NCBI RefSeq assembly: GCF_000801955.1
Contig: NZ_JSZO01000004.1
Coordinates: 62,001 to 126,000, forward strand
Direction of reading: 5' to 3'
Length of the DNA: 64,000 bases
Origin: Ralstonia sp. A12
GTDB lineage: Bacteria > Pseudomonadota > Gammaproteobacteria > Burkholderiales > Burkholderiaceae
The position numbers and the translations under genes were made by a program. Below the pieces are notes generated by a model that had not been told where the DNA came from, ran no database searches, and saw only the letters and a list, made by a program, of their open reading frames with translations. Of the stretch, positions 1 through 64,000 are shown one piece after another (the stretch's first letter is position 1; every line of letters begins with the position of its first letter).

Positions 1-568
1 AGCTCTCATCCACCATCGACAGCGGCAGCGGGCGCTTCGCATGCACGTTGCCGCCGCGCGGGCCCACCCACACCAGCCGCTCCACGCACAGGCATTCGCC
101 CTCGGCTTCGTCCACTGGGGCTTCGACCACGGCGACATCGAGTTCGCCGCGTGCAATGCCTTCCGACAACTCGGGCGAGGTGCCGCACACAATGGTCAGG
201 TCCACCGATGGCCATGCCTCGGTAAAGGCCTTGAAGATGGGCGGGAAGATGGTGCCGACCAGGTCATATGGCACGCCCAGGCGCACCGGGCCCTGCAGCG
301 GGCGCGCGGCCATATCGGCCCAGACTTCGTCGTTGAGGGCGAGCAGGCGTTTGGCGCGGCCGAGGAAACGCTCACCCGCGTGGGTGAGTTCGAGCCGGCG
401 GCCGTCGCGCTCGAACAGGCGGCATTCGAAGGCGTCTTCAAGCCGCTTGATCTGCTGGCTGACGGCACCCTGCGTGAGGTGCAGCGCGTTGGCCGCCACC
501 GTCATGCTGGCGTTTTCCGCCACGGCAACGAAGGTGCGGACGAGGGTGATGTCGAGGTTCTTGGCCAT
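1..568 (-). CDS. LysR-family transcriptional regulator (C-terminus cut by window edge)
   Basis: The first 189 codons of a LysR-type regulator are read leftward from an ATG at 568-566 and run off the window at base 1. The N-terminus (MAKNLDITLVRTFVAVAE) and the following helix-turn-helix, with ALHLTQGAVSQQIKRLE at about residues 28-44, are typical of the LysR DNA-binding domain. The start of the periplasmic-binding-protein-like effector domain follows (RLGVPYDLVGTIFPP). It is divergent from an exporter gene at 674, and a palindrome lies 3 bp upstream of its start, so autoregulation and control of the exporter are likely by analogy with the family. The inducer is unknown. Confidence 0.93.
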   Translation of the reverse strand, partial: MAKNLDITLVRTFVAVAENASMTVAANALHLTQGAVSQQIKRLEDAFECRLFERDGRRLELTHAGERFLGRAKRLLALNDEVWADMAARPLQGPVRLGVPYDLVGTIFPPIFKAFTEAWPSVDLTIVCGTSPELSEGIARGELDVAVVEAPVDEAEGECLCVERLVWVGPRGGNVHAKRPLPLSMVDES

Positions 569-570
569 CA

Positions 571-621
571 ATGCATTCTAGTTGCTAATGCATGGCATCA
601 AAAACCTTCGGTTTGCTAATG
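571..621. promoter_or_regulatory. Candidate LysR operator between the divergent lysR and lysE-type genes
   Basis: A perfect 7-bp inverted repeat ATGCATT / AATGCAT with a 9-bp spacer occupies 571-593. The 9-mer TTGCTAATG within its right half recurs at 613-621, 31 bp further on, about three helical turns. A palindrome plus a half-site repeat on the same helical face is the usual layout of LysR recognition and activation sites. The assignment is by position and pattern only. Confidence 0.5.
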
Positions 622-673
622 GATTGCGGCGCTCTACAGTGGGTCGTCCATCACGTGCCCAGGGGTGCAGTTC

Positions 674-1282
674 ATGCCAGTCGACCCGCTTCCGTCCATT
701 GCACCGCTCGTGCTGTTTGCTGTGGTGTCGACCGTCTCGCCAGGCGGGGCGACGACGCTGGCGACGGCTTCAGGTTCGCAGTTCGGCTTCCGGCGCTCGA
801 TTCCGTTGATGGCGGGGATTGCCGTGGGGTTGGCCTCGTTGGCAGCCGGTGCAGCGGCGGGCTTGGCCGGGTTGCTATTGGCCGCGCCGAGCCTGTTGCT
901 GGTGATGAAGGCGGCGGGTTCTGCTTACCTGCTGTGGCTTGCGTGGAAGGTGGCGCGCAGCGGGCCACCCAATTTCAATGCCAGCGCGGCCGTGCCGACC
1001 ACGCTGCTGGGCGGCGCCTGCCTGCTGTGGCTGAACCCGAAGGGCTGGGCGATGGCGCTGGGCGCGGCCGCGTCTTTTGCAATGCTGGCGAGCGGTCCGT
1101 TGCAACTGGCTGCCCTGCTGGGCGCGACGTTCGGGCTGGCGGCGCTCGTGTCGCTGTCGCTGTGGTGTGCGGCGGGCATCGTGCTGGCGCGGCTGCTGAA
1201 GACGCCGCGCCAGTGGCGTGTGCTCAACGCCGTGCTGGGCGTGCTGCTGGCCGTCTCCATCGTGCCGATGTGGACGTCCTGA
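674..1282 (+). CDS. LysE/RhtB-family exporter
   Basis: A 202-residue hydrophobic protein with about six membrane segments, matching the size of LysE/RhtB amino-acid and small-metabolite exporters. The ATG at 674 is preferred over a GTG at 665 because AGGGG at 661-665 sits at proper ribosome-binding distance. The family's conserved SPGP(N/D) motif near the first helix is altered here to SPGGATT (residues 22-28). C-terminal features such as LLWLNPKGWAMALG match the family's second conserved region. It is divergent from the LysR gene, a common exporter/regulator pairing. The substrate cannot be told from sequence. Confidence 0.85.
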   Translation: MPVDPLPSIAPLVLFAVVSTVSPGGATTLATASGSQFGFRRSIPLMAGIAVGLASLAAGAAAGLAGLLLAAPSLLLVMKAAGSAYLLWLAWKVARSGPPNFNASAAVPTTLLGGACLLWLNPKGWAMALGAAASFAMLASGPLQLAALLGATFGLAALVSLSLWCAAGIVLARLLKTPRQWRVLNAVLGVLLAVSIVPMWTS

Positions 1283-1301
1283 ACGAGGCCAGCGACTCGG
1301 T

Positions 1302-2726
1302 TCAGCGCACCAGCAGCTTCATCATCGTCTCGAACGTCTTGCCATACGGCGCGCGGAACAGGCCCAGCCCGTTGAGGCTGGCCTGCTTGAACACCGGCTT
1401 CATCTTCGAGAACCGCTCGAACCCGTGGATGCCGTGGTACGCGCCCATGCCGCTGGCACCGACGCCACCAAACGGCAGGTCATCCTGCGCCACATGCAGC
1501 AGCGTCTCGTTGATGCACACGCCGCCGGCAATGGTGCTGGCCATCACGCGGTCCACCGTGCTGCTGTTGCGCTCGAACAGGTACAGCGCCAGCGGACGCG
1601 GCCGGGCGTTGATGTAGTCGATGGCTTCGCCCAGCGTGCGATACGGCACCAGCGGCAGCAGCGGGCCGAAGATCTCTTCCTGCATGACGCGCATGTCTTC
1701 CGTGCCGCCGGTGATGAGCGCGGGCGGGAACTGGCGTGTGTCTGCGCTGGGCGCGGCGTTGGTGAGCGGCAGCACCTGCGCGCCTTGCGTGCGTGCCTCA
1801 TCGGCCAGGCTCACCATGCGCTGGAAGTGGCGCGGACTGATGAGCGTGGTGTAGTCGCGGTTGCGCGCCATGTCGGGATACATCTTGCCGACCAGCTTGC
1901 GTGCAACGTCGATGAAGCGCTGTTCGGTGCCCGCCGGTAGCAGCACGTAATCGGGCGCCACGCAGGTCTGCCCGGCGTTCAGCAGCTTGCCGACCAGCGT
2001 GCGTTCCACCGCGCGGTCGAAGTCCGCATCGGGCCCGATGATGGTGGGCGACTTGCCGCCCAGCTCCAGCGTCACCGGCGTGAGGTTGTCCGCCGCTGCG
2101 CGCATGACGTGGTGGCCGACGTTGGTCGAGCCCGTGAACAGCAGATGGTCGAACGGCAGCCGCGAGAACGCCTCGGCAACGTCGGCATCGCCATTGATCA
2201 CGCGCACTTCATCGGCAGCAAAGTGGCGCTCGATCAGGTCGGCAAACAGCGCGGAAAAGCGTGGCGTGTATTCCGAGAGCTTCACCATCGCCCGGTTGCC
2301 CGCCGCCAATGCGGACACCAGCGGCCCGATGGTCAGGTAGATCGGGTAGTTCCACGGCACGACGATGCCCGCCACGCCCAGCGGCTGGGGAATCAGCCGC
2401 GTGCTGGCCGGGCGGAACCACAGGCTCACGCCGCGCCGCTGCACGCGCATCCAGCGCTTGCCGTGTGACAGCGCGTGCTTGATGCCGTCCACGCTGGGGA
2501 AGATCTCCAGCAGATCCGTCTCTTGCCGTGAGCGGTTGCCGAAGTCTGCGCTGACGGCCTGGGCGATGGCGCTGCGGTTGTCCATGACCAGGCGCTTGAG
2601 GCGCTCCAGCCTGTCGCGGCGTACGGACCATGCGGGCAGCATGTCGGCCTGGTGGGCAGCGCGCATGGCCTCAAAGGTTTGCTGCATGCGCAGCAGGTGC
2701 GGGGCGGGCAGGTCGGCAGGTTGCAT
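1302..2726 (-). CDS. calB: Aldehyde dehydrogenase, coniferyl-aldehyde-dehydrogenase-like
   Basis: A 474-residue NAD(P)-dependent aldehyde dehydrogenase. Catalytic Glu221 lies in LELGGKSP and catalytic Cys255 in NAGQTCVAP; the cofactor-binding stretch is VVPWNYPIYLTIGPL. The length and C-terminal INETLLHVAQDDLPFGGVG resemble the CalB (coniferyl aldehyde dehydrogenase) subgroup, which accepts a range of aromatic and medium-chain aldehydes. The start is placed at 2726 because AGGAG lies 7 bp upstream; in-frame upstream ATGs lack this. It is divergent from a GMC alcohol oxidoreductase at 3089, suggesting an alcohol-aldehyde-acid oxidation pair. The exact substrate is uncertain. Confidence 0.85.
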   Translation of the reverse strand: MQPADLPAPHLLRMQQTFEAMRAAHQADMLPAWSVRRDRLERLKRLVMDNRSAIAQAVSADFGNRSRQETDLLEIFPSVDGIKHALSHGKRWMRVQRRGVSLWFRPASTRLIPQPLGVAGIVVPWNYPIYLTIGPLVSALAAGNRAMVKLSEYTPRFSALFADLIERHFAADEVRVINGDADVAEAFSRLPFDHLLFTGSTNVGHHVMRAAADNLTPVTLELGGKSPTIIGPDADFDRAVERTLVGKLLNAGQTCVAPDYVLLPAGTEQRFIDVARKLVGKMYPDMARNRDYTTLISPRHFQRMVSLADEARTQGAQVLPLTNAAPSADTRQFPPALITGGTEDMRVMQEEIFGPLLPLVPYRTLGEAIDYINARPRPLALYLFERNSSTVDRVMASTIAGGVCINETLLHVAQDDLPFGGVGASGMGAYHGIHGFERFSKMKPVFKQASLNGLGLFRAPYGKTFETMMKLLVR

Positions 2727-3088
2727 GGCGATGCTCCTGGCAAGGGTGGACGGTTGGCGAGGTGGCGCAATCGCAAAGGAGTATGGTCGCCCAGGCAGCC
2801 TTGCGAAGCCCTGATACGGCCGCACCGTGTGCGGCATGGCGCCCTCGTACGGGCGCGCGCAGGCGCATACGCAACGCAAATTGCTGCGATGCGGCGGGCT
2901 GTCTGCCAAGTCCTGACAGGGGTTTGCACGTCATCTCCCTCGGCATTGCTGCATGACATCGAACGATGCCTCTAATGCGGGTTAGCCCGACCGTTTGAAA
3001 CAACCCATGGCGCCTAGCATGTGAGTTCGTGACCGGCAGTCAGCCGGCGGCGGCGCTCGCCCAATAAAAACCCCATCCGGAGACACCC
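2727..3088. other. Divergent intergenic region (calB-like / GMC oxidoreductase)
   Basis: 362 bp separate the two divergent oxidoreductase genes. It must hold both promoters. I see the ribosome-binding site of the aldehyde dehydrogenase at the left edge and GGAGA before the GMC start at the right edge, but no convincing -35/-10 pair, terminator or small gene. Confidence 0.5.
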
Positions 3089-4807
3089 ATGGCCAACGAT
3101 TCGCTCACTTTCGACTACGTCATCGTCGGCGCCGGTTCGGCCGGTTGCGCGCTCGCCAGCCGACTGACCGAAGACCCGGACGTGACCGTCGCGCTGCTGG
3201 AAGCGGGGCCGCATGACCATCACCTTTCGGTGTGGGTGCCGGCGGGGTGTGCGGCATCGCTGCCGTTCAAGAACAAGCGCAACTACGGGTTCGAGACCGT
3301 GCCGCAACCGGGCCTGGGCGGGCGCCAGGGCTATCAGCCGCGCGGGCGCGGGCTGGGCGGCAGCTCGTCGCTCAACGCGATGATCTACATCCGCGGTACG
3401 CACAACGACTACGACCACTGGGCCTCGCTCGGCTGCACCGGCTGGGGCTGGAATGATGTGCTGCCCTACTTCAAGCGCTCCGAAGGCAACGAGCGCTTTG
3501 CCGGCCGCGATAACGACGCGCTGCACGGCGGCAACGGCCCGCTGCACGTGAGCGACCTGCGCACCGGCAACCCGATCCCGAAGCGCTTTGTCGACGCCGC
3601 TGCTGCGGCCGGCTATCGCCGCAACGACGATTTCAATGGTCCGGAGCAGGAAGGCGTGGGCCTGTACCAGGTCACCCAGCACAACGGTGAACGCTGGAAC
3701 GCCGCACGCGCCTATCTGCACGGTGGCGACAAGACCGATGCCACCCTCAGCGGCAACCGCCGCCAGTTGACGGTGATGCCCGACACGCAGGCCCTGCGCA
3801 TTGTCTTTGAGGGCAAGCGCGCGACGGGCGTGGTGGTGGACCGAGGCGGCAGCACGCAGACGCTGAGTGCGCGCCGCGAGGTGATCGTGTCCTCCGGCGC
3901 GTTCGGCTCGCCGCAGTTGCTGATGGCCTCGGGCGTGGGCCCAGCCGAGCATCTGCGCTCGCTCGGCATTCCCGTCGTGCAGGATCTGCCAGGCGTTGGC
4001 CAGAACCTGCAGGACCACCTCGACATCATCCTGCACAAGAAGCTCTTCAACCTCGACCTGATCGGCTATTCCCTGCGCGGCAGCGCCCACATGCTGGGCG
4101 AGATCCTGCGCTACCGCCGCGAGCGGCGCGGCATGCTGGCCACCAACTTTGCTGAAGCAGGCGGCTTTATCAAGAGCCACCCCGATCTGGCCGAACCTGA
4201 TCTGCAACTGCACTTCGTGGTCGCCATGGCCGACAACCACAACCGCACGTTCAACTACGGCCACGGCTACTCGTGCCACGTGTGCGTGTTGCGCCCGAAG
4301 AGCCGCGGCGAGGTACGCCTGGCCTCCGCCGACACGCGCGAGGCACCGCTGATCGATCCGAAGTTCTTGTCCGATCCGGACGACATGAACGGCATGCTCG
4401 CGGGCTTCCGCGCGGTAAAGAACATCTTCGCGCAGCAGGCGCTTTCAGAGCTGGGTGGGCGCGAGTTGTACTCGGGAGGGATTCGCGGTGATGGCTCCGA
4501 CGACGAAGCCGTGCGCGCGCTGATCCGCCAGCATGCAGACACCATCTACCACCCCGTCGGCACCTGCAAGATGGGGAGCGCAGACGATGCAATGGCGGTG
4601 GTGGACCCGGAACTGCGCGTGCGCGGCGTGAGCGGCCTGCGCGTGATCGACGGCTCGGTCATGCCGACGCTGATTGGCGGCAACACCAACGCGCCGATCA
4701 TCATGATTGCCGAGCGCGCGGCAGACCTGATGCGCCAAGGCGGACGCCCGACGCTGAATGTGGTGATAGGTACCACGGCGCAGACGACGCCAGCCGAGGT
4801 GCATTGA
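3089..4807 (+). CDS. GMC-family FAD-dependent oxidoreductase (alcohol/choline dehydrogenase-like)
   Basis: A 572-residue glucose-methanol-choline oxidoreductase. The N-terminal FAD-binding motif is DYVIVGAGSAGCALASRL (residues 9-26); the first GMC signature contains RGRGLGGSSSLNAMIYIRG and the second contains GAFGSPQLLMASGVGP. The active-site region HPVGTCKMG holds the catalytic His488, and the C-terminus has GGNTNAPIIMIAERAADL. The enzyme would oxidise a primary alcohol to an aldehyde with FAD, passing electrons to a quinone or oxygen. BetA and AlkJ belong to this family. The absence of betaine genes nearby argues against a dedicated choline role. GGAGA lies upstream of the start. Confidence 0.92.
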   Translation: MANDSLTFDYVIVGAGSAGCALASRLTEDPDVTVALLEAGPHDHHLSVWVPAGCAASLPFKNKRNYGFETVPQPGLGGRQGYQPRGRGLGGSSSLNAMIYIRGTHNDYDHWASLGCTGWGWNDVLPYFKRSEGNERFAGRDNDALHGGNGPLHVSDLRTGNPIPKRFVDAAAAAGYRRNDDFNGPEQEGVGLYQVTQHNGERWNAARAYLHGGDKTDATLSGNRRQLTVMPDTQALRIVFEGKRATGVVVDRGGSTQTLSARREVIVSSGAFGSPQLLMASGVGPAEHLRSLGIPVVQDLPGVGQNLQDHLDIILHKKLFNLDLIGYSLRGSAHMLGEILRYRRERRGMLATNFAEAGGFIKSHPDLAEPDLQLHFVVAMADNHNRTFNYGHGYSCHVCVLRPKSRGEVRLASADTREAPLIDPKFLSDPDDMNGMLAGFRAVKNIFAQQALSELGGRELYSGGIRGDGSDDEAVRALIRQHADTIYHPVGTCKMGSADDAMAVVDPELRVRGVSGLRVIDGSVMPTLIGGNTNAPIIMIAERAADLMRQGGRPTLNVVIGTTAQTTPAEVH

Positions 4808-4865
4808 GCACCGAACAAGACGTGCCTTGACGCTGACACACGCACACCGATGGTTTGGCCGTACC

Positions 4866-5072
4866 CTGCCCTATGCGGCGCCTTGAATTTTTGTGAGCGG
4901 GCGGAAAAAGGAAGGAGGCTTGTCTGAGCGCAGCGAGTTTGCCTCCTTCCCCGCACGGCCACACAAATTCAAGGGGAAGTCGCCGCATCGGGCGCGCCTT
5001 TCTTTGCTTACTTTCTTTGGCAAGACAAAGAAAGTGAGTCAGCCCCGGCAGGGGATGAAACAAGGGATGCAC
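4866..5072 (+). repeat. Structured dispersed repeat, copy A
   Basis: About 205 bp, related to the sequences at 16014-16222 (opposite strand) and 16399-16606. It contains a long imperfect hairpin at 4881-4974 (outer arms CCTTGAATTT and AAATTCAAGG, inner arms GGAAGGAGGC / GCCTCCTTCC around the loop TCTGAGCGCAGCGAG). A second, perfect hairpin follows at 5010-5035 (ACTTTCTTTG / CAAAGAAAGT). The tail reads GTCAGCCCCGGCAGGGG. It fills nearly all of the 303-bp gap between the GMC gene and the next convergent gene, which would suit a terminator-like role. No coding potential is convincing here. Confidence 0.85.
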
Positions 5073-5110
5073 CTACAACATCAATAGATTGCCAGGCATC
5101 CCTGCCCGCC

Positions 5111-6016
5111 TTAGTTCCCCGCGCTATCCGTCGGCGTATTGAACGAGTCCCGCAGCAAATAGCTCATCGGCACTTCCAAGTTCACACCATTCGGCGGAAT
5201 CGGCTGCTGGAACCACTTCTTGTACAGCTTCGGCACCTCGCCATCGACGATCAGGCGCGTCATCGATTGGTCGATCATCTTCTTGAACTCTGGGTCCTGC
5301 TTGCTGAGCATGATCGCGTACGACGACACAAGCTGCGTCTTGCCGGCCACCGTGAAGTCCGCCGGATTCTTGGACGTGGCACGCATGCCCGAGAGCAGGA
5401 TGTCATCACCCGCAAACGCATTGGCGCGGCCATCGGCCAGCATGGCGAAGGCGCTGCGCAGGTCGTTGGCATCCACCACGCGCATCGTCATGCCGCTCTC
5501 GTTGAGCTTGCGTGCGAGTTCCGCATTGGTTGATCCGCGCGCAGCCACCACCGTCTTGCCGTTCAGGTCTTCCCATTGCTGGATGCCCGAGTTCGCCTTG
5601 ACCAGCATGCGGCCCTTGGTGATGTAGTGCGGAATGGTGAAGGCCACCTTCTCGCGCCGATCCGGCGAGTTGTTGGTCGAGCCGCACTCCATGTCGGCCT
5701 TGCCCGCGGCGATCACGTCCATGCGGGTGGCAGCCGTCACCGGCACGTACTGCACCTTCAGGTCCGGGCGCTTGAGCGAGGTGCGCAGCGAATCGATCAG
5801 CCGCGAGCAGATGTCGATCGTGTAGCCGACCGGCTTGGTGCCGTCGAGGTACGAGAACGGGATGGAATCTTCACGGTAGGCCACGTGCACCGTGCCGGAA
5901 TCGCGGATGCGATCGAGCGTCGGGGTGGAAGCTACTGCGTTGGCAGCGGGAACAGCAAAGAACGCCGCAGGAACGGCAAGCGCGGCCAGCAGCCACGTGC
6001 GCGCAGGGAACAGCAT
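5111..6016 (-). CDS. Periplasmic amino-acid-binding protein (SBP_bac_3 family), tandem copy 1
   Basis: A 301-residue solute-binding protein with a Sec signal peptide (MLFPARTWLLAALAVPAAFF, cleavage probably after the AANA). The mature part begins TLDRIRDSGTVHVAYREDS and carries the family signature VGYTIDICSRL, typical of GltI-like glutamate/aspartate and polar amino-acid ABC receptors. The start at 6016 is chosen to give a proper signal peptide; in-frame codons upstream add an arginine-rich, unlikely extension. A close paralogue lies immediately upstream at 6274-7161. No permease or ATPase gene is adjacent, so the transporter partner must be encoded elsewhere or the protein has another role. 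Confidence 0.9.
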   Translation of the reverse strand: MLFPARTWLLAALAVPAAFFAVPAANAVASTPTLDRIRDSGTVHVAYREDSIPFSYLDGTKPVGYTIDICSRLIDSLRTSLKRPDLKVQYVPVTAATRMDVIAAGKADMECGSTNNSPDRREKVAFTIPHYITKGRMLVKANSGIQQWEDLNGKTVVAARGSTNAELARKLNESGMTMRVVDANDLRSAFAMLADGRANAFAGDDILLSGMRATSKNPADFTVAGKTQLVSSYAIMLSKQDPEFKKMIDQSMTRLIVDGEVPKLYKKWFQQPIPPNGVNLEVPMSYLLRDSFNTPTDSAGN

Positions 6017-6273
6017 CGTCAAAGGTCCTAGGAGAGGGTTAGGGCTATCTGGGCACGGCTGGCCGCCTCGCTGCCCTGTCGGCGCGGCCATCTGTGCAAT
6101 CGTTTGCCGGGCCAGGCCCCGCCGATTGCGCAGAACTGGCTTGCGCGCCGTCACTCCCCCCGGGGAATGCCAAAACGTGAAGCAATGTCACGCGCCGCCA
6201 TGGGCGCGCATTATGGCCTGATTACGGGTATACCCTCAAGCACCTTGCTGGTGCATCGCTTAGAGGTGTTGCG

Positions 6274-7161
6274 TCAGTCCGCCACCTTGTCGGTCGGGAA
6301 CTTGAACGAGTCGCGCAGCAGGAAGCTCATGGGGATATCCAGATGCACGCCGTTGGGCGGAATTGGCTGCTGGAACCACTTCTTGTAGAGCTTTTCCGCA
6401 TCGCCATCGAGGATCGTGCGCGACATTGCCAGGTCGATCACCTTCTTGAACTCCGCATCGTCCTTGCCAAGCATGATCGCGTACGGCGCCACGGCCAGGT
6501 TGGAGCCGACCACTGCGTAGTCCGCGGGGTTGGGCGAGGTGGCCCGGAAGCCGTAGAGCAGCACGTCGTCCATCGCAAAGGCATCGGCCTTGCCCGCGGC
6601 CACCATGCCGAAGGCCTCGGCGTGGTCCTTGGCTTCGATCACGTTGATCTTGAGCACGCGCGCATCGGCCATCGCCCGGATCTGCCCGCCGTTGGTGCTG
6701 CCGCGCGTGGACACCACCGTCTTGTTGTTGAGGTCTTCCCAGCGGTGGATACCTGAGCTGGTCTTCACAAGCATGCGGCTGCTGGCAATGTAATGCGGAA
6801 TAGTGAACGCTACCTTCTCGCGCCGCTCTCGCGTGTTGTTGGTCGAGCCACATTCCAGATCGGCCTTGCCTTCTGTGATGGCGACGATGCGGGTGGCGGG
6901 CGTTACCGCCACGTACTGCACCTTCAGGTCGGGCCGCTTGGCCGCCACCTTGATCGCGTCGACCAGCCGCGCGCACAGGTCGATCGAATACCCCACCGGC
7001 TTGCCGCCATCGAGGTAGGAAAACGGCACGGAGTTCTCGCGATAGGCCAGCCGGACGGCGCCGGTGTCGCGGATGCGGTCGAGCACGGGGGATGCAGCCA
7101 ACGCCTGGAATGCGCACAACGCCAGGCCGGCCGCGAGCAGAGCGCGGGTCGGATGCGGCAC
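6274..7161 (-). CDS. Periplasmic amino-acid-binding protein (SBP_bac_3 family), tandem copy 2
   Basis: A 295-residue paralogue of the neighbouring binding protein. It has a signal peptide (ALLAAGLALCAFQALAA) and then VLDRIRDTGAVRLAYRENS. Both copies share ECGSTNN, REKVAFTIPHYI and the C-terminal KKWFQQPIPPNGV, so they arose by local duplication. AGGAGAC upstream supports the ATG at 7161. The 257-bp gap between the copies suggests separate transcription. The ligand is probably a polar amino acid by family; which one cannot be read from sequence. Again no membrane component is encoded beside it. Confidence 0.9.
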   Translation of the reverse strand: MPHPTRALLAAGLALCAFQALAASPVLDRIRDTGAVRLAYRENSVPFSYLDGGKPVGYSIDLCARLVDAIKVAAKRPDLKVQYVAVTPATRIVAITEGKADLECGSTNNTRERREKVAFTIPHYIASSRMLVKTSSGIHRWEDLNNKTVVSTRGSTNGGQIRAMADARVLKINVIEAKDHAEAFGMVAAGKADAFAMDDVLLYGFRATSPNPADYAVVGSNLAVAPYAIMLGKDDAEFKKVIDLAMSRTILDGDAEKLYKKWFQQPIPPNGVHLDIPMSFLLRDSFKFPTDKVAD

Positions 7162-7276
7162 GGGGGTGTCTCCTGTTTGTTTGTTCTTTTTATGCCGGGC
7201 GTGGGCGCGCGGCCCACCTACCCTAGGCGATGCGGACTTTCATCGCGCTTTCACCGGTTTTTTCTTCACCGAGCCT

Positions 7277-8938
7277 TCACACCGGCCACGCACGTTGCAG
7301 CACCGCGCCCAGTTCCTGCGCGTGCCCATCGAGCGTGCCGAACACGCGGCCATGCTGATGGTGGAAGCGGCTGGCGATGAAGCGCTCCGCGTCGTCGGGG
7401 TGGGCGTGGGCCAGCATCAGCGCGGCCTGCGCGGTGAGCGCCAGTCCCTGCGCGATGCGGCGTGCGGAGGTCTCCTGAATATCGCCCGGCTGATGCAGCA
7501 TCGCCTGCAGCGCGGCCAGTTCGGCGCGCACAGCACGGTGCCCCTGCGCACGCTCGCCAATGTCATGCAACAAGCGCAGCGCATCGTCCGGCGTGCGGGC
7601 GATGGCACGCAGCACGTCCAGGCACATCACGTTGCCCGAGCCCTCCCAGATGGAGTTGACCGGCGCCTCTCGGTACAGGCGCGCCATCGGGCCCTCTTCC
7701 ACGTAGCCGTTGCCGCCCCAGACTTCCATGGCCTCGCCGGTGGCTTCGATGGAGCGTTTGCAGACCCAGAACTTGGCGGCGGGCGTGACGATGCGCTTCC
7801 AGGCGGCGGCCAGCGGGTCGGCATCGGCACGCTCGAAGGCGTTGCCCAGCTCCATCATCAGCAAGGTCGCGGCTTGCGATTCCAGCGCGAGGTCGGCCAG
7901 CACGTTGCGCATGAGCGGTTGATCGACCAGCAGGCGGCCGAATGCCATGCGGTGGCGCGCGTGGTGCAGTGCCTGCATCAGCGCATGGCGCAGGATGGCC
8001 GCGCTGCCGATCACGCAGTCCAGGCGCGTGTGCGTCGCCATCTCAATGATGGTCGGGATGCCGCGCCCCTCTTCGCCGATGAGGATGCCCTCCGCGCCGC
8101 GGAACTCCACTTCGCTGCTGGCGTTGGAGCGGTTGCCGAGTTTGTCTTTCAGGCGCTGGATCTGGATCGGGTTCTTGCTGCCGTCATCGCGAAAGCGCGG
8201 CACGAAGAAGCACGACAGCGGGCCGTCTTCTGCGCCCATGCGTGCAACCACGAGGTGCGCATCGCACATCGGCGCGGAGAAGAACCACTTGTGGCCGGTG
8301 ATGGCGTACGTCGCGCCGCGCCCCTCGCCGCGCAGGGGCGTGGCCACCGTGGTGTTGCTGCGTACGTCTGACCCGCCCTGCTTCTCGGTCATGCCCATGC
8401 CGACGAGGATGGCGGTCTTCTGCCGCCACGGCAGGTCACGCGCATCGTGCTCGCGGGCAAAGAGACGCGGGCCCAGGTCGGCAAACAGCGCGGTCTCTTT
8501 CTGCAGCACGGGGATGCTGGCGAACGTCATCGTGGCCGGGCACAGCGAGCCGGATTCGATCTGTCCCTGCATGAAGTAGCCGGCGGTGCGCGCGGCCCAC
8601 GCGCCGGGGCGCGGCTCGGCAAACGGCAGCGCCTGCAGGCCCTGGCTGCGCATCAGGCCGAGCAGCGCGTGCCAGGCGGGGTCGAAGCGGATGGCGTCGA
8701 TGCGCTCGCCGGTGCGGCTGTGGGTGTGGAGTTCGGGGTGGTACGCGTTGGCCTCGGCGGCCCACCGCAGGGTCTCGGGGGCGCCGAGCTGGTCACCGAA
8801 GGCCGTCAAAGCGTCGGCGTGCCAGCCTCCACCCAGGCGTTCAAGTGCACGCTGCAGTGTGGTGTCAGACGTGAACGGGTTGAAGCCGCTCAGGTCCGGG
8901 ACCTGGTTGAAGACGCGGTGGGTGGCCTCGATGGGCAT
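7277..8938 (-). CDS. Acyl-CoA dehydrogenase family protein, AidB-like
   Basis: A 553-residue flavoprotein. It has the acyl-CoA dehydrogenase middle-domain signature GMGMTEKQGGSDVRSNTT and the C-terminal MEVWGGNGYVEEGPMARLYR. The N-terminal block (THRVFNQVPDLSGFNPFTSD) and the C-terminal extension are as in AidB, the adaptive-response protein of Escherichia coli. AidB binds FAD and DNA and is linked to alkylation protection, with weak isovaleryl-CoA dehydrogenase activity. The length is close to AidB (about 540) rather than to short catabolic dehydrogenases (about 380). CAGGAGA sits upstream of the ATG. No ada/alkB gene is adjacent, so the regulation is not evident. Confidence 0.88.
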   Translation of the reverse strand: MPIEATHRVFNQVPDLSGFNPFTSDTTLQRALERLGGGWHADALTAFGDQLGAPETLRWAAEANAYHPELHTHSRTGERIDAIRFDPAWHALLGLMRSQGLQALPFAEPRPGAWAARTAGYFMQGQIESGSLCPATMTFASIPVLQKETALFADLGPRLFAREHDARDLPWRQKTAILVGMGMTEKQGGSDVRSNTTVATPLRGEGRGATYAITGHKWFFSAPMCDAHLVVARMGAEDGPLSCFFVPRFRDDGSKNPIQIQRLKDKLGNRSNASSEVEFRGAEGILIGEEGRGIPTIIEMATHTRLDCVIGSAAILRHALMQALHHARHRMAFGRLLVDQPLMRNVLADLALESQAATLLMMELGNAFERADADPLAAAWKRIVTPAAKFWVCKRSIEATGEAMEVWGGNGYVEEGPMARLYREAPVNSIWEGSGNVMCLDVLRAIARTPDDALRLLHDIGERAQGHRAVRAELAALQAMLHQPGDIQETSARRIAQGLALTAQAALMLAHAHPDDAERFIASRFHHQHGRVFGTLDGHAQELGAVLQRAWPV

Positions 8939-9585
8939 TGGGAGTCTCCTGGCGTGTCACTTTTGGTTGTGAGCCCATGGTAGACCAGCGGCGGTTTGGG
9001 TGGGTGGAGGCGGTTTTCCATACGGAGGGGCACACGCGATGCGCGCTCTCGATGCGCCGGTCAATACACGCAGGTAAATGTCATTACAAGTGGATGCGCC
9101 CCCATTTTTTTGTCGCGATGTGGTGTTGCCGCGATATTGAAATGGCGAGTCGGGATTGGTTGATCATGAATGGTCATGTTGTCTCAACTCCCATTCATTC
9201 CATCTCAATGAGAAATGCGAAGTGTTTATTTTTCAATGAGATGGCAAAGCGATACCTGAACGGGAAAACAGGATGGCAGCGCTGTTTTTGGCCGCTTCCT
9301 TCAAACGCGGTGTTGACGGGGCGGAGCGCCTTTTTTTAGCATCGCGTCCGGATCGAGATGCCAGTCAAAATGAAAAAGAAAGGCTGCGCGGATCTAACGG
9401 GGGAGTTTTTAAGGAAACACACACGGTGATTGCATGGCTTTGCGCGATGCAATGGAGGACGGGTGTGTCAATCCACGCACGATTCCCTCGTAACGGGGGC
9501 GTGCCTGACAGCAGCCAGGCACCGAATTTCGCAAGAACGCTCGAGAGAAAAAGCTCGCAACACAGCGGGCGGGAACGAGGGAGAA
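8939..9585. other. AT-rich intergenic region upstream of the giant autotransporter
   Basis: 647 bp with visibly lower GC than the surroundings, especially 9080-9420. No convincing gene: open frames across it have no plausible start or codon pattern. It holds a near-perfect inverted repeat at 9200-9244 and a weak 4-bp GC stem followed by seven T at about 9317-9335. It probably forms a long regulated leader for the autotransporter gene. Confidence 0.5.
9200..9244. promoter_or_regulatory. Inverted repeat upstream of the autotransporter gene
   Basis: The arms CCATCTCAATGA (9200-9211) and TCAATGAGATGG (9233-9244) pair at 11 of 12 positions around a 21-bp AT-rich spacer. It could be a regulator-binding site or a leader hairpin. 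It has no T-tract on the plus strand, so a simple terminator is unlikely. Confidence 0.4.
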
Positions 9586-12500
9586 ATGCGCGTGCTGACA
9601 CAAAACAGCCCGTTGGGCCGGCATGGGGTTGCCGGATGGTCGACGTTGCAGCGTTTGGGGGCGGTGCGGCGTGCGTGGATGCAGCGGTGCCTGCTGGCCA
9701 TGCTGACGGCGTGGCTGGCGTTGCTATCGCAGGGGGCGGCCGGTTGTTCGGTTGCCTTCCCGGCCAACGTCAACACGCAAACGACCTACCAACTCAGCAA
9801 TTCGGATCTGAGCAATTGCGATCCGGTTAGTCTCGGTATTGCCTACAACAATCAGGGTCAGTCCAACCCGGCGGCAAGTAACCCCGGGATGATGCAAGCC
9901 ACATCGGCGGGTGGTCTGATCTCCGTATATGTCGATGTGAATTCGGGCGCTGAGGGCTTCGTTTACTACGCACCTCCCAACTTCAGTGGCAACGATACGG
10001 CGCCCTTTTACAACAACGTCGACGGTACCGGCTGGGTACCCAGCACCGTCAATATCTCGGTCACCGGTTCCACGCCCACGGTGACCGGGCTGTCGACTTC
10101 AACTGGCACCGCCGCCGGCGGCACGAGCGTCACCATCACCGGGACCAATCTCTTCAGGGGCCCGATGTCGACGGTCTGGTTCGGCTCGACCAGGGCCACC
10201 AGTGTCAACATCGTGAGCAGCACGCAGATCAATGCTGTCTCGCCACCTGGCTCCGGCGTGGTCGATGTATCGGTCTCGACATTTAGTGGCACCAGTACCG
10301 TGAGCGGTGCCGACAAGTTCACCTACGTCGCTGCGCCTACGGCCGGCGCGACCAGCACCACCGTGGCGCACGGCAGCACCAGCAACGTTGTTCCGCTGAA
10401 CGTCACCGGCTCGCCGACGAGCGTGGCCGTGGCCGCACAGCCGACCCACGGTACCGCCACTGCCAGCGGTACGACGATCACCTACACGCCCAACGCATCG
10501 TATTCAGGGCCGGATTCATTGACGTATACCGCCACGAACGCAGGCGGAACATCGGTGCCGGCCACGGTCTCGATCACGGTATCGGACGCGACAGTCGCGT
10601 ACACGGCGTCGCCGCCCTCGGGGGGCACGGTGGGCGTGGCCTACAGCCAGTCGCTGGCATCGGCCAGCGGCGGCACGGCGCCTTACACCTATGCGCTGGC
10701 GTCGGGCACCTTGCCCGCAGGGCTCGCACTGGCGAGCAACGGTACGCTGTCGGGCACGCCGACGTCGTCCGGTAGTTTCAACTTCTCCATAACGGCCACG
10801 GACAGCAGCACCGGCACCGGGCCATTCACAGGCACCAGCGGCAACGTTGCGCTGACCATCGCACAGCCTGTGATCATCGTGTCGCCGGCCACGTTGCCCA
10901 TGGCGACAGTGGCTTCGGCCTACAGCCAGACGGTATCGGCCAGTGGCGGCACGGCACCCTACACCTATGCCGTCACGGCCGGCAACCTGCCCGCGGGTTT
11001 GACGCTCAGTTCAGGTGGTGTGATTTCGGGTACGCCCACGGCTGGGGGCGTGTTCAACTTCGCCGTCACGGCCACCGACCACACTGGCGGCGCGGGGCCG
11101 TACATCAGCAACCAGGTGTATTCGCTCACCGTGAATGCGACCACGTTGTCGATCGCGCCGTCGGCAGGCAACCTGAGTGCCACAGCCGGCACGCCGTATA
11201 GCCAGAGCTTTACCGGTAGCGGCGGCACCTCGCCATACATCTACAGCTTCAGCATCAATTCCGGTTCGCTGCCGACGGGCCTGTCGTTCAATACGGGTAC
11301 GGGCACGCTGTCGGGCACGCCCACCACTTCAGGCACGGTCAACTTCACGGTCACTGCCAGGGACAACTCGACGGGCACAGGGCCGTACACGGTGGCCAGC
11401 ACTTACACACTGACGACCGCTGCGCCCACGATCACCGTGTCGCCCGCGTCGCTCGCGAATGGCACGGTGGGCGTGGCTTACAGTCAGACGGCTTCGGCCG
11501 GTGGCGGTACCGCGCCGTACACCTACGCAGTGACCACCGGTGCGCTGCCGGCAGGTCTGAGCCTGAACAGCAGCACGGGCGCGATCACGGGCACGCCCAC
11601 GGCGGGCGGGGTGTTCAATGTCATCGTCACCGCCACCGATGCCAACGGCTATACCGGCACGCGCAACTATGGCCTGAGCATCGCCGCACCCGCGATCAAC
11701 GTGAACCCGGTCACGCTGCCGGGCGCGACGACAGGTGCGGCCTACTCGCAGAGCATGTCGACCAGTGGCGGTACGTCGCCGTACGGCTACGTCATCTCAG
11801 TCGGCTCGCTGCCGCCCGGCATGACGCTGACTTCCACCGGCACGCTCTCAGGTACGCCTACTGCGGGCGGTACCTTCAACTTCAGCATCACGAGCACCGA
11901 CAACAGCACCGGCACCGGTGCGCCGTACACCGGCAGCCGTGCCTATGCGCTGACTGTCGCGGCACCGACGCTGACGATGACGCCGGCATCGGGTGCGCTC
12001 AATGCCATGGGGGGCACGGCCTTCAGCCGTAGTTTCAGCGTGGCGGGCGGCACGGGGCCGTATACCTATGTCACGGCGATCAGCTCCGGCACGTTGCCGG
12101 CCGGCCTTGTGCTGAATGCCGGCACGGCGACGTTGTCGGGCACGCCCACCACGGCCGGCACGGTCAGCTTTACCGTGACGGCGACCGACAGCAGCACCGG
12201 CAGCGGCCCCTATGCGGTGACGGGTACCTACACGCTGACCGTATCGGCACCGACCATCTCGATCACACCGGCTATGCTGCCCAACCCGGCCATTGCCACG
12301 GCCTACAGCCAGACCGTGACGGCCAGCGGCGGTACCGGGCCGTACAGCTACACCATCATGTCGGGTGCATTGCCGACGGGCCTGTCGTTGAGTTCGGGCG
12401 GCGCACTCTCGGGCACGCCCACGGCTGGCGGTACGTTCAATTTCACGATCAAGGCCACCGACGCCAACAGTTTTTCGGGTAGTCAGTCCTATTCGGTTAC

Positions 12501-15500
12501 GGTGGGCGCGCCCACACTGACGCTTACGCCGTCGTCCAGCAGCTTCAGTGCCACGCTCAGCCAGGCTTTCAGCCAGACCTTCGCCGGCAGCGGCGGCACG
12601 GCGCCTTACCGCTACAGCATCAGCACCAACGCCGGCACGCTGCCGACCGGCGTCACGTTCAACACGGCCACCGGCACGCTGGCCGGCACGCCCACGACCC
12701 CGGGCACGGTCAACTTTACGGTGACTGCCACCGACAGCTCGACGGGCTTGGGGCCGTTCAGCACGTCTGGCACCTACACGCTGACCGCCGTTGCGCCCAC
12801 CATTTCGGTGTCGCCGGCCACGCTGCCCAACCCGACGATTGCCACGGCCTACAGCCAGACGGCAACGGCAGGCGGCGGCACGGCGCCGTATACCTATGCG
12901 GTGACCGCCGGTGCGCTGCCGGCAGGCCTGAACCTGAACAGCAGCACCGGCGCCATCTCCGGCACGCCCACGGCCGGCGGGGCGTTCAACGTCACCGTCA
13001 CCGCCACCGATGCCAACGGCTACACCGGCACGCGCAACTTCGGTCTGAGCGTCGCTGCCGCCACCGTGACCGTCAGTCCGGGCACGGTGCCCGGCGCGAC
13101 GGTCGGCACGGCCTACACCCAGAGCATGACCGCCAGCGGCGGCACCGCGCCGTACACGTATGCGGTGACAGCGGGCGCGCTGCCTGTGGGCATGACGGTG
13201 TCGTCTGCCGGTGCGCTGTCCGGCACGCCGACTGCGGGCGGCAGCTTCAACTTCACCATCACCAGCACGGACAGCAGCACCGGCACCGGTGCGCCTTACA
13301 CCGGCGGCCGCGCCTATACGCTGACCGTCGCATCGCCCACGCTGGCGATCACGCCCGCATCGGGCGCCCTCAATGGCGTGGCGGGCACGGCCTATGGCCG
13401 CAACTTCAGCGCGAGCGGTGGTATCGGCCCGTACACCTATGCGATGACCGTCAATGCCGGCACGATGCCGACCGGCCTCGTCTGGAACGCCGGCACCGCC
13501 ACGCTGGCGGGCACACCCACCACGGCCGGGACGGTCAACTTCACGATTACCGCCACGGACAGCAGCACCGGCAGCGGGCCGTATGCGGTGGGTGGTACGT
13601 ACACGCTTGCCGTGTCGGCGCCCACCATCGCGGTAGCGCCGGCTACGCTGCCCGCCCCGGCGATTGCCACGGCGTACAGCCAGACCGTGAGTGCCAGCAG
13701 CGGCACCGCGCCGTACACCTACGCCATCACGGCCGGGGCGCTGCCGACAGGCCTGAGCTTGAGCAGCAGCACTGGCGCCATCACCGGCACGCCCACGGCG
13801 GGCGGTACGTTCAACTTCACCGTCACGGCCACCGATGCCAACCGCTTCACGGCCACCCGCGTCTATAGCTTCAGCATCGGCGCGCCCACCGTCTCGGTCA
13901 GTCCGGCCGCCGCAGCGGGTGCCACGATCAACACCGCGTACAGCCAGACCTTCAGCGCCGCGGGCGGCACCGCGCCTTATACGTTCGCCGTCTCCACCGG
14001 CACGCTGCCGGCGGGCCTGAGCTTGAACGCCAGTACCGGCGTGCTGTCGGGCACGCCCACTGCGCTGGGCACCAGCACCTTCACCGTGCAGGCCAGCGAT
14101 AGCAGCACCGGTGCTAGCGCGCCGTACAGCGGCACGCGCAGCTACACCATCGTGATGGGCCAGGTGATCGGCACGGCGCCGGCCACCGTCGTCAGCACGC
14201 TGTCCAATGCGCCGGTCACGCTGCATCCGACGGCCAATGCAACGGGCGGGCCGTTCTCGTCGGTGGTGATCGTCAGCCCGCCGGCCAGCGGCACGGCCGT
14301 GGTCAACGGTTTGGACATCGTCTACACCCCCACGCCGACCACCTCGGGCGCCATCAACTTCACCTACGCGCTGGTCAATACGGCGGGCACGTCCGCGCCG
14401 ATCGCTGCAACGGTCAACGTCAGCGCGGTGCCAATCGCGGCGGTGCAGAAGCTGATCTCCACATCGTCTGGCCAGGCGGTGAGCGTGGACCTGACCGAAG
14501 GCGCCACAGGCGGGCCGTTCACGGGTGCGGCGCTGGTGTCGGTGGTGCCGTCCAACGCGGGCACGGCCAGCATCGTGCAGAAGACGGTGCAGACCCCAGC
14601 AGGCGTAAAGACCACAGCGGCGGCCGCGTCGACCTACATGCTGAACTTCACGCCAGCCAGCACCTACAGCGGCCCGGCAGTGCTGACGTACACGCTGTCC
14701 AACGCGTACGCCACGTCCACGCCAGCCACCGTGCAGGTGAGCGTGGCGGCGCGCAAGGACCCGTCAGCCGACCCGGATGTGGCAGGCCTCATCAACGCGC
14801 AGATCCAGGCCGCGCGGCGCTTTGCCACCACGCAGATCGACAACTACAACCGCCGTCTCGAAGCCCTGCACGGCACCGGACGTGCGCCGTCGGACAACGG
14901 CCTGACGGTCGCCATGCCGGGCCAGCGCACCGATATGCGGGCGCGCTGTCAGGACGTCGCCGGCATTGCCGCGTACGACGCCTGTCTGCGCGGTGACGGC
15001 CAGGGCCGCTCGTTCGCGCGTGGCAAGCGCAATCCGGATGCGGCTAAGGATGGCGACAAATCCAACGCGGACGCCGGCCCCGACCTGCCGGGTGCCGATG
15101 TCGCCGGCTCCCGCGCCGACAGCACCGATACGAATCTGGCGTTCTGGAGCGCCGGTACGCTGGACTTCGGTTTTGCCAACATGGGGGCGCAGCGCTCGGG
15201 CTTCCGCTTCACCACGGGCGGCGTGACCGCGGGTGCGGATTACCGCGTGTCGGATCAGCTCTCGGTGGGCGCGGGCTTCGGCTACGGGCGTGACTCCACC
15301 GACATCGGCAACGCCGGCACCAAGAGCACGGGCGACAGCTACAGCCTGGCGCTGTACGGCAGCTACCGTCCGCAGCCGTCGGTGTTTGTGGATGGCGTTG
15401 CGGGCTTCGGCACGCTCAGCTTCGATTCGCGCCGCTGGGTGACGGACGCCAGCGATTTCGCCACGGGCAGGCGCAACGGCCGCCAGATGTTCGCGTCAGT

Positions 15501-15960
15501 CTCGGCCGGTTACGAGCATCGTGACCGCACGTGGCTGATCTCGCCGTACGGGCGTCTGTCAGTGTCGCAATCGACGCTGGATCAGTTCAGTGAATCGGGG
15601 GCGGGCATCAACGCGCTGACGTACTTCGAGCAGACGGTGACCACCGTGTCGGGCACGCTGGGCCTGCGAGCGGAGTACGCGCAGAAGACCAAGTGGGGCA
15701 CGTTCCTGCCGTTTGCACGGGTGGAGTATCAGCATGACTTCAATGGCCAGAGCAACGCGGGCCTGGCGTATGCGGATCTGGCGTCGTCCGGCCCTGCGTA
15801 CTACGTGCCGGGTACGCCGTTTGGGCGTGATCGTGTGCAGATTGGGCTGGGTACGAAGTTCCGTACGGGGCCGCTGACGTTTGGTCTGGACTACAACGTG
15901 ATGACGGGGATGGGTGGGCTGCAGCAGGGGGTGCGGTTGACCTTCAGTGCACCGTTCTGA
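9586..15960 (+). CDS. Giant type Va autotransporter with tandem putative-Ig domains
   Basis: A protein of about 2,124 residues, predicted to be exported and displayed on the surface. The start at 9586 follows AGGGAG. A long basic n-region and then the hydrophobic CLLAMLTAWLALLSQGAAG form an extended signal peptide. Domains in order: a Cys-containing N-terminal region; an IPT/TIG-like domain (about 164-249); a cadherin/Big-like domain (about 250-335); 13 putative-Ig (He_PIG) repeats (about 337-1525) with the core SGGTAPYTYAVTAGALPAGL and SGTPTAGG; two more Ig-like domains (about 1527-1722); a helical linker (DVAGLINAQIQAARRF, about 1732); and a C-terminal autotransporter barrel (about 1850-2124) ending in aromatic F. 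A likely adhesin or biofilm protein by analogy. A terminator follows at 15982. Confidence 0.93.
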   Translation: MRVLTQNSPLGRHGVAGWSTLQRLGAVRRAWMQRCLLAMLTAWLALLSQGAAGCSVAFPANVNTQTTYQLSNSDLSNCDPVSLGIAYNNQGQSNPAASNPGMMQATSAGGLISVYVDVNSGAEGFVYYAPPNFSGNDTAPFYNNVDGTGWVPSTVNISVTGSTPTVTGLSTSTGTAAGGTSVTITGTNLFRGPMSTVWFGSTRATSVNIVSSTQINAVSPPGSGVVDVSVSTFSGTSTVSGADKFTYVAAPTAGATSTTVAHGSTSNVVPLNVTGSPTSVAVAAQPTHGTATASGTTITYTPNASYSGPDSLTYTATNAGGTSVPATVSITVSDATVAYTASPPSGGTVGVAYSQSLASASGGTAPYTYALASGTLPAGLALASNGTLSGTPTSSGSFNFSITATDSSTGTGPFTGTSGNVALTIAQPVIIVSPATLPMATVASAYSQTVSASGGTAPYTYAVTAGNLPAGLTLSSGGVISGTPTAGGVFNFAVTATDHTGGAGPYISNQVYSLTVNATTLSIAPSAGNLSATAGTPYSQSFTGSGGTSPYIYSFSINSGSLPTGLSFNTGTGTLSGTPTTSGTVNFTVTARDNSTGTGPYTVASTYTLTTAAPTITVSPASLANGTVGVAYSQTASAGGGTAPYTYAVTTGALPAGLSLNSSTGAITGTPTAGGVFNVIVTATDANGYTGTRNYGLSIAAPAINVNPVTLPGATTGAAYSQSMSTSGGTSPYGYVISVGSLPPGMTLTSTGTLSGTPTAGGTFNFSITSTDNSTGTGAPYTGSRAYALTVAAPTLTMTPASGALNAMGGTAFSRSFSVAGGTGPYTYVTAISSGTLPAGLVLNAGTATLSGTPTTAGTVSFTVTATDSSTGSGPYAVTGTYTLTVSAPTISITPAMLPNPAIATAYSQTVTASGGTGPYSYTIMSGALPTGLSLSSGGALSGTPTAGGTFNFTIKATDANSFSGSQSYSVTVGAPTLTLTPSSSSFSATLSQAFSQTFAGSGGTAPYRYSISTNAGTLPTGVTFNTATGTLAGTPTTPGTVNFTVTATDSSTGLGPFSTSGTYTLTAVAPTISVSPATLPNPTIATAYSQTATAGGGTAPYTYAVTAGALPAGLNLNSSTGAISGTPTAGGAFNVTVTATDANGYTGTRNFGLSVAAATVTVSPGTVPGATVGTAYTQSMTASGGTAPYTYAVTAGALPVGMTVSSAGALSGTPTAGGSFNFTITSTDSSTGTGAPYTGGRAYTLTVASPTLAITPASGALNGVAGTAYGRNFSASGGIGPYTYAMTVNAGTMPTGLVWNAGTATLAGTPTTAGTVNFTITATDSSTGSGPYAVGGTYTLAVSAPTIAVAPATLPAPAIATAYSQTVSASSGTAPYTYAITAGALPTGLSLSSSTGAITGTPTAGGTFNFTVTATDANRFTATRVYSFSIGAPTVSVSPAAAAGATINTAYSQTFSAAGGTAPYTFAVSTGTLPAGLSLNASTGVLSGTPTALGTSTFTVQASDSSTGASAPYSGTRSYTIVMGQVIGTAPATVVSTLSNAPVTLHPTANATGGPFSSVVIVSPPASGTAVVNGLDIVYTPTPTTSGAINFTYALVNTAGTSAPIAATVNVSAVPIAAVQKLISTSSGQAVSVDLTEGATGGPFTGAALVSVVPSNAGTASIVQKTVQTPAGVKTTAAAASTYMLNFTPASTYSGPAVLTYTLSNAYATSTPATVQVSVAARKDPSADPDVAGLINAQIQAARRFATTQIDNYNRRLEALHGTGRAPSDNGLTVAMPGQRTDMRARCQDVAGIAAYDACLRGDGQGRSFARGKRNPDAAKDGDKSNADAGPDLPGADVAGSRADSTDTNLAFWSAGTLDFGFANMGAQRSGFRFTTGGVTAGADYRVSDQLSVGAGFGYGRDSTDIGNAGTKSTGDSYSLALYGSYRPQPSVFVDGVAGFGTLSFDSRRWVTDASDFATGRRNGRQMFASVSAGYEHRDRTWLISPYGRLSVSQSTLDQFSESGAGINALTYFEQTVTTVSGTLGLRAEYAQKTKWGTFLPFARVEYQHDFNGQSNAGLAYADLASSGPAYYVPGTPFGRDRVQIGLGTKFRTGPLTFGLDYNVMTGMGGLQQGVRLTFSAPF
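11143..12513 (+). repeat. Five-domain Ig block, first copy (repeats 3-7)
   Basis: 1,371 bp (457 codons) encoding five successive Ig-like domains of about 95, 88, 92, 95 and 87 residues. Each domain is most similar not to its neighbour but to the domain five positions later (3 to 8, 4 to 9, 5 to 10, 6 to 11, 7 to 12). For example, domains 6 and 11 share PASGALN and TGSGPYAV, and domains 4 and 9 share VTATDANGYTGTRN. Confidence 0.85.
12514..13887 (+). repeat. Five-domain Ig block, second copy (repeats 8-12)
   Basis: 1,374 bp (458 codons), colinear with 11143-12513 and differing by only one codon in length. It lies head-to-tail against the first copy without spacer, indicating an in-frame tandem duplication of a five-domain unit. 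It is followed by a single extra domain (repeat 13) from 13888. Confidence 0.85.
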
Positions 15961-15981
15961 GGTGGTACGTGCTTAGCAAAG

Positions 15982-16005
15982 AGCCAGCCTTCGGGCTGGT
16001 TTTTT
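15982..16005 (+). terminator. Rho-independent terminator of the autotransporter gene
   Basis: Stem CCAGCC / GGCTGG with a TTCG tetraloop (15984-15999) followed by six T. It begins about 20 bp after the autotransporter stop codon. Confidence 0.85.
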
Positions 16006-16013
16006 GTTGGTGG

Positions 16014-16222
16014 TGCATCCCTCGTATCGTCCCCTGCCGGGGCCGACTCACTTTTCTTTGTCTTGCCAAAGAAAAGTAAGCAAAAGAAAGGCGCGCCCGA
16101 GATGGCGACCCCCTCCTTAAATTTTCGTAACCGGGCGGAGACGGGGAAAACTCGCTTCGCTCAGACAGTTCCCCGTCTTTTTTCCGCCCGCTTACAAAAA
16201 TTCAAGGCGCCATCAAGGGCAG
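16014..16222 (-). repeat. Structured dispersed repeat, copy B (inverted)
   Basis: Same family as copy A, on the opposite strand. The long hairpin is at 16115-16207; its inner arms, read on the minus strand, are AGACGGGGAA / TTCCCCGTCT. The second hairpin at 16050-16076 has arms one base longer (ACTTTTCTTTG). The G-rich tail points left toward the autotransporter gene. Confidence 0.85.
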
Positions 16223-16276
16223 GAAAGTCAAAGGTCAAACCGGCGGGGAACAGGAGTGAGCGCCAAGGCTCAGTTG

Positions 16277-16349
16277 GATGCGTGATGCGTGATGCGTGAT
16301 GCGTGATGCGTGATGCGTGATGCGTGATGCGTGATGCGTGATGCGTGAT
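16277..16349. repeat. Heptamer tandem repeat (GATGCGT, about 10 copies)
   Basis: 73 bp made of an uninterrupted perfect 7-bp unit, GATGCGT, repeated 10.4 times. It lies between the two inverted copies of the long-hairpin repeat. A perfect array of this kind is prone to slippage and likely varies in copy number between strains. It is too short and spacer-free to be CRISPR. Confidence 0.95.
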
Positions 16350-16398
16350 TTGGAGCTTAGGACGGAGTGCCGCCCTGGCAATCGATGGTGTGCTTTGC

Positions 16399-16606
16399 CC
16401 CTGCCCTAGATGGCGCCTTGAATTTCTGTTGCAGGGAGGAAAAAGGAAGGGGAACTGTCTGAGCGCAGCGAGTTTTCCCCTTCCCCTCCCTGCGACATAA
16501 ATTCAAGGAGTCTTTCGCCATCTCGGGCGCGCCTTTCTTTGCTTACTTTCTTTGGCAAGACAAAGAAAGTGAGTCAGCCCCGGCAGGGGATGAAGCAAGG
16601 GATGAA
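16399..16606 (+). repeat. Structured dispersed repeat, copy C
   Basis: Same family and orientation as copy A. The long hairpin at 16416-16508 has perfect outer arms (CCTTGAATTT / AAATTCAAGG), middle arms GCAGGGAGG / CCTCCCTGC and inner arms GGAAGGGGAA / TTCCCCTTCC. The short hairpin is at 16545-16570. Its tail ends about 10 bp before the stop codon of the convergent nitronate monooxygenase gene. Confidence 0.85.
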
Positions 16607-16616
16607 CCGCAACGGT

Positions 16617-17765
16617 TCAACTCACCACAGGTTTTTCCCCGGTCAGCAAGTAATGCATCAGTTCACGCACAGGCCGAATCGCCTGCCCGAACGGCAGCTT
16701 GCCCGCGCCACGGAAAAACAGTCCGCGCTCAACATCCCCGCGCAGCGCCTGCGCCAACTTCAAATCAATACAAAACTGCCCAACCTTGCCAATCCCATCC
16801 CGCAGCCCGCATGTCTGTAGGCAATCGAACCCCTGCAGGCAATCCCGCACCTTCGCCTTGGCCTGCAAGGCACTCTCGCGAGAGAGGTAGCGTGACAACC
16901 AGGGCGTCATCACCGCGCGAGCAGGCAAGCCTGCCACGCTGACGAACTCGGCAATGTCGCCATCCTCCGCGCCCGTCAGCACACGCTTGAAGCGCACGTG
17001 CGCATCGCCTTCTTCCGTCACCGCAAACGCAGTACCGAGCTGCACAGCGGCAGCACCCTTATCGAGCCAATGCCGCACCTTCGCATGCGAATCGATCCCA
17101 CCCGCCAGGATGATCGGAATCTGCTCCGCAGCCAGCCCCAGCTTGACGAACAACTCACGGCATTCGTCCAGCACGCGCGCAAACGAGAAGCGCTCATCGC
17201 GCAGGTCTTCAATGCGCGCCGCACCCAGGTGCCCGCCTGCGTGCGATGGGTGTTCGATCACCACCGCATCGGGCAAGCGCGCCTTCTTCATCCACCGCTT
17301 GACCACCACCCCCACGCCGCGCGAGTCGGAAAGAATGGGGATGAGCGCCACCTTTGGATGCTCTGCCGTCATCTCCGGCAGATCGAGCGGCAGCCCCGCC
17401 CCCATGACGATCGCATCCGCGCCGCTCTCACACGCCTGCCGCACCAGCGCCGCGTGTGATTCCACTGCCTTCATCACATTCACGGCAATCAGCCCGTTGC
17501 CCTGCGCACCCTCGCGCGCAGCTCGGATCTCGCGGTCCAATGCAACAAGGTTGGCCGCGTTGATGGCCGCCTTGTCATGCGACTTCTCGGTCGCGGCCAC
17601 CAGGTCTGCATGGTGATGCCGCAAGTCGATGCTGGCGATGGTGCCGACGCCGCCTTCGCGCGCCACGGCGCCGGCCAGCCGGTGCGCGGAGATACCCACG
17701 CCCATCCCGCCCTGCACGATGGGCACGAGGCTGCGCCCCGCGAGTGTGAACCGACGCTCCAGCAT
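16617..17765 (-). CDS. Nitronate monooxygenase (2-nitropropane dioxygenase family)
   Basis: A 382-residue FMN-dependent TIM-barrel enzyme. The N-terminal IVQGGMGVGISAHRLAGAVA and the glycine-rich stretches AIVMGAGLPLDLPE and ILAGGIDSHAKVRHWL form the FMN phosphate site. EHPSHAGGHLGA carries the catalytic His region of the NMO family. It would oxidise alkyl nitronates such as propionate 3-nitronate. FabK-type enoyl-ACP reductase is a related alternative, but the length and a cysteine-containing C-terminal extension (DCLQGFDCLQTCG) point to an NMO-like protein. It is divergent from the thi operon and convergent with repeat copy C. Confidence 0.82.
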   Translation of the reverse strand: MLERRFTLAGRSLVPIVQGGMGVGISAHRLAGAVAREGGVGTIASIDLRHHHADLVAATEKSHDKAAINAANLVALDREIRAAREGAQGNGLIAVNVMKAVESHAALVRQACESGADAIVMGAGLPLDLPEMTAEHPKVALIPILSDSRGVGVVVKRWMKKARLPDAVVIEHPSHAGGHLGAARIEDLRDERFSFARVLDECRELFVKLGLAAEQIPIILAGGIDSHAKVRHWLDKGAAAVQLGTAFAVTEEGDAHVRFKRVLTGAEDGDIAEFVSVAGLPARAVMTPWLSRYLSRESALQAKAKVRDCLQGFDCLQTCGLRDGIGKVGQFCIDLKLAQALRGDVERGLFFRGAGKLPFGQAIRPVRELMHYLLTGEKPVVS

Positions 17766-20083
<2,318 letters not shown>

Positions 20084-20096
20084 TCCACCAGGCGAC

Positions 20097-21248
20097 ATGC
20101 CAACTCCTTTCGACGTAACGATCCTCGGCGGTGGCCTTGCGGGCCGCCTGTGTGCCTGGCAACTCGTGCAAGCGGGCGTGCCGCCGGCGCGCATTGTCGT
20201 GGTGGAGCGCGGCGCGCGCGACGGCAGCAGTGCCGCCGCGTTCGTGGCGGCCGCCATGCTGGCACCGCTGGCCGAAGCCGCCGTGGCCGATCGTTTCGTC
20301 GTCGACTTGGGGTTGGCAAGCCTGGCGCTGTGGCGCGAGTGGCTGCCCAAGCTGCGCACGCCGGTGTTCTTCCAGGAGGCCGGCACGCTGGTCGTGTGGC
20401 ATGCGGCGGATCGTGGAGAGGCATCGCTGTTCGCCAACCACGTGCGCGCTGCTGCGCCGGCCGAGCGCGTTGCCGCAGATTTGCGCGCGGTCGACGCGGC
20501 TGGCATCGCCGCGTTGGAGCCGCTGCTTGCGCAACGCTTTACGCAGGGGCTGTATCTGGCGGGCGAAGGTCAACTCGACCCGCGCACCTTGCTCGATGCG
20601 CTGGCGACTGAACTGGAAGCGCTGGGCGTGCAACTGCGCTGGAACACGGAAGTTGCTGATCCGCGCCCGGAAGCACTCGCGGCCAATGGCCTTGGCGCAC
20701 GTCTCGTACTCGATTGCCGTGGCCTGGGTGCGAAGCCACAATGGCCACGCTTGCGTGGCCTGCGTGGTGAGGTCGCGCGCATCCACGCGCCCGACGTGTC
20801 GCTCACGCGGCCGGTGCGCATGCTGCATCCGCGCTACCCGATATACATCGCGCCCAAGCCGGGCAATGTCTACGTAATCGGCGCCACGGAAATCGAATCC
20901 GACGACATGTCGCCGGCCAGCGTGCGTTCCACGCTGGAGTTGCTGTCCGCCGCCTACGCCGTGCACCCCGCCTTTGGCGAGGCGCGCGTGCTGGAGTTGA
21001 ACACGCAGTGCCGCCCGACCCTGCCCGACCACCGCCCCGCGTTGCGCTGGGATGCGGGTGGAGCAAACCTTGGCACGCTGTCGGTGAATGGCCTGTACCG
21101 GCATGGCTACATGATCGCGCCCGCCGTCACCCAAGCTGCGGTGGCGGTTGCACGTGATCTGTTGGATGGCCGTGCCCTCGATGCGAACGACAGCGAATGG
21201 CCCGCGCTACTCGCTGCTGCCGCATCGCCTGAACCTGTTTTGTCATGA
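20097..21248 (+). CDS. thiO: Glycine oxidase ThiO (FAD-dependent)
   Basis: A 383-residue DAO-family flavoprotein with the FAD-binding DVTILGGGLAGRLCAWQL at the N-terminus. It has the C-terminal signature SVNGLYRHGYMIAPAV, close to the GxxRxG(xx)LAP pattern of ThiO. In thiamine synthesis ThiO makes dehydroglycine for the thiazole ring. Its position between thiC and thiS supports the assignment. It lies 13 bp after thiC, and its stop overlaps the thiS start (ATGA), indicating translational coupling. Confidence 0.92.
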   Translation: MPTPFDVTILGGGLAGRLCAWQLVQAGVPPARIVVVERGARDGSSAAAFVAAAMLAPLAEAAVADRFVVDLGLASLALWREWLPKLRTPVFFQEAGTLVVWHAADRGEASLFANHVRAAAPAERVAADLRAVDAAGIAALEPLLAQRFTQGLYLAGEGQLDPRTLLDALATELEALGVQLRWNTEVADPRPEALAANGLGARLVLDCRGLGAKPQWPRLRGLRGEVARIHAPDVSLTRPVRMLHPRYPIYIAPKPGNVYVIGATEIESDDMSPASVRSTLELLSAAYAVHPAFGEARVLELNTQCRPTLPDHRPALRWDAGGANLGTLSVNGLYRHGYMIAPAVTQAAVAVARDLLDGRALDANDSEWPALLAAAASPEPVLS

Positions 21249-21460
21249 CGCTGAACGTCACCCTCAACGACCTGTCGCTCGCGCTACCTGTTGGTAGCAC
21301 GCTGGCGGATGCCATCGGCGCGGCCGCGCCGCAACTGCAGATCGCGCCGCCGTTTGCGGCGTCCGTGAATGGCGACTTCGTGCCCAAAACGCGCCATGCG
21401 CAGCACGCGCTCAAAGCAGGCGACCGCATTGCACTCGTACAGCCTGTCGTGGGCGGCTAG
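21245..21460 (+). CDS. thiS: Sulfur carrier protein ThiS
   Basis: 71 residues of the ubiquitin-like beta-grasp fold ending in the required diglycine (QPVVGG), which is adenylated and thiocarboxylated for thiazole formation. The length fits the family (65-70). The ATG overlaps the thiO stop by 4 bp. No thiF/moeB activating enzyme is found in the window, so activation must come from elsewhere. Confidence 0.95.
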   Translation: MTLNVTLNDLSLALPVGSTLADAIGAAAPQLQIAPPFAASVNGDFVPKTRHAQHALKAGDRIALVQPVVGG

Positions 21461-21469
21461 GAGTTCTTG

Positions 21470-22306
21470 ATGACCACTACGAATCTTTCTGCGCTCGCCG
21501 GTCAAGCCGATCCGCTGCGCCTGTACGACGAGACCTTCGCCTCGCGCCTGCTGCTCGGTACGGCACGCTATCCGTCGCCGCAATCGCTGGAAGACGCGGT
21601 GCGCGTGTCCAACCCGGCCATGCTGACGGTCGCATTGCGCCGCCAAAGCGCGGGCTCGCCCGAGGGCGGCGCCGGCTTCTGGAAGATGCTGCGCGAACTC
21701 GGCGTGCCCGTGTTGCCCAACACCGCCGGCTGCTATTCCGCCGACGAGGCCTACACCCTTGCGCAGATGTCGCGCGAAGTGTTCGAGACCGACTGGATCA
21801 AGCTCGAAGTCATCGGCGACGACTACACGCTGCAGCCCGACACGCTCGCACTGCCCGCAGCAGCCGAGCGCCTCATCCGCGATGGCTTCAAGGTGCTGCC
21901 GTATTGCACCGAAGACCTCGTGCTGTGCCGTCGTCTGCTTGACGTCGGCTGCCAGGCGCTGATGCCGTGGGCCGCGCCCATCGGCACCGGCCGCGGGCCC
22001 ACCAACCCGTATGGCCTGCGCCTGCTGCGCGAGCGCCTGCCCAGCGTGCCGCTCATCGTCGATGCGGGCCTGGGTGTGCCGTCGCACGCCACGCAGGTGA
22101 TGGAGTGGGGTTACGACGCGGTGCTGCTCAACACGGCTGTCGCACAAGCCGGTGATCCGGTCGCGATGGCGCAGGCGTTTGCGATGGCCACGCAGGCCGG
22201 TCGCCTCGCGCGCCTGTCGGGGCCGATGCCCGAGCGTGATGTTGCGCAAGCCAGCACGCCGGTCGTGGGCTTGCCGTTCTGGCACGCGGAAGAGAAGAGT
22301 GCATGA
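21470..22306 (+). CDS. thiG: Thiazole synthase ThiG
   Basis: 278 residues, TIM barrel. The family motifs are [25 protein letters not shown] with Lys111 as the expected Schiff-base lysine for 1-deoxy-xylulose 5-phosphate, [13 protein letters not shown] and [11 protein letters not shown]. It condenses DXP, ThiS thiocarboxylate and dehydroglycine into the thiazole phosphate. The ATG at 21470 follows TAGGAG, 9 bp after thiS. It overlaps thiE by 4 bp. Confidence 0.97.
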
Positions 22307-23457
22307 GCATGTCGCCCCTGCGTTTTTCCGCCGCATGGCCGGAGGCTGCCGCCCTCGCCGCACAGATCATCGATCACCATGCGGAAGCCTTCGGTCGCGC
22401 CCCGCACGCCTGGAGCGTGACCGACCGTGCTGATGACGCCACCAGCGCCACCACCGTCCTGCTGACCACCGACGCTGCACAAGCCGACCGTGCCCGCGCG
22501 GCTGGCGCCGCTGTCGTGTTGGCTGCAACGGAAGGCGACCAGCGCATCGACACCGTGCACGACCGTCTCGGCACGTACCGCTTCACGTCGGCAGCGCACG
22601 GCGATGCGCTCGATGCACGCTTCGTCGCCATCTTTGGCGCGGCACTCGCGCTGGCGTTCGAGCCGCGTGATGCGCTGTGCGTGGCGCGCGCATGGGTCAC
22701 CGAAGCCAATGCGGATGCGCTGGCCTGGCCTACTCGTTTCAACGCCCTGCCCCGCGTGCTTGAACCGGCGTTGCCGTGCCCGACCGCAGCGGACCTCGCC
22801 TTTGCACCGTGCCCGACGCAACTCGGCATCTACGCCGTGGTGCCGGATGCAGAATGGGTGGCCCGCCTCGTCGCGCTCAAGGTGCCGACCGTGCAGTTGC
22901 GCTTCAAGTCAGACGACGCGGCTGCGGTTGCTGAGCAAGTGCGACGCGCAGAGGCCGCTGCACGCGGCAGCGAGACGCGCCTGTTCATCAACGACCACTG
23001 GCAAGTCGCGCTCGATGTGCATGCCCAGGTGCCCGACAGCGGCATCTACGGTATCCACCTCGGCCAAGAAGACATTGATGATGCAGACTTGGTGGCCATT
23101 CGCGCCGCAGGCCTGCGCCTTGGCATCAGCACGCACGGCGTTGCCGAAATGCTGCGCGTCGCGCCGCTGAACCCGAGCTACCTCGCGCTCGGCGCCGTGT
23201 TCGCCACCCCCACCAAGACCATGCCGACCGTGCCGCAGGGCCTGGGCCGCTTGTTCGCCTATGCGGCAGCCATGCGCACGCGCGTGCCGGCGCCGCCGCT
23301 GGTCGCTATCGGCGGCATCGATCTGGCAGCGATGCCGCGCGTGCTGGAGTCTGGTGTCGGCTGCGTGGCCGTGGTGCGCGCCATCACGCAGGCCGACGAT
23401 GTGTCGGCCGCAGTGCAGACCCTGCAAGCGACGTTCGCGGCGCACGTGCGCGCCTGA
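22303..23457 (+). CDS. thiE: Thiamine-phosphate synthase ThiE with N-terminal extension
   Basis: 384 residues, far longer than stand-alone ThiE (about 210). The catalytic TIM barrel starts near residue 180 (LGIYAVVPD) with [37 protein letters not shown] and [11 protein letters not shown]. The first 175 residues look like a degenerate kinase-like region: the stretch [15 protein letters not shown] recalls the C-terminal helix of ThiD. No kinase active-site motif survives, so this is probably a remnant or structural domain. ThiE joins HMP-PP and thiazole phosphate to give thiamine phosphate. It is the last gene of the riboswitch operon. Confidence 0.93.
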
Positions 23458-23595
23458 CGACACGCAAGGGTGCGCGTCGCAGTTTGCGTCGCGCAACCCC
23501 CATCTGCCTGACCTATCCTGTTCGTGCGCTGTCCCGGTCGCTGGGGGTTTCGATCCTGGGGTGGCGCATCCTCATTCACGCTGCAGGAGACAGAC

Positions 23596-24075
23596 ATGGC
23601 GGTTAAGCCCATTCCCGAGGGTTACCACAGCGTCACCCCGTACCTGAGCATCAAAGGCGCCGCGCGCGCAATCGACTTCTACAAGCAAGCGTTCGGCGCC
23701 ATCGAACTCTTTCGCATGGACGGCCCCAACGGCACCATCGCGCACGCTGAAATCCGCATTGGCGATTCGCCCATCATGATGTCGGACGAAGCGCCGACCA
23801 TGGTTTGTGCCAGCCCCGACACGCTGCAGAGCACATCCGTTGGCCTGATGATCTACGTGCCCAACGTCGATACCGTGTTCGCCAACGCGCTCAAGGCCGG
23901 CGGCACGGAAGTCCGCCCGGTGGTGGACCAGTTCTATGGTGACCGCTCCGGCACGCTCAAAGATCCGTTCGGCCATGTGTGGACGGTGTCCACGCATGTG
24001 GAAGACGTGGCGCCCGACGAGATGGCCAAGCGCATGGAGAAGTGGACGAAGGAGCAGGCCGGCGCATCGGCGTGA
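23596..24075 (+). CDS. VOC-superfamily protein (PhnB/glyoxalase-like)
   Basis: 159 residues with two beta-alpha-beta-beta-beta halves. TPYLSIKGAARAIDFYKQAFGA is split here over the residues after position 12, and LKDPFGHVWTVSTHVEDV near the C-terminus is the PhnB-like signature. The family binds a metal between the halves and includes dioxygenases, glyoxalases and resistance proteins; no activity can be assigned. AGGAGACAG precedes the ATG. It follows thiE by 138 bp and ends before a bidirectional terminator, so it is probably its own transcript. Confidence 0.85.
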   Translation: MAVKPIPEGYHSVTPYLSIKGAARAIDFYKQAFGAIELFRMDGPNGTIAHAEIRIGDSPIMMSDEAPTMVCASPDTLQSTSVGLMIYVPNVDTVFANALKAGGTEVRPVVDQFYGDRSGTLKDPFGHVWTVSTHVEDVAPDEMAKRMEKWTKEQAGASA

Positions 24076-24093
24076 TGCTTGTGAGCAGAAACG

Positions 24094-24124
24094 AAAAAGC
24101 GCGGACGTTGATCCGCGCTTTTTC
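24094..24124. terminator. Bidirectional rho-independent terminator
   Basis: Stem GCGCGGA / TCCGCGC with a 6-nt loop (24099-24118), an A-tract on the left and a T-tract on the right. It serves the VOC gene from the left and the leftward lipoprotein gene from the right. Confidence 0.88.
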
Positions 24125-24142
24125 TTGGTGGGTGAGGGATGC

Positions 24143-24499
24143 CTAACGCGGCTGACAGGTGACGAGGACGTTGGTCACATCATTGGTGGCCGTGCCGTTG
24201 CCGTTGGCCACCACGCAGTTGGCCGACGCCGGCTGCGAGCTGATTGTCACCAGATAGCTGCCGTTGAACGGCACCAACCCTCCAAAGACAAACGCGCCGT
24301 TGCTGGCAATCGTTAGCGAGTCCCGGCCGTTGTTGAGCAGTGCGATCGACTGACCGGCCGGCAGCCCGCTGAGTGTGCCGCCAATCGAGAAGCTGTTGCC
24401 GAAGTCGCCAAAGCTGACAGTGCCATTGCATGCGCTCAGCAACCCGCAGAGTGCGGTTACGGGAAGAATGCGGACCAGCTTGATCGGCAGGTGCTTCAT
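24143..24499 (-). CDS. Small predicted lipoprotein, hypothetical
   Basis: 118 residues, unrecognised family. The signal peptide ends in the lipobox LLSAC at about residues 20-24, so the mature protein should be lipid-anchored. The mature part is rich in Gly, Asn and Ser (GDFGNSFSIGGTLSGLPAGQ) and has two further cysteines (SANCVVAN, LVTCQPR) that could form a disulfide. The repeated pattern of short beta strands resembles one bacterial carboxypeptidase-regulatory-like or Ig-like domain. AGGAG precedes the start. It lies 16 bp downstream of thiD on the same strand, so it is probably co-transcribed with it. Confidence 0.75.
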   Translation of the reverse strand: MKHLPIKLVRILPVTALCGLLSACNGTVSFGDFGNSFSIGGTLSGLPAGQSIALLNNGRDSLTIASNGAFVFGGLVPFNGSYLVTISSQPASANCVVANGNGTATNDVTNVLVTCQPR

Positions 24500-24515
24500 G
24501 GCGGCTCCTTGGGCG

Positions 24516-25427
24516 TCAGTCTTCGTCGATATCCACTTCGAGTGCACGCGGTGCCGCCAGCGGGCGCGGCGCAAAGCCGTGGTTGAGCGGGCCGGAACCG
24601 CGCCCCAGCGCGAGGTGGCGCCCCGCACCGATGGCGTGCAGCAGGTAGTCGAGCGCCGCCTCGATGGCGGCTTCCAGCGTGTCGCCGCGTGCGAGCTGCG
24701 CGGCAATGGCGGCGGACAGCGTGCAGCCTGTGCCGTGCGTATGCGGCGTGTCGATGTAGGTGTGCGCGTAGACGCGCTCGGTGCCGTCGGCGGTGACGAG
24801 CACGTCTTGCAGCACGCCGTCTTCACCCGCGGTGGCCACGTCCGCCAGGTGCCCGCCCTTGAGCAGCACGGCGCGCGGGCCCAGGGCCAGCAGATCGCGT
24901 GCGGCGGGCAGCATGTCGTCCGCCGTGCGGATTTCGCGGCCGAGCAGCGCGCTGGCCTCCGGCAGGTTGGGCGTGACCACCAGGGCGCGCGGGAACAGCC
25001 ATTTCGCCATGGCCTGCACGGTGGCATCGCTGCCGAGCTGCGCGCCGCTGGTGCTGACCATCACCGGGTCGACGACGAGGTTGGCGATCGGGTGGCGGTC
25101 CAGCGCCGAGAGGATGGCTTCCACCACCTGCGGCGTACCCAGCATGCCGGTCTTGGCGGCGTCCACGCCGATGTCGCTTGCTACGGCATCGATCTGTGCG
25201 GCCACGATGTCCGGCGTGAGGGATTCCACCGCCGTCACGCCCAGCGTGTTCTGCGCGGTGATGGCCGTGATGGCCGACATGCCGTAGCAGCCGAGCGCGG
25301 CAAACGTCTTCAGGTCGGCCTGGATGCCCGCCCCGCCGCCACTGTCCGAGCCGGCGATGGTGAGCACGCGCGGCACGTGCGAGGCGGGAGCGGCAAACGC
25401 AGCGAGGGTCGGGTCAGTGATCGTCAT
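24516..25427 (-). CDS. thiD: Hydroxymethylpyrimidine / phosphomethylpyrimidine kinase ThiD
   Basis: 303-residue ribokinase-fold enzyme. The N-terminal VLTIAGSDSGGGAGIQADLK is the HMP-binding motif, VDPVMVSTSGAQL lies mid-protein, and the C-terminal DTPHTHGTGCTLSAAIAA contains the GTGC anion hole and catalytic Cys. It phosphorylates HMP-P to HMP-PP for ThiE. The final 40 residues (GRGSGPLNHGFAPRP) form the usual tail. It is separate from, and opposite to, the riboswitch operon, and no TPP aptamer is visible upstream of it. Confidence 0.96.
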   Translation of the reverse strand: MTITDPTLAAFAAPASHVPRVLTIAGSDSGGGAGIQADLKTFAALGCYGMSAITAITAQNTLGVTAVESLTPDIVAAQIDAVASDIGVDAAKTGMLGTPQVVEAILSALDRHPIANLVVDPVMVSTSGAQLGSDATVQAMAKWLFPRALVVTPNLPEASALLGREIRTADDMLPAARDLLALGPRAVLLKGGHLADVATAGEDGVLQDVLVTADGTERVYAHTYIDTPHTHGTGCTLSAAIAAQLARGDTLEAAIEAALDYLLHAIGAGRHLALGRGSGPLNHGFAPRPLAAPRALEVDIDED

Positions 25428-25488
25428 GGCGGGTGCGAGCGTTGGGGGTTGTTCGCACTATAGCGCCACTGGCGGCTGACCGAATGGG

Positions 25489-26202
25489 TTAGTCCATCAA
25501 GTCTGTGTAGTCGGCGGCCGCATAGCCCTGGGCGCGCGCCCACGGTGCCGAGGCAGGTGCGGGCAACGCCGTCACGCGCGTGAGCTTGCGCTGCGAGCCG
25601 CTGGCATTGCGCGATTCCACGCGGCGCGGGTACTGGCCGGCCACATCCCAGTCGACCGTGACGGTGCGCTCGCCTTGGGCCGAGCGATAGGTCTGCACGC
25701 CGTTGCGCACGGGCCCCTCGGCACGCATGCCCTTGAGCGCAGCCGGGTCGAGCAGGTGATAGGCCGTGGCCCACGAGCCGTCGAAGCCGATGTTGGAATA
25801 CTCGGCGGGCTCCACGGCGTAGTTCTTCTGCTGCGACTCGCTGACCACGCGCACGCTCAGCGCGCCCTTGGCGTCGCGTTCGATCCAGCGCGGGGCGGTA
25901 TCGGTGTCAGCGTGCTTGTGGCCGGCGTGGGCGTTGGTGTGGTCATGCTCGGCGTGGGCCGCTTGTGCCGATTGGGGCGGCAATTCGCGGGCGATCCAGA
26001 CGCGCTCGCCCTGGCGGTAGACGCGCTCGGCAAAGCGCACGTCGCGCTGAATGCCGTCGGTGCCGAGCGACGAAATCTGGTGTTCGACGCGCAGTGCGGT
26101 CAGCGTGTTCGAGGCCGCTGGGCCAGCGGCCTGTGCGGTGGCAGCGAGCGCGCTGAGTGCAGTGAGCGCGAACGAAAACAGAATGCGGGCAGATCGGGTC
26201 AT
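25489..26202 (-). CDS. Histidine-rich secreted protein, hypothetical
   Basis: 237 residues of no family I recognise. It has a Sec signal peptide (ILFSFALTALSALAATAQAA). Mid-protein around residues 82-100 is a histidine cluster, HAEHDHTNAHAGHKHAD, which could chelate zinc, nickel or copper. The remainder contains an RFAERVYRQGERVWIAREL segment and many tyrosines. It follows two metal-dependent alkaline phosphatases on the same strand but beyond their terminator. A periplasmic metal-handling role is a guess from composition and context. Confidence 0.75.
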   Translation of the reverse strand: MTRSARILFSFALTALSALAATAQAAGPAASNTLTALRVEHQISSLGTDGIQRDVRFAERVYRQGERVWIARELPPQSAQAAHAEHDHTNAHAGHKHADTDTAPRWIERDAKGALSVRVVSESQQKNYAVEPAEYSNIGFDGSWATAYHLLDPAALKGMRAEGPVRNGVQTYRSAQGERTVTVDWDVAGQYPRRVESRNASGSQRKLTRVTALPAPASAPWARAQGYAAADYTDLMD

Positions 26203-26230
26203 ACGAATTCGAAATCGGGAAAGCAGAAAC

Positions 26231-26264
26231 GAAAAAAGCGCATGCCGATGGTCTCGGCATGCGC
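26231..26264 (-). terminator. Terminator of the alkaline phosphatase genes
   Basis: An 11-bp perfect stem GCGCATGCCGA / TCGGCATGCGC with a 5-nt loop (26238-26264), followed on the minus strand by six T. It lies 20 bp after the first phosphatase stop codon. Confidence 0.92.
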
Positions 26265-26283
26265 GTCAATGGAAACGCTCGAA

Positions 26284-27678
26284 TCAGAGGCCCATGGCCG
26301 TCTTGACCACGCCGAACACTTTCGTGTTGTCCAGCGTGCCCTTCAGCGGTGCGCTGCCCGGACCAGAGGAGAACAGCATCACATCCCCGCCGCCGTGCGT
26401 TTCCGAACCGGGCGTGCCGAGCTGCACGCCCACTTCCTGCAAGTAGTCATCGGCCGTGGTGTCGACCCCGGCCACGTTGTCGCGCGTCGCCTTGCGCGGC
26501 GTGCCGCCGTTGCCGAACACCAGCGTGGTGTACGGCAGGCCGTCGGCAGCCAGTTGCGGCTGACCCGTCTTGATGTCGTTCGACACACCCAGGATCGGGT
26601 TGCCCTTGCGGGGGTAACCGTTGATCGTCATCGTGTGGTCGTGGTCGGCCGTCACGACGATCAGCGTGTTCGACAGGTCCGCCGTGCCCAGCGCGCGCTT
26701 GATCGCTTCGTCAAACGCACCGGCATCTTCCAGTGCACGCTTGGCGTTGGTGCCGTGCAGTGCATGGTCGATGCGGCCGCCTTCCACCATCAGGAAGTAG
26801 CCCTTGCCGTTCTTCTGCAGCACGCGGATGGCCTTCTCGGTCATGTCTGCCAGGCTGGGCTCGTCCACATTGTTCTTCTTGCGGTCCAGCTCGTAGTTCA
26901 TGTGGTCGAGGTTGAACAGGCCGAGCAGCTTGTTCGTCGTGGCCGGGTTGACGGCCGTCAGTGCCGTGCCCGTGGTCACGTAGCTGTAACCGGCCGCCGT
27001 GAACTGGGCGGTCAGGTCGGTCGTGTCGGTGCGCTTGCTGCCGGCGGTGCCCTGCGGCAGGTAGTGGCGGCGGCCGCCACCCAGCAGCACGTCCACGCCG
27101 TCCTTGAGCGCGGTGTTGAACAGCGCGTTGCCCGGCGCGCCTTGCGCGGCAATCTGGTTTTCACCATCACGGTGGCAGATGTGCGAGTACGTCGCCGCGG
27201 GCGTGGCGTGCGTCAGGCGCGTGGTCGTCACGGCGCCCACCGATTTGCCGGCCGCCTTGGCCAGCTCCAGCAGCGTGACGGCCGGCGTGCCGTTGCCTGC
27301 CGGGCAGGTGGTGTCAGCACCGTTCACGTAGCCCTTGCCGGTGCTGTCGCTGGCCTTGGTGTTCTGCGACATGGAGATGACTTCGTTGTTCATCTTCACG
27401 CCGGTCATGTAGGCCGACATCGACGGAGCGCTGTCCGTGGTCTGCGCATCGTTGGAATACGTCTTGATGCGTGCCGTGCGCTTGAGCGATTCCATCGTCA
27501 GCTTGCCGCTCTCGCCCACCTTGTAGATGCGCGTGGCGGTGACGGTGGTCGGGCCCATGCCGTCGCCCAGGAAGAAGATCACGTTCTTGGCTTCACCAGC
27601 GGCGTGCGCCTGGCATGCGGCACTGGCCGCGAGCGCCAGCAGGCTGGCGCGAATGATGCGGATTGATTGCTTGTTCAT
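26284..27678 (-). CDS. Alkaline phosphatase (PhoA-like), periplasmic
   Basis: 464 residues with a signal peptide (LLALAASAACQAHAA). Metal and catalytic motifs of the PhoA family are FFLGDGMGPTTVTATRIYK (first Zn/Mg Asp), TTDSAPSMSAYMTG with the nucleophile Ser, VEGGRIDHALHG, TADHDHT and ETHGGGD for the remaining ligands. It hydrolyses phosphomonoesters in the periplasm. The active-site stretch reads DSAPSMSA where E. coli PhoA has DSAASATA. It is the second gene of a tandem pair (18 bp after the upstream paralogue) and is terminated at 26231. Confidence 0.95.
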   Translation of the reverse strand: MNKQSIRIIRASLLALAASAACQAHAAGEAKNVIFFLGDGMGPTTVTATRIYKVGESGKLTMESLKRTARIKTYSNDAQTTDSAPSMSAYMTGVKMNNEVISMSQNTKASDSTGKGYVNGADTTCPAGNGTPAVTLLELAKAAGKSVGAVTTTRLTHATPAATYSHICHRDGENQIAAQGAPGNALFNTALKDGVDVLLGGGRRHYLPQGTAGSKRTDTTDLTAQFTAAGYSYVTTGTALTAVNPATTNKLLGLFNLDHMNYELDRKKNNVDEPSLADMTEKAIRVLQKNGKGYFLMVEGGRIDHALHGTNAKRALEDAGAFDEAIKRALGTADLSNTLIVVTADHDHTMTINGYPRKGNPILGVSNDIKTGQPQLAADGLPYTTLVFGNGGTPRKATRDNVAGVDTTADDYLQEVGVQLGTPGSETHGGGDVMLFSSGPGSAPLKGTLDNTKVFGVVKTAMGL

Positions 27679-27695
27679 GTTCGCCTCTGCCTCTT

Positions 27696-29165
27696 TTACA
27701 GACCCACGGCCTGCTTGATGAGGCCGAAGACCTCGGTGTTGTCCATCGTGCCGGTAAAGCGCTCGGCGCCCAGGCCGCGTGCGCCGATGAAGACATCGGT
27801 GCCGCCGTGCGTTTCGCCGCCCGGCGCGACCGGGATGACGGCTTCCTGGTGATACGTCTTGTCGTACACGGCCGCATCCGTCAGCGCGCCGCGCGTGGCT
27901 GGGCGGTTTTCACCCGTGCCGAAGCCGATGATGCTGAACGGGTTGCCACCCGTGTCAGTAGCGTTGGCGCCCGTCACGTAGCTCTTGAGCAGGCCCAGCA
28001 CGCCGGGGTTGCTGTCGCTGGTCGGGCCGGTGCGCTTGGCATAGCCGTTGAGCACCAGCGTGTGGTCGTGGTCAGCCGTCACGACGATCAGCGTGTTCTT
28101 CAGGCCTGGGTCGATCGTGTTGAGCTTGTCGATCGCGCCGCGAATGGCCGAGTCGAACGCCACCGTGTCCTGCAGTGCCTTGCGGGCGGTGGTTTCGTGC
28201 AGTGCGTGGTCGATGCGGCCGCCTTCCACCATCAGGAAGAAGCCCTTCTTCTTGGCGGCGAGCACGTCGATGGCCTTGTTGGTCATCTCGCCCAGGCTCG
28301 GCTCCTTGGCGGCGTCGCGGTCCAGGTCGTAAGACATGTGGCTGCTGGTGAACAGGCCTGCGACCTTCTTGCTGCCGGCGGCCAGCGCGTCGAATTCGGC
28401 TCGGGTACCGGCATAGCTGTAGCCGCCGGCCTTCAGTTCGGCGGTCAGGTCACGGCCGTCGGTGCGCACACCGCCGCGGGTCTTGTCCGACAGGAAGTGC
28501 TTGCTGCCGCCGCCGAAGATCACGTCCACGCCATCACCCAGCGCGGCGTTGTAGCCCTTGCCGCCCGGCGTGAGCTGCGCGGCGATGGTGTTCTCGCCGT
28601 CGCGGTGGCAGATGTGCGCGTACGTGGCGGCCGGCGTGGCGTGCGTGATGCGCGTGGTGGTGACCACGCCCGTGCCATAGCCTGCGGCCTTCATCAGCTC
28701 AAGCAGTGTGGTGACGGGCTTGCCGTTGCCGCTGGACGGGCAGGTGCTGTCGGCGCCCGACAGGTAATCCTTGCCGCCTGCGTCATACGCGCTGGTGTCC
28801 GCCGACATGGAGATGACCTCGTTGTTCATCTTCACGCCGGTCATGTAGGCCGACATCGACGGCGCCGAGTCGGTCACCTGTGCGTTGTTGGAGAAGGTGC
28901 GCACGAAGCCGGTTTCCGGCAGCGTGTCCATGGTCAGCTCACCGTCTTCGCCCACCTTGTAGATGCGCGCGGCGGTCATGGTGGTCAGGCCCATGCCGTC
29001 GCCCAGGAAGAACACGACGTTCTTGGTCGGTCCGTTGGACGGTGTGGTCGGCTTGCCATCGGGCTCGGCCGTGCCGGTGTTGGATGTGCCGTCGCTGCCG
29101 CACGCAGCCATGGCCAGTGCAACTGCCGCGGCGGCGGCGTACTTCGTAAGTTTATGGTTGTGCAT
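27696..29165 (-). CDS. Alkaline phosphatase (PhoA-like), lipoprotein
   Basis: 489-residue paralogue of the downstream phosphatase, with the same motifs (FFLGDGMGLTTMTAARIYK, VTDSAPSMSAYMTG, TADHDHT, ETHGGTD). The N-terminus differs: the lipobox VALAMAAC near residue 22 is followed by a Gly/Ser/Thr linker, so this copy should be membrane-anchored while its neighbour is soluble. It is the first gene of the pair, with a candidate Pho box about 100 bp upstream, suggesting induction by phosphate starvation through PhoB. Confidence 0.95.
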   Translation of the reverse strand: MHNHKLTKYAAAAAVALAMAACGSDGTSNTGTAEPDGKPTTPSNGPTKNVVFFLGDGMGLTTMTAARIYKVGEDGELTMDTLPETGFVRTFSNNAQVTDSAPSMSAYMTGVKMNNEVISMSADTSAYDAGGKDYLSGADSTCPSSGNGKPVTTLLELMKAAGYGTGVVTTTRITHATPAATYAHICHRDGENTIAAQLTPGGKGYNAALGDGVDVIFGGGSKHFLSDKTRGGVRTDGRDLTAELKAGGYSYAGTRAEFDALAAGSKKVAGLFTSSHMSYDLDRDAAKEPSLGEMTNKAIDVLAAKKKGFFLMVEGGRIDHALHETTARKALQDTVAFDSAIRGAIDKLNTIDPGLKNTLIVVTADHDHTLVLNGYAKRTGPTSDSNPGVLGLLKSYVTGANATDTGGNPFSIIGFGTGENRPATRGALTDAAVYDKTYHQEAVIPVAPGGETHGGTDVFIGARGLGAERFTGTMDNTEVFGLIKQAVGL

Positions 29166-29263
29166 CGTTGGCTCCCTGAACGATGCCCGGCACTTTGGTG
29201 GCCGCGTGTTGCACGTCTGTGATACGGGTACGCCGCTTCCTAACCCGATCGCAAGATTCGAAT

Positions 29264-29281
29264 ATGACAGCGCATTGACAC
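29264..29281 (-). promoter_or_regulatory. Candidate Pho box (PhoB site)
   Basis: Read on the minus strand, GTGTCAA-TGCG-CTGTCAT matches the PhoB consensus of two CTGTCAT repeats separated by 4 bp at 12 of 14 positions. It lies 99 bp upstream of the first alkaline phosphatase start and points toward it. No strong -10 follows, as is common when PhoB replaces the -35. Confidence 0.72.
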
Positions 29282-29393
29282 CGCCAAGTGACGCGCGCTA
29301 TGGCCTTGCGCTTGCCTGAGCAAACAGTGGATCGCGGGGCGATGTGCGCACAAGGCTGCGCGGTACGATGCGCGTTATCGCCTGCTACCGCGC

Positions 29394-30149
29394 ATGCCCA
29401 TGCTCACTCGCCAGTTTGTCAGCCACGTTACGCTGCGGCGCGACACCATCACCACCTTCGATGCGTATCCGTTCAGCCTGCCCGCTGTGCGCGCGCTGGA
29501 TACGTTGGCGTTGCACCCGAAGATGACCTTTCTGGTGGGCGAGAACGGCTCGGGCAAATCGACCCTGATGGAAGCGATGGCCGTGGCGATGGGGTTCAAC
29601 GCCGAGGGGGGCTCGCGCAACTTCAACTTCAGCACGCACGCGTCGCACTCCGAGCTACATGCGCACCTGCGCATCGCCAAGGGCTTTCGCAAGCCGCGCA
29701 CCGAATTCTTCCTGCGCGCCGAGAGCTTCTTCAACGTGGCAACCAACATCCAGCGCATGGATGAAGAGCCCGGCCCAGGCGGGCCCGTGATCGCCTCCTA
29801 CGGCGGCAAATCACTGCACGCGCAGTCGCATGGCGAATCGTTCATGGCGTTGCTGATGCACCGCTTTGGCGGCAACGGCCTTTACCTGCTCGACGAACCC
29901 GAGGCTGCGCTCTCGCCGCAGCGGCAGTTGGCGGTGCTGGCCCGCATCCACCATCTGGTGCAGCAGGAAAGCCAGTTCATCATCGCCACGCACTCGCCCA
30001 TCCTGATGGCGTATCCCGATGCGTGGATCTATCAGTGTGATGGTGAAGGGATCCGGCGTATTGCCTATGAAGAGACCGAACACTTTTTGGTGACGCGGGA
30101 TTTTCTGGCGCACCCGCAGCGCATGCTGGCAATGCTCTTGGATGACTGA
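29394..30149 (+). CDS. AAA/ABC-type ATPase, orphan
   Basis: 251 residues with Walker A VGENGSGKST (about residues 48-57), an SHGES signature-like loop, Walker B GLYLLDEPEAALSP and a switch His in IIATHSPILMA. The architecture is that of stand-alone ABC-type ATPases of the SMC/RecF/OLD-like group, not of a membrane transporter: it starts with a beta-rich VTLRRD segment and ends with a VTRDFLAHPQRML tail. There is no partner nuclease or permease beside it. Role unknown. An alternative ATG lies six bases downstream at 29400. Confidence 0.82.
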   Translation: MPMLTRQFVSHVTLRRDTITTFDAYPFSLPAVRALDTLALHPKMTFLVGENGSGKSTLMEAMAVAMGFNAEGGSRNFNFSTHASHSELHAHLRIAKGFRKPRTEFFLRAESFFNVATNIQRMDEEPGPGGPVIASYGGKSLHAQSHGESFMALLMHRFGGNGLYLLDEPEAALSPQRQLAVLARIHHLVQQESQFIIATHSPILMAYPDAWIYQCDGEGIRRIAYEETEHFLVTRDFLAHPQRMLAMLLDD

Positions 30150-30364
30150 ATCAACGTTATGTCTTTTGCAAGGCATCTCGATTCGGCAGCGGGACGTATT
30201 TATTTTGATTTAGTAACGTAGGCCGATTTTTCGTAATTGCCGTGGATAAATTTGTTAAGGTCCCGCCAGCGCAAGTGTCGGCGACCATTGAGCGCACGGA
30301 AGGACACTGCCAGAGAGGCTGTTGAGGTTGGCGGCCATCAAACATCGTGATTGAACGCGAAGAG

Positions 30365-31168
30365 ATGAAACTGACAAGAGTGAGAGGGATGTTGGCCAGC
30401 CTCATGGCGGCCTTGGGTGTCATGGCTGTCGCAGGATGTGCGACGCAACCGCCAGCGGGCGGGCTTTCGTCGTTGGCGGCCGCAGCGCCAATCGTGGTAC
30501 CGGAGACGCGTGCTGATTCCGCACGACTTGGCACCCAGTGGGGAGAGGGCATCGAATCCCGCGTGACAACCGTCGATCTTCGGCGTGTGAGCAATGCACC
30601 GATGATTCAGCACACGTTGCCGTACTCAGCAGCAAGCGGGAGCGGCAGAGCCGTTCGAGAAATCATGCTTGGCAAAGGAAGAATTGGATTGACCGTTCTT
30701 CATGATGGACATGAACCCTGGTCGATTTACCTGGATGGAGAAAACGCCCAACTTCAGGGAAAGAAGGGTGAGCGCTATGTGCTGCAGTATCGCAATTACT
30801 CGAAAGAGAGCATCTACGAAATCGTCACGACGGTGGATGGCCTGGACGTGCTGAATGGCAGGGCGGGGAGTGTCAAGAACTCTGGTTATGTCCTCAGGCC
30901 GGGCGAAACGCTCCAGGTCGAGGGTTTCCGAAAGAGCCGGGAGGAAGTGGCAGCGTTTCGTTTCTCCGAGGTCGATGACGCCTATGCAGCCAACAGCAAA
31001 CAGGGGTCGGCCTCGAATGCTGGCGTGATTGGCACCGCCGTGTTTGAACTCTACGATCCCAACAAAAAAGCCAAACAGCCACCGGCGGATAGCCCGAAGG
31101 CATTTCCGGGGGATGACAAGTCGGGGGGCGATCGCTATGCAAGTCCGCCTGAGTACAAGAAGGGCTGA
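30365..31168 (+). CDS. Predicted lipoprotein, hypothetical
   Basis: 267 residues, family not recognised. The signal peptide ends in the lipobox VMAVAGC (Cys near residue 24). The central part (GRIGLTVLHDGHEPWSIYLD, YVLQYRNYSKESIYEIVTTV, LDVLNGRAGS) looks like an all-beta domain, and the C-terminal about 45 residues are Lys/Pro/Gly/Asp-rich and probably disordered. The ATG at 30365 is chosen for the signal peptide; a GTG at 30347 is also in frame. The 215 bp upstream are AT-richer than average. A terminator follows at 31224. Confidence 0.78.
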   Translation: MKLTRVRGMLASLMAALGVMAVAGCATQPPAGGLSSLAAAAPIVVPETRADSARLGTQWGEGIESRVTTVDLRRVSNAPMIQHTLPYSAASGSGRAVREIMLGKGRIGLTVLHDGHEPWSIYLDGENAQLQGKKGERYVLQYRNYSKESIYEIVTTVDGLDVLNGRAGSVKNSGYVLRPGETLQVEGFRKSREEVAAFRFSEVDDAYAANSKQGSASNAGVIGTAVFELYDPNKKAKQPPADSPKAFPGDDKSGGDRYASPPEYKKG

Positions 31169-31223
31169 CCTTTCATGAGCCGCCTTTGCACAGCCAAGGT
31201 GGTTAAATCGCGACGCTGGGCAT

Positions 31224-31262
31224 GAGGCCGGTTTGGGCGAGACCCTTGACCGGCCTCGTTTT
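31224..31262 (+). terminator. Rho-independent terminator of the lipoprotein gene
   Basis: Arms GAGGCCGGT (31224-31232) and ACCGGCCTC (31249-31257) are fully complementary around a 16-nt loop and are followed by GTTTTCGTTT. Confidence 0.75.
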
Positions 31263-31332
31263 CGTTTGATCTGTGGCCTCATGCGTCACACGGCAGGCGC
31301 GTGTTGACCTGCCGCAGATTCACTGAATCCGC

Positions 31333-31338
31333 TACAAT
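31333..31338 (+). promoter_or_regulatory. Candidate -10 element of the ahcY transcript
   Basis: TACAAT matches the sigma-70 -10 consensus at 5 of 6 positions. It lies 10 bp ahead of the SAH aptamer, so transcription would start almost exactly at the riboswitch 5' end. No good -35 is seen at 17 bp. Confidence 0.55.
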
Positions 31339-31347
31339 CCAGCCCAT

Positions 31348-31415
31348 TCCGAGGAGCGTTGCAACGGTCGGGCAAGCCCCGCCGCCAGGCTCGGAAGTTC
31401 AAACGGCGCTCGCAG
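31348..31415 (+). ncRNA. SAH riboswitch
   Basis: It shows the conserved order of the S-adenosylhomocysteine aptamer: CCGAGGAGCGTTGCAAC, then CCAGGCTCGG pairing with the first block, then AACGGCGCTCGC pairing with GAGCGTTG as a pseudoknot. It lies 115 bp upstream of ahcY, the gene it controls in beta-proteobacteria, and is expected to turn expression on when SAH accumulates. Confidence 0.93.
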
Positions 31416-31529
31416 TATCGTGGCTACACGATGGCGAGAACGCATCTATCCGGGGTCCAGTGCATTGGCGCCCCGTCTCAGCAGTTATCTCTCCAGCGTG
31501 CAGTCACCCCAAATTTTCGGAGTGACCTA

Positions 31530-32969
<1,440 letters not shown>

Positions 32970-33021
32970 GCCGTCCCGCCGGCGGCACCCCGCCGCCGGC
33001 ATTCAACCCGAGGACTCCTCC

Positions 33022-33366
33022 ATGAGACTGCTCGCTGTCTGGGTCATCAACGCGCTGGCGTTGCTGCTCGTCGCCTATCTGCTCAAAGGCATCCACGTCA
33101 ACGGCTTCGGCTCCGCGCTGATCGCGGCGCTGGTGCTGGGTCTCGTCAATACGCTGATCCGCCCGATCCTGGTGATCCTCACCCTGCCGGTGACGTTGCT
33201 CACGCTTGGGCTGTTCATCTTCATCCTCAACGCGCTGCTGTTCATGTTTGTCGGCAACCTGCTGGCAGGCTTCCAGGTGGCCAGCTTTGGCGCGGCGCTG
33301 TTGGGTTCCATCCTGTACAGCGTGATCTCGTGGCTGCTCTCGAGCCTGCTGCTGCGCGAGGCTTAA
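33022..33366 (+). CDS. Small four-helix membrane protein, YvlD / phage-holin-like family
   Basis: 114 residues with four hydrophobic segments. Typical of the YvlD/DUF360 family are the N-terminal VWVINALALLLVAYLL, GLVNTLIRPILVILTLPVTL and FILNALLFMFVGNLL. Function unknown. GAGGACTCCTCC precedes the ATG. It lies 52 bp after ahcY and 11 bp before metF, an arrangement I associate with Burkholderiales, and is therefore likely co-expressed with the methyl cycle. Confidence 0.88.
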   Translation: MRLLAVWVINALALLLVAYLLKGIHVNGFGSALIAALVLGLVNTLIRPILVILTLPVTLLTLGLFIFILNALLFMFVGNLLAGFQVASFGAALLGSILYSVISWLLSSLLLREA

Positions 33367-33377
33367 GGTTTTCTGTC

Positions 33378-34208
33378 ATGCAAGACCGTCAATTCAGTTT
33401 CGAATTCTTCCCGCCCAAGACGGCGGAAGGCGCCGAGAAGCTGCGCAACACGCGTGCGCAGCTCTCGCCGCTCAAGCCGCGCTTCATTTCCGTGACCTTT
33501 GGCGCGGGCGGCACCACCCAACAGGGCACGCTCGACGCCGTGGTGGAGATCCAGCGCGAAGGCATCGAGGCCGCGCCGCACCTGTCGTGTGTGGGCTCGT
33601 CGCGCGAGAGCATCCGCAGCATCCTCGGCACGTATCGCGAACACGGCATCGGCCGCATCGTCGCGCTGCGCGGTGACATGCCCTCGGGCATGGGCGAGAT
33701 CGGCGAGTTCCGTTACGCGAACGAGCTGGTCGAGTTCATCCGCCAGGAAACCGGCAATGCGTTCCATATCGAGGTGGCCGCGTATCCGGAGTACCACCCG
33801 CAGGCACGCTCAGCCCGTCAGGACCTGGACAACTTCGCCCGCAAGGTGAAGGCCGGTGCAGACTCCGCCATCACGCAGTACTTCTTCAACGCGGATGCGT
33901 ACTTCCAGTTCGTTGACGACGCACGCAAGCTCGGCGTGGACGTGCCCATCGTGCCCGGCATCATGCCGATCACGAACTCGTCGCAGTTGATGCGTTTTTC
34001 CGAGATGTGCGGCGCCGAGATTCCGCGCTGGGTGGCCAAGCGCCTGGAGAGCTTCGGCGATGATCGTGAGTCGATCCGCGCCTTCGGCCTGGATGTGGTG
34101 ACGGCACTGTGCGATCGCCTGCTGCAAGGTGGCGCGCCGGGCCTGCACTTCTACACGCTCAACGCCGCCGGTTCCACGCGCGCCATCTGGCAGCGCCTGG
34201 GTCTGTAA
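33378..34208 (+). CDS. metF: 5,10-methylenetetrahydrofolate reductase
   Basis: 276-residue FAD-containing TIM barrel. The hallmarks are FSFEFFPPKTAEGAEKL at the N-terminus with the catalytic Glu, FISVTFGAGGTT, RGDMPSGMGE, KVKAGADSAITQYFFNADAY and PGIMPITN. It reduces methylene-THF to 5-methyl-THF, which supplies homocysteine methylation and so ties in with AhcY upstream. Length matches bacterial MetF (about 275-296). No methionine synthase gene is in the window. It ends 36 bp before the TfoX-like gene. Confidence 0.97.
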   Translation: MQDRQFSFEFFPPKTAEGAEKLRNTRAQLSPLKPRFISVTFGAGGTTQQGTLDAVVEIQREGIEAAPHLSCVGSSRESIRSILGTYREHGIGRIVALRGDMPSGMGEIGEFRYANELVEFIRQETGNAFHIEVAAYPEYHPQARSARQDLDNFARKVKAGADSAITQYFFNADAYFQFVDDARKLGVDVPIVPGIMPITNSSQLMRFSEMCGAEIPRWVAKRLESFGDDRESIRAFGLDVVTALCDRLLQGGAPGLHFYTLNAAGSTRAIWQRLGL

Positions 34209-34244
34209 GCAAGCGACAGAAAAAGAGAAGACAAGGAGATCGTC

Positions 34245-34706
34245 ATGGCAGCTGCACCCGATCCGCTGGTCGCCTGGCTGCTTGACGAACTCCAACCGCT
34301 CGCCGCGCAGATCGGCGAGATCCGCGCCCGCCGGATGTTCGGCGGCGCGTCGCTGTACTACGACGACATCATCTTCGCGCTGGTGATTCGCAGCACGTGC
34401 TACCTGCGCGTGGACGACCTCACGCGCGAGCGCTTTCTCGCAGAAAAGTCGGTGCCGTTCAGCTACGACCGCGATGGCCGCACCATCAGCATGAACGGCT
34501 ATCTGAGCACGCCGGCCGACGCGCTCGACGGTGGTCAGCCATTGCGCGACTGGGCGCGCCTGGCAATCGAAGCGGCATTGCGCGTGGAGAACGCGAAGGC
34601 GGCCAAGCCAAAGCGCACCGCTACAAAGACAACGGCGACCAAGAGGGTCGCCGCCAAGAAGGTCACTGCCAAGACCGCTGCCGCCAAGAAAGCGGCCAAG
34701 CGCTGA
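34245..34706 (+). CDS. TfoX N-terminal-domain protein with Lys/Ala-rich tail
   Basis: 153 residues. The first 110 match the TfoX/Sxy N-terminal domain: IRARRMFGGASLYYDDIIFA, TCYLRVDD and FSYDRDGRTISMNGYLSTPA. The last 42 are almost only Lys, Ala, Thr and Arg (for example KRTATKTTATKRVAAKK), as in histone-H1-like bacterial tails that bind DNA non-specifically. TfoX proteins relate to competence regulation, but many stand-alone N-domain proteins have unknown roles. The C-terminal TfoX domain is absent. AAGGAG precedes the ATG. Confidence 0.85.
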   Translation: MAAAPDPLVAWLLDELQPLAAQIGEIRARRMFGGASLYYDDIIFALVIRSTCYLRVDDLTRERFLAEKSVPFSYDRDGRTISMNGYLSTPADALDGGQPLRDWARLAIEAALRVENAKAAKPKRTATKTTATKRVAAKKVTAKTAAAKKAAKR

Positions 34707-34710
34707 ACGC

Positions 34711-35325
34711 TCAGTACAGCGTCGTCTTCAGCCGCTCGGGCAATTCACGGTCGTAAGCTTCCCCGTCGAATGCGCCACCGCTGATGTGCTGCAGGATCTT
34801 GCCTGCGGTGGGCAGCGCGGGCGTCGTTTCCTGCGCGCCGCGTTCCCACAGCTTGGAACGCACCACCGCTTTCGAGCAGTGGAAGTACACCGACTGCACA
34901 TTCACCACGATCACCGAGCGCGGCAGCTTGTTCTGCACGGCCGATGCGGCGAGCAGTTCCGGATCGGTCGAGATCGTGGCCGTGCCGTTCACGCGCAGTG
35001 TTTCACCCGCACCCGGCACGATGAAGAGCACGGACACGCGCCCGTCTTCGACGATGTTGCGCAGGTTGTCGATGCGGTTGTTGCCGGGGCGGTCGGGAAT
35101 TGCCAGCGTGCGCTCGTTGAGGATGCGTACAAAGCCCGGCGCATCGCCCTTGGGCGAGGCATCCGTACCCTCCGCGCCCACCGACGACAGCACGATGAAC
35201 GGCGAGGCCTCGACGAACGCGCGATAGTCCTCGTTCAGGTGGTCGATCTCTTTGAGAACGGAGCGCGGGTTCGGGGTGCCGTAGACGGCTTCGAGGTCGG
35301 CAACGGTCTTCAGCGTGTGCGTCAT
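34711..35325 (-). CDS. FMN-dependent PPOX-type flavoprotein (MSMEG_1061-like)
   Basis: 204 residues of the pyridoxamine-5'-phosphate-oxidase-like split-barrel fold. Key segments are FIVLSSVGAEGTDASPKGD, the RPGNNRIDNLRNI motif and the C-terminal YFHCSKAVVRSKLWE, the pattern of the MSMEG_1061 subfamily of FMN/F420-type reductases. The physiological substrate is unknown. It is convergent with the TfoX-like gene (4 bp apart), and its start lies just before the stop of the cyclo-ligase gene on the same strand, so the two are probably co-transcribed. Confidence 0.87.
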   Translation of the reverse strand: MTHTLKTVADLEAVYGTPNPRSVLKEIDHLNEDYRAFVEASPFIVLSSVGAEGTDASPKGDAPGFVRILNERTLAIPDRPGNNRIDNLRNIVEDGRVSVLFIVPGAGETLRVNGTATISTDPELLAASAVQNKLPRSVIVVNVQSVYFHCSKAVVRSKLWERGAQETTPALPTAGKILQHISGGAFDGEAYDRELPERLKTTLY

Positions 35326-35344
35326 GTGGATTCTCGGAGGCGGT

Positions 35345-35950
35345 TTAAAACGTGCCGCGCTCGGTGACGATGCAATCGAGCGCGATGTCGTGGGGTTGCG
35401 GAGCGATGGATTCCACCCGGTTCACCTCGAACGCCACGCCGATGGTGCGCGGGCGCTGGCCGGCGGCGTGCAGTGCGGCGAGTGTGCGGTCGTAGAAGCC
35501 GCCACCGTAACCGATGCGATAGCGCTGCGCATCAAAGCCGACGCAAGGAATCAGCAAGGCATCGGGGGTTTCCTCCTCATCCGAGCGGGGGATGGGAATG
35601 TTGTACGCGCCTGGCGTCATTTCACAATCGGGTGTCCATCGCCGAAACTGCAGGGGCGAAAACTTGTCAGTCACCACGGGCAGCAGCGCATGGCGCGCGG
35701 CATCGGCCGACAGCCAATGGCCCAGCACGGTCAACGCATCGAACTCGCCCTGCGTTGGCCAGTAGGCGGCCAGGCGTTTGACAGGCAGCGCACGCAGTAA
35801 CTCAGCGAGGTGGTGCGCCAGCGCGGCATCGTGTGCGACGCGGTCGGGCAATGCGGCACGCGCATCGAGCAGCACGGCGCGCAGGGTGCGGCGGGATTCG
35901 ATCGGCGTGGTCGGATTTGCCGGATCGTGCGGGTTCCCTAAGGCTGACAT
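35345..35950 (-). CDS. 5-formyltetrahydrofolate cyclo-ligase
   Basis: 201 residues. It salvages 5-formyl-THF to 5,10-methenyl-THF with ATP. The conserved C-terminal block GFDAQRYRIGYGGGFYDRTL binds ATP, and the N-terminal R-R-x-L-R helix and AAYWPTQGEFD fit the family. The ATG at 35950 is chosen because the reading frame continues far upstream only through the divergent slt gene. Just 42 bp separate it from slt, so the two promoters overlap. The folate link with nearby metF is functional only; they are on opposite strands. Confidence 0.93.
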   Translation of the reverse strand: MSALGNPHDPANPTTPIESRRTLRAVLLDARAALPDRVAHDAALAHHLAELLRALPVKRLAAYWPTQGEFDALTVLGHWLSADAARHALLPVVTDKFSPLQFRRWTPDCEMTPGAYNIPIPRSDEEETPDALLIPCVGFDAQRYRIGYGGGFYDRTLAALHAAGQRPRTIGVAFEVNRVESIAPQPHDIALDCIVTERGTF

Positions 35951-35992
35951 GGGATAATTCGGCGACCTAACAGTGATTGGACGGGGTAGGAG

Positions 35993-37984
35993 ATGGCATT
36001 GAAGGGCAAGGCAGTATATCGCGCGGTGGCGCTGGCTTTTACGGGTGTGGTGGGCATGAGTGTGGTGGGCCCGCTGAGTCCCCTGAGCCCTATTTCGCTG
36101 GCGGTGGCTGCCAAGCGTCAGGCGCCGCAGGGCATTCCGGCCAATCCGGACGACGCGTTCGTCGAGTTGCGCAACGCCGCTCGCCGCAATGACGTGTCGC
36201 GCAGCTGGGAGCTGGCCGACAGCCTGGCTGACTACCCGCTCCAATCGTACGTCCAGTATTTCCGCATCAAGCCGCAGCTGTTCGACGCAAGCGGCTATGC
36301 GCGCACGGATGCGCCGGAAGACGAGATCCGCTCGTTCCTGCAGCGCTACCAGGGCGATGCCATTGCCGACCGTTTGCGCAACGACTGGCTGCTGGTGCTC
36401 GGCAAGAAACGCGACTGGGCCACCTTCGATGTCGAGTACCCGAAGTTCGTGCTCAAGGACGACACGCAGGTCGAGTGCTATGCCCTGCTGTCGCGCGCGA
36501 TGAAGGGCGGAAGTGCGGCTGCAGGCGTGGCCGCCGATGCGCGCAACACGCTGTCCGATCCGAAGGGCTATGGCGAAGGCTGTGTCGACCTGATCGGCTA
36601 TCTGGCCCAGGCCAACCAGTTCACGCGTGCGGACGTGGCCTTTGCGGCGCGGCTGTCGCTGGAGCAGAACCTGGTGACGCAGGCGTCGCGCATTGCGGCC
36701 GTGCTGCCCGAGGGCGACCGTGTGGACAACGACACGCTGGCCAACGTCACGCGCATGGCACGCAACGATCCGTCGCAGGCGACGGCGTATCTGATGGCGC
36801 AGAGCGGCGGCCTGTCGCGTGAGGAGCAAGGCGCGGCCTGGGGCGTGATTGGCCAGTACGCGGCCAAGAAGCAGACGCCCGATGCGCTGGATGCCTACCG
36901 CCGCCAACTGACGCTGGGCGGCGATGCCTGGCTGTCGGACGATTCGCTGGAATGGCGTGTGCGCACCGCGCTGCGTGCAGGCGATTGGAAGATGGTGCGG
37001 CAGGCCATCGAGAAGATGCGCCCCACCCTGCGTGATCGTGATCCAGCCTGGACGTACTGGTATGGCCGCGCGCTCAAGGCCGATGGCAGCAAGAGCGGCA
37101 GCGACGACGCCAACAAGCAGTTCCAGTCGATTGCCGGGCAGTTCAACTTCTACGGCCAGCTGGCGCAGGAAGAACTCGGCCAGCGCATCACCGTGCCGCC
37201 CAAGACCGCCGTGACTGACGCCGAGATCGACCCGATGGGCCGCAACCATCCGGGCTTCGCGCGCGCCAAGCGCCTGTATGACCTGAACCTGCGCTTCGAG
37301 GGCAACCGCGAGTGGAACTGGGAGCTGCGCAACATGAGCGACCGCGAGCTGATCGCCGCGGCGGAATACGGCCGCAAGCTCGGCCTGCTCGACCGCACCG
37401 TCAACTCGGCCGACAAGACCAAGACCGAGCACGACTTCTCGCTGCGCTTCCCCACGCCGTTCCTCAATGTGGTCCAGCGCAACGCCGATGCCGTGGGCCT
37501 GGATATCGCCTGGACGTACGGCCTGATCCGCCAGGAGTCGCGCTTCATCATGGACGCGCGCTCGTCGGTGGGTGCCTCGGGCCTGATGCAGGTGATGCCG
37601 GAAACCGCCAAGCGCGTCGCCAAGAAGATCGGCCTGCCGGGCTTCCGCCCCTCGCAGATGAGCGACATCGACACCAACGTGCTGCTGGGCACGAGCTACC
37701 TGTCGATGATCCTGACCGACCTCGATAGCTCGATGACGCTGGCGACCGCCGGTTACAACGCCGGCCCGGGCCGCCCGAAGCGCTGGCGCTCGACGCTCAC
37801 GCGCCCGGTGGAAGGCGCGATCTTCGCCGAGACGATTCCCTTCAACGAGACGCGCACGTATGTGAAAAACGTGCTGTCCAACGCCACGTACTACAGCGCG
37901 CTGCTGACCGGCCGTCCGCAATCGCTGAAGGACCGCCTGGGCAAGGTCGGGCCGGAGGCGGTGACGCCGGACGATCTGCCGTAA
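35993..37984 (+). CDS. slt: Soluble lytic murein transglycosylase Slt
   Basis: 663 residues. A signal peptide precedes a long superhelical N-terminal U/L-domain rich in alpha repeats (PEDEIRSFLQRYQGDAIADRL and similar stretches, split over residues 100-450). The C-terminal SLT catalytic domain has Glu515 in GLIRQESRFIMDARSS, then GASGLMQVMPETAK and ATAGYNAGPGRPKRW. It cleaves peptidoglycan to 1,6-anhydro-muropeptides in the periplasm. The Shine-Dalgarno GTAGGAG abuts the ATG more closely than usual. A strong terminator follows at 38001. Confidence 0.94.
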   Translation: MALKGKAVYRAVALAFTGVVGMSVVGPLSPLSPISLAVAAKRQAPQGIPANPDDAFVELRNAARRNDVSRSWELADSLADYPLQSYVQYFRIKPQLFDASGYARTDAPEDEIRSFLQRYQGDAIADRLRNDWLLVLGKKRDWATFDVEYPKFVLKDDTQVECYALLSRAMKGGSAAAGVAADARNTLSDPKGYGEGCVDLIGYLAQANQFTRADVAFAARLSLEQNLVTQASRIAAVLPEGDRVDNDTLANVTRMARNDPSQATAYLMAQSGGLSREEQGAAWGVIGQYAAKKQTPDALDAYRRQLTLGGDAWLSDDSLEWRVRTALRAGDWKMVRQAIEKMRPTLRDRDPAWTYWYGRALKADGSKSGSDDANKQFQSIAGQFNFYGQLAQEELGQRITVPPKTAVTDAEIDPMGRNHPGFARAKRLYDLNLRFEGNREWNWELRNMSDRELIAAAEYGRKLGLLDRTVNSADKTKTEHDFSLRFPTPFLNVVQRNADAVGLDIAWTYGLIRQESRFIMDARSSVGASGLMQVMPETAKRVAKKIGLPGFRPSQMSDIDTNVLLGTSYLSMILTDLDSSMTLATAGYNAGPGRPKRWRSTLTRPVEGAIFAETIPFNETRTYVKNVLSNATYYSALLTGRPQSLKDRLGKVGPEAVTPDDLP

Positions 37985-38000
37985 GCGACGAGATCACCAT

Positions 38001-38029
38001 AAAAACGCCCGCACCGATGCGGGCGTTTT
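38001..38029 (+). terminator. Rho-independent terminator of slt
   Basis: Stem AACGCCCGCA / TGCGGGCGTT with a 4-nt loop, A-tract before and T-tract after. Confidence 0.9.
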
Positions 38030-38160
38030 GCATTGGTGCGGGCGTTTTTGCGATCACAACGGTGCCGCGCGCAGCACATCGCACCGGTACGCCTTGGGGG
38101 CGGTCGCCTTCGGGATGTATTGTGGTGTTGCCCCCCTTTTCCCGTCTTGGAGATGCCGCC

Positions 38161-39165
38161 ATGCATACCTCCAATCTGCTCGTTTTTGGCGGTACCGGTT
38201 TTATCGGCACGCAGTTGCTCTCGCGGCTGGTGACCGAAACCTTTGCCGCACCCGGCTTGCCCGAAGGCCGGGTGATCGTGCCCACGCGCGATGCCGAATC
38301 CGCCCGGGCGCACAAACTCACGTTGCTGCCGCGCGTGGATGTGATGGATGCCGACATCTACGCCGACGATGCGCTCGACGCGCTTTTTCTGGCGCTCACT
38401 GAACGCGGCGGTCAGCACTGCGCTGTCATCAACCTCGTCGGCGTGCTGCAGGACGAACGCGTGATGCCCTACGGCCCCGCGTTCCAGCGCGTGCACGTTG
38501 AACTGCCTCGCCGCATCGTCGCCGCATGCCGCCGGCACGGCGTGAACCGGTTGTTGCACATGAGCGCGCTGGGCGCTGACTCGGCGGGCCCGTCGATGTA
38601 CCAGCGCAGCAAGGGCGACGGTGAACGCGTGGTCATGAACAGTGAACTCGACTGGACGGTGTTCCGCCCGTCCGTGGTGTTTGGCCCGCAGGATCACTTC
38701 CTTAATCTGTTTGCACGCATGCAGCGCATGGCGCCGTTCGTGCCGCTGGCCTGTGCCGATGCGCGCTTCCAGCCCGTCTATGTGGACGACGTGGCGGCGG
38801 CCTTCGTCAATGCGCTCGACAATGCCACCACCATCCGGCGCGCGTATCCGCTGGTTGGCCCGCGTGTGTACACGCTGGCCGAGTTGATGCGCTTTGCCGG
38901 ACGCGCCAGCGGCCACCGGCGCTGGATCGTGCCGCTGCCCGAAGGTCTGGGCCGGATGCAGGCGGCGCTGTTCGAGCACCTGCCGGGTGCACCCATCTCG
39001 CGCGACAACCTGGATTCCATGCGTGTGGACAACGTCAGCATGGAGCCTGTTGCGCCGGAACTCGGCATCCACCCGCTCGGCATGGAGGCCGTGATGCTGC
39101 CCGCGCTGGCCGGATTCGGCCCGAACCCTGGGCTGAGCGCAGCACGCGCCCGGGCGCATCGTTAG
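38161..39165 (+). CDS. Complex I NDUFA9-like NAD(P)-binding protein
   Basis: 334 residues of the atypical short-chain dehydrogenase family. The N-terminal Rossmann motif NLLVFGGTGFIGTQLL binds NAD(P). The segment NLVGVLQDERVMPYGPAFQRVH and the FRPSVVFGPQDHFLNLFA block are those of NDUFA9/Ndufa9-like proteins, common in beta-proteobacteria and homologous to a mitochondrial complex I accessory subunit. A catalytic role is doubtful, and the exact bacterial function is unknown. It lies between slt and gst with separate intergenic spaces on both sides. Confidence 0.88.
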   Translation: MHTSNLLVFGGTGFIGTQLLSRLVTETFAAPGLPEGRVIVPTRDAESARAHKLTLLPRVDVMDADIYADDALDALFLALTERGGQHCAVINLVGVLQDERVMPYGPAFQRVHVELPRRIVAACRRHGVNRLLHMSALGADSAGPSMYQRSKGDGERVVMNSELDWTVFRPSVVFGPQDHFLNLFARMQRMAPFVPLACADARFQPVYVDDVAAAFVNALDNATTIRRAYPLVGPRVYTLAELMRFAGRASGHRRWIVPLPEGLGRMQAALFEHLPGAPISRDNLDSMRVDNVSMEPVAPELGIHPLGMEAVMLPALAGFGPNPGLSAARARAHR

Positions 39166-39392
39166 CGGTCCTGGCAACGTGGTACGCCGCGCTTGTGAGG
39201 CCACTTCACAACCGTGGCCAATCCGTTTCATTTTGTCGCGCTGCAGCGCAGGGCTAGAATGACTCGTTCGCCCCACGCTGCAGCACCATCCTCCATCGCC
39301 AAGAACAAGAGCGTCCCCGGGGTTCCGGTATGCCGGCGTGACACAGGCGAGCTCCCACAATAATTGCTGTGCACTCTCCAAGGACGGGAATC

Positions 39393-40082
39393 ATGAAACT
39401 GGTCATCGGCAACAAGAACTATTCGTCGTGGTCGCTACGCCCGTGGCTGCTCGCCAAGCAGGCCGGCATCCCGTTCGAGGAGATTCGCGTGCGCCTGCTG
39501 AGCGAAAGCTTTGCCGCCGACGTGGCGCGCCATTCGCCGGCCGGCCGTGTGCCCGTGCTGGTCGACGGCGACATGAACGTATGGGATTCGCTCGCCATCT
39601 GCGAGACGCTGGCCGAGCGCTTTCCGCGCGCGCAACTGTGGCCGGCCGACCCGAAGGCCCGCGCGCACGCCCGCTCGATCTGCGCCGAGATGCACAGCGG
39701 CTTTGGCAACCTGCGCAACAACATGCCGATGAACGTGACGGCCATGCTGCCCGGCATGGGCTGGAACGTGGCCGTGCAGCGCGACATCGACCGCATTGCC
39801 CAGATGTGGACCGAGCTGCGCCAGAAATACGCATCGGAAGGCCCGTTCCTGTTCGGCCACTTCACGGTGGCAGATGCGTTCTACGCACCGGTGGTCAGCC
39901 GCTTCGCCACCTACGGCGTGCGCCTGCCTGAAGCCGCCAAGGCCTACGCCGACCACATCCTCAACCTGCCTGCGATGCAGGAGTGGATTGACGGCGCACG
40001 CGCTGAGCACGACTTCCTCGCCGATGACGAGCCGTATCGCACCGCGCCGGACGAGGAAGCGCTGGTCGCCGCCAATCAATGA
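39393..40082 (+). CDS. Glutathione S-transferase family protein
   Basis: 229 residues. The N-terminal thioredoxin-fold domain opens MKLVIGNKNYSSWSLRPWL, with Ser residues (positions 11-12) as the likely glutathione-activating residue. GRVPVLVDGD is the cis-proline loop and WDSLAICETLAERF binds the glutathione glutamate. The C-terminal domain contains FLFGHFTVADAFYAPV with the N-capping box. It conjugates or reduces electrophiles with glutathione. AAGGACG lies upstream of the ATG. Its stop overlaps the cca start (ATGA), indicating translational coupling. Confidence 0.9.
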   Translation: MKLVIGNKNYSSWSLRPWLLAKQAGIPFEEIRVRLLSESFAADVARHSPAGRVPVLVDGDMNVWDSLAICETLAERFPRAQLWPADPKARAHARSICAEMHSGFGNLRNNMPMNVTAMLPGMGWNVAVQRDIDRIAQMWTELRQKYASEGPFLFGHFTVADAFYAPVVSRFATYGVRLPEAAKAYADHILNLPAMQEWIDGARAEHDFLADDEPYRTAPDEEALVAANQ

Positions 40083-41368
40083 CGGAACGCGCAGCACAGG
40101 GGTCACAGACCATCGTTGATCCGGCCACGCACGGGCTGGACGTGTATGCCGTGGGCGGCGCGATTCGTGACGCGCTGCTCGGGCTGCCCGTGCAGGACCG
40201 CGACTACGTGGTCGTCGGTGCCACGCCGGAGGACATGGAGGCACGGGGGTTCCGAGCCGTCGGCAAGGACTTCCCGGTCTTCCTGCACCCGCGCACGCAG
40301 GCCGAGTACGCCCTCGCCCGCACCGAGCGCAAGACGGCTGCGGGCTACAAGGGCTTCTCGGTGTACTACGCGCCCGACGTCAAGCTGGAAGACGACCTGA
40401 TCCGCCGTGACCTGACTGTCAACGCGATGGCGCAGCGCGTGGCCGAAGACGGCGCGCTGGTCGGCCCGGTCATCGATCCGTACGGCGGACAGGCGGATCT
40501 GGCCGTGCGCACGTTCCGGCATGTGTCGGATGCCTTTGTGGAAGACCCGGTGCGCATCCTGCGCCTGGCGCGCTTTGCCGCACGCTTTGCCGACTTCCAC
40601 GTCGCACCTGAAACCAACGCGCTAATGCAGCGCATGGTGCAGGCCGGTGAGGTGGATGCGCTGGTGCCCGAGCGCGTGTGGCAGGAGATCGCTCGTGGGC
40701 TGATGGAGACCCATCCGCAGCGCATGTTTGCCGTGCTGCGTGACTGTGGCGCGCTGGTGCGTCTGCTGCCCGAGCTGGATCGGCTGTGGGGCGTGCCGCA
40801 ACGTGCCGACTATCACCCTGAAGTCGACACCGGCGTGCACACCATGATGGTGATCGAGACCGCCGCCGCCATGGGCACACCGCTGCCCGTGCGCTTTGCT
40901 GCGCTGGTGCATGACCTCGGCAAGGGCACCACGCCCGAAGACATCCTGCCGCGCCACATCGGCCACGAAGAACGCAGCGTGCCGATGATCGAGGTGGTCT
41001 GCCAGCGCCTGCGCGTGCCGACGGATTGCCGCGAGCTGGCACTGGTTGTTGCGCGCGAGCACGGCAACATCCACCGCAGTGATGGGTTTGATGCGACGGC
41101 ACTGGTGCGCCTGCTGGAGCGCTGCGACGCGCTGCGCAAGCCGGAGCGTTTCCGCCTGGCGCTGCAGGCGTGCGAAGCGGATGCACGTGGCCGGCTCGGG
41201 TTTGAAGACCGCGCGTATCCGCAAACGGAACGCCTGCTGCAAGCGTTGCAGGCGGCATCGTCCATCGATGCCGGCGCCGTCGCCAAGCGCTACGCTGACA
41301 ACCCGGCGCACATCAAGCAGGCCGTACACGTGGCACGCATCGAGGCGGTCACGCAGGCCGGCATCTAA
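40079..41368 (+). CDS. cca: Multifunctional CCA-adding tRNA nucleotidyltransferase
   Basis: 429 residues. It adds or repairs the 3' CCA of tRNA. The head domain has DVYAVGGAIRDALLG and QDRDYVVVG with the metal-binding Asp pair, followed by RRDLTVNAMA. The neck region contains EDPVRILRLARFAARF, and the C-terminal HD domain has FAALVHDLGKGTTP, giving phosphatase/phosphodiesterase activity as in the long class II bacterial form. The start overlaps the gst stop by 4 bp. Convergent with the following TetR gene, 6 bp apart. Confidence 0.96.
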   Translation: MTERAAQGSQTIVDPATHGLDVYAVGGAIRDALLGLPVQDRDYVVVGATPEDMEARGFRAVGKDFPVFLHPRTQAEYALARTERKTAAGYKGFSVYYAPDVKLEDDLIRRDLTVNAMAQRVAEDGALVGPVIDPYGGQADLAVRTFRHVSDAFVEDPVRILRLARFAARFADFHVAPETNALMQRMVQAGEVDALVPERVWQEIARGLMETHPQRMFAVLRDCGALVRLLPELDRLWGVPQRADYHPEVDTGVHTMMVIETAAAMGTPLPVRFAALVHDLGKGTTPEDILPRHIGHEERSVPMIEVVCQRLRVPTDCRELALVVAREHGNIHRSDGFDATALVRLLERCDALRKPERFRLALQACEADARGRLGFEDRAYPQTERLLQALQAASSIDAGAVAKRYADNPAHIKQAVHVARIEAVTQAGI

Positions 41369-41374
41369 GGCAAC

Positions 41375-41932
41375 TCAGTTCGGCTCGGCCAGCGCGGCCA
41401 GCCGCTGCGACATCGCAAACAACTTCAGGAAGAACGCGCGGAACGCCTCGGGATCGGGGCGTGCCGTAGTCTGCTGCGCGCCGATAAAGCACAGGTGCGC
41501 GATGCGGCCCCAGAACGCAGCGTCATCCGGTGCGCCGCCGTCCAGGCTGCACAGCGAGGTGGCGAAGGCCAGCCGCAGGGCGTCCACGCGCTGCATGGTG
41601 TCGGCCACCAGCGGCTCGCGCATCGCCCACGCACGGATGGCGACTTCGCGCTGTGGGTGCATCGATGCTGCCACGTCGAGGTAGCGCATGAGCAATGTCT
41701 CGGCCGTGTCGTCGGGCTGGATGAGCGAGAGGATGCTGCCGGTGTAGGTGCGCTCCCACTCGGCGAGCAGGCTGCGCACGTAGTCGTCGCGGCTGGTGAA
41801 GTGGTGGTAGAACGCGCCGCGCGTCACGTTCAGGCGACGGGCGAGGCGCTCCGCAGAAATGCCGACGGCACCCTCGATATCGAGCAGCTCGAAACCGGCT
41901 TCAATCCAGTGTGTGCGGGTGGTTTTGGCCAT
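41375..41932 (-). CDS. TetR-family transcriptional regulator
   Basis: 185 residues. The N-terminal helix-turn-helix is read in AERLARRLNVTRGAFYHHF (about residues 28-46), the TetR signature. The C-terminal ligand domain is unassigned. It is divergent from the FAD-dependent oxidoreductase at 42022 across 89 bp, which by the usual TetR arrangement may be its target. I see no clear palindromic operator in the gap. Confidence 0.92.
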   Translation of the reverse strand: MAKTTRTHWIEAGFELLDIEGAVGISAERLARRLNVTRGAFYHHFTSRDDYVRSLLAEWERTYTGSILSLIQPDDTAETLLMRYLDVAASMHPQREVAIRAWAMREPLVADTMQRVDALRLAFATSLCSLDGGAPDDAAFWGRIAHLCFIGAQQTTARPDPEAFRAFFLKLFAMSQRLAALAEPN

Positions 41933-42021
41933 CGTGGCGTCCTTGGGGCAAAAACTGACAGGCTGTGTAGGGTGCGCAGCCGGCCGGTATTGTAGGCGCC
42001 GTCATCTCCTTCTTCTTTGCC

Positions 42022-43359
42022 ATGCGACATTTCATCATTGTGGGTGCGGGCATTGCCGGGCTGAGTGCCGCGCGCCATCTGCAGCGGGCCGGCTGCTCCG
42101 TCACCGTGCTGGAAGCGGCGCGCGCGCCCGGCGGGCGCATCCGCAGCGTGCCCTTTCACGGCCAGACCATCGAGTGCGGCGCGCAGTTTGTATCGTCGCG
42201 CTACCGCTATGTGCTACCGCTGCTGGAGGAGGCTGGGCTGTCTACTCGCTTGCGCAAGACCTCGGCCGTGGCGGCCATGCAGCGTGGGCCGGTGTTCCAC
42301 GCCGTGCACAGCAAGCGCCCGTGGACGCTCGGCACCAGTGGCCAACTCACCTGGGGCGAGACCTGGCAGATGCTGCGCGGCGGCCTGGCCACCGCGCGCG
42401 AGGTGCGCGGCGTCGACCCGAGTCACTACGCCAGCCTCGCAGCGCTGGACGACGAAGATGCGCAGGCCTGGAGCACGCGCGTATTCGGTGAGGCCGCCGC
42501 GCGCTACTTCTTCGAGCCGATGGTCCATGGCCTGTATTTTCATAGGCTGGCCGGTACCTCACGCGCGCTGCTGGGTGCGCTCACTGCCTTCAACGGCGCT
42601 GACACGCTGACGGTCGATGGCGGCTGGCAAGCTTTGCCACGTGCGATGGCTTCAGCGCTCGACGTGCGTTACGGCGCGAATGTGGAGCAGGTCAGAGAAA
42701 CGCAGGAAGGCGTACGCCTGTGCGTGAACGGGGAATGGCTCGACGCCGATGGCGCGGTGCTCGCCGCGCCGGCCCATATCGCGCGCGCATGGCTGCCACA
42801 GCCCACGCTTGGAGAATCCGCCGTGCTGGATGCGCGCTACGCACCGAGCGTGCATGTGGCGCTGGGGCTCCCGCCATCCTGGTCGGCGCCCAAGGTCTTC
42901 CAGCCGGTGTATGGCGCGCTGTTTGCGCCGGTAGAAGGCAGTCCGCTGGCCGCACTCACGTTTCAGCAGGGGAAGGCATCTGGCGATGGCCCGATCGTCT
43001 GCGCGATGCTGGGCGAGCGCGCAGCGGCAGAGGCAGAGCATTTGAGCGATACGGCGCTGGTGCGCTTTGTCGTGGAGGCGATGGCTGCGCACCTGCCTGG
43101 CATCGACCGGGCTGCGGTGTCGACACACCTGCAGCGCTGGGAAGCAGCCGAGCCGCTCACACCCGTGGGCCGTGCCCGCGCGGTTGCGGCGTACCGCAAC
43201 ACGGTCGGGCGCGATCGTCGTATCGTCCTAGCCGGGGATTACCTCGGCAGCCCGTGGACTGACGGTGCCGCAGAAACTGGCCACTGGGCCGCGCAGCACT
43301 TGCTGGCGGCCCGCATGCCACAGCCAGATCACGCGGCGCTGGCCCGGGCGGTTGCCTGA
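42022..43359 (+). CDS. FAD-dependent amine-oxidase / protoporphyrinogen-oxidase-like protein
   Basis: 445 residues. The N-terminal dinucleotide-binding motif is IIVGAGIAGLSAARHLQRAG, followed by VLEAARAPGGRIRS, the GG doublet characteristic of the flavin amine oxidase superfamily. The C-terminal FAD segment is RRIVLAGDYLGSPWTDGAAETG. It resembles HemY-like and carotenoid-desaturase-like oxidases; hemY assignment is not safe because no other haem genes are nearby. It is divergent from the TetR regulator and convergent with the binding-protein gene. Confidence 0.85.
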   Translation: MRHFIIVGAGIAGLSAARHLQRAGCSVTVLEAARAPGGRIRSVPFHGQTIECGAQFVSSRYRYVLPLLEEAGLSTRLRKTSAVAAMQRGPVFHAVHSKRPWTLGTSGQLTWGETWQMLRGGLATAREVRGVDPSHYASLAALDDEDAQAWSTRVFGEAAARYFFEPMVHGLYFHRLAGTSRALLGALTAFNGADTLTVDGGWQALPRAMASALDVRYGANVEQVRETQEGVRLCVNGEWLDADGAVLAAPAHIARAWLPQPTLGESAVLDARYAPSVHVALGLPPSWSAPKVFQPVYGALFAPVEGSPLAALTFQQGKASGDGPIVCAMLGERAAAEAEHLSDTALVRFVVEAMAAHLPGIDRAAVSTHLQRWEAAEPLTPVGRARAVAAYRNTVGRDRRIVLAGDYLGSPWTDGAAETGHWAAQHLLAARMPQPDHAALARAVA

Positions 43360-43383
43360 ACCTTCAGGCGTGTGGCTGTCCGC

Positions 43384-44289
43384 TTACTCGAACGGCGTGT
43401 CGTTCGGGTTGGCGTACAACGCCTTCAACTGATCGCTCATCTTGAAGTTGAAGTTCAGGCTCTTGGGCGGCACCGGCTTCTCGAACCACTTGGCATAGAG
43501 CGTGTTGATCTCGCCGCTCTTCATGACGCTGGTGAGCGTGTCGTCCACCAGCTTCTTGAACTGCGGATCGTCCTTGCGCAGCATGAAGCCGTAGGCCTCG
43601 AACGACTGCGGCGTGCCGGTCACGACCCAGTCGTTGGGCTTCTGTGCCAACGTGCGCGCGCCGGCCAGCAGCACGTCATCCATCATGAACGCCGCCACGC
43701 GGCCGCTCTGCAGCGTGAGGAAGGATTCCCCATAGTCCTTGCCGCTGATGACGTTCATGTTCATCTTCTTTTCGTCATTCATCTTGCGCAGGATGCGCTC
43801 CGACGTCGTGCCTGCATTGGTGATGACCGACTTGCCCGCCAGATCGGGGAAGTCTTTCACGCCCGAGTTCACGCCGGTCAGCAGGCGTGTGCCGGCGATG
43901 AAGAACGTGGTCGAGAACGCCGTCTGCTGCTCGCGCGACTTCAGGTGCGTGGTCACGCCGCACTCCAGATCCACCGAGCCGTTCTGCACCAGCGACGTAC
44001 GGTTTTGCGAGGTGACCGGAATCTGCTGCACCTGCAGGTTGGGCTTGCCCGTCTTCTGCTTGACCGCGTCGATCACGCGCGAACACAGGTCCGCCGAGAA
44101 GCCGATGATCTTGTTCTGGCTGTCGCGGTACGAAAACGGAATCGACGATTCGCGCACGCCGATCAGGATGGTGTTGCTGTCCTGGATCTTTTTGAGCGCG
44201 CCGTCGAGTGTCTGAGCCTGCGCGCTCAGCGCAAACAGCCCGGCCAGCGCCAGCGGGATGGATCGGATACCGCGGGTGGTCAAACGCAT
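43384..44289 (-). CDS. Periplasmic amino-acid-binding protein (GltI-like), operon-linked copy
   Basis: 301 residues. A signal peptide (SIPLALAGLFALSAQAQ) precedes LDGALKKIQDSNTILIGVRE. It contains DLCSRVIDAVKQKTGKPNL and ECGVTTHLKSREQQ, as in GltI glutamate/aspartate receptors, and the C-terminal KWFEKPVPPKSLNFNFKMS. GGAGGAAGT gives a strong ribosome-binding site. It is the last gene of the regulator-aminotransferase-BKACE unit, 84 bp after the BKACE gene, so it probably captures that pathway's amino-acid substrate. No permease or ATPase is adjacent. Confidence 0.9.
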   Translation of the reverse strand: MRLTTRGIRSIPLALAGLFALSAQAQTLDGALKKIQDSNTILIGVRESSIPFSYRDSQNKIIGFSADLCSRVIDAVKQKTGKPNLQVQQIPVTSQNRTSLVQNGSVDLECGVTTHLKSREQQTAFSTTFFIAGTRLLTGVNSGVKDFPDLAGKSVITNAGTTSERILRKMNDEKKMNMNVISGKDYGESFLTLQSGRVAAFMMDDVLLAGARTLAQKPNDWVVTGTPQSFEAYGFMLRKDDPQFKKLVDDTLTSVMKSGEINTLYAKWFEKPVPPKSLNFNFKMSDQLKALYANPNDTPFE

Positions 44290-44373
44290 ACTTCCTCCAA
44301 AGGTTGTGTGGCGCGGCCTGATACGTGTCGGGCCGTCTGTGTGATGGCTTCGTGGTGTGCAAAGTGGGCGCGC

Positions 44374-45228
44374 TTACCTGCCGAACCAACTGCGCAACTC
44401 GGCGGCGCTGGCCAGCGGGCGATGCAGTGCGTCGAGATGACCTCGCAGATTGGTGACGAGCGCCGCGTTGTCGGGGGCGGTGCTGCCGTCGGGCAGCATC
44501 ATGTTGTTCTCGAAGCCCAAGCGGGCATGGCCGCCGAGCAGTGCTGCCGTGAGCGCGCATTCGGCTTCGCGCGGGCCAAACGCACACATCGCCCATGGCA
44601 CGTTGGCCGTGACCTCGCCGCCCTCAGCCCACGCTTGCAGGAACGGCAGCAGGTCAGACGGATCAGAGCGTTGCCCCGCCGAGTAGCGGCCGAGCACGAA
44701 CAGCACCCAGTGCGGCATGTCGGATGGAGGGGGCAACACGCCGCGCGCGCGCAGAGCGCGGTAGCGCACCACGTCGTCGGCGGAATAGAGGATGTACTGG
44801 ATGGCCGTGCGCGTCGCAGCGAGCTCGCCGAAGAAACGTGCAGCCTCCGCTTCGTGCGCAGCATCGGGCACCAGCTCGCGCAGTGCGGCAGAGATGGCCT
44901 CCGGCTGCAGTGCTCGCACCGATGCCATCTGTTGTTCAGGCGTGTAGATGCCAACGGCTTCCGTAGTGATCTGGAGCACCAGCGCGTCGCCCACCGCCCG
45001 CTGCACGGCGGCGATGGCCGGGCGGTAATCGTCGGGCTCCAGACTGTGCGTGCCGTCGGGGCGGCGCACATGCAGATGCAGCATCGCAGCGCCGGCCTCG
45101 ACACACTGGCGCGCACAGGCAGCCAGTTCGTCGGGCGTGATCGGCAGTGCGGGGTGATCGACGTGCGTCTTGCGCGCGCCATTGGGCGCAACGGCGATGG
45201 CGATGGGCCGGCTCACGGGGTTCACCAC
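44374..45228 (-). CDS. BKACE-family beta-keto acid cleavage enzyme
   Basis: 284 residues of the DUF849/BKACE family, TIM-barrel zinc enzymes typified by 3-keto-5-aminohexanoate cleavage enzyme (Kce). They cleave a beta-keto acid using acetyl-CoA, giving acetoacetate and a CoA ester. MLHLHVRRPDG supplies the two zinc histidines, and TTEAVGIYTPEQ and GLRR-like barrel loops fit the fold. Start: GTG at 45228 or 45225; the latter overlaps the aminotransferase stop as GTGA. Co-transcribed with the aminotransferase upstream. The substrate is not predictable beyond a beta-keto acid. Confidence 0.9.
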   Translation of the reverse strand: MVNPVSRPIAIAVAPNGARKTHVDHPALPITPDELAACARQCVEAGAAMLHLHVRRPDGTHSLEPDDYRPAIAAVQRAVGDALVLQITTEAVGIYTPEQQMASVRALQPEAISAALRELVPDAAHEAEAARFFGELAATRTAIQYILYSADDVVRYRALRARGVLPPPSDMPHWVLFVLGRYSAGQRSDPSDLLPFLQAWAEGGEVTANVPWAMCAFGPREAECALTAALLGGHARLGFENNMMLPDGSTAPDNAALVTNLRGHLDALHRPLASAAELRSWFGR

Positions 45229-46577
45229 ACGGCCTCCGGCGCGTTGGCGGTGGCGGCGTCCACGGCATCGCCCAGGCGTTCGACGATGGCATCGATGTCC
45301 TGCGCGGTGGCGATGAACGGCGGCGCGAGCAGGATGTGGTCGCCGCGCTGGCCGTCGATCGTGCCCCCCATCGGATAGACCATCAGGCCGCGCTGCATGG
45401 CCTCGGCCTTCACACGTGCATGCGTCTTGTGCGAGGGCGCCAGCGGTGCCTTGGTGGCGCGATCGGCAACGAGCTCCACGCCGACGAACAGCCCGCGCCC
45501 GCGCACGTCGCCCACGTGGGCGTGGTCAGCAAAGCGTGCACGCAAAGCGGCGCGCAGTTGCTCACCGCGCGCCTGCACATTGGCGAGCAGGTTCTCTTCG
45601 GCAATCACCTTCTGCACTTCCAGTGCCGCCGCACATGCCGTGGCGTGGCCGATGTAGGTATGCCCATGCTGGAAGAAACCGCTGCCGCGCGTGATGGCGT
45701 CATAGATGCGGCGGCTCACCAGCGTGGCGCCGATCGGCTGGTACCCGCCGCCCAGGCCCTTGGCAATGGCGACCATGTCGGGCACCACGCCATCTTCTTC
45801 ATAGGCAAAGAGGTAACCCGTGCGGCCCATGCCGGACATCACCTCGTCCAGCAACAGCAGCACGCCGTGGCGGTCACACACTGCGCGGATGCGGCGGAAG
45901 TAATCCGCCACCGGTGGCACCGCGCCGGCCGTGGCACCCACCACCGTCTCGGCGACAAAGGCGGCGACGTTTTCAGAACCCAACTCGACGATCTTCGCGT
46001 CCAGCTCATCGGCCAGACGCTGCACGTACTGCGCATCGGTTTCCCCAACGAGGCGCTCGCGGTAGGCAAAGCACGGCGACACATGGTGTGCTGGCACGAG
46101 CAATGGCAGGAACGGCTCGCGCCGCCACGCGTTGCCGCCAATCGCCAGCGCGCCGAGCGTGTTGCCGTGATAGCTCTGGCGTCGCGCGATGAAGTACTGG
46201 CGCTGCGGCTGGCCAATTTCGACGAAGTACTGACGCGCGAGCTTGAGCGCTGCCTCAATCGCTTCCGAGCCGCCGGAGACGAAGTACACGTGGTCCAGAT
46301 CGCCTGGTGCAGCAGCGGTCAGGCGCGCGGCGAGTTCTTCCGCCACATCCGTCGTGAAGAACGACGTATGTGCATACGCCAGCGCGCGCACCTGTTTGCA
46401 GATGGCTTCGACCACGCGCGGATGCCCGTGACCCAGGCACGAGACGGCTGCGCCGCCGCAGGCATCGAGGTAGCGTTTGCCGTCGGAGTCGATGAGTGTC
46501 ATGCCCTCGCCGCCGACGGCGGTGGGCAACGTTTTGCGCGGGTCGCGATGGAAGACGGAGGTGGTGGATGGGGTCAT
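45222..46577 (-). CDS. Class III aminotransferase (omega/beta-amino acid type)
   Basis: 451 residues of the PLP-dependent fold type I class III family. PLP-binding features are FVSGGSEAIEAALKLARQY, LLLDEVMSGMGRTG and the Schiff-base Lys in MVAIAKGLGGGYQPIGA. The C-terminal half carries RGRGLFVGVELVADR. It would move an amino group from a beta- or omega-amino acid to a keto acid. It starts 16 bp after the RpiR-type regulator stop and overlaps the BKACE gene. With BKACE next door, a beta-amino-acid donor giving a beta-keto acid product is the most economical reading. Confidence 0.92.
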   Translation of the reverse strand: MTPSTTSVFHRDPRKTLPTAVGGEGMTLIDSDGKRYLDACGGAAVSCLGHGHPRVVEAICKQVRALAYAHTSFFTTDVAEELAARLTAAAPGDLDHVYFVSGGSEAIEAALKLARQYFVEIGQPQRQYFIARRQSYHGNTLGALAIGGNAWRREPFLPLLVPAHHVSPCFAYRERLVGETDAQYVQRLADELDAKIVELGSENVAAFVAETVVGATAGAVPPVADYFRRIRAVCDRHGVLLLLDEVMSGMGRTGYLFAYEEDGVVPDMVAIAKGLGGGYQPIGATLVSRRIYDAITRGSGFFQHGHTYIGHATACAAALEVQKVIAEENLLANVQARGEQLRAALRARFADHAHVGDVRGRGLFVGVELVADRATKAPLAPSHKTHARVKAEAMQRGLMVYPMGGTIDGQRGDHILLAPPFIATAQDIDAIVERLGDAVDAATANAPEAVW

Positions 46578-46593
46578 GGCCAATGGCTGGATG

Positions 46594-47514
46594 TCAGCGT
46601 TGAGTGGGTGCCGTGGGCGTGGGATGCGCGACAGCCGCTTCACTGCGGCGGGCACTGCGTACGTAGGCTTGCTGCTGTTTGAGTTGGGCGTCGCTGTCGG
46701 CCAGGTGCGCGAGTGCGGTGGGGCCGGCTTGGCGGAACCACGTCATCAGCAGCGCATCGAGCAGCGCAAGCGGCGCGGCAAGCGAATGGAAGAACGACGG
46801 GATTGCCACCGGTGCCACAAGCTGCTGCCACGCCAGCTCGGCACCGGGTGCGATGGCGCTGTCGGTCACGTAGACCAGGCGCGCGCCGCGCGCATGCGCG
46901 TACTGCATCGCCTCGATCACCTCGCGCGTGTACGGATCAAACGTGACGGCGATGACGACATCGCCCTCGCCGCAGAAGCGCAGCGGATCGGCCAGCGTGT
47001 TGCCGGCGCCGCTGCACAGCGTGACCTTGTCGTCGAACAGCTGAGCGGCGTAACCAAACGCATGCGTCAGCGCGAGGCAACTGCGCGCGCCGAGCAGATA
47101 GACGCGGCGCGCCGAGCACAGTGCGCCGGCAGCGGCGTCCAGTGCGGCCAGATTGGCCGGCGAAAACGCCGCTTGTACGTGCGCGCCGATGGTGCTGCCG
47201 ATGCGTTCAGCCTCGGATGCGCCGGCCGCGTCGCTGCCCTGCAGCGCACTGGCCCGGCCGGCAAAGCCATCCGCCTGCTGGCGCAGGTGGTTCACGCAGA
47301 TGTCGCGCAGCGCGGCAAAGTCATCGAAGCCCAGCGCGCGTGCAAGGCGTGAGAACGTGGCCGGCGGCAGGTCGCAGCGGCGTGCCAGATCCCGCATGGA
47401 GAGCAGGGCGATATCGCTCTGATGGGTTTCCAGCAGCATGGCGGCACGCTGCAACTGCGGTGACAGATCCCCCGCGCGATCGCGCAACGTCTGCATGAGC
47501 CCATCGAAGGTCAT
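46594..47514 (-). CDS. MurR/RpiR-family transcriptional regulator
   Basis: 306 residues: an N-terminal HTH of the RpiR type (MRDLARRCDLPPATFSRLAR, about residues 40-59) and a C-terminal SIS domain (YLLGARSCLALTHAF and VIAVTFDPYTREVIEA). It is the first gene of a leftward four-gene unit. A 16-bp inverted repeat centred 37 bp upstream of its start overlaps the likely promoter, so it probably represses its own operon until the effector binds the SIS domain. Confidence 0.92.
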   Translation of the reverse strand: MTFDGLMQTLRDRAGDLSPQLQRAAMLLETHQSDIALLSMRDLARRCDLPPATFSRLARALGFDDFAALRDICVNHLRQQADGFAGRASALQGSDAAGASEAERIGSTIGAHVQAAFSPANLAALDAAAGALCSARRVYLLGARSCLALTHAFGYAAQLFDDKVTLCSGAGNTLADPLRFCGEGDVVIAVTFDPYTREVIEAMQYAHARGARLVYVTDSAIAPGAELAWQQLVAPVAIPSFFHSLAAPLALLDALLMTWFRQAGPTALAHLADSDAQLKQQQAYVRSARRSEAAVAHPTPTAPTQR

Positions 47515-47527
47515 CGAAATAGCGAAA

Positions 47528-47574
47528 TTGATTCAACTGTTTCGTAAACTACGACAGTGAAACAATTGAGTCAA
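47528..47574 (-). promoter_or_regulatory. Operator/promoter of the RpiR operon
   Basis: Read leftward, TTGACTCAATTGTTTC (47574-47559) and GAAACAGTTGAATCAA (47543-47528) form an inverted repeat matching at 14 of 16 positions with a 15-bp spacer. TTGACT is a 5/6 match to the -35 box, and TAGTTT 17 bp further is a weak -10. So the palindrome covers the whole promoter, as expected for a repressor site. Confidence 0.7.
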
Positions 47575-47606
47575 GATCGAGTTTGCTCCGGAGCCGGCCG
47601 TGCAGC

Positions 47607-47636
47607 AAAACGGCCGCACCTTGGAGGGTGCGGCCG
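47607..47636 (-). terminator. Second of two tandem leftward terminators
   Basis: A 10-bp perfect stem CGGCCGCACC / GGTGCGGCCG with a 6-nt loop and, on the minus strand, four T. It sits between the small membrane gene and the RpiR operon promoter. Confidence 0.8.
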
Positions 47637-47648
47637 CGGTGGGCAAAC

Positions 47649-47671
47649 AAAAACGGAGGCCGAAGCCTCCG
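47649..47671 (-). terminator. First of two tandem leftward terminators
   Basis: Stem CGGAGGC / GCCTCCG with a TTCG tetraloop on the minus strand, followed by five T. It lies 25 bp after the stop of the small membrane gene. Confidence 0.9.
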
Positions 47672-47695
47672 TCTGGGATGTGATGGATACGCGGC

Positions 47696-48001
47696 TCAGG
47701 TTGCCGGGGCGTCGAGCTGCTCCATGCGGAACTGGAAGAACCCGGCTGCGATGAGACCCAGCAGGCTCACGGCCATGAACGAGCAGGCCAGGGTCATGAC
47801 GGCGACCAGCGGGGTCACGCCATTCAGAATCGGCGTGTGCATCAGGGCCGACAGATTGCCGCCTACCCACATGGTCGCGATCAGCGCCATCAAGCACGTT
47901 AGCGCCGCAGCATTGCGCAACCACGTCAACCGCGTCTTGCGGCTGATGCCGTCGAAAGCGTGGAAATGGAAGTGGTGGTGACCGGTGCCAACGAGTGCCA
48001 T
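47696..48001 (-). CDS. Small membrane protein with histidine-rich N-terminus, hypothetical
   Basis: 101 residues, not a family I recognise. The first 15 residues contain GHHHFHFHAF, a possible metal-binding patch, followed by a basic stretch and two hydrophobic helices (AALTCLMALIATMWVGG and VTPLVAVMTLACSFMAVSLL). GGAGATTCTCC upstream includes the AAGGAG site. It is isolated by two tandem terminators downstream and a candidate promoter upstream, so it is its own transcription unit. The histidines face the cytoplasm if the positive-inside rule holds. Confidence 0.8.
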   Translation of the reverse strand: MALVGTGHHHFHFHAFDGISRKTRLTWLRNAAALTCLMALIATMWVGGNLSALMHTPILNGVTPLVAVMTLACSFMAVSLLGLIAAGFFQFRMEQLDAPAT

Positions 48002-48085
48002 GGAGAATCTCCTTGTGCTTGCCGCTTGAGAGCGTTGAGTCACTATACCGAGACCTGCGACAGTTTGGCGCAGTTTGCGCCGCTA

Positions 48086-48112
48086 GGTATACCCTGAGCT
48101 GCGCTGCGTCAA
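48086..48112 (-). promoter_or_regulatory. Candidate promoter of the small membrane protein gene
   Basis: Read leftward, TTGACG (48112-48107) and TATACC (48091-48086) resemble -35 and -10 boxes, but the 15-bp spacing is short of optimal. The predicted start is about 80 bp before the ATG at 48001. Confidence 0.4.
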
Positions 48113-48216
48113 GAGGCTTGGGTATATTTTTTGTGACTGCGACACTGCGCCGCAGATTGGCGGCTGGTGCGGCAAACGGGGGGATGACGGGCGCGCGGGA
48201 ACGGTGCGCAGAAATG

Positions 48217-48245
48217 AAAAAAGACCTCGCGAGGAGGTCTTTTTT
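48217..48245. terminator. Terminator after tRNA-Phe
   Basis: Perfect stem with an A-tract and a T-tract on either side: AAAAAAGACCTC and GAGGTCTTTTTT around GCGAG. It is bidirectional by sequence and lies 43 bp beyond the tRNA 3' end on the minus strand. Confidence 0.9.
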
Positions 48246-48287
48246 GTTGCTCCGCAAAATCGATGCATCTTGCGGAACAATGAATTT

Positions 48288-48363
48288 TGGTGGCCTGGGG
48301 CGGAATCGAACCACCGACACGCGGATTTTCAATCCGCTGCTCTACCAACTGAGCTACCGGGCC
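48288..48363 (-). tRNA. tRNA-Phe (anticodon GAA), CCA encoded
   Basis: 76 nt on the minus strand: 5' GGCCCGGTAGCTCAGTTGG, anticodon arm GCGGA-TTGAAAA-TCCGC with GAA, T-arm GGTGG-TTCGATT-CCGCC, and a terminal ACCA. The 3' acceptor strand reads CCAGGCC, so the stem has a C5-A68 mismatch. A promoter lies just upstream and a terminator downstream, so it is a single-gene transcript. Confidence 0.97.
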
Positions 48364-48377
48364 AGCACAGAAAGGCA

Positions 48378-48407
48378 AGTATGGCAGGGTTTGGCCCCTG
48401 TCGTCAA
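48378..48407 (-). promoter_or_regulatory. tRNA-Phe promoter
   Basis: Read leftward, TTGACG (48407-48402) and CATACT (48383-48378) are spaced 18 bp. The -10 ends 14 bp before the mature tRNA 5' end, giving a start 7-8 bp upstream of it, as is usual for tRNA genes. Confidence 0.65.
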
Positions 48408-48429
48408 GCCCTGTTGAAAAGAGATTGGA

Positions 48430-49140
48430 TCAGGCAGTCGGCTCGCCCTTGTTGCGCGACAGCTCGACGCCCAATTGCTTGAGCTTGCGATACAGGTGCG
48501 TGCGCTCCAGGCCGGTCTTCTCGGCCACGCGGGTCATGCTGCCCCCCTCGCGCTGCAGGTGATATTCGAAGTAGGCGCGCTCGAACAGGTCGCGTGCTTC
48601 GCGCAATGGCATGTCGAAGGAGAACTGCATGCCGCCGCCCTCAGCCGTGCGCACGGGTGCGCCGTTGATGTCGGCGCGGTCGAGCGTGGCAGGTGCGCCT
48701 GCCATGGAGGCATTCGGTGCCGCGCCCGAGCCTGCCGCCGGTGCGGCCAGCGGTGCAGCTGCGCGCGGCTTTTCCTTGCTGCGAGACAACCCCTGCTCCA
48801 CTGCGGTCAGCAGCTTCTGCAGCGCGATGGGCTTCTCCAGGAAATTCAGTGCGCCGATCTTGGTCGCCTCTACAGCGGTGTCGATGGTCGCGTGGCCCGA
48901 CATCATGATGACGGGCATGGTCAGCAGGCCCTGCGATGCCCATTCTTTGAGCAGCGTGACGCCGTCGGTATCCGGCATCCAGATATCGAGCAGGACGAGG
49001 TCGGGCGTTGCGTTCGCGCGGTGTTCACGCGCGCGCTGCGCGTTCTCGGCGACTTCGACAACGTGCCCTTCGTCTCCGAGGATTTCGGAGAGCAACTCCC
49101 GGATACCCATTTCGTCGTCGACAACGAGGATGGTGGCCAT
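48430..49140 (-). CDS. NtrX-like response regulator lacking the AAA+ domain
   Basis: 236 residues. The receiver domain (residues 1-120) has VVDDE, phospho-acceptor Asp52 in DLVLLDIWMPDTDG and the conserved EKPI Lys. An Ala/Pro-rich linker of about 55 residues follows, then a Fis-type HTH at the C-terminus (MTRVAEKTGLERTHLYRKLK). The sigma54-interacting AAA+ domain of full-length NtrX (about 450 residues) is missing. It is encoded 36 bp downstream of the NtrY-like kinase, its evident partner. Confidence 0.92.
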   Translation of the reverse strand: MATILVVDDEMGIRELLSEILGDEGHVVEVAENAQRAREHRANATPDLVLLDIWMPDTDGVTLLKEWASQGLLTMPVIMMSGHATIDTAVEATKIGALNFLEKPIALQKLLTAVEQGLSRSKEKPRAAAPLAAPAAGSGAAPNASMAGAPATLDRADINGAPVRTAEGGGMQFSFDMPLREARDLFERAYFEYHLQREGGSMTRVAEKTGLERTHLYRKLKQLGVELSRNKGEPTA

Positions 49141-49176
49141 GCTTTTCCTCTATGTGCGGCGGGATTGCCGTCCGCG

Positions 49177-51624
49177 TCAGGCAAGTTTTACGAACAGTAT
49201 GGAAACCTGGGCGCCGACGATGTCGGTGCCCGTTTGACCCGATTGGCGGTTGCGCAACTCGATGCGGGCCCCGTGCTCGTCCATGATTTTCTTCACCATG
49301 GCCAAGCCCAATCCTGTGCCTTTGGCTTTGGTCGTGACGTACGGCTCGAAGGCGCGGTTGAGGATGCGGGATGAGAACCCGCCGCCGTTGTCCGCGATCG
49401 CAAGCCGCACGGCCTGCCGCCGCGCGCCCGAGGCGTCATCGTATTCTACCGTGTCAGTTTGCAACATGACATGTGCGGCAGGTCTTCCGGCGCTTTCGTT
49501 CTCGGCCACCGCGTCCTGCGCGTTCTGCAGCAGGTTGTGGATGACCTGGCGCAACTGGGTCGGGTCGCCCTTGATCAACGGCAATCCATCGCCCAACTTG
49601 ACCTCGATGACTGGGTGATCGTGCTGGCTAGGGTGATCGATGCCGTACAGGTGCAGTACCTCGGAGGCAAGCGCGTTGAGGTCCAGCTCCTGCAGCACGG
49701 CCGGTGGTGTGCGCGCGTAGTCGCGGAAGTCGTCCACCATGCGCTTCATCGCGGCGACCTGATTGACGATGGTGGTGGCGCCACGGCGCAGCACCTCAGC
49801 ATCGGTGTCGGTCAGCTTGGGCGAGAGCTTCATCTCCAGGCGCTCGGCCGAGAGCTGGATAGGTGTGAGCGGGTTCTTGATCTCGTGCGCCAGGCGGCGC
49901 GCGACTTCACCCCATGCCACTGAACGCTGCGCCGAGATCACGTCGGAGATGTCATCGAACACCACCACGTAGCCGCGCTCCGTGCCGTGTGCACCCACCG
50001 ATGGCCCCGGCAGGCGCGTGCCACGCACCAGCAGCGTGAGCGGCTCGTCTTCGTCTTCGAGCGGAATTTCCACCTGCTTTTGCCAGTGCGCTGCTGCGCC
50101 GCCGGCTGCTGCACTCGCATCGTGCTCCGCAAAGGCCTGTTCGACGACAGGTGCGAACGCTGCCAGCGGTGCAATGCCGACCAGCCCCTGCCCGACCCAC
50201 GCGCCGAACGGCTGCTTGAAGATGCGCTCGGCACCAGGGTTGGCGGTCAGCAGGACAAAGCGATGGTCGAACACAAAGACGCCCGCCGTCAGGTTGGTCA
50301 GCACGCTCTCCAGATAGGCTTTCGATTGCTCGAGTGCCGCGCGATTCTGCTCCACTGCGCGGCGCGCGTCGGCAAGCTGGCGCGTCATCTGGTTGAACTG
50401 CTGCGTCAGCAGGCCCAACTCGTCGCGTGTATGCAGCTCGCGCTTGGGCGAGAGATCGCCTTCGGCCACCTCGCGCGTGCCCTGCAACAGCATCAGCAGC
50501 GGTCGTGCCAGCTGCGCGCCGAGCAGCAACGCCAGCATCACCGCGATGAACACGGCGAGGAACAGCGTGAGCGTGAGCGTGCCGATGTACATCTTGCGCA
50601 GGCCCGTGCGGCCCAGCGCCTTCTCCTGATATTCCTGGTACGCGCGCTGCACGGCGTCTGCGTTGCGGGCGAGCGCCTGCGGCACCGGTTGCACGAGCTG
50701 CAGGAAGCGCTCTTCGCGGCCGGTTTCGCCCGTCAGGCCAAAGCCGCGCGAGGCGCCGCCACTGCTGTCTTCTGAGCGGCGATCGGCCAGCAGGCCGGTG
50801 CCAGCCCACTTGCGCGCGGGTGAGCTTGACCCGAGCATGGGTTCTTCACGCGAGGTTGTGCCCAAGGCGACGACGACGCGCAACTGGTAGAGATCGTTGT
50901 GACGGTTGTTGCCGCGCGTGGAGGGCGTGGGGCCGGTGTCGCCCTCGCTGTCGCTGCCGCCTTCGAGGCTGGCGTAGCCGCCCGGTGCACGTGCCTGCTC
51001 CAGGATCGCCTGGTCGGGCAGGCTCGGGACGAGTGTGTCGTAGGTGCTCGATGCGGTGGCGACCACGCGGCCGTTGGTGGTGAAGATGGTCGCCTCCTGC
51101 ACGCCAAACTGCTCGCGCAGGCGGTTGAGTGTAATGGCGGTGGCCGAGGCTGAACCGTCGCCAACCTGTTCTGCGATTAGGCGGCCTTTGTTCTGCAGAT
51201 CGGCCAGCGCGCTGTCCATGGTCGTGCGGCCAAGGTTCAGCCCCGCCTCCAGTGCCGATTCAACCTTCACGTCGAACCACGACTCGATACTGCGCGAGAC
51301 AAACTGCAGCGACACCAGATAGATCAGCACGCCTGGCAGCACGCCCACCACGCCGAAGAACACGGCGAGCTTGGTCATCAGCCGCGTGCCGAACTTGCCG
51401 CGCCGCGCGCGCAGCACCAGCGCCAGCATCAACCCGCCGATGATCACCACCAGCAGCACGCCAATGACGAGGTTGACCTTGTAGAGCAGCGTGAAATACC
51501 GGTCGAAGAATTCGGTGTTGGCCGAGGCGGCGGCCAGCAGCCCCACCAGCACGATCGCCAGAAAGACGATGGTGCCCGCCACCACCTGATACAGCAGGCG
51601 TTTGTAGCTGCGGTCGAAAATCAT
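49177..51624 (-). CDS. NtrY-like membrane sensor histidine kinase
   Basis: 815 residues. N-terminal hydrophobic helices (YQVVAGTIVFLAIVLVGLL and two more) precede an extracytoplasmic loop of about 270 residues. A further helix follows near residue 360, then HAMP (REVAEGDLSPKRELHTRDEL), PAS (LTNLTAGVFVFDHRFVLLTA), HisKA (RRLAHEIKNPLTPIQLSAER with phospho-His) and HATPase_c (NLLQNAQDAV, ADNGGGFSSRIL, KGTGLGLAMVKKI). This is the NtrY architecture, associated with nitrogen or respiratory/redox control in other bacteria. It overlaps the DUF4390 gene by 4 bp (ATGA). Confidence 0.93.
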   Translation of the reverse strand: MIFDRSYKRLLYQVVAGTIVFLAIVLVGLLAAASANTEFFDRYFTLLYKVNLVIGVLLVVIIGGLMLALVLRARRGKFGTRLMTKLAVFFGVVGVLPGVLIYLVSLQFVSRSIESWFDVKVESALEAGLNLGRTTMDSALADLQNKGRLIAEQVGDGSASATAITLNRLREQFGVQEATIFTTNGRVVATASSTYDTLVPSLPDQAILEQARAPGGYASLEGGSDSEGDTGPTPSTRGNNRHNDLYQLRVVVALGTTSREEPMLGSSSPARKWAGTGLLADRRSEDSSGGASRGFGLTGETGREERFLQLVQPVPQALARNADAVQRAYQEYQEKALGRTGLRKMYIGTLTLTLFLAVFIAVMLALLLGAQLARPLLMLLQGTREVAEGDLSPKRELHTRDELGLLTQQFNQMTRQLADARRAVEQNRAALEQSKAYLESVLTNLTAGVFVFDHRFVLLTANPGAERIFKQPFGAWVGQGLVGIAPLAAFAPVVEQAFAEHDASAAAGGAAAHWQKQVEIPLEDEDEPLTLLVRGTRLPGPSVGAHGTERGYVVVFDDISDVISAQRSVAWGEVARRLAHEIKNPLTPIQLSAERLEMKLSPKLTDTDAEVLRRGATTIVNQVAAMKRMVDDFRDYARTPPAVLQELDLNALASEVLHLYGIDHPSQHDHPVIEVKLGDGLPLIKGDPTQLRQVIHNLLQNAQDAVAENESAGRPAAHVMLQTDTVEYDDASGARRQAVRLAIADNGGGFSSRILNRAFEPYVTTKAKGTGLGLAMVKKIMDEHGARIELRNRQSGQTGTDIVGAQVSILFVKLA

Positions 51625-52352
51625 TTGGTGGGCGCCAGCAGCGAACCTGCGTTGCCGGGGCCGGCGCTCATGCCCCAGCCCGGACTAGGCGACAGGCCCG
51701 GCGCACCCGGCGCCGACGCCGAAGACGCGGGTGTGCTGGCAGCGGGTGTCGAAACCGGCGGCGCAGGTTGCTGTTGCGGCGGCGGAGGAGGCAATGCGGG
51801 TTCGTTTGGCACCAGGAAGTTGAAGTGCTTCCACTCGGAGGCGAGGTTCCAATCGCGCGTGTTGACGGCGTTGATCTGGAACGGCTTGGGCAGTTGCGTT
51901 ACGTCCAGGCGCATGCGCACTTCGGCCTGCACGGTCTCGCCGGCTTTGACAGCACCGCGCTCGAACACGCGCCAGCCGCGTACGTGCTGCATGAAGTCGA
52001 CCGCGTCTTTCAGGCGGGAGAACGGCACCTGCAGGCCGCCGGTCGATACACGGTACTGGCGTGTCAGCGGGTGGTAGGACAGACGTACGACGCGCGTGGC
52101 GCTGACGGCGTGGTCATCGAACCAATACCAACGTGGGCGGATCAGTTCGAACTCGACCAGGAAATACAGCGCGATACCTTTGTTGACCGCGTCTTCGAGG
52201 TTGCTCGGCAGATCGAAATCGAAATCGGCGGTGAGGTTCCAGCCGCCGTCGGCGTATTCCAACTGGGTGCGGTTGACTTCGATGGTTTGTGCGGACGGCG
52301 CGGTTGGCCACAGCAGGCACAGCATGCCCAGCACGACAAGCCGATGCAGCAT
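51621..52352 (-). CDS. DUF4390-domain secreted protein
   Basis: About 243 residues. A signal peptide (LVVLGMLCLLWPTAPSAQ) precedes the DUF4390 domain: EVNRTQLEYADGGWNLTADF, YFLVEFELIRPRWYWFDDHA and RVFERGAVKAGETVQAEVRM. The last 55 residues are Pro/Ala/Ser-rich. Function unknown, but linkage to ntrY-ntrX and rsmB recurs in Burkholderiales. Start uncertain: ATG at 52352 gives a compact signal peptide; a GTG at 52406 is also in frame, 13 bp after rsmB. Its stop overlaps the ntrY start. Confidence 0.85.
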   Translation of the reverse strand: MLHRLVVLGMLCLLWPTAPSAQTIEVNRTQLEYADGGWNLTADFDFDLPSNLEDAVNKGIALYFLVEFELIRPRWYWFDDHAVSATRVVRLSYHPLTRQYRVSTGGLQVPFSRLKDAVDFMQHVRGWRVFERGAVKAGETVQAEVRMRLDVTQLPKPFQINAVNTRDWNLASEWKHFNFLVPNEPALPPPPPQQQPAPPVSTPAASTPASSASAPGAPGLSPSPGWGMSAGPGNAGSLLAPTK

Positions 52353-52419
52353 CTGCCGGAATCGGGCGGGCAGCAGCTGGAGCGATGGGCGGAGGAAGAC
52401 AGTCACAACGGTCGTCGCA

Positions 52420-53763
52420 TCAAGGCCGTTTCTGGAACACCGCGTAAAAGAAGCCGTCGTGGTCGAGCGGCAGTGGCGAGACGCCTGGGACGAAACCACC
52501 AGCCGGCGCCGCATCGGGCGAGGCTGGCAGCAACTGGCCGGGCGCGTGCAATCGTATCGCATCTTCGAGATGGCTTTCAAACCATCGGGCTTGCGCTTCG
52601 CCTTCCGTCGGGAAAATCGAACAGGTGACATAAACCAACTTGCCACCGGGCGCGAGGCATGCCCAGAGGGCGCGCATGATGTCTCGCTGCAGGGCGGCCA
52701 ATGCCTTGAGGTCAGCCGGGCGGCGCAGCCAGCGGATGTCCGGGTGGCGTCGAACGATGCCGGCAGCCGAGCACGGCACGTCGGCGAGAATGCGGTCGAA
52801 TGGTCGGCCGTCCCACCAGGTGTCAGGTCGGGCTGCGTCGCCCACGCAAACGGTGGCGATCTGAGACAGGCGCGCGAGATTCTCGTTGATGCGCACGGCA
52901 CGTGCGGCGTCGGATTCGAGTGCCGTCACGTCCAGGTTGTCGGCCAGTTCCAGCAGATGGCCGGTCTTGCCGCCGGGCGCGGCGCAGGCGTCCAGCACGC
53001 GCTGGCCCGGCGCCACGTCGAGCAGCATTGCAGCCAGTTGCGCGCCGGCATCCTGTACGGAGACGTCGCCAACGGCGAAGCCGGGCAGCTCGTTCACCGG
53101 TACGGCGCGCGCCAGGCGTACGGCTTGCTCGCCGATGCGTTCGGCGTCGATGTCGGCCTTGGCCAACTGGGCGAGGTAGTCATCCACGGCGATGCGGCGC
53201 GGGTTCACGCGCAACACCATCGGCGGGCGGCGGTTGCCGGCAGCGAGGATGCCCTGCCACGTGTCGGGATAGGCGCTGCGCGCGGCGTCGATCCACCATT
53301 GCGGATAGTTGGTGGCGGCCACCGGGTCGGCCTGCATGGCGGCGACGAGTTCGCCCTGCTCACGCAGGAAACGCCGCAGCACGCCGTTGATCATGCCCTT
53401 GCCGTGCACAAGCTTCGGGTCGGCCGAGGCGGCGTGCACGGTCTGGTCGACCACAGTGAACGGCGTGTACGGCGGCGGCTCATCCAGCAATTGCGCCAGC
53501 GCCACGCACAGCAGGTTGGCGGCGCCTTCGGCGGGCGGGCGCGGGATCAGCGTGCGGATCAGCCAGTCGGTGCTGCCCAGCCAGCGCGTGGCGCGGTAGG
53601 CGAGATCCTGCACGGCGCCGCGCACCGGGGCGCGCATTGGCCCCACCTCGCCTTGGCAGGCGGCATCGATGGCCTGGGGCAATGCCGTACCCTGCCGCAG
53701 CTTGCCCAGCGCAACAGCAGCAAGCGATAAGGCGTGGGCGAGGGAGTCGGGCGGCAGGCGCAT
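52420..53763 (-). CDS. rsmB: 16S rRNA m5C967 methyltransferase RsmB
   Basis: 447 residues. The N-terminal NusB-like RNA-binding region (LAHALSLAAVALGKLRQGTA) precedes the Rossmann methyltransferase domain: CAAPGGKTGHLLELADN for SAM, RILADVPCSAAGIVRRHPD with one catalytic Cys and LVYVTCSIFPTEGEAQ with the other. It methylates C967 of 16S rRNA. Located 88 bp after htpX and closely followed by the DUF4390 gene. Confidence 0.95.
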   Translation of the reverse strand: MRLPPDSLAHALSLAAVALGKLRQGTALPQAIDAACQGEVGPMRAPVRGAVQDLAYRATRWLGSTDWLIRTLIPRPPAEGAANLLCVALAQLLDEPPPYTPFTVVDQTVHAASADPKLVHGKGMINGVLRRFLREQGELVAAMQADPVAATNYPQWWIDAARSAYPDTWQGILAAGNRRPPMVLRVNPRRIAVDDYLAQLAKADIDAERIGEQAVRLARAVPVNELPGFAVGDVSVQDAGAQLAAMLLDVAPGQRVLDACAAPGGKTGHLLELADNLDVTALESDAARAVRINENLARLSQIATVCVGDAARPDTWWDGRPFDRILADVPCSAAGIVRRHPDIRWLRRPADLKALAALQRDIMRALWACLAPGGKLVYVTCSIFPTEGEAQARWFESHLEDAIRLHAPGQLLPASPDAAPAGGFVPGVSPLPLDHDGFFYAVFQKRP

Positions 53764-53787
53764 CGGTGCGGAAAAATCAGGCAGTAG

Positions 53788-53817
53788 AAAAGCAGCGAGC
53801 CCGCGATGGGCGGGCTC
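53788..53817 (-). terminator. Weak terminator after htpX
   Basis: Stem GAGCCCGC / GCGGGCTC with a 5-nt loop (53797-53817), followed on the minus strand by GCTGC and then four T. The displaced T-tract makes it weak, so some read-through into rsmB is likely. Confidence 0.55.
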
Positions 53818-53851
53818 GTGCGGACAGCGGAAGTATAAAGGATGCGTCCGG

Positions 53852-54712
53852 TTAGGACGGATACTGACCGGTTTGCGCCATCTGCATCAGGCGCGCGATG
53901 CGCTCTTCCGTGGCCGGGTGCGTGCTGAACAGGTTGGCTAGGCCGCCACCGTGCAGCGGGTTCATGATCATCATCTGAGCGGTGGCCGGGTGGGCCTCGG
54001 CGGCAGCAAACGGGATGCCGGCGGCATAGCGGTGGATCTTGTCCAGCGCCGAAGCCAGCGCTTGCGGGTCGCCGCTGATCTGGGCGCCGCCCCGGTCGGC
54101 TTCAAATTCGCGCGCGCGGGAAATCGCCATCTGGATCATCGCTGCAGCCAGCGGTGCAAGGATCGCCACGGCAATCCCGGCGATCGGGTTGGCCGGCCGG
54201 CCCTCGCTGTCGCGCCCACCGAAGAACACCGCAAAGTTGGCCAGCGCCGAGATCGCGCCGGCCATGGTGGCTGAGATGGTCGAGATCAGGATGTCGCGGT
54301 GCTGCACGTGGGCCAGCTCGTGCGCCATCACGCCGCGCAGCTCGCGTTCGGAGAGGATGTTGAGGATGCCGGTGGTGGCGGCAACCGCCGCGTGCTCCGG
54401 GTCGCGGCCGGTGGCAAACGCGTTGGGCTGGGCTTCGTCGATCAGGTAGACGCGCGGCATCGGCAACTGCGCGCGCGTGGCCAGCTCGCGCACCATGCGG
54501 TAGAACTGCGGCGCGCTGGTTTCGGTGACTTCCTGCGCGTTGTACATGCGCAGGACCATCTTGTCGGAGAACCAGTACGAGAAGAAATTCATGCCCAGCG
54601 CGAACAGCAGCGCCAGCATCATCCCGCTGCGTCCGCCGATCATGCCGCCGATGACGATGAACAGCGCGGTGATCGCTGCCATCAACATGAAGGTCTTGAT
54701 CCAGTTGAACAT
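53852..54712 (-). CDS. htpX: Membrane zinc metalloprotease HtpX
   Basis: 286 residues, M48 family. Two N-terminal transmembrane helices ([33 protein letters not shown]) precede the catalytic domain with [12 protein letters not shown] (zinc motif HExxH) and [10 protein letters not shown] (third ligand Glu). Two further helices lie between them. It degrades misfolded inner-membrane proteins. Preceded by 144 bp carrying its own promoter region; no operator is recognisable. Confidence 0.97.
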
Positions 54713-54856
54713 GGGGGCGTGGCTCCTGTGGGTCTAGGGGGTTCAGGCAAGGGCGCAGAACCGTTTTTCGAGTCTCTTAGATCGCGATAATCGCTGAAAA
54801 TTCAAGGGTTTGTGCGATGCTTGCGCGATACTTTGCCGCAGATGACGCTTGACGCA

Positions 54857-55516
54857 TCAACGGGTGGTGAACGCCAGTCGCGCGCCCAGCCCGATGAACG
54901 CCGTGCCGACCACGCGATCGAGCCAGCGCTTGATGCCAGGCTTGCCCGCCACGCGGCGTGTGACGCTGGCCGCCACCCACGCCACCATGCTGTTCCACAC
55001 CGTCGACATGGCGATGAACACCACGCCCAGCGCCAGGAACGCCGCCGCCTTGTGGCTGGCATGCGGATCGACGAACTGCGGGAAGAACGACAGGAAGAAC
55101 AGCACAACCTTGGGGTTCAGCACATTGGTGAGGAAGCCCTGCATGAACAACGCCTTGAGTGGGCGTGGGCGCTTTGCGGCTGCGGCCTGTTCAGCGCTTT
55201 CAGCGGGTGCGTCATCGCGCTCGGGCGGTGTCAGTAGCATGCGGCCGCCCAGGTAGATCAGGTAGCACGCGCCCACCACTTTGATGACGGTGAAGGCCAC
55301 GGTAGACGCCGCCAGCAGCGCCGTCAGCCCGAACGCCACCGCCAGCACGTGCACGCAGCAGCCGGCCGACACGCCCAGGGCCGACATCAGCCCGGCCACC
55401 CGCCCCTGCGACACGCTGCGCCCAACGATATAGGCCGTGTCCGGCCCGGGCGTCACGTTCAGCAGAAACACCGCCAGCATGAAAAGCGGCAGGTTGACGA
55501 TGCCCAGCGTGGTCAT
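54857..55516 (-). CDS. LysE/RhtB-family exporter
   Basis: 219 residues, six predicted helices, with the intact family motif LNVTPGPDTAYIVGRS near the N-terminus and FLTNVLNPKVVLFFLSFFPQFV in the middle. An alanine/acid-rich loop (RDDAPAESAEQAAAAKR) splits the third and fourth helices, as in this family. It exports an amino acid or related metabolite, unidentified. It lies 38 bp after fmt on the same strand, so it may be co-transcribed, and has no adjacent regulator. A second family member in this window, at 674, lacks the TPGP motif. Confidence 0.92.
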   Translation of the reverse strand: MTTLGIVNLPLFMLAVFLLNVTPGPDTAYIVGRSVSQGRVAGLMSALGVSAGCCVHVLAVAFGLTALLAASTVAFTVIKVVGACYLIYLGGRMLLTPPERDDAPAESAEQAAAAKRPRPLKALFMQGFLTNVLNPKVVLFFLSFFPQFVDPHASHKAAAFLALGVVFIAMSTVWNSMVAWVAASVTRRVAGKPGIKRWLDRVVGTAFIGLGARLAFTTR

Positions 55517-55554
55517 GGCGAGGTCCTCTATATAGATAGGGGTTTGGCGACGGT

Positions 55555-56541
55555 TCAGGTACGTGAGGCGAAGCGCTGGCCCGGCTGGATCGCCAGGCCC
55601 TGCAGAAACTCGCGCGCGGGCAGGCGTTTGCCGCCCGGCTTCTGCAACTGTGTCACGCGCAGCGCACCGGCGCCACAGGCAATCGTCACGCCGTCGGCAT
55701 TGGCGGCGAGCACGGTGCCGGGTTCGGTAGCAGCCGGCTTGTCGGCCAGCGCTTCGGCCTGCCAGAATTTGATCGTCACGCCATCGAGCGTGGCTGACGC
55801 ACCCGGAAACGGGTTGAACGCGTGTACCTGGCGCAGCAGCGCAGCGGACTGGCGCGACCAATCGAGTGCGGCTTCGTCCTTGGCGATTTTCTCGGCGTAG
55901 GTTACGTCTTCGGTCGGTTGCGGCGTGGCGGGCAGCTTGCTGCCGTCCTGCGCCAGCTTGGTCAGCGCGTCCACCACCATGCGCCCACCGAGCGCGGCCA
56001 GTGTGTCGTGCAGCGTGCCCGTGGTGTCGGTCAGGCCGATGGGCGCGTGCTCCATGCTGATCATGTCACCGGTGTCGAGGCCTGCATCCATCTGCATGAG
56101 CGTGATGCCCGATTCCGCATCACCGGCCTCGATGGCTCGGTGGATGGGGGCCGCGCCCCGCCAGCGCGGCAGCAGCGATGCGTGAATGTTGATGCAGCCG
56201 AAGCGCGGCAGATCCAGCACTTCCTGCGGCAGGATCAGGCCGTAGGCAGCCACCACCATCACGTCGGGGCGCTGCGCGGCCAGCACGTCGATGGCCTCGG
56301 CGGCTTCCTGCGGATACTTGCCCGTGCGGCGCAGCGACGGCGGCTGCAGGATCGGCTCGAACCCATGCGACACCGCGTACTGTTTGACGGGACTCGCCTG
56401 CAGCTGCATGCCGCGCCCGGCTGGACGGTCCGGTTGACTCAGTACGGCAACGATTGGGAAGCCGGCCTGGTGGATCGCCGCCAGGGCGATCTGCGCAAAT
56501 TCAGGCGTGCCGGCAAACGCTACGCGAAGGGTGGACGTCAT
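55555..56541 (-). CDS. fmt: Methionyl-tRNA formyltransferase
   Basis: 328 residues. It formylates Met-tRNA(fMet) using 10-formyl-[18 protein letters not shown] opens the N-terminal domain; [20 protein letters not shown] and GLDTGDMI carry the catalytic Asn/His/Asp triad. The C-terminal OB-like domain binds tRNA ([12 protein letters not shown]). It is separated from def by an ArnT-like glycosyltransferase gene ending in a terminator, so it probably has its own promoter. Confidence 0.97.
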
Positions 56542-56561
56542 GGAGCAGAGAGCGGAAAAGG

Positions 56562-56588
56562 AAAACGCGCTACACGACAGCGTAGCGC
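56562..56588 (-). terminator. Terminator between the glycosyltransferase gene and fmt
   Basis: Perfect stem GCGCTAC / GTAGCGC (56567-56588) with an 8-nt loop, followed on the minus strand by GTTTTCC. Confidence 0.72.
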
Positions 56589-56595
56589 ATTGGAC

Positions 56596-58626
56596 TTAGC
56601 GGCCGCGATGCGGCGTATCGGTCAGTGGGACGATGGGCTCGGGCGGCGGCAACGTCTCGGATACGCCATTGCTGCGCCGCTGGAAGAGTGAGAAGGTTTC
56701 GTTGGTGTCGCCGGGGCGGCTGCCGCGCCACACCATTTCCCAGTTGTCGCCCTGAGGGCGGCGTCGGCTGTGCTCCGGCCGTTTTTCGAGCACCAGCATC
56801 AGGTCGCAGGTACGCGCGGTCGGGTTGGGGCGGTGATCGTCGCCTGCGCCGCTGTGGCCGAGCAGCCACTTGACCGGGCGCACGCCGGTTTCGTAGTGCA
56901 TCAGCGCGCGTTCGCTCTCGCCCATGCCGCGCGTGGCCACGCAGATCTGCGCGGATTCGAGCACGGGTTTGATCGCCTGGAACAAGGGGCGGTAGCTACG
57001 CGCGTCATCCACCCAGGGCATCAGCAGTGTGCCGAGCAGGCCCCACACCATGCCAAGACCAGCGGCCCACGCCACCACACCCGAACGCGCGGGCCGCAAC
57101 CACACGCAGATCGCCCACAGCACGGTGATGCCGGCCGCCGCCAGCACCGCGATCGGGTGCAGCAGCATGTCGTAAGGCAGCGGCAGCACGCGGCCAAGCA
57201 TTTTGGCCAGCCAGCCCGGCAGCGACTGCCCGCCATTGGTGACGAGCGTGGCCCACACGCTCCACACCACCAGCCCCAGCGCACCAAACACCGCCACCGA
57301 CAGCGCCCAGGCGCGCGCACGCCACGCCGGCGGGATCAGCAGGAGCATCGGCGCACCCAGCAGAACCAGCGCCGGTTGCAGCGGCATCAGGTACACATCG
57401 CGCAGCACGGCCGAGCGCAGCACCACGGCAATCGTCACAAGCACGAACAGCGCCACCACCAGGTGCCCCTGATACGGCAACAGCCAGGCTGCGCGCGCGC
57501 CACGTCCACGTTGGCGCACCAGCTTGTAGAGCGAGATGCCCAGCACCGCCAGTGCCGGCCACACCGCCGGCGTGCCGGTCAGCAGGATCGAGCGGACGGT
57601 GGTGACGAGTGATCCGTTCTCACCGCCCAGATGCGAGAACCCGAAGAAGCGGCCAAGGTTGTTGACCCAGAACCACTCGATGAACAGGTCCGGCGATTCG
57701 TGCCAGAAGATGGCAGGCCAGATCACCAGCCAAGGTAGCGCCGCCAGCAGCGACAACCCATAGAAACGCCATGCCTGGCGATTGCGGAAGTCTGGCAACA
57801 GCGCCATCGCGGCCAGCAAGGTCAGCGCGAACAGGCCCGGTACGAGCACACCCTTGCCGAGGAACGCCACGCCAACGCCCGTGCCGAACCACAGCGCCGG
57901 GCGAAGCACGTCAACGCCGTGTACGCCGCCTGCCTCATTCGCCTTCACATAGCGCACCAGGCCATACAGTGCGATGGCGGTGCCGGCCAGTTGCGGCACG
58001 TCGGCAATGAATTTGTGGACATGCTCGACCAGCCCGATGCAGCCGGCGAACAGCAGCAATGCGCCCAGCGCGTAGTCACGAAACGCTGCGCTGCCGGCAT
58101 CCAGCCCGGCGGTACGGCGTTCGGACAGTGTCAGGCCGGGGCGACCGCGTGCCAGGTGTGCCCCCACGCGCATGCGCCAGTCGCGAGCCTCGCCGCGCAG
58201 CAGGCGCGCCGCACGCCAGATCGCCAAGCAGGTCAGCGCCATCCAGAACAGCACGGCCAGACGCACCGCTTCGTGCGGCGGCAGATCCGGCACGGCCAGC
58301 GCGGCCAGCGCGCCGGTCCAGTACATCAGCGGGGGCTTCTCGACGAACGGCTCAAAGGCGACGTTGGGGATCACCCAGTCGCCGCGCTCGATGATGTTGA
58401 GCACCACGCCAAACGAGTACGGCTCGTCGGCTTTCCACGGCGCGCGCCAGAACGTGCCCGCAACAAAGTACGCGCACACCATTAGCACGACGATCACGCG
58501 CCAGTGCCGCACCAGCACGGCGGTGAGGCTGCGCGCGCGCGCGTCCGGGCCTGCCGTATTTGCGTTCGCGGGTCCGGTCGACATCAGCGGGAGGGGGTGA
58601 GCGCGCGCGTCAGCGTCAGGTGGCAT
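56596..58626 (-). CDS. ArnT-like membrane glycosyltransferase (PMT_2/GT-C family)
   Basis: 676 residues with about 12 hydrophobic helices. The first luminal loop has APWKADEPYSFGVV, the Asp-Glu motif of the PMT_2/ArnT family, then FVEKPPLMYW. The middle is a run of helices such as LLAMALLPDFRNRQAWRFYG and the C-terminal about 130 residues form a soluble domain with SESERALMHYETGVRP-like sequence. It would transfer a sugar from a polyprenyl phosphate to lipid A, glycan or protein; the acceptor is unknown. Start at 58626 or 58584. It sits between def and fmt, which usually adjoin. Confidence 0.85.
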   Translation of the reverse strand: MPPDADARAHPLPLMSTGPANANTAGPDARARSLTAVLVRHWRVIVVLMVCAYFVAGTFWRAPWKADEPYSFGVVLNIIERGDWVIPNVAFEPFVEKPPLMYWTGALAALAVPDLPPHEAVRLAVLFWMALTCLAIWRAARLLRGEARDWRMRVGAHLARGRPGLTLSERRTAGLDAGSAAFRDYALGALLLFAGCIGLVEHVHKFIADVPQLAGTAIALYGLVRYVKANEAGGVHGVDVLRPALWFGTGVGVAFLGKGVLVPGLFALTLLAAMALLPDFRNRQAWRFYGLSLLAALPWLVIWPAIFWHESPDLFIEWFWVNNLGRFFGFSHLGGENGSLVTTVRSILLTGTPAVWPALAVLGISLYKLVRQRGRGARAAWLLPYQGHLVVALFVLVTIAVVLRSAVLRDVYLMPLQPALVLLGAPMLLLIPPAWRARAWALSVAVFGALGLVVWSVWATLVTNGGQSLPGWLAKMLGRVLPLPYDMLLHPIAVLAAAGITVLWAICVWLRPARSGVVAWAAGLGMVWGLLGTLLMPWVDDARSYRPLFQAIKPVLESAQICVATRGMGESERALMHYETGVRPVKWLLGHSGAGDDHRPNPTARTCDLMLVLEKRPEHSRRRPQGDNWEMVWRGSRPGDTNETFSLFQRRSNGVSETLPPPEPIVPLTDTPHRGR

Positions 58627-58636
58627 GAACGTGCGA

Positions 58637-59152
58637 TCAGCGCTGGTGCTCCAGATCGCGCTGATGCTTCTTGAGCTTGGAGCGGATGCGCGTCTGCTTG
58701 AGCGGCGACAGATATTCGACGAACACCTTGCCCATCAGGTGATCCATTTCATGCTGGATGCACACGGCCAGCAGGCCATCGGCTTCCAATTCGAAGGTTT
58801 CGCCCTTCTCATTCAGTGCGCGCACGCGCACGCGGTCGGGCCGCTCAACCTTGTCGTAAATCTCGGGCACGGACAGGCAACCCTCGTCCCAGACCTTGCG
58901 TTCATCGCTTGCCCAGACAATCTCCGGGTTGATGAACACGCGCAGTTCATCGCGCGACTCTGACACGTCGATGGTGATCACGCGCTCATGCACGTCGACC
59001 TGCGTGGCAGCCAGGCCCACGCCCGGCGCCTCGTACATGGTCTCGGCCATGTCGGCAGCCAGTTTGCGGATGCGGTCGTCCACGTTGGCGACCGGTTTCG
59101 CGACCTTGTGCAGCCGCGGATCAGGGTATTGCAGGATATTCAGTAGGGCCAT
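58637..59152 (-). CDS. def: Peptide deformylase
   Basis: 171 residues. It removes the N-formyl group from nascent chains. The three conserved motifs are [20 protein letters not shown] with the metal Cys, and [12 protein letters not shown] (HExxH). The start at 59152 gives [17 protein letters not shown], the standard N-terminus. First gene of a leftward run including the glycosyltransferase and fmt; divergent from the LysM protein gene across 251 bp. Confidence 0.97.
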
Positions 59153-59403
59153 GATGCTTGGCAACAACGGTTGCGGAAGGCCACGCTAACGAGGGGTTGC
59201 CTTCAATTGCGATCGCTTGGAATGTCATGCAGAATCGGGGGCGCTATCCGCCACATGGCTTAGGAAAAAGCCTGACGAATGTTCGATGTCATACCCCTCT
59301 TGCTGCAACGCTCCGAAGCGTGCAGCGGCAGCGGTCAGGCGTCGGGCAGCACGCGGACCACTCGCCGATTCTTCATAGAATAATGCGCCATCGTAACACA
59401 CCG
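59153..59403. other. Divergent intergenic region between def and the LysM gene
   Basis: 251 bp holding two outward promoters. TAGAAT at 59376-59381 could be the -10 for the LysM gene. Nothing else specific is seen. Confidence 0.4.
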
Positions 59404-60588
59404 ATGCTTATCAAGCCCGCTACGCAACCTGCCACGAAAGCGCGCCAGTCTTACGTTTGCGCCCTGTCTGCGGTTGCCGCGGCAACGCTGTTTTGTGTCG
59501 GCGCCGCACATGCTGCCGAGCGCACTGTCTCTCCGGCGCAACAAGCGCAGGCCACAGTCGCCGCACAGGCCGGCATCCCTGAATCCGAACTCGCCGCCAG
59601 CGCGCCTGCGCAATACACCGTGCGCCGTGGCGACACGCTGTGGGCGATCTCTGGCAAGTTCCTCAAGCGGCCGTACCGCTGGCCCGAACTGTGGGGCATG
59701 AACCGTGAGCAGATCCGCAATCCGCACCTGATCTATCCGGGTCAGGTGCTCTATCTGCATCACGCCAACGGCCGCGCCTGGCTGTCGAGCTCGCCGGCTT
59801 CGGCGGACGGCAGCACGGTGCGCCTGTCGCCGCACACCCGTGTGTCGGGCCAGGACGACGACGCCATCTCCAGCATCCCCGCCTCTGTCATCGAGCCGTT
59901 CCTGACGCAGCCGATCGTCGTGGATGAAGAAACGCTGGCCACACCGGCGCGCATCTTCGGATTGCTGGAAGGCCGCGTCTACCTGGGCAAGGGCGAAAGC
60001 GCCTACGCCCGCGGTCTGCCCGAGGGCGCTGCCGGCCAGGCAGGCACCGAGTGGCAAGCCTATCGTCCGGTCAAGCCGCTCAAGGACCCGGTCACCGGCA
60101 AGGTGCTTGGCTACGAGGCTGACTTCCTCGGCACGCTGCGCGTGGTACGAGCAGCCACCGGCCCGCAGGCAGTGACCAAGATGGAAGCGCTGACGTCCAA
60201 GGAAGAAATGGGCGTCGGCACGCAACTGATGCCGTTGCCGCCGCGCGTGCCGGTGCGCTATGTGCCGCATGCGCCGGAAGGCGATGTGCATGGCGTGGTT
60301 GCCAAGGTCACGGGCGGTGTGCGCTTTGGCGGCCCCGACCAGGTGGTTGTGCTGAACATCGGCAGCCAGCAAGGGCTGGAGCCCGGCCACGTGCTGGCGC
60401 TGTCGCGCGCGGGTACGGTCGTCAAGGATCGGACCGCCGGTGGCGAAGCCGTGCAACTGCCGGAAGAGCGCTACGGCATGGCGTTCGTGTTCCGCGTGTT
60501 CCCGCATGTGGCCTACGCGCTGGTGACGGACTCGTCGAACACCGTAGAGGTGGGTGACGCGGTCGATAACCCAATGACGCAACCTTGA
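59404..60588 (+). CDS. LysM-domain secreted protein
   Basis: About 394 residues. A signal peptide (ALSAVAAATLFCVGAAHAA) leads to one LysM domain: YTVRRGDTLWAISGKFL and NREQIRNPHLIYPGQVLYL (peptidoglycan binding). The rest has repeated beta-strand motifs such as VYLGKGESAYARGLP and QVVVLNIGSQQGLEPGHVL. Commonly encoded upstream of dprA in beta-proteobacteria. Start at 59404; an in-frame ATG at 59383 would lengthen it by seven residues, but a -10-like TAGAAT lies just before that codon. Ends 22 bp before dprA. Confidence 0.92.
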   Translation: MLIKPATQPATKARQSYVCALSAVAAATLFCVGAAHAAERTVSPAQQAQATVAAQAGIPESELAASAPAQYTVRRGDTLWAISGKFLKRPYRWPELWGMNREQIRNPHLIYPGQVLYLHHANGRAWLSSSPASADGSTVRLSPHTRVSGQDDDAISSIPASVIEPFLTQPIVVDEETLATPARIFGLLEGRVYLGKGESAYARGLPEGAAGQAGTEWQAYRPVKPLKDPVTGKVLGYEADFLGTLRVVRAATGPQAVTKMEALTSKEEMGVGTQLMPLPPRVPVRYVPHAPEGDVHGVVAKVTGGVRFGGPDQVVVLNIGSQQGLEPGHVLALSRAGTVVKDRTAGGEAVQLPEERYGMAFVFRVFPHVAYALVTDSSNTVEVGDAVDNPMTQP

Positions 60589-60610
60589 GCGATCTGACCG
60601 CAGTCCTGAT

Positions 60611-61819
60611 TTGACCGATGCCTCACAGGTCGCGGCGTGTGCCGCGACCGACTCAACCGATTCCCTCTCCTGCACACGCGACCCGGCCGAGCTGGCCGCG
60701 TGGCTGCGTCTGACAGAAACCCCCGGTGTCGGCCCTGTGGCCGCGCGTCAGTTGCTGGCGGCCTTTGGCCTGCCGCAAGACATCTTCGCCCAACCGTATT
60801 CCGCGCTCGCTAAGGTGCTGCCCGAGCGGCACGCGCGCGCGCTGTTGGCGGCGCCGGACGAGGCGCTGGCCGCACTCATCGAACGCACCGTGGCATGGGC
60901 AAACGAGCCCGGCAATGCCGTCTTCACGCTGGCCGATCGAGGCTATCCGCCCCGCTTGCTGGAACTGACCGATCCGCCGACCGTGCTGTACGCCAAGGGC
61001 GATGTGTCGCTGTTGCGTGCGGCGGCAGTGGGCGTAGTGGGCGCGCGCAGTGCTACGGCGGCGGGTATCGACAACGCGCGGGCGTTTGCGCAGGCGCTGT
61101 CTGCGGCGAGCGTGACGGTGGTCTCCGGCTTGGCGCTCGGCATTGATGCGGCGGCACACGAGGGCGCGCTGAACGGGCCCGGCAGCACCATCGCAGTGGT
61201 GGGTACGGGCCTCGATATTGTTTACCCGGCGCGCAACCGGGCGCTGGCGCACCGCATTGCCGAGGCCGGGGTCATCATCTCCGAGTACCCGCTTGGCATG
61301 GGCGCGCGGGCTGAGAACTTCCCGCGCCGCAACCGCCTGATTGCCGGCCTTGCACGCGGGTTGCTGGTGGTGGAGGCTGCAGCGCAGTCCGGCTCGCTCA
61401 TCACCGCGCGGCTGGCCGCCGAGCAGGGGCGCGATGTCTTTGCGATTCCTGGTTCGATTCACTCGCCGCTGGCCAAGGGCTGCCATCTGCTGATCAAGCA
61501 GGGTGCCAAGCTGGTGGAAACCGCTGCTGACATCCTCGATGAACTGGGCTGGGGGCGTGCCGTCGCACCGGCCAAGCGAGCTGCTCGTGCTGTGCCCGCT
61601 GAGGACGCCGCCATTGCACCGGCACCGGTCGCGCGCCCTGCGCCCAGTGCCGCTGAAACTGCGCTGCTGGATGCGCTTGGTTTTGATCCCGTCGATCTGG
61701 ATACCTTGTGCGAGCGCACCGGCCAGGCTGCCGCCGCGTTGTCGGCGCAGCTTCTTGCGCTGGAACTGGACGGCCGTGTGGAACGCCAGCCTGGCGGGCG
61801 CTTCCTGCGGCTTCCTTGA
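60611..61819 (+). CDS. dprA: DNA-processing protein DprA
   Basis: 402 residues, DNA processing chain A, which loads RecA on incoming single-stranded DNA in natural transformation. The N-terminal SAM-like region (LTETPGVGPVAARQLLAAF) precedes the Rossmann domain: VGVVGARSATAAG, SGLALGIDAAAHEGAL and PRRNRLIAGLARGLLVVEAA. A C-terminal winged helix (ALGFDPVDLDTLCERTGQ) completes it. Start TTG at 60611, with no better alternative at the N-terminus. Fits with the LysM gene upstream as one operon. Confidence 0.95.
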   Translation: MTDASQVAACAATDSTDSLSCTRDPAELAAWLRLTETPGVGPVAARQLLAAFGLPQDIFAQPYSALAKVLPERHARALLAAPDEALAALIERTVAWANEPGNAVFTLADRGYPPRLLELTDPPTVLYAKGDVSLLRAAAVGVVGARSATAAGIDNARAFAQALSAASVTVVSGLALGIDAAAHEGALNGPGSTIAVVGTGLDIVYPARNRALAHRIAEAGVIISEYPLGMGARAENFPRRNRLIAGLARGLLVVEAAAQSGSLITARLAAEQGRDVFAIPGSIHSPLAKGCHLLIKQGAKLVETAADILDELGWGRAVAPAKRAARAVPAEDAAIAPAPVARPAPSAAETALLDALGFDPVDLDTLCERTGQAAAALSAQLLALELDGRVERQPGGRFLRLP

Positions 61820-61878
61820 AAGCGTGCCTACAATGGGCGCGACCCATTCGCTGACATTGCCGCCTACCGCCATTGTTT

Positions 61879-62268
61879 ATGCCACTGCTTTCGCCAGACA
61901 CTGAAGCCGCAACCCTGCACATGCACATGCGTACGGGGCAGTTGCTGGTGGCGTGCCTGTGCGCCGAGTGGTGCGGCACCTGCCGCAGCTATCGCACGAC
62001 GTTCACCGAGTTGGCGGCGCGGCACCCGGAATGCTGTTTCGTCTGGGTCGACGTGGAAGACCATGCCGACGCCCTGGGCGATTTCTACGTCGAAAACTTC
62101 CCGACCCTGCTGATCCAGCGCATGGACGATGCCGGCGATGTGTTGTTTTTCGGCCCGGTCTTGCCGCATGCAGGTGTGGTGGAAGGCATGCTTTCGCGTG
62201 ATTTGCGCGCCGCACCAACCGTGACGGCGGCACCCGACTTGCGTGGCTGGCTGCTGCAATTGGCTTGA
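61879..62268 (+). CDS. Thioredoxin-family protein
   Basis: 129 residues, thioredoxin-like fold with active site EWCGTCRSY (Cys32, Cys35). There is no signal peptide, so it should be cytoplasmic. NFPTLLIQRMDDAGDVLFF has the cis-Pro equivalent. Lies 59 bp after dprA on the same strand and may be co-transcribed. An in-frame TTG at 61873 is an alternative start. Probable thiol-disulfide oxidoreductase; the partner is unknown. Confidence 0.88.
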   Translation: MPLLSPDTEAATLHMHMRTGQLLVACLCAEWCGTCRSYRTTFTELAARHPECCFVWVDVEDHADALGDFYVENFPTLLIQRMDDAGDVLFFGPVLPHAGVVEGMLSRDLRAAPTVTAAPDLRGWLLQLA

Positions 62269-62510
62269 TGGTGCGCCTTGACAACGCAAGGCGATGTCTG
62301 CGTCACTCTATTGCACCTGAAAAGGAACCGCGCTTATGATTGGCGGCCAAAATCGGGGCAGACTGCCCGGACGCGCGCTCTGACGGGCGCCGGAAGCACT
62401 TGAAGTCGGCAGGCGTTGCCATAAGACTCTAAAAAAACCACGCGAACGGTCGCTATAGAAAAGCGACTTCTTGTTTATCTGATTACTTGCGATCGCCAGG
62501 ATCCGCTCAC
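62269..62510. other. Intergenic region before topB
   Basis: 242 bp without a gene; the GC content falls toward the right end. No clear terminator, hairpin or promoter stands out. Confidence 0.35.
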
Positions 62511-64000
62511 ATGTCCAAGGCTCTCATCATTGCCGAAAAACCGTCGGTCGCCGCTGATATCGCGCGCGCGCTGGGTGGCTTCACCAAGCACGACGAGTAC
62601 TTTGAGAGCGACGAATACGTCCTCTCCTCGGCGGTTGGCCACCTGGTCGAGATCGCCGCCCCCGACGAATACGAAGTCAAGCGCGGCAAATGGAGCTTCA
62701 CCCATCTGCCGGTGATCCCGCCACACTTTGACCTGCGCCCGATCGCCAAATCCGAATCGCGTCTGAAGGTGCTCACGCGCCTGATCAAGCGCAAAGACGT
62801 GACCAGCCTGATCAATGCGTGTGACGCGGGGCGCGAAGGGGAGTTGATCTTCCGCCTGATCGCGCAGCACGCGAACACCAAGCTGCCGATCCAGCGTCTG
62901 TGGCTACAGTCGATGACGCCGCAGTCCATCCGCGACGGCTTTACCAAGCTGCGCAGCAACGAAGACATGATGCCGCTGGCCGATGCCGCCCGTTGCCGTT
63001 CCGAAGCCGACTGGCTGGTCGGCATCAACGGCACGCGCGCCATGACCGCCTTCAACAGCAAGGGCGGCGGCTTCTTCCTGACCACCGTGGGCCGCGTGCA
63101 AACGCCGACGCTTTCGATCGTGGTGGAGCGCGAAGAGAAGATCAAACGCTTCGTGCCGCGCGACTACTGGGAAGTGCGCGCCGAATTCATCGCCGCGGCA
63201 GGCCTGTACGAAGGCCGTTGGTTCGACCCGAAGTTCAAGAAGGACGAGTTCGACCCCGAGCGTCGCGACTCGCGCCTGTGGAGCGAGGCCGAGGCCAAGA
63301 GCATCGTCGCTGCATGCCGCGACAAGACAGGCACCGTCACTGAAGAGTCGAAGCCGTCGACGCAGATGTCGCCGGCGCTGTTCGACCTGACCAGCCTGCA
63401 GCGCGAGGCCAACGGCCGCTTCGGCTTCTCGGCCAAGAACACGCTGGGCCTGGCGCAGGCGCTGTATGAAAAGCACAAGGTGCTGACGTATCCGCGTACC
63501 GATTCGCGCGCGCTGCCCGAAGACTACATGGGCACGGTCAAGCAGACGCTGGACATGCTGGGCGAAAGCTCGCCCAACTATCTGACGCATGCCAAGAAGA
63601 TCCTCGCCAACCAATGGGTCAAGCCCAACAAGCGGATCTTCGATAACAGCAAGATCAGCGATCACTTCGCCATCATCCCGACGCTGCAGGCCCCGAAGAA
63701 CCTGTCGGAGCCGGAGCAGAAGCTGTATGACCTGGTGGTGCGCCGCTTCCTGGCGGTGTTCTTCCCGGCGGCCGAATACCAAGTCACCACGCGCGTGACC
63801 GAGGTGGCCGGCCATCACTTCAAGACCGAAGGCAAGGTGCTGGTGAACCCGGGCTGGCTGGTCGTGTACGGCCGCGAGGCGCAGGGTGAAGACGCCAACC
63901 TCGTGCCGGTCGCCAAGGACGAAAAGGTCAAGACCGACAAGGTCGAGCCGGTGGGCCTGACCACCAAGCCGCCCGCACGCTACAACGAAGCGACGCTGCT
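62511..64000 (+). CDS. topB: DNA topoisomerase III (3' end cut by window edge)
   Basis: The first 496 codons run off the window. TOPRIM domain: LIIAEKPSVAADIARALGG and NACDAGREGELIFRL (the two Mg-binding acidic blocks). The central domain has RCRSEADWLVGINGTRAMT and VGRVQTPTLSIV, and the catalytic tyrosine is Tyr327 in VLTYPRTDSRALP. A type IA enzyme that relaxes negative supercoils and decatenates, with RecQ partners elsewhere. Confidence 0.96.
   Translation, partial: MSKALIIAEKPSVAADIARALGGFTKHDEYFESDEYVLSSAVGHLVEIAAPDEYEVKRGKWSFTHLPVIPPHFDLRPIAKSESRLKVLTRLIKRKDVTSLINACDAGREGELIFRLIAQHANTKLPIQRLWLQSMTPQSIRDGFTKLRSNEDMMPLADAARCRSEADWLVGINGTRAMTAFNSKGGGFFLTTVGRVQTPTLSIVVEREEKIKRFVPRDYWEVRAEFIAAAGLYEGRWFDPKFKKDEFDPERRDSRLWSEAEAKSIVAACRDKTGTVTEESKPSTQMSPALFDLTSLQREANGRFGFSAKNTLGLAQALYEKHKVLTYPRTDSRALPEDYMGTVKQTLDMLGESSPNYLTHAKKILANQWVKPNKRIFDNSKISDHFAIIPTLQAPKNLSEPEQKLYDLVVRRFLAVFFPAAEYQVTTRVTEVAGHHFKTEGKVLVNPGWLVVYGREAQGEDANLVPVAKDEKVKTDKVEPVGLTTKPPARYNEATL

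Follow-up and report, generated by a model that had tools for sequence, protein, structure and literature searches.

Carnitine-type routes combine a 3-hydroxyacid dehydrogenase with a BKACE. BKACEs carry a catalytic glutamate (E171 of BKACE15, Glu143 of Kce), and in Paracoccus BKACE15 a Glu171-to-Leu change abolished activity (PMC11961710). One group of the family, G6, comprises 70 proteins that were classed as non-BKACE with decarboxylation activity and includes 16 cases of activity on beta-ketoglutarate (Bastard et al. 2014, summarised in PMC4922564). Beta-glutamate (3-aminoglutarate) was measured at 730 mM inside the cells of Nitrosopumilus maritimus, a marine ammonia-oxidising archaeon in which no other identified metabolite was more abundant (PMC8269262), and it serves methanogens as an osmolyte (PMC1224877). 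The literature searched, which returned mainly unrelated and osmolyte papers, yielded no genes for beta-glutamate breakdown; nor did it yield a named pathway with the gene set described here, as the initial annotation of this locus had stated.

Here we analyse a stretch of 64,000 nucleotides from Ralstonia sp. A12 (NZ_JSZO01000004.1; hereafter the window), in which, judging by sequence comparison, a set of four genes probably serves the import and degradation of an unusual form of glutamate. The features of the locus, in window coordinates, are the following.

43384-44289, minus strand: orphan periplasmic binding protein (SBP) of the GltI (Glu/Asp) type, with an altered pocket (Val112 and Tyr186)
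44374-45228, minus strand: BKACE-fold enzyme of the Glu90/Ile146/Asn241 clade, GTG start; proposed beta-keto acid decarboxylase
44506-44508, minus strand: codon of Asn241 (Kce Asp231 place)
44791-44793, minus strand: codon of Ile146 (BKACE catalytic Glu place), end of strand beta-5
44959-44961, minus strand: codon of Glu90, at the place of Kce Gly84 and immediately past strand beta-3
45172-45174, minus strand: codon of Arg19, at the place of Kce Glu14; the residue is proposed to bind the second carboxylate
45222-46577, minus strand: class III aminotransferase (AT), NCBIfam PRK07483 by profile match, ATG start
46594-47514, minus strand: RpiR-type regulator with SIS domain, by domain profile match
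47529-47574, minus strand: near-palindrome of 46 bp that overlaps a promoter-like TTGACT-17-TAGTTT; predicted operator of RpiR
47651-47674, minus strand: terminator-like hairpin (10-bp stem) with a T tail, where the preceding gene probably ends

The initial annotation had proposed a cluster of genes with its own regulator. An ORF check of the window placed all four genes on the minus strand at the proposed positions, with a 16 bp gap between RpiR and AT, a 7-bp (or 4-bp) overlap between AT and BKACE and an 84 bp gap between BKACE and SBP. Alternative starts exist for the AT (an in-frame GTG at 46655) and for the BKACE-like gene (a second GTG at 45225). Given the hairpin upstream, a convergent gene downstream and the palindrome over a promoter-like site before RpiR, the four genes look like one unit. 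Terminator-like sites in the region number 3 against 2.9 expected by chance, so that the hairpin alone is weak evidence; the second arm of this hairpin and the T tail are seen in 8/9 aligned upstream regions, the window included. The palindrome is present in one copy in the window and in one copy in each of the 11 Ralstonia-group loci; the pattern was derived from 9 of these 12 loci after alignment. It went unmentioned in the initial annotation, and extends exactly to the end of the region delimited there. No site in the region passed a sigma-70 scan, TTGACT-17-TAGTTT included. The regulator matches the SIS domain (PF01380, 52.9 bits), reached no NCBIfam RpiR model over its cut-off and gave no Pfam HTH match at 0.001, its N-terminus being HTH-like by eye. 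It would control the operon, presumably by repression.

The order RpiR, AT, BKACE, SBP is found in the window and in all 11 close Ralstonia/Burkholderiaceae loci (in one of them, L033, two genes match in pieces). More widely, an AT gene is paired with a BKACE-like gene in Ralstonia, Cupriavidus, Pandoraea and numerous Alpha- and Gammaproteobacteria; SAR92, Porticoccaceae and Aestuariispira are examples from marine groups. An AT with >50% identity lies within 3 kb in 59/85 loci of BKACE relatives, a count in which L024 and L050 come from one genome. Starting from the AT, a BKACE lies within 1.5 kb in 13/30 loci of a phylum sample (the window is one of the 13), is absent within 1.5 kb in 24/44 sampled loci, and belongs to the same gene run in 56/92; 2 of 32 AT matches came without a locus, and L050, which repeats the genome of L024, was omitted from the gene-run and active-site residue counts. 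The AT-BKACE pairing is more than chance.

The BKACE-like protein matches PF05853 with 223.6 bits (cut-off 24.8), and reaches the cut-off of none of the four NCBIfam BKACE-family models that it matched. Its predicted structure (pLDDT 92.4) is a TIM-barrel with DUF849 structures as top matches. The zinc ligands of BKACEs are kept (H51, H53 and E240), as is Tyr148 (Tyr145 of Kce, Tyr173 of BKACE15), a place taken by Phe in many BKACE-family rows that keep the catalytic Glu. The catalytic Glu itself is replaced by Ile146, and Ile occupies this place in 94/94 members of the clade, always together with Glu90 and Asn241 (Glu84, Ile143 and Asn231 in Kce numbers), whereas the BKACEs with Glu143 (Kce) have Gly or Ser84 and Asp231 in 58/58 cases. 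Because this loss extends to the whole clade, decarboxylation appears at least as likely as acetyl-CoA-dependent cleavage, and the BKACE-fold enzyme seems to have given up the usual chemistry of its family in favour of a simpler reaction. The tree of these proteins holds 79 rows, near-copies omitted. The outgroup set comprised 82 loci, 2 of them without a BKACE ORF and 2 more with one of <=200 aa; the clade makes up 10/78 there (window included), a share that is not a rate, since 20 loci were fetched as low scorers and many weaker matches were left unfetched.

The neighbours of the AT suggest what the product may be. An acetoacetate-CoA ligase lies near the AT in 3/92 loci, two of them from one genus: it adjoins AT and BKACE in that order in L023, and adjoins the AT in L241 and L244, with no BKACE in the stretch seen (the L244 contig begins ~100 bases before the AT). 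In the genome of L241, which is 90% complete, both PF05853 matches found keep Glu143. The genome of Ralstonia sp. A12 itself encodes an acetoacetate-CoA ligase (778.7 bits). A CMD-like protein occupies the BKACE position in one gammaproteobacterial genus, directly after the AT in 7/10 AT-bearing genomes. CMD-like proteins also lie beside the AT in L226 and L233, the match being over the Pfam cut-off only for L226, and all these CMD-bearing loci are without BKACE in the stretch seen.

These observations bear on the pathway first suggested for the locus, from a beta-amino acid to a beta-keto acid and then, by acetyl-CoA-dependent cleavage, to acetoacetate and an acyl-CoA. The conversion of a beta-amino to a beta-keto acid stands as a prediction, and the ligase neighbours point to acetoacetate as the likely product; the cleavage step fares poorly in view of Ile146 and its conservation across the clade. 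By this mechanism, which we consider unlikely yet the strongest competitor, 3-oxoglutarate would be cleaved to acetoacetate and malonyl-CoA, with Glu90 replacing the lost catalytic Glu. Glu90 could be the base in a new position, with acetyl-CoA chemistry retained, and we count this against decarboxylation. Against cleavage stand the hydrophobic residue at the catalytic position and the occurrence of the AT with acetoacetate-CoA ligase where no BKACE was seen beside it. No malonyl-CoA decarboxylase was found in the genome of Ralstonia sp. A12, a result that says little as the positive controls were silent too.

The AT matches Aminotran_3 (PF00202, 321 bits) and PRK07483 (818 bits, cut-off 485), and K273, which we take to be the PLP lysine, is kept in 93/93 aligned sequences. 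The alignment also shows conserved arginines. In the BKACE-like partner, Arg19 is found at the Kce Glu14 place in 58/85 loci, 55 of them beside the AT. The association is imperfect, with Tyr in 4 AT-adjoining loci and 3 Arg loci without AT. The window SBP matches SBP_bac_3 and passes the cut-off of PRK10797 (Glu/Asp binding protein) with 382.4 against 375 bits. The glutamate pocket of GltI-type proteins presumably consists of Arg24, Arg75, Ser90 and His164. Compared with GltI/DEBP (2ia4/2vha), both arginines are kept, but Ser90 is replaced by Val112 and His164 by Tyr186. Val and Tyr occupy these places in the window SBP and in 14/14 aligned linked GltI-type SBPs, the alignment covering 14 of the 22 loci in which a binding protein is linked; one SBP paralogue of the Ralstonia sp. 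A12 genome (L010) shares the Val in place of Ser90. The binding protein had been proposed to capture the pathway substrate, a predicted role that the analysis supports.

The other transporters linked to the AT are a GlnH-type ABC system, an AapJ-like SBP (named by eye), TAXI-TRAP systems and a sodium:dicarboxylate symporter. The GltI, GlnH, TAXI-TRAP and symporter types fall in families that handle acidic amino acids. TAXI-TRAP occurs in 9 of the 20 larger loci, and the V. cholerae TAXI, whose structure is solved, is specific for glutamate (PMC11574862). A comparison of the TAXI pocket among loci picked for a TAXI match was weak: Asp157 is changed in 22/22 rows and Met201 in 20/22 (19 loci), and the solved TAXI 9oz4 differs there too.

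A beta-dicarboxylic amino acid would fit better than beta-alanine, 3-aminobutyrate or beta-lysine, the substrates initially put forward, which agree poorly with an SBP for acidic amino acids and with Arg19. A different acidic beta-amino acid, for example 3-aminoadipate, leading to another keto acid and product, is improbable: Arg19 and the transporters indicate no more than an acidic substrate, but decarboxylation of 3-oxoadipate gives no acetoacetate and leaves the acetoacetate-CoA ligase neighbours unexplained. We give very little credence to an AT that converts 3-aminobutyrate directly to acetoacetate, with the BKACE-like enzyme in a side role; the AT-ligase neighbours without BKACE in L241 and L244 speak for it, but it leaves unexplained the AT-BKACE pairing, Arg19, the acidic amino-acid transporters and the CMD-like replacement. 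Just as improbable is the conversion of aspartate or another acidic amino acid to oxaloacetate-like keto acids followed by ObcA-like cleavage (oxaloacetate and acetyl-CoA to oxalate and acetoacetate), since to our knowledge aspartate needs no dedicated class III aminotransferase, the SBP pocket is altered, and neither the CMD-like replacement nor the AT/acetoacetate-CoA ligase pairs are explained. BKACEs can cleave malonate semialdehyde (PMC11961710). We rejected beta-alanine (malonate semialdehyde cleavage gives formyl-CoA, a misfit with Arg19 and the SBP), beta-lysine and other cations (Kce Glu14 is replaced by Arg), and the inclusion in the same system of the dehydrogenase-linked loci, which form a mostly separate group in the tree and have Tyr at the Arg19 place in 17/18 cases.

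Our preferred reading, held tentatively and at somewhat less than an even chance, is that the operon takes up beta-glutamate and degrades it to acetoacetate by decarboxylation of 3-oxoglutarate. It draws on the residue switch, Arg19, the linked transporters, the ligase neighbours, the CMD-like replacement, the SBP pocket and the summary of group G6. The GltI-type SBP would bind beta-glutamate in the periplasm for import, perhaps through a Glu/Asp ABC permease whose genes lie elsewhere. The AT would then yield 3-oxoglutarate, which the BKACE-fold zinc enzyme, lacking the base for acetyl-CoA chemistry, would convert to acetoacetate and CO2; the acetoacetate-CoA ligase encoded elsewhere in the genome and a thiolase could finish the route. 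The choice of beta-glutamate comes from families with varying ligands. Also counted against this reading are the incomplete tracking of the AT by Arg19, the few ligase neighbours, the AT loci without BKACE, the single CMD match over the cut-off, the SBP without permease and the Val of the L010 paralogue.

A broader proposal, about which we are more tentative still, is that bacteria have a pathway dedicated to beta-glutamate. In it, a BKACE-fold 3-oxoglutarate decarboxylase would have abandoned acetyl-CoA chemistry through a coupled switch (loss of Glu from strand 5, a new Glu past strand 3, and Asp to Asn), and CMD-like proteins would carry out the same step in other lineages. If the beta-glutamate reading is right, it would supply missing genes for the recycling of an osmolyte abundant in marine archaea. 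Given the residue switch, BKACE labels on the Glu90/Ile146/Asn241 clade may predict the wrong reaction.

The locus can be set against known systems at several points. Unlike GltI/DEBP, the window SBP, which is over the family cut-off, has no adjoining permease genes, none being found beside it at the locus. Relative to BKACEs, the window enzyme differs at four places at once (catalytic Glu to Ile146, Asp231 to Asn241, Gly84 to Glu90 and Glu14 to Arg19). As group G6 has been summarised, the predicted reaction is alike, and an enzyme that has lost the cleavage base would suit a group that is "not BKACE". The carnitine-type route is alike in logic to the sister group, where a 3HCDH-type dehydrogenase lies beside the same BKACE clade, whereas in the system described here the AT replaces the dehydrogenase, and Arg19 is mostly found instead of Tyr.

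The gene set, a predicted operon, and its conservation are solid. The four genes lie on the minus strand, and the coordinates and gaps proposed for them in the initial annotation agree with those found here. The unit and its surroundings are laid out as follows:

47651-47674: terminator-like hairpin, one boundary of the unit (such sites are no commoner in the region than by chance)
47529-47574: 46-bp near-palindrome ahead of the RpiR gene, shared by the window and 11 close Ralstonia-group loci
46594-47514, minus strand: RpiR-type regulator
45222-46577, minus strand: class III aminotransferase (PRK07483)
44374-45228, minus strand: BKACE-like enzyme
43384-44289, minus strand: binding protein
43359: end of a convergent amine-oxidase gene, the other boundary

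The order RpiR, aminotransferase, BKACE, binding protein is kept in the window and in 11/11 of the same Ralstonia-group loci, and the closest named relatives of the BKACE are mainly from R. pickettii and other Ralstonia strains (90-94% identity). In one locus (L033) the aminotransferase and binding-protein genes each match in two pieces and may be broken or mis-sequenced in the draft.

The near-palindrome overlies a promoter-like TTGACT-17-TAGTTT site that did not pass a sigma-70 scan. Among 29 loci of the Cupriavidus/Pandoraea group, 28 have the RpiR and aminotransferase genes pointing away from each other. The regions between the two genes in these 28 loci hold 45 sites of the form TG[ACT]AAC-N4-GTT[GT]CA in 9,588 bases and the remainder of the loci none in 556,476 bases, counts that include the 6 loci from which the pattern was derived. 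We infer that RpiR binds the palindrome and these sites, which are predicted operators. A class I aminotransferase gene follows the aminotransferase-BKACE pair in Cupriavidus-group loci (L040, L042, L047-L049, L052, L053, L055, where it is of PRK06108 type, and L068) and precedes it in L074. In Pandoraea (L043, L046, L051, L058, L059, L061, L064) a chemoreceptor-type gene, Pfam-checked for L061 only, comes directly after the pair with CheW- and CheR-like genes (named by eye) behind it, and the set looks like a Wsp-type cluster.

The pair is conserved yet sporadic. The aminotransferase adjoins a BKACE relative in 59 of 85 loci (L024 and L050 being from one genome), and among 44 distinct loci from the phylum and class samples, 20 (window included) have a BKACE within 1.5 kb of it. 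PRK07483 is present in 31/249 genomes of the phylum sample and 15/321 of the class sample; a close BKACE relative occurs in only 6 genomes of the 300-genome order sample, the window's own included, 3 aminotransferase-linked and 3 dehydrogenase-linked. A tree sets the window's clade apart from other BKACEs (support 98/96), with aminotransferase linkage scattered through it and dehydrogenase linkage mostly in one subgroup; several of its branches are long, and its bootstrap values had yet to converge. A sister group (L025, L026, L027, L076, L079, L087 and others) is paired with a 3-hydroxyacyl-CoA-dehydrogenase-type enzyme, often with LysR and TctC/Bug-like genes nearby, and is probably a hydroxy-acid version of the same route. 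In L097, labelled Mesoflavibacter (Bacteroidota), the operon and its BKACE group with Alphaproteobacteria in the tree; the label may be wrong.

The initial annotation assumed acetyl-CoA-dependent cleavage, and here our reading departs from it. E171 is the base proposed for the Paracoccus BKACE, and putting leucine in its place abolished activity (PMC11961710). Because Tyr173 of that enzyme, equated with Tyr145 of the BKACE Kce in PMC12871164, aligns with Tyr148 of the window, E171 falls at Kce place 143. We aligned 164 rows: 84 relatives, Kce, 3no5 and an outgroup of 78 that includes the window. All 58 members having Glu143 carry Gly or Ser at Kce 84 and Asp at 231, and all 94 clade members carry Glu, Ile and Asn at 84, 143 and 231 (window Glu90, Ile146 and Asn241). 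Twelve outgroup rows with neither the catalytic nor the compensating Glu (L002, L134-L137, L177, L180, L181, L183, L186-L188) may be further non-BKACE groups. In an AlphaFold2 model (pLDDT 92.4), to which the nearest structures are BKACEs, Glu90 directly follows strand 3 and Ile146 ends strand 5, positions that belong to the catalytic face in barrels of this kind. The Zn site is therefore retained, and the acetyl-CoA base missing or moved. Judged on its sequence, the window enzyme is not an ordinary BKACE; the acetyl-CoA mechanism might still apply if Glu90 acts as base. A second BKACE-family gene of the same genome (L028, another contig, ~9136-10191) has Gln at the catalytic glutamate place and adjoins genes that by eye resemble an MFS transporter gene and a regulator gene of AraC type.

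Glu14 of Kce is a contact of the substrate's amino group. Its place holds Arg in 58 of 85 loci (55 beside the aminotransferase, 1 beside a dehydrogenase, 2 beside neither) and Tyr in 27 (4, 17 and 6, respectively). An Arg near the substrate suggests an extra carboxylate, and the substrate is likely an acidic beta-amino acid. The window's binding protein is of GltI type. Compared with the solved Glu/Asp protein it has retained Arg24 and Arg75, but Val/Tyr replace Ser90/His164 in it and in 14/14 aligned relatives from linked loci. Seven paralogues from the window's own genome were aligned as well: L009 and L011 have Ser/His, L010 has Val/Gln, and Tyr occurs in none of the seven at the His164 place. 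Two tandem GltI-like genes at 5111-7161 (minus strand) score 239 and 227 bits to PRK10797, below the cut-off, and no permease matching ABC references was found in the window's first 12 kb. Elsewhere the aminotransferase is linked to a TAXI-TRAP transporter (9 of 20 larger loci), a GlnH-type ABC transporter, a sodium:dicarboxylate symporter or an AapJ-like binding protein (named by eye) that comes with an Asp/Glu-racemase-family protein. The linked TAXI proteins resemble a glutamate-specific V. cholerae protein, with most ligand residues kept in 21/22 rows and Asp157 absent in 22/22. What these transporter superfamilies have in common is a tendency towards acidic amino acids or dicarboxylates.

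Acetoacetate-CoA ligase genes lie near the aminotransferase in 3 of 92 loci: after the pair in L023 (898 bits to TIGR01217) and, in the congeneric genomes L241 and L244, after the aminotransferase with no BKACE in the stretch covered, which in L244 begins with the contig ~100 bases before the aminotransferase. Both PF05853 matches found in the L241 genome (90% complete) keep Glu143. The window's own genome encodes such a ligase elsewhere. A CMD-like gene directly follows the aminotransferase in 7 of 10 aminotransferase-bearing genomes of one gammaproteobacterial genus and also lies beside it in L226 and L233; the Pfam CMD cut-off is reached by L226 but not by L233 (20.8 vs 23), and the protein of that genus, 44% identical to L233's, has no Pfam match. 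CMD-like proteins can have other functions. Both the replacement of BKACE by a decarboxylase-family protein and the existence of loci lacking the two agree with a beta-keto acid prone to losing CO2. The Asp/Glu-racemase fold includes decarboxylases, and a protein of this family (Pfam-checked for L230) that ends RpiR, aminotransferase, AapJ-like operons in L227, L229 and L230 (Bradyrhizobium-like by eye) may be another replacement.

Conversion of beta-glutamate to 3-oxoglutarate and then acetoacetate would accommodate the ligase neighbours, the CMD-like replacement and the acidic substrate; no other acidic beta-amino acid considered yields acetoacetate by one decarboxylation. Beta-glutamate with decarboxylation is the best-supported specific reading, tentatively at somewhat under an even chance. 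The open-licence literature, covered mostly at listing level, yielded no account of this gene set or of genes that degrade beta-glutamate. A published summary of the main BKACE study (PMC4922564) describes one group, G6, as 'not BKACE, presenting decarboxylation activity' and counts 16 cases for beta-ketoglutarate.
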